Below, in pieces: positions 1-33,722 of a stretch of 33,722 nt of DNA. The DNA is taken from positions 1 to 33,722 of the forward strand of contig OMZX01000008.1 of the NCBI GenBank assembly GCA_900315665.1, in the 5' to 3' direction. A program made the position numbers and the translations under genes. Below the pieces are notes generated by a model. The model was given only the letters and a program-made list of their open reading frames with translations, made no database searches and was not told where the DNA came from. Each line of letters opens with the position of its first letter. Positions within the stretch are counted from its first letter, which is position 1. Origin of the DNA: an uncultured Eubacteriales bacterium. GTDB taxonomy: Bacteria; Bacillota; Clostridia; Lachnospirales; Lachnospiraceae.

Positions 1-54
1 GTAGTCTAACCACTTAGAAATCACATCCATATGTCTTGCTTCAATTACGCTCAT
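1..54 (-). CDS. 5' end of a gene cut by the window edge
   Basis: An ATG at 54-52 opens a minus-strand reading frame of 18 codons that runs off the left edge with no stop; the visible peptide begins MSVIEARHMD. It starts only 9 nt after the stop of the 90-residue gene upstream, so the two probably share a transcript. The ribosome binding site is weak (a GGA just before the start). Too little is visible to assign a family or function. Confidence 0.45.
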   Translation of the reverse strand, partial: MSVIEARHMDVISKWLDY

Positions 55-63
55 GATCCGACT

Positions 64-336
64 TTAAAAACCTGCGGCATTCTCAAGTCCTCCTTCTTTA
101 GCGAACTTAATGATAAGATGTGCCGTGGATTCTATAAATTCCTGATACTTCTGAATCTCTTCTTTTGAAAAGCCAAAGATATCTTCCCATGTATATTGCG
201 GGAGATAACATGTTGCATGATGGAAGCAATCCTTTTCATCTGGTTTTTCAATATATACTTTCACACGTCCATCCTTCAATGTTTCCGAATGAACAATTTC
301 AGTACCATCATCTAATGTCATAAAAGGATACATCAT
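64..336 (-). CDS. small hypothetical protein (90 aa), probably conserved
   Basis: The 90-residue acidic protein has no signal peptide or membrane segment. It has a beta-rich looking N-terminal half (MYPFMTLDDGTEIVHSE, DGRVKVYIEKPDE) and a helical C-terminal half (FSKEEIQKYQEFIESTAHLI). AGGAGG ends 8 nt before the first ATG; a second ATG follows immediately, so the start is uncertain by one codon. The ribosome binding site lies inside the extended tail of the upstream methyltransferase gene, whose stop is 5 nt before this start, so translation is probably coupled. It is followed 9 nt later by another small gene. I do not recognise a named family; a two-gene small-protein module (for example toxin-antitoxin-like) is possible but unsupported. 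Confidence 0.7.
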   Translation of the reverse strand: MMYPFMTLDDGTEIVHSETLKDGRVKVYIEKPDEKDCFHHATCYLPQYTWEDIFGFSKEEIQKYQEFIESTAHLIIKFAKEGGLENAAGF

Positions 337-341
337 AATGT

Positions 342-1883
342 TTACCTCCTGTTGCTATTATACGTTCTTATTCTCTTCTGGTCAAAAGACAAACAACTGG
401 TCAAAAGACAAACAACTTCACAGTTGTTCGTGCGTGGGAACATGTCTACCGGGCAGTATCTCTGTACATGGTAGCCTGCTGCCTGGAGTGGGCCGAGGTC
501 CCTTGCAAGGCTGGATGGCTTGCAGGCGACATAGACGAGTCGGTCGACGCCATAGGCAATGATCTTTTCGAGGGCTTTCGGATGAATGCCGTTTCTAGGC
601 GGGTCAAGAATGATGAGATCTGGACGTGGCGCATCTTCATAGCTGCCATCCTCCCGAATTAGCTTTCCACCTTCGTCGATGACCTTCAGCACGTCACCAG
701 CGATGAAATCACAATTCGTGATTTCGTTCATCTTCGCGTTTTCTCGCGCTGCCTTCACTGCTTCCTCGACGAGCTCGACACCGACCGCCTTTTCCGCCAC
801 TGTGCTCATTAACTGTGTAATCGTGCCGGTGCCGGAATACAGATCGTATATAACAGGCTTTCTATCTGCCTTCGCTTCATAAGTTTCATGATTATCAAAA
901 CAGCCATCTTCTTTCTTTGATTGAATTCCGTTCTGTGATTTCATAAGACTTTCAAAGCCGGCGTATTCCCGCACCTTCGTGTAGAGCTTCTCTGCGCCTA
1001 GCGAGTTGGTCTGAAAGAAGGAAAACGGCGTGATGCGGAAACGAAGTCCAAGCACTTCCTCAAAGAAATATCCCTGTCCGTAGAGTACCTCAGTTCCTTC
1101 ATCGCGGATCGCGTCGGCGATGTCATCGTTCTTCGTGTGGAGAATACCGGCAAATTTTCCCTCGAGCTTTCCATCCCGTTCGAGTCCGACCAATGCTTCC
1201 ACCCACGCTCTAATCGTTTGGTCTTCGTCCTCCTCTGGTTTTACGAGATTATACCGGTCGGCAGTCGGCTCTGTCTTCTTTTTTCTCGTTTTCTCACTGT
1301 AGCGCTTCAAGAACCATGTATGAAGATCCGCCTGTCGTTTCGCAAATTCTTCTTCGGACACCTGCTGCCGTTTTGCATGCTCCCATTCGGTTGAGGTCAC
1401 CAAGTCAATGAGAATCTCGCCGGTTTTAACAGCCCTCCGAACAAGAAGATGCCGAAGATAACCCGTATGCTGCTTCTTTCGGTAATAGGTGATCTCTCGT
1501 TCTGAAAAGAAATCCTTTGTCACCTTGACAATCAAATTGATATCCGGATGTACAAGCTGACAATCAGAGGCATCGATGATATTGAAGAAGCTGCCTTTCT
1601 GATGAAGGCCAAGTGTCAGCGGACCATTCTTTTCGCAATCACCGAAGGAGAACTCCATCTTATTACGATAGCCATCTATCACAGGCGATGGGATGATCGG
1701 CTCGGCGAGATGACCATCCGATGCATCGCTGATGTAGGCATTGGCCTGTTGCTCTAAAGGATTTTCTATCACCGGTTCGAGCAGCTCGCGAACACCTTTT
1801 TCTTTTTCCTTCAGTTCTTCTTCGTAGGATATGCCCTGGTAAAAGCAACCACCACAGATTCCAGCATTTTTACAGATCTTCAC
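342..1883 (-). CDS. rlmD: 23S rRNA (uracil-C5)-methyltransferase, RlmD/RumA family
   Basis: This is a SAM-dependent RNA m5U methyltransferase (TrmA/RumA family) acting on a uridine of 23S rRNA. With a GTG start at 1883 it has 513 residues. Seen in sequence: an iron-sulfur cysteine cluster (C4, C10, C13 in CKNAGICGGC, plus a likely fourth near residue 108 in DASDCQLV), the SAM loop DLYSGTGTI near 347, LDPPRNG near 427, the catalytic cysteine in YVACKP near 454, and the catalytic base Glu in NNCEVV near 489. The N-terminal TRAM domain is absent. Hydrophilic insertions lie near residues 170-220 and 310-340. GTG 1883 is chosen because GGAGGG (1888-1893) precedes it by 4 nt; an in-frame TTG at 1922 falls inside a terminator hairpin. 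The last 18 residues are probably foreign to the family, produced by a 19-bp tandem duplication at 378-415. Confidence 0.88.
   Translation of the reverse strand: MKICKNAGICGGCFYQGISYEEELKEKEKGVRELLEPVIENPLEQQANAYISDASDGHLAEPIIPSPVIDGYRNKMEFSFGDCEKNGPLTLGLHQKGSFFNIIDASDCQLVHPDINLIVKVTKDFFSEREITYYRKKQHTGYLRHLLVRRAVKTGEILIDLVTSTEWEHAKRQQVSEEEFAKRQADLHTWFLKRYSEKTRKKKTEPTADRYNLVKPEEDEDQTIRAWVEALVGLERDGKLEGKFAGILHTKNDDIADAIRDEGTEVLYGQGYFFEEVLGLRFRITPFSFFQTNSLGAEKLYTKVREYAGFESLMKSQNGIQSKKEDGCFDNHETYEAKADRKPVIYDLYSGTGTITQLMSTVAEKAVGVELVEEAVKAARENAKMNEITNCDFIAGDVLKVIDEGGKLIREDGSYEDAPRPDLIILDPPRNGIHPKALEKIIAYGVDRLVYVACKPSSLARDLGPLQAAGYHVQRYCPVDMFPRTNNCEVVCLLTSCLSFDQKRIRTYNSNRR
378..415. repeat. 19-bp perfect tandem duplication at the end of rlmD
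   Basis: The 19-bp unit ctggtcaaaagacaaacaa occurs twice without a gap (378-396 and 397-415). Because 19 is not a multiple of three, it shifts the rlmD frame. Removing one copy would make the protein end in LLTRRE with a stop at 368-370; with two copies it ends 18 residues after LLT, at 342-344. Confidence 0.95.
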
Positions 1884-1900
1884 AAAACCCTCCAACTCAT

Positions 1901-1929
1901 AAAAATGCCCCGGGAGAATCAATCCCGGG
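1901..1929 (-). terminator. intrinsic terminator after the small membrane protein gene
   Basis: On the minus strand CCCGGGA, a 7-nt loop and TCCCGGG form a GC-rich stem (1909-1929), followed by GCATTTTT. It lies 37 nt after the stop of the gene ending at 1967 and just before the ribosome binding site of rlmD. Three non-T bases sit between stem and T run, so efficiency is uncertain. Confidence 0.65.
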
Positions 1930-1966
1930 ACATCTCACCGTATAGTAAATATTCTGGACCTTTCGA

Positions 1967-2329
1967 TTAGTCCTTTGCGCCGTCCTCCGGCTCTACATCA
2001 CTATCTTCCTCGGTAGCCTTCACTTCCTCAGCCTCTGGCTCTTCATCGTCATCATAGTCATCGAAATCCTCGAGGTAATCCGGCTCGGTCAGACGATATA
2101 CCGCATATGCAATCGCAGCAACAAGTGCTACGCAGCCTACGATAGCAAGGATTGTAAGGATCGTCTTCTTCTGCTTGTCCTCTTCTTCCTTTTCATCGAG
2201 ATACTTCTGAAGACGAAGCTTCTGCAGTGCTACCTCAGCCTTATCTACTGCATCATGACGATAGTCCTTCACATTATCAGCGAAAAGCTTTGCGTTGTTC
2301 TTCAGTTCCTCAAAATCAATATTCTTCAT
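1967..2329 (-). CDS. small single-pass membrane protein with acidic tail (120 aa)
   Basis: Residues 1-55 are a charged, probably helical or coiled-coil region (LKNNAKLFADNVKDYRHDAV, LDEKEEEDKQKK). One hydrophobic segment follows at about residues 57-78 (ILTILAIVGCVALVAAIAYA), then a strongly acidic tail rich in D and E. With lysines before the membrane segment, the acidic tail would be expected outside, but the topology is inferred. AAGGAGG precedes the ATG with good spacing, and a TATAAT box lies about 45 nt upstream. A terminator follows, so it is probably a single-gene unit. No named family recognised. Confidence 0.75.
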   Translation of the reverse strand: MKNIDFEELKNNAKLFADNVKDYRHDAVDKAEVALQKLRLQKYLDEKEEEDKQKKTILTILAIVGCVALVAAIAYAVYRLTEPDYLEDFDDYDDDEEPEAEEVKATEEDSDVEPEDGAKD

Positions 2330-2374
2330 AGCCGCCTCCTTGTTCTTTGCGAACCAAATTTCGATGCTTTGCTT

Positions 2375-2403
2375 ATTATAGCATGAATCGCATTAAAAAC
2401 AGA
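2375..2403 (-). promoter_or_regulatory. candidate sigma-A promoter for the small membrane protein
   Basis: A perfect TATAAT lies on the minus strand at 2380-2375, about 46 nt before the ATG at 2329. The -35 region is weak (TCTGTT or TGTTTT at about 2396-2403). The assignment rests mainly on the -10 box and on position between two genes. Confidence 0.5.
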
Positions 2404-2485
2404 TAGACATTTTACTTTCTATTGTTTTTATTCATTCAAGGACTCATGTTAACGTAGGATACCAATAAACAGGAGCTAAATTGAC

Positions 2486-5086
2486 TTATATCTTCTTCAA
2501 TCTAGCAAAACTTGCAAACATCGTCTTCCGTCCAGCCTTATCGAAATCGACGGTCACCTTGAAATCTTTTTTGTCGTCTTCGATCTTTATGACAGTGCCC
2601 TGGCCGAATTTGATGTGCGACACGCGGTCACCTTCCTCGTAATCAAGCTTTGAAAGCTTCTGTACGCCCGGAGCTTTCAGCGCATCCGGTATGCCGGATC
2701 CCTTTTTATGGCGGATCCCCAGTGCTTTATCAAGCGACCCACGAAGACCAGACGGAAGTGTTGGGTTTTTATAGCCGGTGCTTCCCATACCGTGGAGACC
2801 GTAGCTGTTCACATCATTCCGTTCACCGTATCTGCTGCCATCTTCGTCTGATGCATATTCGTCACGCTCATCATAATGCTGATTTGCGCGGCCTTTCACT
2901 TCATCCGAATGGTCAAACACGAGCGGTTTGTTGTGCCCGGAGGCGCCGCGCTTTTCATACGGCGTAAGCGTTGAGAAATCCTTACCGAAGCCCGGATATC
3001 CGTTTCCTGCCATCCGTGAAGACATCGCACCGCCAAAAGGTGTCTCTCCCTCCATCGTCCGTCGGAACTCACCATAGCGGGTATCGAAGTCTCCGGCATC
3101 GCTGTTCCGCCCGCCATAGAGAAATGTCTTATCCATGTAGTCGTCCGGGATCTCATCGATGAACTGCGACGGCTTCATCCGTTCGTAATTGCCGTTCACC
3201 ATCCGGCTCCGCGCTGCTGTCATGACGAGCTCTTCCCGAGCCCGTGTAATGCCTACATAACAGAGCCGCCGTTCCTCTTCGAGATCCTCCGGGTCGTTCT
3301 GCGACATATATCCCGGGAATAGCCCGTCGTTCATCCCGACGAGATAAACTTTCGGAAATTCGAGTCCCTTTGCGCCATGCAGCGTCATCATTGTGAGTAG
3401 ATCCTTCGAATCATCGGTCCTGTCGAGATCCGATACGAGCGATACCTCCTCGAGGAACTCACCAAGCCGCGGTGTCTCTGCTTCCGCTTCGTAAGAAACT
3501 GCCTTGTTGATCATTTCTTCGATATTCTGAAGCCGTGTCTCTGCTTCCACCTGACCATCCGCCTGCAGCTCTGCCGCATAGCCTGTGTCATCACGGATGG
3601 ATTCGATCAGCGCCCGGATGCTGTAATCTCCAGTTTGTTTAATATTTGAATCAGGTGCGGGCAGCAGGCCGCTGTCGATCAGCTTCACCCGATACTGCTC
3701 AATCATATCGCAAAACTTCTGCAGCTCCTTCCCGGCTTTGCCTGCGACGATTCCGTTCGTCACAGCCTTCGCAGCCGCACCGAACAGACTTCCGTCATGC
3801 ATCGCCGCATAGTCTGTGAGCTTCTGCACCGTCCCCGGGCCGATGCCGCGCTTCGGCACATTGATGATCCGCGTAAAGGCTACATTATCCGCACCATTTG
3901 CAATCACCTTTAGATACGCGAAGATGTCCTTGATTTCCTTCCGCTGATAGAAGTTCACACCGCCGACAATCTGATACGGAATGTTCATCTTGATGCACTG
4001 CTCCTCGAGGAGTCGAGACTGTGCATTCGTACGATAGAGTATCGCCTGGTCCTGATAGGAACGCCCGCAGTCACGAACCTCCCGGATCACCGCATACGCT
4101 TCGTCGTTAGCATTCTCGAATTCCTGGAAGCGGACATCGGCGCCGCCTGCCTTTGCCGTCCAGAGCTTCTTCGGCTTACGGCCGGCGTTATTCGCAATGA
4201 CGGCATTTGCACAATTAAGGATTTTTTCGGTCGAGCGGTAGTTCTGCTCAAGCTTCACAACCTTTGCTTTCGGATAATACTTCTCGAAATTAAGGATGAT
4301 GGAGACATTGGCGCCACGGAACTTATAGATGGACTGGTCATCATCGCCGACGACGCAGAGATTCTGATACTTGCCGGCGAGCTGCTGGACCAGCATGAAC
4401 TGGATGTCGTTTGTATCCTGATATTCATCGACCATGATGTAGCGGAAGCGGTTCTGATAATACTCTAGCACCTCTTCGTTTGTCTTAAAAAGCTCGATTG
4501 TCCGTAAAAGTAGGTCATCGAAGTCGAGCGCGTTATTCTGCCGGAGCTTCTTTTCATAAAGCTCGTAACAGTCCGCGATCTTTCGCTCCCGATAGTCCCC
4601 GCCGATTTCTTTACGAAAATCGGATGGATCCGTACCGCGGTTTTTCGCAGAGCTGATAACCGACAGCACACCGCGTTCCCGGAGCTCATGCGTATCGATG
4701 TTTAACTCCTTAAAGATCTGCTTCATGACCGTCTTCTGGTCATCCGTATCATAGATGGAGAAATCGGAGGTATAGCCGAGACCCTCGATATGCTGCCGGA
4801 GGATCCGGACACACATCGAATGAAACGTCGACACCCAGACCTCGCGTGCCCGCGCACCGATCAGCTTGTCGACACGCTCCCGCATCTCCCCGGCCGCCTT
4901 GTTCGTGAAGGTGATGGCGAGGATATTCCACGGACGCACCTCACAGTTTTCGATAAGATACGCGACACGATGTGTGAGCACCCGTGTCTTGCCGGAGCCT
5001 GCGCCCGCCAAAACAAGAAGCGGTCCCTCTGTATAGCGGACCGCCTCCAGTTGTTCTTTATTTAGAATTTTCTCGAGATTTTCCAT
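2486..5086 (-). CDS. pcrA: ATP-dependent DNA helicase PcrA (UvrD/Rep family)
   Basis: This is an SF1A 3'-5' DNA helicase, acting in repair and in removing RecA and RNA polymerase from DNA. It has 866 residues from the chosen start. Helicase motifs appear in order: Walker A GAGSGKT, Walker B VDEYQDTN, GDDDQSIYKFRGA, EQNYRS, TLHGAKGLEFPKVYLVG and RRLCYVGITRA. A low-complexity linker rich in G, R, S and Y covers about residues 660-800. The C-terminal 50 residues (GDRVSHIKFGQGTV) match the Tudor-like RNA polymerase-binding tail of PcrA. ATG 5086 has AAAGGAAG four nt upstream; the longer reading frame from 5128 lacks such a site. The start overlaps the end of the DUF1836 gene by 29 nt, implying co-transcription. 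Confidence 0.95.
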   Translation of the reverse strand: MENLEKILNKEQLEAVRYTEGPLLVLAGAGSGKTRVLTHRVAYLIENCEVRPWNILAITFTNKAAGEMRERVDKLIGARAREVWVSTFHSMCVRILRQHIEGLGYTSDFSIYDTDDQKTVMKQIFKELNIDTHELRERGVLSVISSAKNRGTDPSDFRKEIGGDYRERKIADCYELYEKKLRQNNALDFDDLLLRTIELFKTNEEVLEYYQNRFRYIMVDEYQDTNDIQFMLVQQLAGKYQNLCVVGDDDQSIYKFRGANVSIILNFEKYYPKAKVVKLEQNYRSTEKILNCANAVIANNAGRKPKKLWTAKAGGADVRFQEFENANDEAYAVIREVRDCGRSYQDQAILYRTNAQSRLLEEQCIKMNIPYQIVGGVNFYQRKEIKDIFAYLKVIANGADNVAFTRIINVPKRGIGPGTVQKLTDYAAMHDGSLFGAAAKAVTNGIVAGKAGKELQKFCDMIEQYRVKLIDSGLLPAPDSNIKQTGDYSIRALIESIRDDTGYAAELQADGQVEAETRLQNIEEMINKAVSYEAEAETPRLGEFLEEVSLVSDLDRTDDSKDLLTMMTLHGAKGLEFPKVYLVGMNDGLFPGYMSQNDPEDLEEERRLCYVGITRAREELVMTAARSRMVNGNYERMKPSQFIDEIPDDYMDKTFLYGGRNSDAGDFDTRYGEFRRTMEGETPFGGAMSSRMAGNGYPGFGKDFSTLTPYEKRGASGHNKPLVFDHSDEVKGRANQHYDERDEYASDEDGSRYGERNDVNSYGLHGMGSTGYKNPTLPSGLRGSLDKALGIRHKKGSGIPDALKAPGVQKLSKLDYEEGDRVSHIKFGQGTVIKIEDDKKDFKVTVDFDKAGRKTMFASFARLKKI

Positions 5087-5819
5087 GCAGCTTCCTTTCA
5101 AGCTTCGATTCCTTCTCTTCCTTTTCACGAAGAAGATACTGTTCTTTTATTTTATCGATGATCTTCTCCATCAAAAGCTTTTTGAGATACACATCAAATC
5201 CAAGCTCTCCGAGGAATGCAAACAGCCGGAGCATTTCCTGCTCTTCCTTTGCGTCCTTCGTCTCCGCTGTTTTAGGATCTTCATCCACGTCCTCATAAGA
5301 CGCATCAGCCAGTGCATTTGCACTACCGACCTCATTCGCAGTGGACTTCTTCATAAAATCCGGGAAGCTCTGCTCCGCCCGGTGAAACTTCTCGGTTACA
5401 TCGTCAATGAGCCGCTGCTTCTCCGCTGGCTCCATCGAAAACACCTCATCATAGATGTCCTTAAGCTGGAGCTCTCCTTCACCGGAAAAATATTTTTCAT
5501 GAAGCGGCCGAAGGATCGTTTCAATATCCGACAGCTGCAGTACACCCTTATAATAAAAAATCAAAATCAGGAGCAATAGATGCTCCCTGGAATACCGCTT
5601 CTTATCCGGCGGCGGCAGCAGACGGTTCTTCGCATAGTTGTTGATCATCGTCTTCGTCAGCGCCTTATCCTCCGGATGCCGTAAAATCGGCTGGAGACGC
5701 GTATCCATAAAGCTTATGAGCTGATCCATATACAGATCGATCTCAGGAATATCATCAGACGGAATATAACTGAGACCATCAAGAAAATCAACCAGTTCTG
5801 TCAGTAATTGTTCATTCAT
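5058..5819 (-). CDS. DUF1836 family protein, probable DNA-binding
   Basis: The 253-residue protein has a DUF1836 domain in roughly residues 20-170. The diagnostic stretch is LTKTMINNYAKNRLLPPP with KKRYSREHLLLLIL, a MerR-like helix-turn-helix pattern followed by an aliphatic helix. The C-terminal third is charged and helical (KEKEEKESKLERKLHG). The family has no established function; DNA binding is inferred from the HTH-like motif. The gene overlaps pcrA by 29 nt and follows degV by 39 nt, so degV, this gene and pcrA may form one transcript from the degV promoter. The ribosome binding site is weak. Confidence 0.8.
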   Translation of the reverse strand: MNEQLLTELVDFLDGLSYIPSDDIPEIDLYMDQLISFMDTRLQPILRHPEDKALTKTMINNYAKNRLLPPPDKKRYSREHLLLLILIFYYKGVLQLSDIETILRPLHEKYFSGEGELQLKDIYDEVFSMEPAEKQRLIDDVTEKFHRAEQSFPDFMKKSTANEVGSANALADASYEDVDEDPKTAETKDAKEEQEMLRLFAFLGELGFDVYLKKLLMEKIIDKIKEQYLLREKEEKESKLERKLHGKSRENSK

Positions 5820-5858
5820 AGCATATTCACCGGTTTACCTTCGTCTATAATGCTTCCA

Positions 5859-6716
5859 TCAGACACCGACCACGATGCCTCCGTCATCCGCATAGACTGT
5901 TGCGACGCCCATCGAATTCGCGATGACAACCTCCTTAAAGGGCGCCCGCTTCAGAAACTCAGACTTCACGAACTCTGCACGTTCAGCATTATCGACATGG
6001 GTAATGACAAGACGGTGCTCTGCCGCCTTCTCCGGGCCGCCAAGTCTTGATACGGCAAGCTCCGCCATCCGTTTCAGTGCTTTATTGATGCCTCGCTGAT
6101 TATCGAGCTGAACGATGACACCATGATTACCGGCCATGACCGGCTTGATATTAAGTGCAGATGCAATGATGGATTTGATGCCGGACAGTCTGCCGTTCTT
6201 TCGAAGATTATCAAGACTTTCAAGCACGAAATAGGTCTGCATATTGTAGATATGCTCTGCTGTTTCCTTTACAACGTCAGCAAAAGCCTTTCCCTGTGCT
6301 TTCAGGTCCCGGATAAAAAGACAGATATTGAGCTGACCGGCTGCTGCACTATCAGAGCCGAAGACATGTACCTTGATACGGGATTCCTCCGGATGCTCTT
6401 CTTCATACATCTGCGCACCGACGACGGCTGCCTGATAGGAGCCGGACAGATGCTCGGATAACGTCACGATATAGGCTTCTTCGGCATCACACTGCTCGAT
6501 GGCTTCCTTATAGGCTTCGGGTGACGGGCAGGCTGTTTTCGGACCGATCGGAGAAGCCTTCATCTTCGCGATAAAATCCTTCTGGTCAAACGTATCGTCA
6601 TCGGTAACCATATAAGTTCCAATCTCTAATGTCAGCGGAACGATCGTAAAATGCGGATCCAGCTTCATCTCCTCAGTATAATCACAGCAGCTATCACCAA
6701 TCACCTTGTAATCCAT
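5859..6716 (-). CDS. degV: DegV family fatty-acid-binding protein
   Basis: This 285-residue protein belongs to the DegV/FakB EDD-fold family, which binds a fatty acid and presents it to the FakA kinase for phospholipid synthesis. Seen: GDSCCDYT at the N-terminus, VTLSEHLSGSYQAA (fatty-acid carboxylate-binding region) and FVLESLDNLRKNGRLSGIK. ATG 6716 is chosen because GAGGAG precedes it, and family members start just before the GDS motif; the upstream frame to 6755 lacks this. No fakA is in the window. A consensus sigma-A promoter lies about 125 nt upstream. Whether it really serves FakA is inferred from the family. Confidence 0.88.
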   Translation of the reverse strand: MDYKVIGDSCCDYTEEMKLDPHFTIVPLTLEIGTYMVTDDDTFDQKDFIAKMKASPIGPKTACPSPEAYKEAIEQCDAEEAYIVTLSEHLSGSYQAAVVGAQMYEEEHPEESRIKVHVFGSDSAAAGQLNICLFIRDLKAQGKAFADVVKETAEHIYNMQTYFVLESLDNLRKNGRLSGIKSIIASALNIKPVMAGNHGVIVQLDNQRGINKALKRMAELAVSRLGGPEKAAEHRLVITHVDNAERAEFVKSEFLKRAPFKEVVIANSMGVATVYADDGGIVVGV

Positions 6717-6846
6717 AAAAGCATCTCCTCGGATAATTATTCTTAGCTCCTTCACCTTCTGTCATACTTCAATCAAGTCTAAACGGTTATCAGATCGAAA
6801 TCATTCGGTTTTCGAAGCCTTGATAATGTAGTTTTTAATACTACTT

Positions 6847-6874
6847 ATTATAGTCCGATCCTTTAATATGTCAA
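6847..6874 (-). promoter_or_regulatory. strong sigma-A promoter for degV
   Basis: On the minus strand a perfect TTGACA (6874-6869), a 16-nt spacer and a perfect TATAAT (6852-6847). The expected leader to the degV start is about 125 nt. Its -35 box lies only 10 bp from the -35 box of the plus-strand promoter serving the TrpR-like regulator. Confidence 0.85.
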
Positions 6875-6884
6875 ATACTAGTGC

Positions 6885-6913
6885 TTGCATTCCTGCTTTA
6901 TCAGTGCTATAGT
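6885..6913 (+). promoter_or_regulatory. sigma-A promoter for the TrpR-like regulator
   Basis: TTGCAT (6885-6890), a 17-nt spacer and TATAGT (6908-6913). Transcription would start near 6920, giving a leader of about 68 nt to the ATG at 6988. Confidence 0.8.
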
Positions 6914-6928
6914 TTCAACTGATAAAGC
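6895..6928. promoter_or_regulatory. candidate operator: perfect inverted repeat across the -10 box
   Basis: GCTTTATCAG (6895-6904) and CTGATAAAGC (6919-6928) are perfect 10-bp inverted arms separated by 14 bp, with the -10 box TATAGT between them. A dimeric repressor bound here would block the promoter. Autoregulation by the TrpR-like protein is the simplest inference. A third TTATCAG half-site occurs at 6787-6793 in the degV leader. Confidence 0.65.
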
Positions 6929-6987
6929 GTGAAAGTATTCATGGTTTGCCATGCTTCATGTATAGATTTGCAGGGGGAAAGAAATTT

Positions 6988-7296
6988 ATGAACAACAAGT
7001 TAAAGACAAAAGAAGTTGACCATCTGTTTGATGCCGTTCTCACACTGAAGGATAAGGACGAATGCTATAAATTCTTCGAGGACGTCTGCACCATTAATGA
7101 ACTTCTTTCGATGGCGCAGCGCTATGAAGTCGCGAAGATGCTTCGTGAAGGACATACTTATCTTGAGATTGCGAAGTCAACCGGTGCCAGCACGGCGACC
7201 ATTTCCCGTGTTAACCGTTCTCTGAACTACGGTGCTGACGGCTACGATATGGTCTTCGAGCGCCTCGGTCTCTCCGCCGATTCCCGGAAGAATTAA
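6988..7296 (+). CDS. TrpR-like / YerC-YecD family transcriptional regulator
   Basis: The 102-residue protein matches the TrpR superfamily YerC/YecD type. It is all helical, with MAQRYEVAKMLREGHTYLEI followed by the DNA-recognition helix-turn-helix AKSTGASTATISRVNRSLNY. ATG 6988 is chosen because AGGGGG lies about 10 nt upstream; the longer frame from 6946 starts too near the transcription start. It stands alone on the plus strand between divergent degV and a converging lipoprotein gene, with its own promoter and a palindromic operator candidate. The family's ligand in Firmicutes is not known to me; tryptophan cannot be assumed. Confidence 0.88.
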   Translation: MNNKLKTKEVDHLFDAVLTLKDKDECYKFFEDVCTINELLSMAQRYEVAKMLREGHTYLEIAKSTGASTATISRVNRSLNYGADGYDMVFERLGLSADSRKN

Positions 7297-7314
7297 TCCT
7301 ATCCCTGTTTAAGA

Positions 7315-7360
7315 AAAACGTACCGTTTTGAAACCCGCGGATTTCAAAACGATACGTTTT
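7315..7360. terminator. bidirectional intrinsic terminator
   Basis: AAAACGTAcCGTTTTGAAA pairs with TTTCAAAACGaTACGTTTT around a CCCGCGGA loop, giving a 19-bp stem with one mismatch. The minus strand continues with TTTTTC and the plus strand ends in TTTT. It closes the converging YerC-like gene and the foldase gene; the foldase stop codon (7344-7346) lies inside the stem. Confidence 0.85.
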
Positions 7361-8321
7361 CGTCAAACAGAGAGAAGAAGTTGTCCGCTGTGGAATCCGG
7401 ATGCGCTGTGAGATCGATACTGTCCCAGAAGGGTTCCCGGAAACGCACGATATGCTGATCCGCATAGGCTTGATAGGACTTTAGAAGTGCACTTGCACGG
7501 ATGGTCTGCTCGAGACCCTCTTTTCGCTTCGCCGTTGCCTCTTTATCGTAAGCATTTGTACATTTGAGAATATAGTAACGGCCATCCTCCTCGATCACAT
7601 CCGATATTTCACCCTCCGCAAGCTGAAAGGCGGCTGTATAGTATGCATCATCCTTTTCATCCTTTGCAAGTGTTTTATCGATTTCCGGATCTTCGGACCA
7701 GGTTCTCGCATAATAGGAAAAGTTCGCGCCCTGTACATTGACCGCTTCAAGAAGCGTATTTGCAGAGGCTTCATCCGAAACGACGATCTGCTGGACAGTG
7801 ATCACCTTCGCATCCGCATCGGATACTTCGCTGGAAACCTTGGACAAAAGATATTCTGCTGTCTTCGTCGCGACGTAATATTCGGTATAAATGGACTGGG
7901 CATCTTCCTCCGTGCAATTTCCCATGAAGGCAATGTCTTCTTCCGATAAACCCTGGTAAAACTCCTTTGCTATCTTTCGTATGGTCTCCATATCGGTGCT
8001 GGTCGCGATGATGCCCTTTTCTGTGGCTTCGAGGTTCAAGGTCTTAATATCTTGTAAAAAGTCCTTCACCTTATTGACAAAATAGGGGCCGTAGGTAGTT
8101 TCCGGCTGATTTTCAACCGGTACACTCCAGATTTCCTGCCCGAGTACCTTCTGATAGCGATTTCTTTCAGAGCCTAGAACGATCATCGCCTCTTGCTCGG
8201 TATATCCGGGGATATCTTCCGCCTTTCCGGTGATTTCAACACCCTGACACGAACTAAGGCTGCCCGAAAGTACCAGGCAGCCTGTCAGAACACATACGAG
8301 CTTCTTTAATTTACTTTTCAT
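7344..8321 (-). CDS. PpiC-type peptidyl-prolyl isomerase lipoprotein (PrsA/SurA-like foldase)
   Basis: This is a predicted membrane-anchored foldase of 325 residues. The signal peptide runs KSKLKKLVCVLTGCLVL and ends in the lipobox LSSC, with lipidated Cys at about residue 25. A helical chaperone region precedes a parvulin domain at about residues 170-265 (ITVQQIVVSDEASANTLLEA, FSYYARTWSEDP, GEISDVIEEDGRYYILKCTN). ATG 8321 is preferred because it places the lysine-rich n-region directly at the start; an in-frame TTG at 8336 is an alternative, and neither has a strong ribosome binding site. The protein probably assists folding of secreted proteins outside the membrane; the exact substrate is unknown. 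A short GGATCA/TGATCC hairpin sits just upstream at 8358-8375. Confidence 0.82.
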   Translation of the reverse strand: MKSKLKKLVCVLTGCLVLSGSLSSCQGVEITGKAEDIPGYTEQEAMIVLGSERNRYQKVLGQEIWSVPVENQPETTYGPYFVNKVKDFLQDIKTLNLEATEKGIIATSTDMETIRKIAKEFYQGLSEEDIAFMGNCTEEDAQSIYTEYYVATKTAEYLLSKVSSEVSDADAKVITVQQIVVSDEASANTLLEAVNVQGANFSYYARTWSEDPEIDKTLAKDEKDDAYYTAAFQLAEGEISDVIEEDGRYYILKCTNAYDKEATAKRKEGLEQTIRASALLKSYQAYADQHIVRFREPFWDSIDLTAHPDSTADNFFSLFDENVSF

Positions 8322-8453
8322 GTTATGAAGCTTCAAAAAACGATACCCCGATCACCCGGATCATTTCATTGATCCTGAAATTTTAGATGCAAAAAATTCT
8401 CCAACACTTATATTCCTGGTTTCGCCATCATAGCTTTGTCATCATATTTGTCA

Positions 8454-8918
8454 TCAAACTTGATAAACGGCAGCCATGACGAAAGCCATGATGAAGCCAA
8501 GGATTGCCCCCATCAGAACCTGAAGCGGTGTATGGCCGACATATTCCTTTAGCTTCGTCTCAACCTCATCCGGCTTCCAGTTAAAAGGATTGTCTTCAAG
8601 AATCTTGTTGAGAAGTGCCGCCTGCTTGCCGGTCTCACGACGAACACCGGTCGCATCATACATGACGACCGATGCCACGATAAAGCTGATGGCAAAGTAC
8701 GCACTTCCGACACCATATTTGATGGCGGAAGCTGTCGCCAGTGATACGACGGTTGAGGTATGGCTTGACGGCATACCGCCGGAGCCATGCATCCTTTCCC
8801 AGTTGATGCCATGATTAAAATAGGCATCGATCATCGTCTTGATGATCTGCGCGATCAGCCAGGACACAGCGGCTGTAACCAGCAGATAATTTGAAAAAAG
8901 TTCCTGAAAATAATTCAA
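8454..8918 (-). CDS. DUF212 / YuiD-like divergent PAP2-family membrane protein
   Basis: The 154-residue integral membrane protein has about four hydrophobic helices, with an acidic segment (NPFNWKPDEVETKLKEY) before the last. The motifs HGSGGMPSSHTSTVVSLATA and YDATGVRRETGKQA are the conserved blocks of DUF212, distantly related to acid phosphatase/vanadium haloperoxidase (PAP2) enzymes. The start is a TTG at 8918 with AAGGAG (8929-8924) five nt upstream, matching the usual N-terminus of the family; the reading frame continues upstream to 8972 without a ribosome binding site. Catalytic activity has not been shown from sequence alone. Confidence 0.85.
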   Translation of the reverse strand: MNYFQELFSNYLLVTAAVSWLIAQIIKTMIDAYFNHGINWERMHGSGGMPSSHTSTVVSLATASAIKYGVGSAYFAISFIVASVVMYDATGVRRETGKQAALLNKILEDNPFNWKPDEVETKLKEYVGHTPLQVLMGAILGFIMAFVMAAVYQV

Positions 8919-9013
8919 AGACGCTCCTTCTACGATCAGATTCTCATTTCTTATAAATCCAAGCTCAGACAAAATCTAAAGTTGCCGCATCACGAGACAG
9001 CTTAAAGCCATGA

Positions 9014-10459
9014 TCAATAGCCAATCAGCCAGTCGTAAAGCTCCTGATATTTCGATGCACTGGTACTCCAGCTGTAATCCGTCGCCATCTCACGGTCGAT
9101 CATCTTATTCCATTCACGCTTATGATCATAGTACACACCTTCTGCATAGCGGATCGCATGTAACATTTCATGAGCGTTGTAGTTTGAGAAGGAGAAGCCG
9201 GTTCCCTGATCCTCATATTCATTGTACGGCTGCACCGTATCCTTGAGGCCGCCGGTTTCTCGAACGATCGGTACGGTACCATAACGAAGTGCGATCAGCT
9301 GAGACAGACCGCACGGCTCAAAGAGTGACGGCATTAGGTATGCATCGCATGCGCCATAAATCTTATGGCTGATTTCATTGGAATAATAAATCTGCGCAGA
9401 TACCTTGTCGTGATATTTCCAGTCATAGTGCCGGAACATATTTTCATACTTTTCATCACCGGTTCCGAGAACAACAAACTGGATTGCATCCTGACAGATC
9501 TCATCCATCACACATTCGATGAGGTCGAGGCCCTTCTGGTCCGTAAGACGGGAGCAGATACCGATCATGAAGACCTTCGGATCAACCGTCAGTCCCAGCT
9601 GCTCCTGCAGAGCCGTCTTGTTCTTGACCTTTTCCTTCCGGAAGTTCTTTGCATCATAGTTTTTGAAAAGGTACTTATCCGTCGCCGGGTTCCAGGCATC
9701 ATAATCGATGCCATTGACGATACCGCGGAGATCATGATCTCTTGCACGAAGAAGTCCGTCGAGTCCTTCACCATAGAAAGGCATCTTGATTTCCTCTGCA
9801 TAGGTTTCAGAAACGGTTGTGATGGCATCTGCATAGACGATACCGCCCTTCAGGAGGTTGCCATCCTTCTTGCACTCGAGCTTATCCGGGGTGAAATAAT
9901 AATCACTAAGCTGTGTGAAGCGCTGGATTGTCTTCACATCCCATACGCCCTGGAATTTCAGATTATGAATCGTAATGACGGATTTAATGGAACGGTAATA
10001 TTCTCCGCCAGCGAAACGATCCTTCAGAAGCACCGGTACGAGACCTGTCTGCCAGTCATGGCAGTGGATGATATCCGGATGCCAGTCAAGAAGCGGAAGT
10101 GCGGACAGCGCTGCATAACAGAAGAAACAGAACTTCTCGAGATCCCAGTACCAGTCGCCGTAAGGCTTGTCACCGGAAAAATAGGATTCGTTATCAATGA
10201 AATAATACGTGATGCCGTCGAGCTCATATTTCAGTACGCCGACATAACGGGACTGACCGAGATAATCCATATAGAAATGTGTGACATACTGCATGTTCTG
10301 GCGCCAGTCCCATGGAATGCACATATACTTAGGGATCATGACACGGCAGTCAAAATAGCGTTTGTCGATGGTCTTCGGAAGAGATCCGACGACATCGGCG
10401 AGGCCGCCGGTCTTAATGAAAGGAACTGCCTCTGAAGCAAGCATTAAGATGTTTTTCAT
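9014..10459 (-). CDS. glgA: glycogen synthase (ADP-glucose, GT5)
   Basis: The enzyme transfers glucose from ADP-glucose to the non-reducing end of alpha-1,4-glucan. The 481-residue length is usual for bacterial GlgA. Seen: the ADP-glucose-binding KTGGLADVVGSLP at residue 16 onward, HCHDWQTGLVP, SRLTDQKGLDL, and the catalytic C-terminal block PSLFEPCGLSQLIALRYGTV with RETGGLKDTV. AGGAG precedes the ATG. No other glycogen genes are adjacent, so it is probably a separate unit. Two 22-bp repeats lie 54 to 97 nt upstream. A 356-codon open frame opposite it on the plus strand is a mirror artefact. Confidence 0.95.
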   Translation of the reverse strand: MKNILMLASEAVPFIKTGGLADVVGSLPKTIDKRYFDCRVMIPKYMCIPWDWRQNMQYVTHFYMDYLGQSRYVGVLKYELDGITYYFIDNESYFSGDKPYGDWYWDLEKFCFFCYAALSALPLLDWHPDIIHCHDWQTGLVPVLLKDRFAGGEYYRSIKSVITIHNLKFQGVWDVKTIQRFTQLSDYYFTPDKLECKKDGNLLKGGIVYADAITTVSETYAEEIKMPFYGEGLDGLLRARDHDLRGIVNGIDYDAWNPATDKYLFKNYDAKNFRKEKVKNKTALQEQLGLTVDPKVFMIGICSRLTDQKGLDLIECVMDEICQDAIQFVVLGTGDEKYENMFRHYDWKYHDKVSAQIYYSNEISHKIYGACDAYLMPSLFEPCGLSQLIALRYGTVPIVRETGGLKDTVQPYNEYEDQGTGFSFSNYNAHEMLHAIRYAEGVYYDHKREWNKMIDREMATDYSWSTSASKYQELYDWLIGY

Positions 10460-10512
10460 GATACGTTTCTCCTATTTTATAGAAAGCTATATAAAATTTT
10501 TAAGACCCGATG

Positions 10513-10556
10513 CTTTTCGAAAAGGCAATTTTCACTTTTCGGAAAAGCAATTTTCA
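10513..10556. repeat. two tandem 22-bp palindrome-containing repeats upstream of glgA
   Basis: Copy 1 (10513-10534) reads CTTTTCGAAAAGGCAATTTT then CA; copy 2 (10535-10556) reads CTTTTCGGAAAAGCAATTTT then CA. Each contains a CTTTTC/GAAAAG dyad. The 22-bp period equals about two DNA turns, so two regulator dimers could bind on one face. I see no clear -35/-10 pair for glgA here, so the function is inferred. Confidence 0.6.
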
Positions 10557-10622
10557 AAAATTCTTTTTGTCAGAAAGTGTTTTCACATACTTTTTTATTT
10601 TACTTCCGTACAGTCTCTTTCG

Positions 10623-10662
10623 CAAGAGCTTTACACAGAGAACAGTTCTCTCCGTGCTCTTG
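10623..10662. other. hairpin downstream of recN
   Basis: CAAGAGC (10623-10629) pairs with GCTCTTG (10656-10662), with an inner AGAGAA/TTCTCT stem. It lies about 20 nt after the recN stop. There is no T run on either strand directly after it, so it is not a convincing intrinsic terminator; it may stabilise the 3' end of the long operon transcript. Confidence 0.45.
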
Positions 10663-10680
10663 AACGTTAAGAACTGCCCA

Positions 10681-12339
10681 TTAATTTTTTATCGCCTTCG
10701 CCATAGCCTTTAGCTCACGCGCATTGGCAAGAACAGCATTTGTAAGTGCGCCGCCGGCCAGGAGTCTTCCGAGCTCCTGCACAGAATCTTCTTCCGAAAG
10801 CCGCGTGATTTCCGTATGCGTATGTCCTTCCGAAACCTTTTTCTCGATACGGAAATGGATGTCCGCCTTCGCTGCAATCTGCGGAAGATGCGTAATGAGA
10901 ATCACCTGATGGGATTTGGAAATCTTTCGAAGCTTTTCGGAAACCCTTTCTGCTGTACGACCGGAAATACCTGTGTCGATCTCATCAAAAATGAGTGTCG
11001 GAATCTCATCCGTATCCGCAAGCACAGTCTTAATGGACAGCATGATTCTTGAGAGCTCACCGCCCGAGGCAACCTCCGTGAGTGGCCGCATCGGCTCGCC
11101 GGGGTTTAAGCTCACCATGAAATGGGCTTCATCGAAGCCGCCGGCTGTCGGTTGTGACAGTCGTGAGAATACGAGTTCGAATTTCACATCCAGGAAGCCC
11201 ATCTCTTCCATTTCGGTACGAATCCGGTCAGACAGAAGCTTCCCGCCACGCTGTCTTGCCTGTGAAAGTTTCTCGCAAAGTGAAAGAAGTTTACTTTCCT
11301 GCTGCTTCACTTCCTTTTCGCATTTAGCCTTTTCTTCCTCGTAGTTTTCAAGCTCTGTTAAACGCTTTTTCTTCTCCTCGAGTGCCTGCTCTACCTTCTC
11401 GACCGTACCGCCATATTTCATCATGACATTCCGGATCTCATCAAGACGCGCTGTAATCTGTTCGAAGTCTTCTTCGTCATAGACATTGTCATCGAGATAC
11501 CGGTCGAGGTCACGGAGCGTATCATCACTGATGGACTGCAGGTCATATAGACTGTCCGAAATGTTTTTGAGTGTCTCATCGTATTGAAGCGCAGACTGTA
11601 AGTTTGAAACGGCCATAGAAAAATCTGTGTTCTCAAGAAGCTCCTTTACCTCGGAAAGAGAGCCATAGATTTTCTTTGCATTCTGATATTTCTTATATTT
11701 TGCGGAAAGTTCCTCTTCTTCGCCCTCGCGGAGAGCTGCATCCTCGATATCCTGTATCTCAAACTTAAGGAAATCAAGCTCACGCTGCCGTTCCCCTTCA
11801 TCCAGGTGGAAGCCGGACAAGCGGTCTAAAAGTGAGCGATAGGTATGGTAGCTTTCCGACACCTCCTGCCTTAACGCACCTGTTTCCTTCGCCTGAAAAT
11901 CGTCAAGAATCTTAAGATGATAGCCGTCCCGAAGAAGGCTCTGGTGCTCATGCTGCCCATGAATATCGATGAGAAGATCCGTCACAGCCCGCAGCTTATT
12001 CAGTGTTGCTGCCTGATCATTGATACGGATTTCAGACCGTGTCAGCCCGATCTTTCTTCGGATGATGACCTGTCCGTCCTCCGGCTCGATGTCCATCTCC
12101 TGAAGAAGCGCAATCTGCTTCTCCGTAAGATCTCCGAAGATCAGCTCGACGAAGCCCTGCTCCGCACCGGTCCGGATCATATCCTTATTTGCCTTCTGGC
12201 CGAGACAGAGATTGATCGAACCAATCAGGATTGACTTACCGGCGCCTGTCTCGCCAGTCAGGATATTAAGCCCCGGGCCGAACTCTACATTAGCTTTTTC
12301 TATAAGTGCGAGGTCCTTCACCTCGAGATGATACAGCAT
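10681..12339 (-). CDS. recN: DNA repair protein RecN
   Basis: An SMC-like ATPase that acts at DNA double-strand breaks. The 552-residue protein shows Walker A GETGAGKS near residue 30, a central coiled coil of about residues 155-360 (rich in E, K, L), the ABC signature region ASGGELSRIMLSIK and Walker B TLIFDEIDTGISGRTA. AGGAG is placed 7 nt before the ATG. It begins 4 nt after the argR stop and is the last gene of the long operon, the same argR-recN adjacency seen in many Firmicutes. Confidence 0.96.
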   Translation of the reverse strand: MLYHLEVKDLALIEKANVEFGPGLNILTGETGAGKSILIGSINLCLGQKANKDMIRTGAEQGFVELIFGDLTEKQIALLQEMDIEPEDGQVIIRRKIGLTRSEIRINDQAATLNKLRAVTDLLIDIHGQHEHQSLLRDGYHLKILDDFQAKETGALRQEVSESYHTYRSLLDRLSGFHLDEGERQRELDFLKFEIQDIEDAALREGEEEELSAKYKKYQNAKKIYGSLSEVKELLENTDFSMAVSNLQSALQYDETLKNISDSLYDLQSISDDTLRDLDRYLDDNVYDEEDFEQITARLDEIRNVMMKYGGTVEKVEQALEEKKKRLTELENYEEEKAKCEKEVKQQESKLLSLCEKLSQARQRGGKLLSDRIRTEMEEMGFLDVKFELVFSRLSQPTAGGFDEAHFMVSLNPGEPMRPLTEVASGGELSRIMLSIKTVLADTDEIPTLIFDEIDTGISGRTAERVSEKLRKISKSHQVILITHLPQIAAKADIHFRIEKKVSEGHTHTEITRLSEEDSVQELGRLLAGGALTNAVLANARELKAMAKAIKN

Positions 12340-12343
12340 GCTT

Positions 12344-12799
12344 TCACTCCTGCTTCAGGACATCTTCGATCGTCCTTAAAACCATTTCCGCATCCTCCCT
12401 GCTCTTTACTACACAGAGGATGGTGTCATCGCCGGCCACCGTACCGACTACCTTATCAAACCTAAGATGGTCCAGCGCTGCGCCGACAGCATTGGCCATA
12501 CCCGTCATCGTATGAATCACAAGAATATTTTCCGCTGCCTCCATCGAGAGCAGTCCTTCACGGAGAACCCGCACATATTTTCTGGAATAAGTGTGCTCAT
12601 CCTCTTCCATTCGTCTATAGAACTGGGCGCCGTCTGTACCGGTAACCTTCATAAGACCAAGCTGCTTGATGTCTCTCGAGATCGTCGCCTGGGTTACATG
12701 ATAGCCCTCTTCTTCCAGTCTTGTGACGAGCTCCTCCTGTGTACCGATTCTTTCCCGGTCGATCAGCTCGAGAATCTTCTGAAGTCTTGATTTTCTCAT
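12344..12799 (-). CDS. argR: arginine repressor ArgR/AhrC
   Basis: The 151-residue protein has an N-terminal winged helix (about 1-70, including EEGYHVTQATISRDIKQLGL) and a C-terminal arginine-binding hexamerisation domain (VIHTMTGMANAVGAALD, VVGTVAGDDTILCVV with GDDT). It senses arginine and binds ARG boxes. AGGAG precedes the ATG. It sits between nadK (17 nt) and recN (4 nt). Probable targets in this window are the ARG-box-like sites at 32103-32168 upstream of argG. Confidence 0.95.
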   Translation of the reverse strand: MRKSRLQKILELIDRERIGTQEELVTRLEEEGYHVTQATISRDIKQLGLMKVTGTDGAQFYRRMEEDEHTYSRKYVRVLREGLLSMEAAENILVIHTMTGMANAVGAALDHLRFDKVVGTVAGDDTILCVVKSREDAEMVLRTIEDVLKQE

Positions 12800-12816
12800 C
12801 CTTTTCTCCTGTTCCT

Positions 12817-13635
12817 TTATCGCTCACTGCCAATCTTACTTCTGAGTGTTTCGAGAAAGCTGGTCTTATTCCGTTTAATGAGCGTGGTCATCTCATTTGC
12901 TTTCCGAATACGGATTTCATCCCCACGCTTCAGTGCTGTTCTCTGTTCACCATCAAAAGCGATCAGTTCATTATCCTGCTCGATGGTAAGACTTAACTGA
13001 CTCGAGTCCTGCAGAATAACACTCCGTCCATTCATCGTATGCGCACAGATTGGTGTCATAATGATGACAGGTGCGGCCGGGTCCACGATGGGGCCGCCGG
13101 CCGACAGACTGTAAGCTGTCGATCCGGTCGGTGTCGCAAAAAGAATGCCGTCTGAGATATAATGTGTAAGCTCTACTCCGTTACAATTCACCGTCGAATA
13201 GAGTACAGTGATGCCTTCCCGTCTTCCGATCAGCACCTCATTGAGTGCTGTGCCGCGCACGATTACCTCGCCATTTCTCGTGACGGAACCATGCAGCATC
13301 GACCGCACATCCCGGGTATAGCGATGTGCCAGAAGATCATCGAGAACCTCCGGAATTTCCTCCTTTGAGGAAGCCTCTGTGAGATACCCGAGGTGGCCGG
13401 CATTGAGGCCAAGAATCGGTGTATCCTGCCCACGCAAGATACCGGCAAGCCGAAGAAGCGTCCCATCTCCCCCAATCGTGATAATACAGTCATTATCTGA
13501 AAAGTCATCCCGCGTATAGGTTTCCTCATAGATGCTTTTCACCTTGACACCGTGTTCTCGGAGATAGGCCTCTGTGATATTCGCATATTCCACGGCCTCC
13601 GGCTTTTTTGTATTGACAACCAGTGTGATCTTCAT
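12817..13635 (-). CDS. nadK: NAD kinase
   Basis: Phosphorylates NAD to NADP using ATP or polyphosphate. The 272-residue protein shows the catalytic GGDGT at residues 55-59, NEVLIGRR, and the signature PTGSTAYSLSAGGPIVDP with conserved TAYS. AGGAGG is 5 nt before the ATG. It is placed between tlyA and argR in the operon, a common position in clostridia. Confidence 0.95.
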   Translation of the reverse strand: MKITLVVNTKKPEAVEYANITEAYLREHGVKVKSIYEETYTRDDFSDNDCIITIGGDGTLLRLAGILRGQDTPILGLNAGHLGYLTEASSKEEIPEVLDDLLAHRYTRDVRSMLHGSVTRNGEVIVRGTALNEVLIGRREGITVLYSTVNCNGVELTHYISDGILFATPTGSTAYSLSAGGPIVDPAAPVIIMTPICAHTMNGRSVILQDSSQLSLTIEQDNELIAFDGEQRTALKRGDEIRIRKANEMTTLIKRNKTSFLETLRSKIGSER

Positions 13636-13704
13636 GAAACCTCCTGAAGCGTGTCTCCACAGTTTTCAGTGAACACACGATAATAAACTGACAGATATTC
13701 TGAT

Positions 13705-14661
13705 CTAAACATCAAGCATCGCATGAGATTCCATGACTACCTTTTCCGCCATCTCAGAAAGCCATACCGGAATCTCCGTGAAATCACTGATTTCCTTCAC
13801 ACGAATGAAAGCTTCTTCTTTGTATGTTTTCTCGGAATCAGACATACTCTCACGATGCTGTTTCACTCCAGTATCATAATTTTCTTCTGATTCGTCAGAA
13901 GCATCTTGAAAGAGCTTCAGCTTCTCCGGATCCGGTGTAAGCTCTGCGAGGTACTCGATATTGCCTTCCGGTCCCTTGATTGGACTAAAGGTAAGATGGG
14001 AAAGACGGAACCCAAGCTCCATCGCAGCAAGGATTGTCTTCTCGATGACCGTGACATGTACTCTTTTATCGCGGACAACGCCCTTTTTTCCGACTTCTTC
14101 ACGTCCCGCTTCAAACTGCGGCTTGATCAGGCAGACCACCTGACAATCCTCCGTGATCAGCGTCCGTACTACAGGGAGCACGAGCTGAAGACTGATGAAG
14201 GATACGTCAATGCTGACGAGCGAAGCCTTCATACCGATATCCGAAGGCTTTACAAACCGGATATTCGTCTTCTCCATACATACGACACGCGGATCGTTCC
14301 GAAGCTTCCAGTCGAGCTGTCCGTGTCCGACATCGATTGAGAAAACCTTTGTGGCTCCATTTTGCAGCATACAATCGGTAAAGCCACCGGTCGATGCCCC
14401 GATGTCGAGACATACCTTATCCTGACAGCTGACGCCAAATTCCCGGATTGCCTTTTCAAGCTTTAATCCGCCACGGGAAACATATGGTAGCACATTGCCA
14501 CGAATCTCGATCTCGCTTTCAGGATCAAAGGTTGAACCGGCTTTGTCCTCCTTCTGGCCGTTTACATAGACGATGCCGGCCATGATCGTCCGCTTCGCCT
14601 TTTCACGGGATTCAGAAAGTCCCTTATTCACAAGTAAAACATCCAGTCTTTCCTTTTTCAA
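13705..14661 (-). CDS. tlyA: TlyA/YqxC family rRNA 2'-O-methyltransferase
   Basis: The family (often misnamed haemolysin A) methylates the 2'-O of rRNA cytidines. The 318-residue protein has an N-terminal S4 RNA-binding domain (about 1-60: RLDVLLVNKGLSESREKAKR), the SAM loop CLDIGASTGGFTDC near 84, and IKPQFEAGREEV and SPIKGPEGNIEYL blocks of the FtsJ-like fold. It ends with a roughly 65-residue C-terminal extension, acidic then basic, beyond the usual end, of unknown role. Its start overlaps dxs by 4 nt (ATGA), implying coupled translation. Confidence 0.92.
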   Translation of the reverse strand: MKKERLDVLLVNKGLSESREKAKRTIMAGIVYVNGQKEDKAGSTFDPESEIEIRGNVLPYVSRGGLKLEKAIREFGVSCQDKVCLDIGASTGGFTDCMLQNGATKVFSIDVGHGQLDWKLRNDPRVVCMEKTNIRFVKPSDIGMKASLVSIDVSFISLQLVLPVVRTLITEDCQVVCLIKPQFEAGREEVGKKGVVRDKRVHVTVIEKTILAAMELGFRLSHLTFSPIKGPEGNIEYLAELTPDPEKLKLFQDASDESEENYDTGVKQHRESMSDSEKTYKEEAFIRVKEISDFTEIPVWLSEMAEKVVMESHAMLDV

Positions 14662-16520
14662 AATATCCCTTCCTCATAAAGCTTTTTCATGATGGAATCA
14701 CTGTCGATGCCCAGCGCCGCGCGAAGTCTCGTGACATCACCATGCTCCACATAATTATCAGGCAGCGTAATCATGATAACCCTGACGTCCGGATGATGCT
14801 CATGGATATAGGCACTCACCTGGATCCCGAAGCCGCCCTGCTTCACATTTTCTTCCATCGTGACGATCACATGATGGGTCTCTGCGAGACGCTCCAGCAT
14901 CTCTGTATCGATTGGTTTAATAAAACGGGCATTAACGAGTGTGACATCATAGCCCATGGGCTCTGCCTTCTCACGGATATGGACGGCTGTTGAAACCATC
15001 GAACCAGCCGCAAGAAGGGCGATGTCTTTTCCACGATACAGAAGCTCGCTCTTACCAAGCTCAATCGGTGCCTCCAGTGAACTAAGCTCCTGATAGGCTG
15101 TCCCCCGCGGATAGCGGATACTGATGGGAAGCGGAAATTTCAGTGCAAAAGCAAGCATATCCCGAAGCTCACGCGCATTCTTCGGTGCCATCACCGTCAT
15201 ATTTGGAATCGACGTCAAGAAACTATAGTCAAAGATGCCCTGATGTGTCTCACCATCTGACCCGACTAAGCCGGCTCTGTCGATGGCAAATACCACCGGG
15301 AGCTTCTGCAGACAGACGTCATGCACCACCTGGTCATATGCTCTCTGTAAAAAGCTTGAATACACGGCAAAAACCGGTCTTAGTCCTGCACTCGCCATAC
15401 CGGCTGCACTGGTTACCGCATGCTGCTCTGCGATACCGACATCAAAAAAACGTTCCGGGTAAAGCTTTGAAAACTTAAGAAGACCGGTTCCCTCCGGCAT
15501 CGCAGCCGTCACGGCAACAAGCTTCGGATTCTTTTTCGCCAGCTCGATCAGGGTATCTGAGAAAACATCTGTGTAGGTTTCTTCTGTCTTTTTCTTTAGC
15601 GGTTCTCCCGTCTTCACATTAAACGGCGCTACGCCATGATATTTGGATGGATAACGCTCCGCCGGCGGATAGCCCTTTCCTTTTTTCGTGACGACATGGA
15701 CGATCACCGCATGGTTGATCCGCTTTGCATCGAGAATAGCCCTCTTCACTGCCTGGATATCATGTCCGTCCACGGGTCCAAGATAGGTGATGCCCATATT
15801 TTCAAACAGCATACCGGGGATGATCAACTGCTTGATGGAATCTTTCGTACGTTGAATACGGCGTACCAGAGGTTTACCGATGACAGGAATCGATAAAAGA
15901 AACCCACCGATATCCTCCTTCAGTTTATTATAACCGCGTGCTGATCGAATCCCCGAAAGATAGGTCGACATACCGCCGACATTCCGGGAGATAGACATAT
16001 CGTTATCATTGAGAACGATGATAAAGTTCTTTTTCATCCGAGATGCGTTATTAAGACCTTCATACGCGAGACCGCCGGTCAAAGCGCCGTCACCGATGAC
16101 GGAAACCACCGTATAATCTTCTCCCAGAAGATCCCTTGCCTGCGCGATGCCGAGTCCAGCCGAAATCGATGTCGAACTATGTCCGGTACCGAAGCAGTCA
16201 TAAGGACTCTCAGAGCGTTTCGGAAAGCCGCTCATACCGCCATACTGCCGAAGTCCATCAAAATTATCCTTTCGGCCGGATAGAATCTTATGGGTATAGG
16301 CCTGATGACCGACATCCCAGACGATCTTGTCCTTTGGAAGATCGAGACTCAAATAAAGCCCGATCGTGAGCTCCACGACACCGAGATTCGATGCGAGATG
16401 TCCGCCGTATTCGCCGGTTTTCTCTATGATAAATTTTCGTATCTCACGGGCGAGCTCGTGAAGCTGTCTGTCATTCAGCTTTTTGAGATCATCCGGAAGA
16501 TTGATTTCATCAAGAAGCAT
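14658..16520 (-). CDS. dxs: 1-deoxy-D-xylulose-5-phosphate synthase
   Basis: This thiamine-diphosphate enzyme condenses pyruvate with glyceraldehyde 3-phosphate in the first step of the MEP isoprenoid pathway. The 620 residues are typical. Seen: WDVGHQAYTHKILSGR near 70, the ThDP/Mg motif GDGALTGGLAYEGLNNA near 142, the catalytic-base region IAEQHAVTSAAGMA, and DRAGLVGSDGETHQGIFD. The start ATG at 16520 has only a weak AAAGAG upstream and follows ispA by 12 nt. It overlaps tlyA by 4 nt. Confidence 0.97.
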   Translation of the reverse strand: MLLDEINLPDDLKKLNDRQLHELAREIRKFIIEKTGEYGGHLASNLGVVELTIGLYLSLDLPKDKIVWDVGHQAYTHKILSGRKDNFDGLRQYGGMSGFPKRSESPYDCFGTGHSSTSISAGLGIAQARDLLGEDYTVVSVIGDGALTGGLAYEGLNNASRMKKNFIIVLNDNDMSISRNVGGMSTYLSGIRSARGYNKLKEDIGGFLLSIPVIGKPLVRRIQRTKDSIKQLIIPGMLFENMGITYLGPVDGHDIQAVKRAILDAKRINHAVIVHVVTKKGKGYPPAERYPSKYHGVAPFNVKTGEPLKKKTEETYTDVFSDTLIELAKKNPKLVAVTAAMPEGTGLLKFSKLYPERFFDVGIAEQHAVTSAAGMASAGLRPVFAVYSSFLQRAYDQVVHDVCLQKLPVVFAIDRAGLVGSDGETHQGIFDYSFLTSIPNMTVMAPKNARELRDMLAFALKFPLPISIRYPRGTAYQELSSLEAPIELGKSELLYRGKDIALLAAGSMVSTAVHIREKAEPMGYDVTLVNARFIKPIDTEMLERLAETHHVIVTMEENVKQGGFGIQVSAYIHEHHPDVRVIMITLPDNYVEHGDVTRLRAALGIDSDSIMKKLYEEGIF

Positions 16521-16532
16521 AATTAAAACTCT

Positions 16533-17507
16533 TTATTTCTTTCTATGAATCAGTGCTTTCGTAAGAGAAATCAGAAATTCCTGCGCGGCCTTTCCGCTGC
16601 CGTCAAGCTGGAAGGACGAGAGTGCTTCGACTGCCTCTTCAGAAAGCCGCGAAACCTCCTGCTGCGAGGCCTCAAGGCCATGCAATGTCACATAGGTTGT
16701 TTTCCCATTCTCTTCATCCGAATGAATCGGCTTGCCAAGTACCTCTACCGTCGAGGTTTCATCGAGCACATCATCCTCAATCTGAAAGGCAATGCCGATC
16801 TTGTCACCGATTTCAGAAAGCACGCGGAGCTCCTCTTCTTCAGCTCCGGCCAGCGCAGCGCCAGCCATAAACGCGCATGACAAAAGCGCTCCTGTTTTCA
16901 ATTTGTAAATAAACATGAGCTGTTCTTCACTAAGCGGCTTTCCGGTCATCTCGACATCGACGACCTGTCCGCCCAGCATCCCGTAGATGCCGGACTGATG
17001 AGAAAGGATGTAAGTTGCTTTATTGACTCTCCGGGAAAGTGAGAGCCATGTTTTCTCGTCATATTGTTCGGCATGCTCCTCATACACCCTGTCAAAGGCA
17101 TCCGGGATCAGTTCAAAAGCATATAGGGAGAGTGCATCTCCTGCGAGAGTTCCCATATCTTCGCCGAAATGATACCAGGTTGATTCCTGTCCGCGACGGT
17201 ATTTATCGCCATCCATGCAAGGAAGATCGTCATGGCAGAGTGAAAAAGTATGGATACTTTCAAGCGCTGCCATAAAGGCATCCCGTACAGGGCTTAAAAG
17301 CGCCGCTTCCTCAGAGTTCTCCGAAAACATCTCGAAGCTTTTCATGAGAATCATCGGACGGATTCGTTTTCCACCCGCCTTCACCGAATAGTTCATCGCT
17401 TCCATCACGATTTTCTGCTGTCCCTTTTCTTCAGGAAGCAGTGGGAGGATAGCGTCATTAACTTCCTTTACCGCTTGTTCGAGATCATGAGAGAATTCCA
17501 TCTTCAT
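16533..17507 (-). CDS. ispA: farnesyl diphosphate synthase (polyprenyl synthetase)
   Basis: Makes geranyl and farnesyl diphosphate from IPP and DMAPP. Seen: GGKRIRPM, the first aspartate motif CHDDLPCMDGDKYRRG (DDxxxxD, typical of bacterial short-chain enzymes), QSGIYGMLGGQVVD and the second motif QIEDDVLD. At 324 residues it is slightly longer than the usual 290-300. The start overlaps the xseB stop by 23 nt; a second ATG two codons on is an alternative. Its place between xseB and dxs is the standard Firmicutes order. Confidence 0.95.
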   Translation of the reverse strand: MKMEFSHDLEQAVKEVNDAILPLLPEEKGQQKIVMEAMNYSVKAGGKRIRPMILMKSFEMFSENSEEAALLSPVRDAFMAALESIHTFSLCHDDLPCMDGDKYRRGQESTWYHFGEDMGTLAGDALSLYAFELIPDAFDRVYEEHAEQYDEKTWLSLSRRVNKATYILSHQSGIYGMLGGQVVDVEMTGKPLSEEQLMFIYKLKTGALLSCAFMAGAALAGAEEEELRVLSEIGDKIGIAFQIEDDVLDETSTVEVLGKPIHSDEENGKTTYVTLHGLEASQQEVSRLSEEAVEALSSFQLDGSGKAAQEFLISLTKALIHRKK

Positions 17508-17736
17508 CCAGTACCTTTACCTGCTTTTCGATTTTATCGATAGAGGCATCCGCATCCTTGAGAAGCCCGATGCCTTTTTTATACATATCAAAGGTCTTTT
17601 CGAGGCTCTGTTCCTTTTCCATATCCTTGATCAGTGTATCCAGCGCTTCGAAGGTCTCGGAAAGTGTCAGCTTCTTTTCCTTGCTTTCCGAAGCTGTTCC
17701 CTTATCCCCTGCGACTGTTTTCTTTTCCTCTGCCAT
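17485..17736 (-). CDS. xseB: exonuclease VII small subunit
   Basis: The 83-residue protein has the XseB helical pair in residues 22-75 (LTLSETFEALDTLIKDMEKE, SLEKTFDMYKKGIGLLKD). A lysine- and glutamate-rich N-terminal tail of about 20 residues precedes it. It pairs with XseA, encoded 95 nt upstream, to degrade single-stranded DNA. GGGAG precedes the ATG. It overlaps ispA by 23 nt. Confidence 0.93.
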   Translation of the reverse strand: MAEEKKTVAGDKGTASESKEKKLTLSETFEALDTLIKDMEKEQSLEKTFDMYKKGIGLLKDADASIDKIEKQVKVLDEDGILS

Positions 17737-17831
17737 AGTGTACTCCCGCTTTTCTGTTACAGTCTTTTATCTAAATATCTTACCCGTCGTATTTCACAAG
17801 CAGATACCGGCCTATCGTTATAGTTAAGCCC

Positions 17832-19118
17832 CTACGATGACAAACCGAAATCTTTCTTTTTCTTGATGTCTATCACAGCACTTTGAACCATACCATCACG
17901 AAGTGTCGTATGTAACACTTCGCCAGGCTTTATCTGCTGTATGGAATCAATTCGCTTGCCGGCGTCGTCTGTTACATAGGCATAGCCCTGACTCAGATGA
18001 CGCAGCGGACTCACCGCTTCGATTCTTTCCGTGATAATTGAAAGCCTTTGCTTCGATTCCTGCAGACGCTTATCCATAAGGACAAAAAGCCTCTGATAAT
18101 CCTTTTCTTTTATTCTCGCCCGGTTTAATCTGTCAGCCATCAGCGCCCGCAGCTTCTCCCTGTCGACATGTACCTTTTCCGACATATTTTTAAGCCGGAG
18201 CACCGGATTCTGCTGGTTTACACGTAACGCAAGCTGTGACTTCAGCTGCCGTGCATCCTGAATGTGCTCATTCATGACGGAAGTCAGTGTAGCCTGATAG
18301 CTATCGAGATTCTCCTGGAACTTCCGTAAGTCAAAAACGGCAAGCTCCGCCGCCGCACTTGGCGTCGGCGCACGAAGATCCGCGACATAGTCTGCGATCG
18401 TCGTATCGGTCTCATGCCCGACCGCACTGATCACCGGCGTATCCGCATCAAAGATTGCCTTTGCGACGATTTCCTCATTAAAGGCCCATAGATCCTCGAG
18501 TGATCCTCCGCCTCGTCCGACAATGAGCACATCAAGTCCCATTTCATCAAGTGTTTTGATTCCCTTTACGATGGATTGTGCTGCTCCCTCACCCTGTACC
18601 AGCGCCGGGTATAATGTAATATCCACATACGGATTCCGCCGTTTCGAGATCTGGATAATATCTCTTACCGCCGCACCGGTCTTCGCCGTGACAACGCCGA
18701 TATGCATCGCATACTTAGGAATCGGCTTTTTGTACATGGGATCAAACATACCCATTTCCGACAGCTCTTTTTTCAGCTGCTCGAACCGAAGATAGAGTGC
18801 ACCGATGCCATCCGGCTGAAACGCCTTCGCATAGATCTGATAGCTTCCGCCTCTTTGATACACACCGACAGAACCGGTACAAAGCACACGCATACCATTT
18901 TCAAGCCGGAACGTAAGTCCAGCACGGTCGCCGGCAAACATAATACCGCTGATCTGCGAGGTCTCGTCCTTCAGCGTAAAGTAAATATGTCCGGACGGAT
19001 GGTATTTGAGATTCGAGATTTCACCCCGCACAGTGATGCCCCGGAGAGCATAATCCTCCGCGAACATGTGCGCGATGTAGGCATTGAGCTGGGTGACGGT
19101 GTAGGCTTCCTGCTTCAT
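17832..19118 (-). CDS. xseA: exonuclease VII large subunit
   Basis: The catalytic subunit of exonuclease VII, 428 residues. It has an N-terminal OB-fold (about 1-105: [38 protein letters not shown]) and the nuclease core with [50 protein letters not shown] and TPSAAAE. A long coiled coil follows and a C-terminal [13 protein letters not shown] block. It overlaps nusB by 4 nt (ATGA). A 95-nt spacer without obvious signals separates it from xseB. Confidence 0.96.
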
Positions 19119-19669
19119 TCGGTTTTCGCCTTATTAACGAGGATATGGACCGTCTTGTCCTTCTCTGTCTTCTTTGTGAGCTCGCCCTGCACCTTTTTAT
19201 GTGCCTTTTCATGCTTGACAGCCACAGTTTGTCTGTCTTCATCGACGAGACGCGCAAGAACACCATTTACAAATGCACCGGATTCATTGCCGCCGTACTT
19301 CTTTGCAAGCTCAATGGCCTCGTTAATGGATACCTTCTCCGGAATATCCTCCATAAAGAGAATTTCATAGAGACTGAGCCGAAGGATCGTGAGGTCCGTC
19401 TTCGTCATACGGTCTGTTTTCCAGCCTTCGATAGCGGCATTGATCTTCTGATCAAGCTCCGGGATCTTTGCGACGATTTCCGAGACCTCGGCAGTCAGAC
19501 GCTCTTCATCCTCCGGAGACAGCTTCTCCATATGGACGATGCCATCGCCATCCTCATAATCCGGTGACTCGAAATAGCGCTTGAGCTGCTCCGGAATCTC
19601 TGTTTCTTTATAAAACTGTGTAGAAAACAGAAGCCTAAATTTATGTTCACGTTCTTCTCTTTTAGTCAT
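19115..19669 (-). CDS. nusB: transcription antitermination factor NusB
   Basis: NusB with S10 (NusE) binds boxA RNA in rRNA antitermination. The all-helical core spans about residues 1-150 ([67 protein letters not shown]). A basic C-terminal extension of about 35 residues ([20 protein letters not shown]) goes beyond the usual end. An AAGG site precedes the ATG, and the gene starts 8 nt after the asp23 stop. Confidence 0.95.
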
Positions 19670-19677
19670 AGGGTACC

Positions 19678-20070
19678 TTATTCCTGATTTTCACCGGCGA
19701 TGATGCCTGCAATCTTAATGTTTACATCGAGCACAGAAAGTCCGGTCATCGAGTTGATCGCGGTTGCAACCTTATCCTGTACCTTCTTCGAAACCTCCGG
19801 GATCGAATAACCGTAGCGGATATTCAAACGAAGGTTGACAGAAACCTGCTGATCATCGATGGAAATGGTGACACCACGGGAGAGATCCCGGATGCCCATC
19901 TTCGCGATGATCTCGCCGGACCAGCCGCCATCCATCGAATCGACGCCCTCGACCTCGGTCGCTGCGATACCGGCGATGATGGCGATGACTTCATCGGCGA
20001 TGATGACCTGTCCGTTCTCATCCTTTTCGTAAACGACGTGTGTTGCTCGTTCTTCTGTGTTCTGTGCCAT
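19678..20070 (-). CDS. Asp23/Gls24 family envelope stress protein (YqhY-like)
   Basis: The 130-residue cytoplasmic protein of the Asp23 family shows [20 protein letters not shown], then [20 protein letters not shown] and [20 protein letters not shown]. In Firmicutes the copy next to nusB is YqhY, linked to acetyl-CoA carboxylase and fatty acid homeostasis; that role is inferred from family and position only. TGGAGG precedes the ATG. It is the first gene of the long operon, with an extended -10 promoter and a 15-bp leader palindrome upstream. Confidence 0.92.
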
Positions 20071-20089
20071 GAAAGACCTCCATACTAAG

Positions 20090-20145
20090 GCTGCTTTAAG
20101 CAGCTCATGTTTTTAGTTTTAAATATACAGAGACATATTATCACA
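20090..20145 (-). promoter_or_regulatory. promoter and leader hairpin of the asp23-nusB operon
   Basis: On the minus strand an extended -10 box TGTGATAAT lies at 20145-20137; no good -35 box is visible. About 35 nt later in the leader is the perfect palindrome GCTGCTTTAAGCAGC (20090-20104), 19 nt before the ATG. It could be a protein-binding site or a leader hairpin near the ribosome binding site. The 20071-20231 gap holds nothing else I can name. Confidence 0.5.
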
Positions 20146-20231
20146 AGTGCGCTTAATAATCTATGCATAAAAATTCAAAGGGAACCAACGGATTTACAGT
20201 TCGTAACAGCTATTTTTCGGTGCATATTCAT

Positions 20232-20828
20232 TCACGTTGTAATATACGGTTTTAACTTTTCGTAGGTCTTATCGCCAATCCGTTTTACGTTTTTGATTTC
20301 CTCCGGTGTGGCGAAGCCGCCATACTTTGTTCTGTAGTCTAAAATATTCTTTGCTGTAGACGGACCAACACCCGGAAGACTGTCAAGCTCTTCGAGTGTT
20401 GCTGTATTCAGGTTCACGATTGCTTTGCCGTCCGCGGCTGTCGGCTGCATATTTTTATTTGTTGACGATTCTGATACAGCCGGCTGACTACTTTGATTCT
20501 CCTGTTCTATCGAGGAAGTCTCTGACTTCTTACCTTGCACTACGTCTCTCTCGACATTGAACGATGTTTCACTGCTGTCTGAGACTGTTTCGGCAGTCTT
20601 AGGTGTCTCGCTTTGGACTGACGCTGTCTCGGCAGGTCGTGACACCTTGTTGTCGGTTGGATCTGCTGCGACAGTTTCTGAAACCTTGGTGCTGACTGGT
20701 GCATCTGCGACTCTGTCTCTCGAAACTGTAAAATAACAGATTCCAAGCACGGTCATAAGTCCTACCATAATATACGTTCTTGCCTTTGCAAGCTTTTGTT
20801 TTTGCTCAAAAATTTCCTTCGATGTCAC
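20232..20828 (-). CDS. comEA: ComEA-like helix-hairpin-helix DNA-binding protein
   Basis: A membrane-anchored DNA receptor candidate for transformation, 198 residues. It has one membrane segment at about residues 18-36 (TYIMVGLMTVLGICYFTV). A long Ser/Thr/Glu-rich linker of about 90 residues follows, then a C-terminal HhH domain (VNLNTATLEELDSLPGVGPS, IKNVKRIGDKTYEKLKPY). It lacks the SLBB domain found in many Clostridia ComEA proteins. The start is GTG at 20828 with AAGGAG five nt upstream. comEC is not in the window, so competence function is inferred. Confidence 0.85.
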   Translation of the reverse strand: MTSKEIFEQKQKLAKARTYIMVGLMTVLGICYFTVSRDRVADAPVSTKVSETVAADPTDNKVSRPAETASVQSETPKTAETVSDSSETSFNVERDVVQGKKSETSSIEQENQSSQPAVSESSTNKNMQPTAADGKAIVNLNTATLEELDSLPGVGPSTAKNILDYRTKYGGFATPEEIKNVKRIGDKTYEKLKPYITT

Positions 20829-20904
20829 AGTTTCTCCTTTTATGGTGCTTAGCGCAAATTGCTATCCTGCGGCGATTCATTTCAAATTTTCATCAGGATA
20901 CTAT

Positions 20905-20932
20905 TTGACTTATAATTTTCGATTCCTATAAT
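20905..20932 (+). promoter_or_regulatory. sigma-A promoter for thiT
   Basis: TTGACT (20905-20910), a 16-nt spacer and a perfect TATAAT (20927-20932). Transcription would begin about 28 nt before the ATG at 20967, leaving no room for a TPP riboswitch. Confidence 0.85.
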
Positions 20933-20966
20933 GGTAGGCAGTAGTGAAAAAGGGGGTTAATGGGTT

Positions 20967-21500
20967 ATGTCTACAAATGTAAAACGTCTTGTGTATTGTG
21001 CTGTCTCGATTGCGCTGGCGACTGCGACCGGTGCACTGACACTTTTTGAGCTTCCGAATGGCGGATCAATCACGCCCTGCTCGATGCTTTTTGCCACACT
21101 GCCGGGCTTTTTCTTCGGACCGGTCTATGGTCTCGTATCGGGTGTCGCCTATGGTGTGCTGAGTTTCGTCCTTAAGCCATATTTCTATACACCGGTACAG
21201 GTTATCTGTGATTATGTACTTGCTTTCGGTGCACTTGGACTTTCCGGCTTCTTTTCTAACATGAAAAATGGTCTCTACATCGGCTACATCGTGTCCTGTC
21301 TTGGCCGCTTCGTGTTCGCGTTTATATCCGGTGTTGCCTTTTTTGCAGATTATGCACCGGAAGGTATGAATCCGGCTGTCTACTCCGCAACCTATAACAT
21401 CAGCTATATTGCGGTCGAGATGTTCCTGACGATTGTCATCATCGCGGTACCGGCTGTACGCAATGCCATTTACCGTGTAAAAAAACAGGCAAACTCCTAA
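20967..21500 (+). CDS. thiT: ECF transporter substrate-binding component, probably ThiT (thiamine)
   Basis: The 177-residue integral membrane protein has about six hydrophobic helices. FELPNGGSITPCSMLFATLP resembles the ThiT loop between helices 1 and 2, and the PGFFFGPVYGLVSGVAYGVL pattern is typical of ECF S components that dock on a shared EcfAA'T module. The energising module is not in the window. AGGGGG lies upstream of the ATG. It is a single-gene plus-strand unit between minus-strand comEA and folD, with its own promoter and strong terminator. Thiamine is the likely ligand by sequence resemblance, but the missing TPP riboswitch leaves some doubt. Confidence 0.8.
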   Translation: MSTNVKRLVYCAVSIALATATGALTLFELPNGGSITPCSMLFATLPGFFFGPVYGLVSGVAYGVLSFVLKPYFYTPVQVICDYVLAFGALGLSGFFSNMKNGLYIGYIVSCLGRFVFAFISGVAFFADYAPEGMNPAVYSATYNISYIAVEMFLTIVIIAVPAVRNAIYRVKKQANS

Positions 21501-21507
21501 AGAAATC

Positions 21508-21572
21508 GTAAAAGCTTTTACAAGACTTCTGATCCTGTGAAGCAGGATCTAAGTGTCAAACCATTTGTTTGA
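21508..21572 (+). other. three consecutive small hairpins in the thiT 3' region
   Basis: After the thiT stop come the palindrome GTAAAAGCTTTTAC (21508-21521), the hairpin GATCCTG-tgaag-CAGGATC (21531-21549) and TCAAAC-catt t-GTTTGA (21556-21572). They precede the terminator at 21588. Together they make a structured tail of about 110 nt whose role is unknown. Confidence 0.55.
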
Positions 21573-21587
21573 TGGCAAGACTATACA

Positions 21588-21626
21588 AGAGGCGGGCCCT
21601 TCTTGCAAGGGCCCGCCTCTTTCTTT
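21588..21626 (+). terminator. strong intrinsic terminator of thiT
   Basis: AGAGGCGGGCCCTT pairs perfectly with AAGGGCCCGCCTCT (21588-21620), a stem of up to 14 bp, followed by TTCTTT on the plus strand. The minus strand has no T run after it. Confidence 0.9.
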
Positions 21627-21708
21627 AAACCAATCGTAAGTCTCGTAAACACTCCGGAAGATTTCCGAAAAGAATCATCGTTACAAAAAAAGACTATAAA
21701 AAATTGAA

Positions 21709-22623
21709 TTATTTCTTCGAAAGACTCGTCGGATTCCAGGCCTCTTCAAGATAGCTGTCCTCTGTTGCCTTAAAGCCCGAGAAATCAATCTGCTTCTTCG
21801 CCGCCTCGACGACATGTGTCGCAAGCACTGCCGTCGTCACGGTCCCCACGCCGCCCGGCACCGGTGTCGCGGCGCCAGCATTGAGCGTGACCGTATCCCA
21901 GTCGCAATCCCCGACGAGATTGCCATCCTTGTCCACGTTAATGCCTACATCGAGCACGGCGGCATCTGTTTTTACATAGGACGAATTGACCATCTTCGGC
22001 CTACCGACTGCAGCGACGAGGATGTCCGCCTTACGCGAAACCTCCTGAAGCTCCTCCGTTTTCGAATGACAGATCGTAACCGTACAGTTTTCCTTTAGAA
22101 GCAGCATCGCGAGCGGACGCCCGACCACCATAGAACGGCCGATGATGCAGGCATTCTTGCCCTCCATCGGGATATGGTACGCCTTGAGTATCTCGACGAC
22201 AGCCTGCGCTGTGCATGGTGCAAAGGCCTCCGGATCGCCGCTCATGACACCGGCAACATTCGCTGGTGTGATACAATCGACATCCTTCAGGGGATTTAAC
22301 TTCATAAGCATGGCCTTCTCATCAATCTGCTTCGGAAGCGGCCTCATCACGATGATACCGTGAATCTCCGGATCCCGATTGATAAAATCGAAGGTCTCCT
22401 GAAATTCTTCGTTAGAAACATTCTCCGGCATCTCATAGGTTTTTGCCTCCAGGCCGTAGCTGATAAAGCGCTTCTTGATATTTCGCTCGTAGGCTACATC
22501 ATCCGGCTTCTCACCGACGCGGATAATCGCAAGCGTCGGCAGCAGGCCGTTGTATTTATTCACAAAATCAAGACATTTATCCTTCAGCTGGTCTGCAACC
22601 AGTTTTCCACGAAGCTCCAGCAT
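21709..22623 (-). CDS. folD: bifunctional methylene-THF dehydrogenase / methenyl-THF cyclohydrolase
   Basis: Interconverts 5,10-methylene-, methenyl- and 10-formyl-tetrahydrofolate. The 304-residue protein shows the Tyr/Lys active-site helix YERNIKKR near 45, PLPKQIDEKAM, NPLKDVDCITPANVAG, the NADP-binding IIGRSMVVGRPLAMLLL and the end signature TPVPGGVGTVTTAVL. It extends about 20 residues beyond the usual length at the C-terminus. AGAGGAAA precedes the ATG. It follows fchA by 51 nt, forming a one-carbon operon. Confidence 0.95.
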   Translation of the reverse strand: MLELRGKLVADQLKDKCLDFVNKYNGLLPTLAIIRVGEKPDDVAYERNIKKRFISYGLEAKTYEMPENVSNEEFQETFDFINRDPEIHGIIVMRPLPKQIDEKAMLMKLNPLKDVDCITPANVAGVMSGDPEAFAPCTAQAVVEILKAYHIPMEGKNACIIGRSMVVGRPLAMLLLKENCTVTICHSKTEELQEVSRKADILVAAVGRPKMVNSSYVKTDAAVLDVGINVDKDGNLVGDCDWDTVTLNAGAATPVPGGVGTVTTAVLATHVVEAAKKQIDFSGFKATEDSYLEEAWNPTSLSKK

Positions 22624-22674
22624 AGTAGTTTCCTCTGCTTTCTAAAAGATTAATTTCTTTTCTTATTCATTGTA

Positions 22675-23355
22675 TCAGGAAAAATCGACCTTATTCCTTT
22701 CCACTTTATCGTCCGGGCCATCCGTCGGCCTGAGCCCTTTTTCAACCGTCTCATACGTGAGTCTGCCCTTCGCACGCCCGTCGAGAAGCAGCTTTCCGGC
22801 GTAGTCATTAAGCTCGATAGCCTTATTACGGTTCTTCATCATTTTTGTGTTGATGTAGACATTGAGCACGGCGCTATCGAGGGCCGTCTGCATATAGGAG
22901 GCAGCCACACCGACGTCAGATACCGCCATCCGCGAACCCTCCTCTGCGAGATCGCCGAGATACTGGAGTCCTTCGACGGCCTTTTCCATCACCTTAACCG
23001 GCGTGAGACTCGCATCCGTGAGGCACTGTTCCAATGTTGTCTCCCGATAATCCATCTCTTCTGGCGTATTCTTCGGCAGACCATACGCCTTTGAAAGCGG
23101 CTCAAACACCTTTTCATCCTCGTCCGCCAGCTCTATAAATTCATCTCGAAGCTTCGTAAGCTTCTCTTCGATCCATGCGCAACGTGTCTCAAAGGCTGCA
23201 TATTTCTTTTTCCCACGCGTGAGCTCGCATACCATCAGCCCGAGCGATGCCCCGGTCGCACCTGCCAGCGCCGCAGCCCCGCCGCCACCCGGCACCGGTG
23301 CCTTCGACGACAGCTTCTCCAGATATTCCCCGATTTTGGTTTCTTCAGTCTTCAT
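22675..23355 (-). CDS. fchA: cyclodeaminase/cyclohydrolase family protein (FchA-like)
   Basis: The 226-residue protein belongs to the formimidoyl-THF cyclodeaminase (FTCD C-terminal) family. Diagnostic are the glycine-rich SKAPVPGGGGAAALAGATGA near residue 13 and ADEDEKVFEPLSKAYGLP. In clostridia this stand-alone form acts on formimino- or methenyl-THF, feeding the FolD pool, consistent with folD directly downstream. The ribosome binding site is weak (GGGG 9 nt before the ATG). Promoter not clear in the upstream 23356-23470 stretch. Confidence 0.9.
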   Translation of the reverse strand: MKTEETKIGEYLEKLSSKAPVPGGGGAAALAGATGASLGLMVCELTRGKKKYAAFETRCAWIEEKLTKLRDEFIELADEDEKVFEPLSKAYGLPKNTPEEMDYRETTLEQCLTDASLTPVKVMEKAVEGLQYLGDLAEEGSRMAVSDVGVAASYMQTALDSAVLNVYINTKMMKNRNKAIELNDYAGKLLLDGRAKGRLTYETVEKGLRPTDGPDDKVERNKVDFS

Positions 23356-23479
23356 AATATATTACCCCAATTGCCATGTTTTGCCGTAATAAAGTTATAA
23401 CATACGCTCATTCTATCATAGATGTAAAGACATTTATAGTCATTTTCGCAATTTTATATGGTGTTATCTAACATTATTT

Positions 23480-23487
23480 GCTATAAT
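23480..23487 (+). promoter_or_regulatory. extended -10 promoter of the toxin-like mRNA
   Basis: TG-C-TATAAT at 23479-23487 forms a perfect extended -10 box; the -35 region (GGTGTT about 23459-23464) is poor. Transcription would begin near 23494, about 96 nt before the small gene. The remaining 23356-23478 is AT-rich and shows nothing else I can name. Confidence 0.75.
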
Positions 23488-23493
23488 AAATGC

Positions 23494-23526
23494 ATGGTGC
23501 TTACCATAACGGTAGGCGGTTAGCCC
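23494..23526. repeat. left arm of imperfect inverted repeat flanking the toxin-like locus
   Basis: ATGGTGCTTACC here matches ATGGTGCTCACC on the opposite strand at 23746-23735 (11 of 12), and GCGGTTAGCCC matches ACGGTCAGCCC (9 of 11). As a result the toxin-like mRNA and the facing RNA start with similar sequence. Confidence 0.75.
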
Positions 23527-23589
23527 ATTCCTTTATTTGTTTTATTATGGGGCATTCGGAAGAACGTCCTAAAAGGAAGGAGGCTGCCC

Positions 23590-23673
23590 ATGAGTGCTGC
23601 AGATGTTATCCAGTTGCTGATTTTACTAACCGCAGTTGCTGGTCTGTTTTTTACAATTGGTGCAAAAAAATAA
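23590..23673 (+). CDS. 27-residue hydrophobic peptide, candidate type I toxin
   Basis: The peptide begins MSAADVIQLL, continues with one hydrophobic helix (about residues 6-24) and ends FTIGAKK. A single membrane helix with a short lysine tail is the usual form of type I toxins such as TxpA, BsrG and the holin-like toxins, though at 27 residues it is shorter than those. A strong GGAGG (23579-23583) lies 6 nt before the ATG. The leader can fold so that ATGGGGCA (23547-23554) pairs with TGCCCAT (23585-23591), hiding the start codon. It has its own promoter and shares a bidirectional terminator with a facing RNA. It stands opposite to neighbouring fchA and coaBC. Toxicity is inferred from layout and composition, not from a known relative. 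Confidence 0.72.
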   Translation: MSAADVIQLLILLTAVAGLFFTIGAKK

Positions 23674-23706
23674 CCGCCCTCACCCCAGCAAAGTGTAGCG
23701 GTTATT
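23669..23706. terminator. shared bidirectional terminator between toxin-like mRNA and facing RNA
   Basis: AATAACCGC (23669-23677) pairs with GCGGTTATT (23698-23706) around a 20-nt loop. On the minus strand it is followed by seven T, on the plus strand by CTTT. It probably also ends the coaBC transcript. Confidence 0.85.
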
Positions 23707-23717
23707 CTTTGCATATA

Positions 23718-23746
23718 CAGGGCTGACCGTCTATCGGTGAGCACCA
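23718..23746. repeat. right arm of imperfect inverted repeat flanking the toxin-like locus
   Basis: Partner of 23494-23526: GGGCTGACCGT and GGTGAGCACCAT. An 8-bp direct repeat CTATAATA lies outside the arms at 23481-23488 and 23754-23761, but it does not abut them. Confidence 0.75.
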
Positions 23747-23757
23747 TTTGTGTCTAT

Positions 23758-23786
23758 AATATAGCACGAATTTAATTATAGTGCAA
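23758..23786 (-). promoter_or_regulatory. strong promoter of the candidate antitoxin RNA
   Basis: On the minus strand TTGCAC (23786-23781), a 17-nt spacer and TATATT (23763-23758) with an upstream TG giving an extended -10. It looks stronger than the facing toxin promoter, as expected if the RNA is made in excess. It lies within 10 nt of the coaBC stop. Confidence 0.8.
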
Positions 23787-23791
23787 TGCAA

Positions 23792-24997
23792 TTAATTTTC
23801 TCTTTTATATCGGAATATTTCATCCAGCAGTGCATCCGCAGCATCATCCTTCGTCATGAGAGGAAGCTCCTTTTCGAAATCATGACCGATTAGTGTCAAT
23901 ACATTCGTGTCGCCCTGGAAGCCGGCGCCCTTCACCTTTACGTTGTTCGCAGCGATCATATCGAGGTTTTTCTTCTCGAGCTTCCGCCTCGAATTCTCAA
24001 GCATATCCTTCGTCTCCATCGAGAACCCGCAGAGAAACTGCCCATCCGGCTTATGCTCACCAAGATACTGCAGGATATCATCCGTCCGCTCGAGTGGGAT
24101 GCTCATGTCGGAGGCATTATCCTGTTTCTTGATCTTATCCTCTGCGATGACAGCCGGCCGGTAATCTGCAACCGCAGCTGCCTTTATGATGATATCCATC
24201 TCCTTTTGCCGGCTGGTTACCGCCTCATACATCTCCCTCGCTGTGACAATGCTTACACCAGTCACGCCGATCGGGCAGCTTAGCGCCGTCGGGCCGGATA
24301 CAAGCGTCACCTCCGCGCCACGTCTTGCCGCAGCACGCGCAATCGCATAGCCCATCTTACCCGATGAATGATTCGTGAGGAAACGCACCGGATCGATGGC
24401 CTCCTGTGTTGGTCCCGCCGTCACGAGCACCTTCAGTCCTTTCATATCCTTTTCATGTCCGATCTCAAGATCACAATACTCTACGATATCCGCCGTGTCC
24501 GGCAGCTTCCCAGCGCCGCTCGTCCCGCAGGCGAGATGTCCGCTTGTCGGCTCAATCACTGTCCAGCCATAATGCTGAAGCTTCTTCAGATTATCCTGCA
24601 CGATCAGGTTTTCCCACATATGTGTGTTCATCGCCGGTGCAATCAGCTTCGGGCAGGTACAAGCCAGCATGGTTGTCGTCAGCATATCATCAGCGATGCC
24701 ATTGGCAAGCTTCCCGATAACATCCGCTGTCGCCGGTGCGATCAGAACGAGATCTGCCTTCTCCGCGAGCGCAATATGCTCGACCTCCCAGGGATGATCA
24801 CGGTCAAAGGTGTCCGTCAGCGTCTTATGATGGCAGAGCGCTTCAAAGGTGTTCGGCGTGATGAAATGCTCCGCGTTTTTCGTCATGATGACATCGACAG
24901 AAGCGCCGGCCTTCACCAGCCGACTTGTGATATCCGCCGCCTTATACGCCGCGATGCCGCCTGTCACTCCGAGAATGATATTCTTTCCCTTCAGCAT
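23792..24997 (-). CDS. coaBC: bifunctional phosphopantothenoylcysteine synthetase/decarboxylase
   Basis: Makes 4'-phosphopantetheine from 4'-phosphopantothenate and cysteine in coenzyme A synthesis. The 401-residue protein has a flavin-dependent decarboxylase half (LGVTGGIAAYKAADI, catalytic His in VEHIALAEKADL, APAMNTHMWEN and the substrate-binding ACGTSGAGKLPD). The synthetase half follows (VTAGPTQEAIDPVRFLTNHS, SGKMGYAIARAAARRGAEV, KAAAVADYRP, KIKK). GAAGGG precedes the ATG. It lies downstream of coaX and an ECF component, forming a CoA block. Confidence 0.96.
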   Translation of the reverse strand: MLKGKNIILGVTGGIAAYKAADITSRLVKAGASVDVIMTKNAEHFITPNTFEALCHHKTLTDTFDRDHPWEVEHIALAEKADLVLIAPATADVIGKLANGIADDMLTTTMLACTCPKLIAPAMNTHMWENLIVQDNLKKLQHYGWTVIEPTSGHLACGTSGAGKLPDTADIVEYCDLEIGHEKDMKGLKVLVTAGPTQEAIDPVRFLTNHSSGKMGYAIARAAARRGAEVTLVSGPTALSCPIGVTGVSIVTAREMYEAVTSRQKEMDIIIKAAAVADYRPAVIAEDKIKKQDNASDMSIPLERTDDILQYLGEHKPDGQFLCGFSMETKDMLENSRRKLEKKNLDMIAANNVKVKGAGFQGDTNVLTLIGHDFEKELPLMTKDDAADALLDEIFRYKREN

Positions 24998-25130
24998 AGA
25001 TTTTTCCCTTCAGTATCAAATTTCTCTCAGCTCTTCAAAAAGAAGCTAAGCATACTTTTTGACTTTTCGTTTATCTCGTACAAGCAGATCAACCTACCAA
25101 AAAGTAAAAAAAGTACTTCATAAGATTTCT

Positions 25131-25937
25131 TTAACTTTCATGAAGCTTTGCAAGCAGCAAAAGGCCCTTCATCAGTAAATCCGGCTCATAAATATACTTA
25201 TTGCGAAGCCATGGCAGTATCAGCTTACCAAGTCCGCCTGTAATGATTAGTAGAACCTCCGGTTCTTCGCCAAATGCTTTCTCCCCTGCGTCTCCGCTTG
25301 CCCGCATCTCATCCCGGACGCGCTCATACACCCCGTCGATCATCGCAGCTGTCCCGATCACCTCACCGGACAGCATATTGGCGACGGTATCATTGCCAAG
25401 CAGTGTCTCCACCGGCTCTGCCTTTAGTCTCGGAAGCTGCGCGGTTTTCTCTGCCTCCGCCTCGAGACTCATCTCGATGCCCGCCGAGATCATCCCTCCG
25501 ATAAATTCTCCGTCTCTTGCCAATGCTGACATCGTGCTGCAGGATCCAAGATCATAGATGACTGCCGGCTTATGATAGAGCGACCACGCCGCAAACATAT
25601 CAACCAGCCGGTCCCGACCAAGAAGCGTCCTGTCATACTGCCGGATCGGCACCGGAATCGTCGACATATCCGCGATGACCAGACGGATGCCACAGACAGC
25701 CCGGACTGAAGCAACAAGAATTGAATTTAACTCTGGTACAACAGACGAAAGAATCGCCCCGGAGACAGACTCCGGCGCGATGACATATTCCAGGAAGCTT
25801 TGCCGCAGTGCCTCCGAGAAGGATACCTGATTCCATTTCTCATGGGTTTCAAGACGCTTCACAAAAAGCGCCTCATCCTCCGAAAACACCGCGACACAAA
25901 TATTTGTATTGCCAACATCAATGAGCAGACGGTTCAT
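25131..25937 (-). CDS. coaX: type III pantothenate kinase
   Basis: Phosphorylates pantothenate, the first step of CoA synthesis, and is insensitive to CoA feedback in this family. The 268 residues show the ATP-binding IDVGNTN at 6-12, the pantothenate-binding LLGRDRLVDMFAAW and GGMISAGIEMS, and a C-terminal ITGGLGKLI. The second phosphate motif reads YDLGSCSTMSAL where most relatives have DxGTAxTxD, a noticeable divergence. ATG 25937 is chosen with GGAG 9 nt upstream; an in-frame TTG at 25952 is weaker. It is 133 nt from coaBC and 135 nt from the upstream ECF gene. Confidence 0.9.
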   Translation of the reverse strand: MNRLLIDVGNTNICVAVFSEDEALFVKRLETHEKWNQVSFSEALRQSFLEYVIAPESVSGAILSSVVPELNSILVASVRAVCGIRLVIADMSTIPVPIRQYDRTLLGRDRLVDMFAAWSLYHKPAVIYDLGSCSTMSALARDGEFIGGMISAGIEMSLEAEAEKTAQLPRLKAEPVETLLGNDTVANMLSGEVIGTAAMIDGVYERVRDEMRASGDAGEKAFGEEPEVLLIITGGLGKLILPWLRNKYIYEPDLLMKGLLLLAKLHES

Positions 25938-26072
25938 GCTGATGTTCTCCAAATCTTAGCATTATTACTACGTTTCATGCATTCTAATCGTATGATCCGC
26001 ATCACTTTTGCTTGAGTCGATGCCTTACCAAGCAGAAGCGATTGATAACTTGACCTTCGGATAAATTTGAAA

Positions 26073-26855
26073 TCAACCCTTGAAGGCTCCTGCTCTTCTC
26101 AGTGCCAACATGACAAACGGTACGATCACCGCAGCCACCAGCATCTCCGGCACACCGTTGCCGAACACGATTCCGAGAATCACGTTCCGTACAGCATCAA
26201 CTGCAACCTTCGTAGCCGCAGCATACGCATCCCTGAAGAGGACATAGATGGAACCCATCACAAGTGCAGTATTCGTAAATGCTGCCAGAGCGCCGCAGAT
26301 TGCGAAGAGAACAAAGCGGACTGCATGATTCATTCCAGGAAGCAGCTTCTTCATGAGATAGTAGAAAAGCACCGGAATGACACCGACCATGATACGTGGG
26401 AAAAAGCAAATGAAAAGCGCCCAAGGTGAACCATGCTCTGTTCCAATCACCGGTACAAACGGTGTAAAACAAAAGGACAGCACCGATGGTGCCATATTAT
26501 TCTTTATAAAGCTTGTGAGGCCAAAAAGAAAGCCAAAGAACGCACCCTTCTTCGGACCAAGCACTAAAGCGCCGATCACGACAGGCACATGTAAGATTGT
26601 CGCTTTAATAAATGGAAGATCGATCACACCAAACGGTGTAAAAGCCATGATGAGGATGATGGCTGTAAACATTGCTGTGAGAGAAAGCTCCATCGTTCTA
26701 TCGTGAGAAGCTGTTCTCTTCGAAGCATCGGACTTCACAGCATCAGAAGTCCTGTCTTCAGCGATCACATCGGACGTTTCCGCCTTCACTGCCGGAGAAA
26801 CATGTCCGGTCACCTGCGAAGCGTCCACATTGACAGAATAAGACTTATTATCCAT
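26073..26855 (-). CDS. ECF transporter substrate-binding component, probably pantothenate (PanT-like)
   Basis: The 260-residue membrane protein has about six hydrophobic helices starting near residue 55 (SLTAMFTAIILIMAFTPFGV, IKATILHVPVVIGALVLGPK, GAFFGFLFGLTSFI), typical of ECF S components. Pantothenate is inferred because coaX and coaBC follow directly downstream. A hydrophilic N-terminal extension of about 54 residues precedes the first helix. It is translated, because AGGAG sits before the ATG at 26855 while the internal ATG near 26693 lacks a ribosome binding site. The energising EcfAA'T module is not here. Confidence 0.82.
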   Translation of the reverse strand: MDNKSYSVNVDASQVTGHVSPAVKAETSDVIAEDRTSDAVKSDASKRTASHDRTMELSLTAMFTAIILIMAFTPFGVIDLPFIKATILHVPVVIGALVLGPKKGAFFGFLFGLTSFIKNNMAPSVLSFCFTPFVPVIGTEHGSPWALFICFFPRIMVGVIPVLFYYLMKKLLPGMNHAVRFVLFAICGALAAFTNTALVMGSIYVLFRDAYAAATKVAVDAVRNVILGIVFGNGVPEMLVAAVIVPFVMLALRRAGAFKG

Positions 26856-26921
26856 ATTTAACTCCTGCTACGGTCTCCGTCTTACGAGGTCTCGAGCCCC
26901 CGCGAAGTATCGTGCAAGGTA

Positions 26922-26949
26922 ATTATATATTTTTTGCCGTTGGTTGCAA
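26922..26949 (-). promoter_or_regulatory. sigma-A promoter of the pantothenate/CoA block
   Basis: TTGCAA (26949-26944), a 16-nt spacer and a perfect TATAAT (26927-26922) on the minus strand. The leader of about 60 nt holds two small hairpins (CGAG-AC-CTCG and ACGG-AGA-CCGT) before the ribosome binding site; no known riboswitch is recognised. Confidence 0.82.
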
Positions 26950-26979
26950 CCGATTCCTTGGTTTTTAATAAAAACAACA

Positions 26980-27056
26980 TGACACCGGGGACGGTTCTCT
27001 CTGTCAGCTTTTTAAAACAATTAAAAAGCTGACAGAGAGAACCGTCCCCCGTGTCA
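26980..27056. repeat. REP-like hairpin element, also likely argD terminator
   Basis: Arms of 36 bp (26980-27015 and 27021-27056) are inverted with one mismatch around an AACAA loop. The core GGGGACGGTTCTCTCTGTCA with flanking TGACAC resembles the dispersed palindromes associated with REP-type (RAYT, TnpA Y1) transposases in Firmicutes, from memory. It begins 2 nt beyond the argD stop, and on the minus strand it is followed by TGTTGTTTTTATT, so it can end the arg transcript. Confidence 0.8.
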
Positions 27057-27058
27057 CA

Positions 27059-28297
27059 TTAAAGAGAACCAAGCACGCGGTCGAGGCGTGCGGTCATTTC
27101 GTCGATGTGTGTCTTTTCGATGACAAGCGGCGGCACGAAACGGATCGTGTTGTGCAGCGCGGAAATGAGGATGAGGTGCTCCTTCGTAAGGCAGTCGCTG
27201 ACGATTTTTCCGACATCCACACCCTCCTTAAACTCAAGCCCCTGGATGAGTCCGACGCCACGATGATCAGCGATCAAGGACGGATACTTCTCCTTCAGGT
27301 CTTCGAGCTTTTCATCGAGATAGCCGCCCATCAGCTCTGCGTGCTGCGGAATCTCCGCCTCCTTAAATACATCCAGCACCGCCGATGCTACACTGCAGAC
27401 AAAAGGATTGCCGCCGTAGGTAGAGCCATGATCGCCAGGCTTCATCGCCGAAGCCGCTTCCCCACAGGCGAGAAACGCACCGATCGGCACGCCATTGCCG
27501 AGGGCCTTTGCAACTGTCATGACATCGGGCTTCACACCGTAGCGCTGCCATGCAAACATCCGTCCGGACCGTCCCATGCCACATTGAATCTCATCTAGAA
27601 TCAACAGCATATCATGCTCATCACACAGCGCCCGCACGCCCTTGATAAATTCTTCCGTCGCAGGATAAATACCGCCTTCACCCTGAATCGTCTCCATGAT
27701 GATCGCGCCGGTGTTAGCATTGACGAGCGCCTTCACAGAATCAAGATCGTTGAAAGTGGCAAACTTTATACCCGGCATCAACGGCGCAAAGGGTTCCTGA
27801 TAATGCTGATTTCCCGTCACGCTGAGTGCGCCGACGGACCGTCCGTGAAAGCTGTCCTTCATCGCAATGATCTCGCAGCCAGGTTTTCCCTTGTTAAACT
27901 GATACCGCCGCGCAATCTTCAGCGCACCCTCGATGGCCTCGGTGCCTGAATTCGTAAAGAACACCTTATCCATTTCGGAAGCCTTCAGAAGCTTCTCACC
28001 AGCCTCGATGGCAGGCTCATTGTAAAAAAGATTCGAAGTATGAAGTAATCCCTTCTCGATCTGTGATACCATCGCATCCTGAATCAGGAGATTTTTGTAG
28101 CCAAGCCCGCAGACCGCAATGCCTGCCCCAAAATCAAGATAACGGTTATCACCCTCATCAAAAAGATATACACCGTCAGCATGGTCAAACACCACCGGGA
28201 AACGATTGTAGGTCTTGTACAGGACCTCCTCGCCCTCCTTCACGAGCCGGTCATTCACGACCGTCCCCTTCACGATACTATCATCCATGAATCGCAT
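27059..28297 (-). CDS. argD: acetylornithine aminotransferase
   Basis: A PLP enzyme that transfers an amino group to N-acetylglutamate semialdehyde in arginine synthesis. The 412-residue protein shows FTNSGTEAIEGALKIARRYQ, KDSFHGRSVGALSVTG, ILDEIQCGMGRSG and the PLP-lysine region TVAKALGNGVPIGAFLA. ATG 28297 is chosen because GGGAGG (28309-28304) ends 6 nt before it; the frame continuing upstream overlaps argB without such a site. It starts 14 nt after the argB stop and is the last gene of the argGJBD unit. Confidence 0.95.
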   Translation of the reverse strand: MRFMDDSIVKGTVVNDRLVKEGEEVLYKTYNRFPVVFDHADGVYLFDEGDNRYLDFGAGIAVCGLGYKNLLIQDAMVSQIEKGLLHTSNLFYNEPAIEAGEKLLKASEMDKVFFTNSGTEAIEGALKIARRYQFNKGKPGCEIIAMKDSFHGRSVGALSVTGNQHYQEPFAPLMPGIKFATFNDLDSVKALVNANTGAIIMETIQGEGGIYPATEEFIKGVRALCDEHDMLLILDEIQCGMGRSGRMFAWQRYGVKPDVMTVAKALGNGVPIGAFLACGEAASAMKPGDHGSTYGGNPFVCSVASAVLDVFKEAEIPQHAELMGGYLDEKLEDLKEKYPSLIADHRGVGLIQGLEFKEGVDVGKIVSDCLTKEHLILISALHNTIRFVPPLVIEKTHIDEMTARLDRVLGSL

Positions 28298-28311
28298 ACT
28301 CATCCTCCCAT

Positions 28312-29193
28312 TCAGTCCTTCTCGATCATCGTCCCGATGCCGGCGTTTGTGAAGATTTCGAGCAGAAGACAATGCGGGATACGTCCGTCCAGAATATGTA
28401 CCTTTTCGCAACCGCGGGAAATGGCATCAATGCAGTTCTGGAGCTTCGGCAGCATCCCGCCGCCAAGTGTCCCCGAACCGATCATGCTCTGTGCCTGCGA
28501 CACACTTAACGTATGCACAAGCGTCGACTTATCCTCGAAATCCGTGAACACGCCTTCGACGTCCGTCAGGAACGCGAGCTTGTCGGCATGCAGCGCACCC
28601 GCCACCGCACAAGCGGCTTCGTCAGCATTAATATTATAAGAATTGCCGGCGTCATCATAGCCGATCGGGCAGATCACCGGGATGAAATCATCCTTCATGA
28701 GATCATCGAGGATGCCCGGATTCACACGTGTGATTGCCCCGACGAAGCCGAGATCCTGACCGCGCGAAAACCGCCGTACACACTTAAGGAGATTTCCGTC
28801 TTTCCCGCTAATGCCTACAGCTTTCACACCGAGGGAGTTGATGTGCTGCACGAGAGACTTGTTCACGCGGTTCAGCACCATCTCGGCAAGCTCCATCGTC
28901 TCGGCATCCGTTACCCGGAGCCCGTTCACGAATTTCGGCTCCATGCCGACCTTTTCGATCCACTTCGAGATTTCCTTGCCACCGCCATGCACGACGATCG
29001 GATGGAGGCCGACGAGCTTCAGGATTGCAATGTCCTGCATCACATGCTTCTTCAGTTCTTCATCAAGCATCGCAGCGCCGCCGTACTTCACGACGACGAC
29101 AGCGCCCTGGAACTTCTGGATATACGGCAGTGCCTCGACCAGCGTTTCTGCTTTTTGCATGATGCGGTTGTCAATAATTTGTTCTTTATTCAT
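28312..29193 (-). CDS. argB: acetylglutamate kinase
   Basis: Phosphorylates N-acetylglutamate; often the arginine-inhibited step. The 293-residue protein shows [10 protein letters not shown] near 33, [13 protein letters not shown] near 68, [11 protein letters not shown] and [15 protein letters not shown]. The N-terminal helix before the kinase core ([20 protein letters not shown]) is typical of arginine-sensitive forms. ATG 29193 is chosen with AGGAAAG 6 nt upstream. An 18-bp near-duplication (29191-29219) repeats the start region, giving an in-frame ATG six codons upstream. A 154-bp palindromic element lies directly upstream. Confidence 0.95.
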
Positions 29194-29207
29194 TTTGGCT
29201 TTCCTGC

Positions 29208-29361
29208 GCATTTTGGCTTCCACCTGTGGAACGCAGGCCCGCTCCCGCTAAACTGGTGAGCCCAACGGATGCTAAGCTCCCACGACGGTAAAGCATGTCG
29301 TGGATCGCTAAGCACCGGGTCACCAGATTACCTGCTTATCCACAGGTGGAAGTCAAAATGC
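29208..29361. repeat. 154-bp structured fold-back element between argJ and argB
   Basis: Outer arms of 23 bp (29208-29230 and 29339-29361) match inverted with one mismatch. Nested pairs continue inward: GCAGG/CCTGC (29233/29331), CTGGTGA-g-CCC/GGGTCACCAG (29253/29317), GCTAAGC/GCTAAGC with a central A-A mismatch (29271/29307), and CCACGAC/GTCGTGG (29280/29297) around a 10-nt loop. No T run follows on the minus strand, so it is not an intrinsic terminator. It may be a small mobile palindrome or a structured RNA leader of argB. Confidence 0.82.
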
Positions 29362-29388
29362 TTACATATTGATATAATTTACAACAGT

Positions 29389-30624
29389 TTAACTTCTGTA
29401 CGCAGAATTAATATCAACGTATTCGTGTGTCAGATCGCAGCCCCAGGCGGTTGCTGTTTCGTCGCCTTCGTGCATTTCGATGAGGGCGGTGACTTCTTCG
29501 TGGGAAAGGATTTCTTTTGCGAAGTCTTCGTCGAAGGCTATGGGGGTGCCGTCTTTGTAGACTTCGATTTTTCCTATGTCGTTTACGAAGTAGAGGCGAA
29601 CTTTGTCGGGGTCAAATTGAGCGCCGCTGTAGCCCATGGCGCAGAGGATACGGCCCCAGTTTGCGTCACGGCCGTAGATGGCGGCTTTTGTAAGTGTCGA
29701 GGAAACGACGGAGCGGGCGAGTGTCCTTGCTTCATCCTTGGATTTCGCAGAGACAACCTTTACCTCGAAGAGGTGGGATGCGCCTTCACCGTCAGCAGCC
29801 ATGCGCTTCGCAAGGGTTTCATTGACGGTATGGAGCGCTCTACAGAAGGTATCGAAAGCTTCTCCTTCTGCAGTAATCTCCGTGTTTCCCGCAAGACCGT
29901 TTGCGAGGATCACGCAGGTATCGTTTGTCGAGGTATCGCCATCGACAGAGATCATGTTATAAGTATCGACGATGTCCGAAGACAGCGCCTTTTGCAGCAT
30001 CTCCTTTGAGATGGCTGCATCGGTTGTCAGAAAGCAGAGCATCGTGCACATCCTCGGATGAATCATGCCGGAGCCCTTCGTCATCCCGCCGAGATGAACC
30101 GTCTTGCCCGACAAGGTAAATTCCACAGCAAATTCCTTGTTCTTCGTATCGGTGGTCATGATTGCCTTGCTGGCGGCCGTTGCTGACGCTTCATCGTGAC
30201 TAAGCTTCGGCACAAGCTCTGTGATGCCGTCCTTCACCTTATCCATCGGCATCTGAAGGCCGATGACGCCCGTAGACGATACCAGTACCGAAGAAGCCGG
30301 TACCGCTCCGCCGAAGCCATCAGAAACTGCCTTTGCCTCGGCTTCACAAGCCTGCATGCCTTCTTCGCCAGTGCAGGCATTGGCGATACCGGAGTTTACG
30401 ACAACAGCCTGTACAGCTGCTCCCGATGCGATCACCTTCTTATCCCACTGCACAGGCGCTGCTTTCACGACGTTTGATGTGAAGGTGCCTGCCGTAACAC
30501 ATGGCTTTTCGCTAAAGATCATCGCCATATCATCCCGGCCATGCTTCCGGATCCCGGCAGCCGCTGCCGAAGCCATAAACCCTTCCGCGGCACAGACACC
30601 GCCATTTACTGCTTTCATTCCCAT
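29389..30624 (-). CDS. argJ: bifunctional ornithine acetyltransferase / N-acetylglutamate synthase
   Basis: Recycles the acetyl group from acetylornithine to glutamate. The 411-residue precursor is expected to self-cleave into two chains before a threonine: here KGSGMIHPRMC-TMLCFLTTDA, where the usual residue before the nucleophile Thr is Ala but Cys is present. VDGDTSTNDTCVILANG and GRDANWGRILCAMGYSG confirm the family. ATG 30624 is chosen with GAGGAA seven nt upstream. It begins 87 nt after the argG stop. Confidence 0.95.
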   Translation of the reverse strand: MGMKAVNGGVCAAEGFMASAAAAGIRKHGRDDMAMIFSEKPCVTAGTFTSNVVKAAPVQWDKKVIASGAAVQAVVVNSGIANACTGEEGMQACEAEAKAVSDGFGGAVPASSVLVSSTGVIGLQMPMDKVKDGITELVPKLSHDEASATAASKAIMTTDTKNKEFAVEFTLSGKTVHLGGMTKGSGMIHPRMCTMLCFLTTDAAISKEMLQKALSSDIVDTYNMISVDGDTSTNDTCVILANGLAGNTEITAEGEAFDTFCRALHTVNETLAKRMAADGEGASHLFEVKVVSAKSKDEARTLARSVVSSTLTKAAIYGRDANWGRILCAMGYSGAQFDPDKVRLYFVNDIGKIEVYKDGTPIAFDEDFAKEILSHEEVTALIEMHEGDETATAWGCDLTHEYVDINSAYRS

Positions 30625-30711
30625 GAAAAATTCCTCTTCTCCTCTTTTTATGCGCAAAATATCTGCCGGACTCCGATATAATATGCCATCACCAAAATCC
30701 GACAGAATCAA

Positions 30712-31974
30712 TCATTTCTCCAGTGTCTTGTTCTTCACCTCGAGAAGCTTCATCGCACGAACTTTCTCCGGAAGTCCGAACAACGTGATGAAGCCGGACG
30801 CATCGTGGTGATCATAGAGATCGCCGGTTGTGAAAGAAGCTAGCGATTCATTATACAGTGAATACGGCGACGTCGTACCGTTCTTAATGATGTTGCCCTT
30901 ATAGAGCTTAAGCTTCGTCTGGCCGGTCACATACTTCTGTGTGCTTGTAACAAATGCCTCCAGCGCCTCACGAAGCGGATCATACCACTTGCCTTCATAG
31001 ACGCACTCTGCAAACTTCGTCGCAACAAATGACTTAAACTCCATCGTCTGACGGTCAAGGATCAGCTCCTCGAGCTGACGATGCGCTTCCATGAGGATCG
31101 TGCCGCCCGGCGTCTCATACACGCCACGGCTCTTCATGCCGACAACACGGTTTTCGACGATATCGATGATGCCGATGCCATTCTCTCCGCCGAGCTTGTT
31201 GAGTGCAAGAAGAATCTCCTTTACCGACATCTTCTTTCCGTTCAGCGCAACCGGCACACCTTCTTCCCAATCAATGCATACATCGGTCTCCTGATCAGGA
31301 GCCTTTTCCGGTGTGACAGAAAGAAGCAGCACATGATCATAGTTCGGTGCAGCCGCCGGATCCTCAAGCTCCAAACCTTCATGGGAAAGATGCATGATAT
31401 TACAGTCACGGCTATAGCTGTTTTCCGCATCGAACTCAAGCGGGATGCCCTTTGACTTTACGTAATTGTATTCATCCTCACGGGACTGGAAGGTCCAGAC
31501 ATCCGTCATACGCCACGGTGCAATGATATCAAGATCCGGCGCCAGCGCCTTAATCGAAAGCTCAAAGCGAATCTGATCATTACCCTTACCGGTCGCACCA
31601 TGACAGATGGCCTTTGCGCCCTCCTTCCTTGCAACCTCTACGAGCTTCTTTGCAATCACCGGACGCGCCATCGACGTACCGAGAAGATACTTATTCTCGT
31701 AGACAGCATTGGCCTGAATACACGGCATCATATAGTTCTCACAGAAATCATCCGTGACATCCTCGATATAAAGCTTCGAAGCACCGGAAAGCTTCGCTCT
31801 CTCGGAAAGGCCATCCAGCTCCTTGCCCTGTCCGACATCCACACAACAGCAGATGACTTCATAGCCGAAGGTCTCCTTCAGCCAGGGAATGATCGCTGTC
31901 GTATCAAGACCGCCTGAATACGCAAGCACGACCTTCTCGCCCTTAGTCTTGTTCTGAATCTTCACTTCACTCAT
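30712..31974 (-). CDS. argG: argininosuccinate synthase
   Basis: Joins citrulline and aspartate using ATP. The 420-residue protein shows the ATP-pyrophosphatase P-loop VVLAYSGGLDTTAII near 15, CHGATGKGNDQIRFE and the ENSYSRDCNIMHLSHEG substrate region. GGGAGG precedes the ATG with 7-nt spacing. It is the first gene of the argGJBD run; a sigma-A promoter and three ARG-box-like sites lie upstream, which fits ArgR repression. Confidence 0.97.
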   Translation of the reverse strand: MSEVKIQNKTKGEKVVLAYSGGLDTTAIIPWLKETFGYEVICCCVDVGQGKELDGLSERAKLSGASKLYIEDVTDDFCENYMMPCIQANAVYENKYLLGTSMARPVIAKKLVEVARKEGAKAICHGATGKGNDQIRFELSIKALAPDLDIIAPWRMTDVWTFQSREDEYNYVKSKGIPLEFDAENSYSRDCNIMHLSHEGLELEDPAAAPNYDHVLLLSVTPEKAPDQETDVCIDWEEGVPVALNGKKMSVKEILLALNKLGGENGIGIIDIVENRVVGMKSRGVYETPGGTILMEAHRQLEELILDRQTMEFKSFVATKFAECVYEGKWYDPLREALEAFVTSTQKYVTGQTKLKLYKGNIIKNGTTSPYSLYNESLASFTTGDLYDHHDASGFITLFGLPEKVRAMKLLEVKNKTLEK

Positions 31975-32053
31975 GACTTTTCCTCCCGAAAGAACTTGAT
32001 TCCAATGCCTCCATCAGTCGCCCGTAATATATGATTGATCACTGTCTGGGAAA

Positions 32054-32093
32054 GCATTTTCTGTATCATAGTCTTAAGTTTTAGAAAATGCAA
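32054..32093 (-). promoter_or_regulatory. argG promoter, flanked by a 9-bp inverted repeat
   Basis: TTGCAT (32093-32088), a 17-nt spacer and TATGAT (32070-32065) on the minus strand. GCATTTTCT (32054-32062) and AGAAAATGC (32083-32091) are perfect inverted arms enclosing the -10 and touching the -35. The leader to the argG ATG is about 85 nt. Confidence 0.78.
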
Positions 32094-32102
32094 GTAGAAT
32101 TA

Positions 32103-32168
32103 AGCATAAATATTCATAATATTTCCATTAAAATGTATTTTTATTAAGTTATTATGCATATTTATTCA
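32103..32168. promoter_or_regulatory. cluster of three ARG-box-like ArgR sites
   Basis: Against TGNATWWWWATTCA: AGCATAAATATTCA at 32103-32116 (one mismatch), TGTATTTTTATTAA at 32134-32147 (one mismatch) and TGCATATTTATTCA at 32155-32168 (full match). Spacings are 31 and 21 bp, about three and two helical turns, fitting ArgR hexamers contacting several boxes. They sit just upstream of the argG -35 box and 100 or more bp after argH. Confidence 0.75.
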
Positions 32169-32227
32169 AACATCGAAATTTTGTGAAAAATCCCATATTT
32201 TCACGGAATGTCAGCCATAAAGCAAGA

Positions 32228-32261
32228 ATGTCGTGTGAGTCTTTAAAGACTCACACGACAT
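32228..32261 (-). terminator. terminator after argH (34-bp perfect palindrome)
   Basis: ATGTCGTGTGAGTCTTT (32228-32244) is followed at once by its exact reverse complement to 32261, a 17-bp stem. On the minus strand TCTTGCTTTAT follows. It starts 12 nt beyond the argH stop. The T tract is interrupted, so termination strength is uncertain. Confidence 0.7.
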
Positions 32262-32272
32262 GCCGTCCCGTA

Positions 32273-33622
32273 TCAAAATATTTCATCTGCATTTTCGATA
32301 AGCCACCCCGGTGCGCCCTTCGTTTTCCTGGTCTTCACACAGGTTTCCAGTGAAATGGCCTTATAGATGTCCTCATCGATCTTGTCGCAGACCGACCGGA
32401 ATTCATCGAGTGAAAGATCATCCAGTGCACAGCCCTTCTTTTCGCAAAGAAGCACTAGCTCACCGACGAGCCCGTGCGCTGTGCGGAAGGGAACACCCTT
32501 CCGTACGAGATAATCAGCGACGTCAGTTGCATTCGTAAAACCACGTTTCGCAGAATCCGCCATCCGCTCCTTGTTAAAGGTCATCGTCTTCAGCATCCCG
32601 TTCATGAGGATCACCGAATGCTCGACCGTATCCATCGCATCGAAGCTAAGCTCCTTGTCCTCCTGCATATCCTTGTTATACGCAAGCGGGATGCCCTTCA
32701 TCGAGGTGAGAAGACTCATGAGCGCCCCATAGACGCGGCCGCATTTCCCGCGGATGAGCTCTGCGATATCCGGATTTTTCTTCTGCGGCATGATACTCGA
32801 GCCGGTCGAATAGGCATCTGAGATTTTCACGAACTGATATTCATTCGAGTTCCAGAGGATGATCTCCTCGGAAAGCCGCGAAAGATGCATCTGAAGCATC
32901 GAAAGATCCGAAAGATATTCGATGAGATAATCCCGATCCGAGACAGAATCCATCGAGTTCACTGTCGCTTCGTCAAAGCCAAGTGCTTTCGCCGTCATAT
33001 CCCGGTCAAGCGGATAGGTCGTCCCGGCAAAGGCCCCTGCCCCGAGGGGGCATTCATTAAGCCGCGTTCTCGTATCGACGAGGCGCGACAGATCACGACG
33101 TAGCATCTCACGGTACGCGCCGAAATGATGGGCAAGCGTCGTCGGCTGGGCCTTCTGAAGATGGGTGAAACCGGGCATATAGGTCTCGAGGTTGTCCTTC
33201 ATGATGGCCTCGATGGTATCATGAAGCTCCGTGACAACCGCAATCATCTGGTCGATATGATCCCGCGTATAGAGCTTCATATCGAGTGCTACCTGATCAT
33301 TTCTGGATCGTCCGGTATGAAGCCGCTTTCCGGCCTCACCGATCCGCGCCGTGAGCTCTGCCTCGACGAAGCTATGGATATCCTCGGCATCCTTGATCTC
33401 GAGCTTTCCTGCATCGATATCCGAGAGGATTCCCTTCAGTCCGTCGACGATCGCGGCGGCATCTTCTGAAGAGATGATTTTCTGCTTTCCAAGCATCTCC
33501 GCATGTGCGATCGACCCTGTGATATCCTGTCGGTACAGCCGCTTGTCAAAAGAAAGCGAGTCATTGAACATCGCCGTCAACTGATCCTCTTCCGCTGTAA
33601 AACGTCCACCCCAAAGCTTCAT
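32273..33622 (-). CDS. argH: argininosuccinate lyase
   Basis: Cleaves argininosuccinate to arginine and fumarate. The 449-residue protein begins MKLWGGRFT and shows HTGRSRNDQVALDMKLY, THLQKAQPTTLAHHF and the fumarase/lyase signature GSSIMPQKKNPDIAELIRGK with the catalytic Ser loop. AGGAGG is 7 nt before the ATG. Its start overlaps the stop of an upstream gene by 4 nt (ATGA). A palindrome and the argG control region follow, so argH and argG are separate units. Confidence 0.97.
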   Translation of the reverse strand: MKLWGGRFTAEEDQLTAMFNDSLSFDKRLYRQDITGSIAHAEMLGKQKIISSEDAAAIVDGLKGILSDIDAGKLEIKDAEDIHSFVEAELTARIGEAGKRLHTGRSRNDQVALDMKLYTRDHIDQMIAVVTELHDTIEAIMKDNLETYMPGFTHLQKAQPTTLAHHFGAYREMLRRDLSRLVDTRTRLNECPLGAGAFAGTTYPLDRDMTAKALGFDEATVNSMDSVSDRDYLIEYLSDLSMLQMHLSRLSEEIILWNSNEYQFVKISDAYSTGSSIMPQKKNPDIAELIRGKCGRVYGALMSLLTSMKGIPLAYNKDMQEDKELSFDAMDTVEHSVILMNGMLKTMTFNKERMADSAKRGFTNATDVADYLVRKGVPFRTAHGLVGELVLLCEKKGCALDDLSLDEFRSVCDKIDEDIYKAISLETCVKTRKTKGAPGWLIENADEIF

Positions 33623-33722
33623 GTTCTTTCCTCCTGTTCAAAATATTCAAAAATTTTTTCATGACTGTCTGCACGCAGATTTTCAAGCCCGGGGAGAATA
33701 ACCGGCTTCTCCGGCTCATCCA
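33619..33722 (-). CDS. 3' end of a gene cut by the window edge, upstream of argH
   Basis: One minus-strand frame is open from the right edge to a TGA at 33621-33619, overlapping the argH ATG. The visible 33 residues end ...GLENLRADSHEKIFEYFEQE then ERT. The 4-nt overlap and the argH ribosome binding site inside this frame indicate a real co-transcribed gene. I cannot assign a family from so short a tail. Confidence 0.65.
   Translation of the reverse strand, partial: DEPEKPVILPGLENLRADSHEKIFEYFEQEERT

What the first reader, a model, noticed from the sequence alone, without database searches (positions are those of the whole stretch)
23470..23790. Candidate new type I toxin-antitoxin locus between fchA and coaBC
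A 27-residue single-helix peptide gene (23590-23673, too short for usual gene callers) has a perfect extended -10 promoter and a GGAGG site. A facing strong promoter (TTGCAC, 17 nt, TATATT) would make an RNA of about 88 nt. Both end at one bidirectional stem (23669-23706) and overlap tail to tail. This is the architecture of TxpA/RatA and BsrG/SR4. The peptide's sequence is not one I recognise, and the gene stands against the direction of its neighbours. That it is toxic and that the RNA is an antitoxin are inference.
Basis: partly seen in the sequence, partly recalled or inferred. Interest (0 to 1): 0.88.

Follow-up and report, generated by a model that had tools for sequence, protein, structure and literature searches.

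The report
Widespread peptide toxin and antisense-RNA locus
The spot holds a tiny membrane-peptide gene facing an antisense RNA gene, one copy of a widespread kind of bacterial toxin-antitoxin module whose toxin message may clamp its own two ends together; toxicity has not been tested.

Summary
Observation confirmed; interpretation largely supported. A 27-aa ORF (23590-23673) faces a predicted antisense RNA of about 88 nt (23751-23664, minus strand); they overlap at one two-way stem. This is not chance: a covariance model of the RNA hits 182 of 397 genomes of the taxonomic family. Loci found only by an exact 20-mer of the RNA carry the toxin-leader motif on the other strand in 54 of 75 cases, against 3 of 1209 control windows. 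I collected 117 distinct ORFs at such loci; both promoters are conserved. Some congeneric peptides are Pfam Hol_Tox; the window peptide matches no family, and the RNA no Rfam family at gathering score. The coaBC-fchA junction lacks the module in three congeners. The genome also holds another complete locus and an orphan antitoxin. Transcripts, toxicity and the mRNA clamp are inferred.

The parts
23479..23487 (+). extended -10 (TGC TATAAT) of the toxin promoter
   Evidence: sequence; over 117 loci toxin promoters score 8.50 of 12 vs 7.34 shuffled
23494..23526 (+). conserved 5' leader of the toxin mRNA (GGTGCTTACC...CGGTAGGCGGTTAGCCC); start of the transcript inferred
   Evidence: motif with at most 2 mismatches beside 54 of 75 independent antisense cores, 3 of 1209 controls; exact 16-mer in 24 of 200 family genomes
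23579..23583 (+). Shine-Dalgarno GGAGG
23590..23673 (+). 27-aa hydrophobic peptide, candidate type I toxin
   Evidence: conserved frame at homologous loci; relatives 52% identical at homologous loci L029 and L107
23665..23710 (.). shared two-way stem T1; terminator of the antisense RNA (U-tract = complement of the toxin's last codons AAA AAA TAA)
   Evidence: 92% complementary arms; 71 loci: 6.3 T of 8 after the stem on the antitoxin strand, 5.0 on the toxin strand
23664..23751 (-). antisense RNA, candidate antitoxin (ends inferred)
   Evidence: alignment of 24; covariance model R1; own-genome match E 1.7e-10
23720..23745 (+). T2: complement of the antisense RNA's 5' hairpin; possible terminator of the toxin mRNA; complementary to the leader
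   Evidence: hairpin -7.3 vs -3.8 kcal/mol shuffled and 5.1 T of 8 downstream in 90 loci; 28 pairs with the leader in the window
23758..23786 (-). antisense promoter TTGCAC-17-TATATT with extended -10
   Evidence: 115 loci: 9.12 of 12 vs 7.46 shuffled

Best explanation
A type I toxin-antitoxin module between coaBC and fchA. SHOWN by comparison: a short hydrophobic peptide gene whose frame is conserved in homologous loci, with its own extended -10 promoter; a convergent antisense RNA with conserved promoter, 5' hairpin and terminator; a fixed geometry in which the peptide's KK-stop codons form the antisense terminator's U-tract; and locus-by-locus complementarity between the mRNA leader and the sequence just beyond the shared stem. 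INFERRED: the peptide enters the membrane and is toxic when made; the antisense RNA pairs with the 3' part of the mRNA and leads it to RNase III, as RatA does to txpA. INFERRED with less certainty: the full mRNA runs to T2 and clamps its 5' and 3' ends into a long helix; the antitoxin begins with the leader's own sequence and so can displace the leader from T2 as it invades; stopping at or trimming to T1 gives an open short form.
For: Antisense RNA model: 182 of 397 family genomes at E<=0.01. Exact antisense core alone brings the leader in 54 of 75 loci vs 3 of 1209 controls and leader plus ORF in 46 of 75. Exact leader alone: 28 places in 24 of 200 genomes, reversed control 2, 25 of the 28 beside an antisense hit listed (my comparison of the two lists). 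Both promoters conserved. Codon-position pattern. Hol_Tox above cut-off in 4 of 7 relatives. Empty coaBC-fchA junction in 3 of 11 congeners. Clamp: within-locus pairing leaves 35 of 1460 cells unpaired vs 57.6 (minimum 47 in 2000) when partners are swapped within peptide class; differences favour G-U on the mRNA strand, 58 vs 12; predicted in 93% of 71 loci; window z -6.3.
Against: No transcript or toxicity data. The window peptide hits no family and has few near relatives. Both window promoters are only 8 of 12. The window's T2 tract is interrupted (ATTTGTGT). Folding does not show the Shine-Dalgarno hidden by the clamp (unpaired 0.26 short, 0.33 long). The outer arm of the leader-T2 match shows no strand bias (16 vs 12). 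Relatedness is only partly controlled, and the locus-specific match is also better than swapped on the other strand (169 vs 192.6 unpaired). Strict leader-plus-ORF criteria are met in 18 of 30 best family loci but only 6 of 27 of the order set, so distant hits are unproven.
Confidence: 0.8

Rival explanations
1. The peptide is a regulated but not toxic small membrane protein, and the antisense RNA sets its level.
For: No toxicity test; NCBIfam's ComI (competence inhibitor) matches some relatives below cut-off; peptide classes are diverse.
Against: Hol_Tox and PepG1 (type I toxin) similarities; multicopy, patchy occurrence and an empty site are usual for toxin-antitoxin modules; an orphan antitoxin without toxin is kept.
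Confidence: 0.13
2. The window copy is a decaying module that is no longer expressed.
For: Both promoters 8 of 12, below the family means; interrupted T2 tract; a decayed locus exists in the same genome.
Against: All parts are intact: frame, Shine-Dalgarno, extended -10s, 28-pair leader-T2 match, RNA model E 1.7e-10.
Confidence: 0.1
3. The matching ends are terminal inverted repeats of a small mobile element and the RNA pairing is a by-product.
For: Leader and T2 are inverted repeats at the two ends of the module (I5); empty site in congeners.
Against: Both promoters lie outside the repeats; differences between the repeats favour G-U pairs on one strand only; no transposase next to it: neighbours are housekeeping genes. 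Target-site duplication was not tested.
Confidence: 0.06
4. Chance ORF over a two-way terminator between convergently read regions.
For: Short ORFs with a Shine-Dalgarno are common; generic promoter scan shows no excess.
Against: Conserved leader, frame, promoters and RNA in over a hundred loci.
Confidence: 0.01

Closest known systems
TxpA/RatA and BsrG/SR4 (Bacillus subtilis)
   Same: Convergent genes, 3'-overlapping RNAs, short hydrophobic peptide; in txpA/RatA the terminator loop of each RNA matches an internal hairpin loop of the other (PMC3531473, passages), the same layout as T1/T2 here.
   Different: Overlap there about 120 nt and RatA is longer (passages); here about 88 nt at most. Sequence relation of RNA II to RatA or SR4 not tested (one search failed). 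I know of no leader-copy at the antitoxin's 5' end there (recall).
Pfam PF16935 Hol_Tox (putative holin-like toxin); NCBIfam PepG1, ComI
   Same: Several peptides on the same RNA chassis pass the Hol_Tox cut-off (4 of 7).
   Different: Window peptide does not match; 5 of 72 representatives match at E<=0.01.
Fst/par of pAD1
   Same: Convergent promoters and a shared two-way terminator (PMC7472228, passages).
   Different: par has direct repeats in both RNAs and a PXXXG motif in the toxin; here the long repeats are inverted and the peptide has no proline. A short 7-nt direct repeat GCGGTTA exists.
hok/Sok and AapA/IsoA
   Same: 5'-3' long-distance helix of the toxin mRNA (PMC6733600, passages).
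   Different: There the helix masks the Shine-Dalgarno and 3' trimming activates; here folding shows no such masking. Genes and orientation of the antisense RNA differ (recall).
Clostridioides difficile type I modules (CD2517.1-RCd8 and others)
   Different: No sequence comparison made here.

Membership tests
type I toxin-antitoxin systems (general) | short hydrophobic peptide gene, translated and under selection | tested here: met
   (conserved frame in homologous loci); translation itself not shown
type I toxin-antitoxin systems (general) | antisense RNA gene with own promoter complementary to the toxin mRNA | tested here: met
   complementarity by overlap; expression not shown
type I toxin-antitoxin systems (general) | peptide toxic, RNA neutralises it | not testable with these tools
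   needs expression assays
TxpA/BsrG family | toxin sequence belongs to the family | tested here: inconclusive
   window peptide matches no model; relatives on the same chassis match Hol_Tox; no TxpA sequence was compared
TxpA/BsrG family | 3'-overlapping convergent RNAs | tested here: met
   (layout; ends inferred)
TxpA/BsrG family | RNase III-dependent decay of the toxin mRNA | not testable with these tools
   wet test
Pfam Hol_Tox PF16935 | score above the Pfam cut-off (23.3 bits) | tested here: not met
   window peptide no match; no match in the own genome at E<=10; 4 of 7 relatives pass
Fst/par | direct repeats DRa/DRb complementary between the RNAs | tested here: not met
   the long conserved repeats are inverted; only a 7-nt direct repeat
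Fst/par | PXXXG motif in the toxin | tested here: not met
   no proline in the peptide (motif named)
hok/AapA type mRNA clamp (works like) | 5'-3' helix of the toxin mRNA, kept by covariation | tested here: met
   if the mRNA runs to T2, which is not shown
hok/AapA type mRNA clamp (works like) | helix masks the Shine-Dalgarno | tested here: not met
   median unpaired probability 0.26 short form, 0.33 long form (prediction only)
any Rfam 15 family | gathering-score match | tested here: not met
   9 loci, only a tRNA; window best below cut-off: STnc240, 23.1 of 55 bits, E 0.57

The most novel reading that the evidence does not exclude
A large superfamily of type I toxin-antitoxin modules in the window's bacterial family in which one RNA chassis carries several unrelated membrane peptides; the toxin mRNA is clamped by a 5'-3' terminal helix, and the antitoxin begins with a same-sense copy of the mRNA leader, so that it works by displacing the leader from the mRNA's own 3' end as well as by ordinary antisense pairing. 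Orphan antitoxins left in the genome may act on related toxins.
Probability: 0.35. Interest if true: 0.78.

Novelty: new variant of a known kind. Interest (0 to 1): 0.62.

Why it matters
The modules are frequent in gut-type Clostridia genomes (182 of 397 sampled genomes of the family; eight loci in one congener), yet the RNA reaches no Rfam gathering score and few of the peptides match a Pfam or NCBIfam model. The fixed leader and antisense motifs make such loci easy to annotate and give over a hundred natural variants for testing how toxin class, antisense specificity and mRNA folding evolve together. If the leader-T2 clamp is real, a control described for hok and AapA occurs in a 3'-overlap system, with an antitoxin that carries the leader's own sequence.

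Tried and rejected
tblastn of a congeneric peptide against phages and plasmids, and of the window peptide against phages, found nothing; the window peptide was not run against plasmids. The peptide profile has no convincing solved relative (best E 0.15). Below-cut-off or odd matches of relatives (Proton_antipo_N, BcsF) I take as chance likeness of hydrophobic helices. Comparison of the RNA with SPbeta (BsrG/SR4) and a pAD1-like plasmid failed because the records are not held, so homology to RatA, SR4 or par RNA II is untested. Leader pairing with the shared stem's 5' arm in the short mRNA gets little weight (median 0.002). Silencing of the window toxin by the orphan antitoxin: co-folding gain -24.9 against -98.6 kcal/mol for the cognate RNA, but with folding of each RNA ignored the orphan still gives -104.0 against -178.6, so cross-talk is less likely, not excluded. 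Structure prediction was not run (peptide below 30 aa). Papers: one id not held; motif text search found none; 'Hol-Tox' one paper and 'putative holin-like toxin' nine, listings only; a search with Roseburia none; all in an open-licence library. Rows left out: one search used 75 of 85 core hits (flank) from the 80 printed loci; directional test 114 of 117, its outer-arm test 80; 73 of 115; 71 of 117; 90 of 117; 72 of 75 representative peptides (I left out three: two doubtful ORF picks and one close to others). One search crashed after the toxin-promoter half; redone. pN/pS pairs were pre-filtered for peptide identity of at least 60%, which favours low values. The loci are not independent samples.

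Full report
OBSERVATION. The sequence at 23470-23790 is as described. The toxin promoter has a perfect extended -10 but a poor -35; the antisense promoter is TTGCAC-17-TATATT with an extended -10. Both score 8 of 12, so 'strong' is too much, and the generic scan lists neither. The shared stem is an inverted repeat of 13 nt, 92% complementary. The neighbours coaBC and fchA are on the other strand; the fchA match is below its model's cut-off.

NOT CHANCE. blastn of the 321 bases hit 7 of 17 genomes of the genus, the own one included; apart from the self match the hits fall in two stretches of the query, 28-61 (leader) and 180-297 (end of the ORF to the antisense RNA's 5' hairpin). An alignment of 24 antisense RNAs shows a common 5' core and a terminator. 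A covariance model from it (rough E-values) hits 182 of 397 genomes of the family and 111 of 295 of the order sample (which includes family members) at E<=0.01, and 25 of 398 of the phylum sample at E<=0.001. By strict criteria, leader and ORF are both present in 18 of 30 best family loci, 6 of 27 best loci of the order search and 4 of 7 of the phylum search; I rely on the family level.

UNBIASED TEST. Titles include Blautia luti, Coprococcus comes, Roseburia porci, Butyrivibrio hungatei, Fusicatenibacter saccharivorans and many 'Lachnospiraceae bacterium'; I infer that the window's family is Lachnospiraceae or near it. Of 85 core hits in the printed loci, 75 had enough flank: 54 have the toxin-leader motif with at most 2 mismatches on the other strand, against 3 of 1209 control windows of the same loci; 46 of 75 have leader and an ORF with Shine-Dalgarno ending near the stem, 17 have neither. 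Conversely the exact leader 16-mer occurs at 28 places in 24 of 200 family genomes, its reversed control at 2; by comparing lists, 25 of the 28 lie within about 320 nt of an antisense hit printed, one other lies 263 bases from a contig start.

THE PEPTIDES. From the loci held then I collected 117 distinct ORFs at 112 locus ids, 22-50 aa, mostly 27-34, 112 ending in K or R. The commonest last codons, CAA AAA TAA and AAA AAA TAA, are on the other strand part of the antisense terminator's U-tract. In pairs with 70-99% DNA identity differences fall 3242/1290/6736 on codon positions 1/2/3; median pN/pS is 0.24 in 569 pre-filtered, non-independent pairs. Several classes sit on one chassis: MVSYSDLFQFGILIVAIIGLVYKITKK (Hol_Tox above cut-off in 4 of 7 peptides scanned; PepG1 and ComI below cut-off), MLTIEGLIAVISL.., MDILGLIAVLSFGLTCFGIGYSFGKDSNKTQK, MSDFELLSIMLM... 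Of 72 representatives 5 match Hol_Tox at E<=0.01. The window peptide matches no model, and a search of 61 relatives finds it only in itself, in L029 and in one spurious-looking frame. Its nearest relatives, 52% identical, sit at homologous loci in another family of the order (L029) and in a rumen MAG (L107).

PROMOTERS. Antitoxin promoters score 9.12 of 12 (shuffled 7.46; 115 loci) and toxin promoters 8.50 (7.34; 117 loci).

GENOME CONTEXT. The own genome holds three strong antisense loci: the window; C16 with another peptide, MNVVDLMNVLAFGLACFSVGYAIGKDFSKSQK; and C47, an orphan antitoxin with TTGATA-17-TATATT upstream but toxin and leader gone (read by eye). In three congeners coaBC and fchA are adjacent without the module (G004, G005, G007); none of 11 congeners with a long coaBC match has the motif in the 700 nt downstream. 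So it was gained here or lost there.

A SECOND STEM AND A CLAMP. The antisense 5' hairpin read on the toxin strand (T2, 23720-23745) is a hairpin of -7.3 kcal/mol on average (shuffled -3.8) followed by 5.1 T in 8 nt; on the antisense strand the tract is A and hardly T (90 loci). That fits a terminator of the toxin mRNA, or a purine-rich start of the antisense RNA; the window's tract is interrupted. T2 is complementary to the mRNA's own leader. Folded to T2, the window mRNA closes with 28 pairs, 23494-23526 with 23720-23747, z -6.3; in 71 loci the median pairing probability is 0.995, above 0.5 in 93%. Selection: in 73 loci leader and T2 of one locus leave 35 of 1460 cells unpaired, swapping within peptide class 57.6 on average and never under 47 in 2000 trials. 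Differences favour G-U on the mRNA strand: 58 vs 12 transitions, or 78 G-U and 35 unpaired against 17 and 96 on the other strand with the fixed G/A position left out. The outer arm shows no bias (16 vs 12), the other strand too is better than swapped (169 vs 192.6 unpaired), relatedness is only partly controlled, and no transcript end is known. In txpA/RatA the terminator loop of each RNA matches an internal hairpin of the other (PMC3531473, passages), so an mRNA running past the antitoxin's terminator has precedent.

HOW IT LIKELY WORKS. The antitoxin is complementary to the mRNA's 3' part. Predicted co-folding gain with the long mRNA is -98.6 kcal/mol for the cognate RNA, -24.9 for the orphan and -9.4 for C16; with internal folding ignored -178.6, -104.0 and -82.8. 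Duplex formation and RNase III decay are most likely, by analogy with RatA and SR4 (passages). The clamp could protect both ends or delay access; folding does not show the Shine-Dalgarno hidden by it, so a hok-type lock is not supported. Because the antitoxin begins with the leader's own sequence it could displace the leader from T2. Local anti-Shine-Dalgarno stems are slightly longer than chance (5.4 vs 4.6 nt).

KNOWN OR NEW. It works like a type I toxin-antitoxin of the 3'-overlap kind. Membership in the TxpA/BsrG toxin family is inconclusive for this peptide; Fst/par membership fails on repeats and motif. The RNA reaches no Rfam gathering score. No held paper contains the motifs as text. 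A Clostridia review reports TxpA-like and Fst-like sequences in C. bolteae (PMC6563280, passages), so type I toxins in these bacteria are not new as such. Hence: new variant of a known kind.

Noticed in passing
L002 (G000:C47:25838-25958): Orphan antitoxin in the same genome: RNA and promoter kept (TTGATA-17-TATATT), toxin and leader gone but for the last codons.
   Followed up: partly
L089 (G000:C16:14847-14939): A second complete locus in the same genome, with a 32-aa peptide of another class.
   Followed up: partly
L005 positions 15-2046 and L011 (G008:C1): Tandem array of four antisense RNA copies, of which my ORF search found a toxin at two.
   Followed up: no
L115, L131, L145, L149, L177: Variant antisense 5' ends with an extra hairpin-like stretch (such as GCTCCTGTGGGGCGTCTG on the toxin strand) in place of the T-rich tract after T2.
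   Followed up: no
L103, L153, L170: MAGs titled Bacteroides sp. or Gastranaerophilales carry the antisense core; misbinned contigs or transfer, not checked.
   Followed up: no
window 23516-23522 and 23698-23704: Direct repeat GCGGTTA in the leader and the 3' arm of the shared stem, so the antisense terminator's 5' arm is complementary to the leader over 7 nt: a possible second contact between the RNAs.
   Followed up: partly
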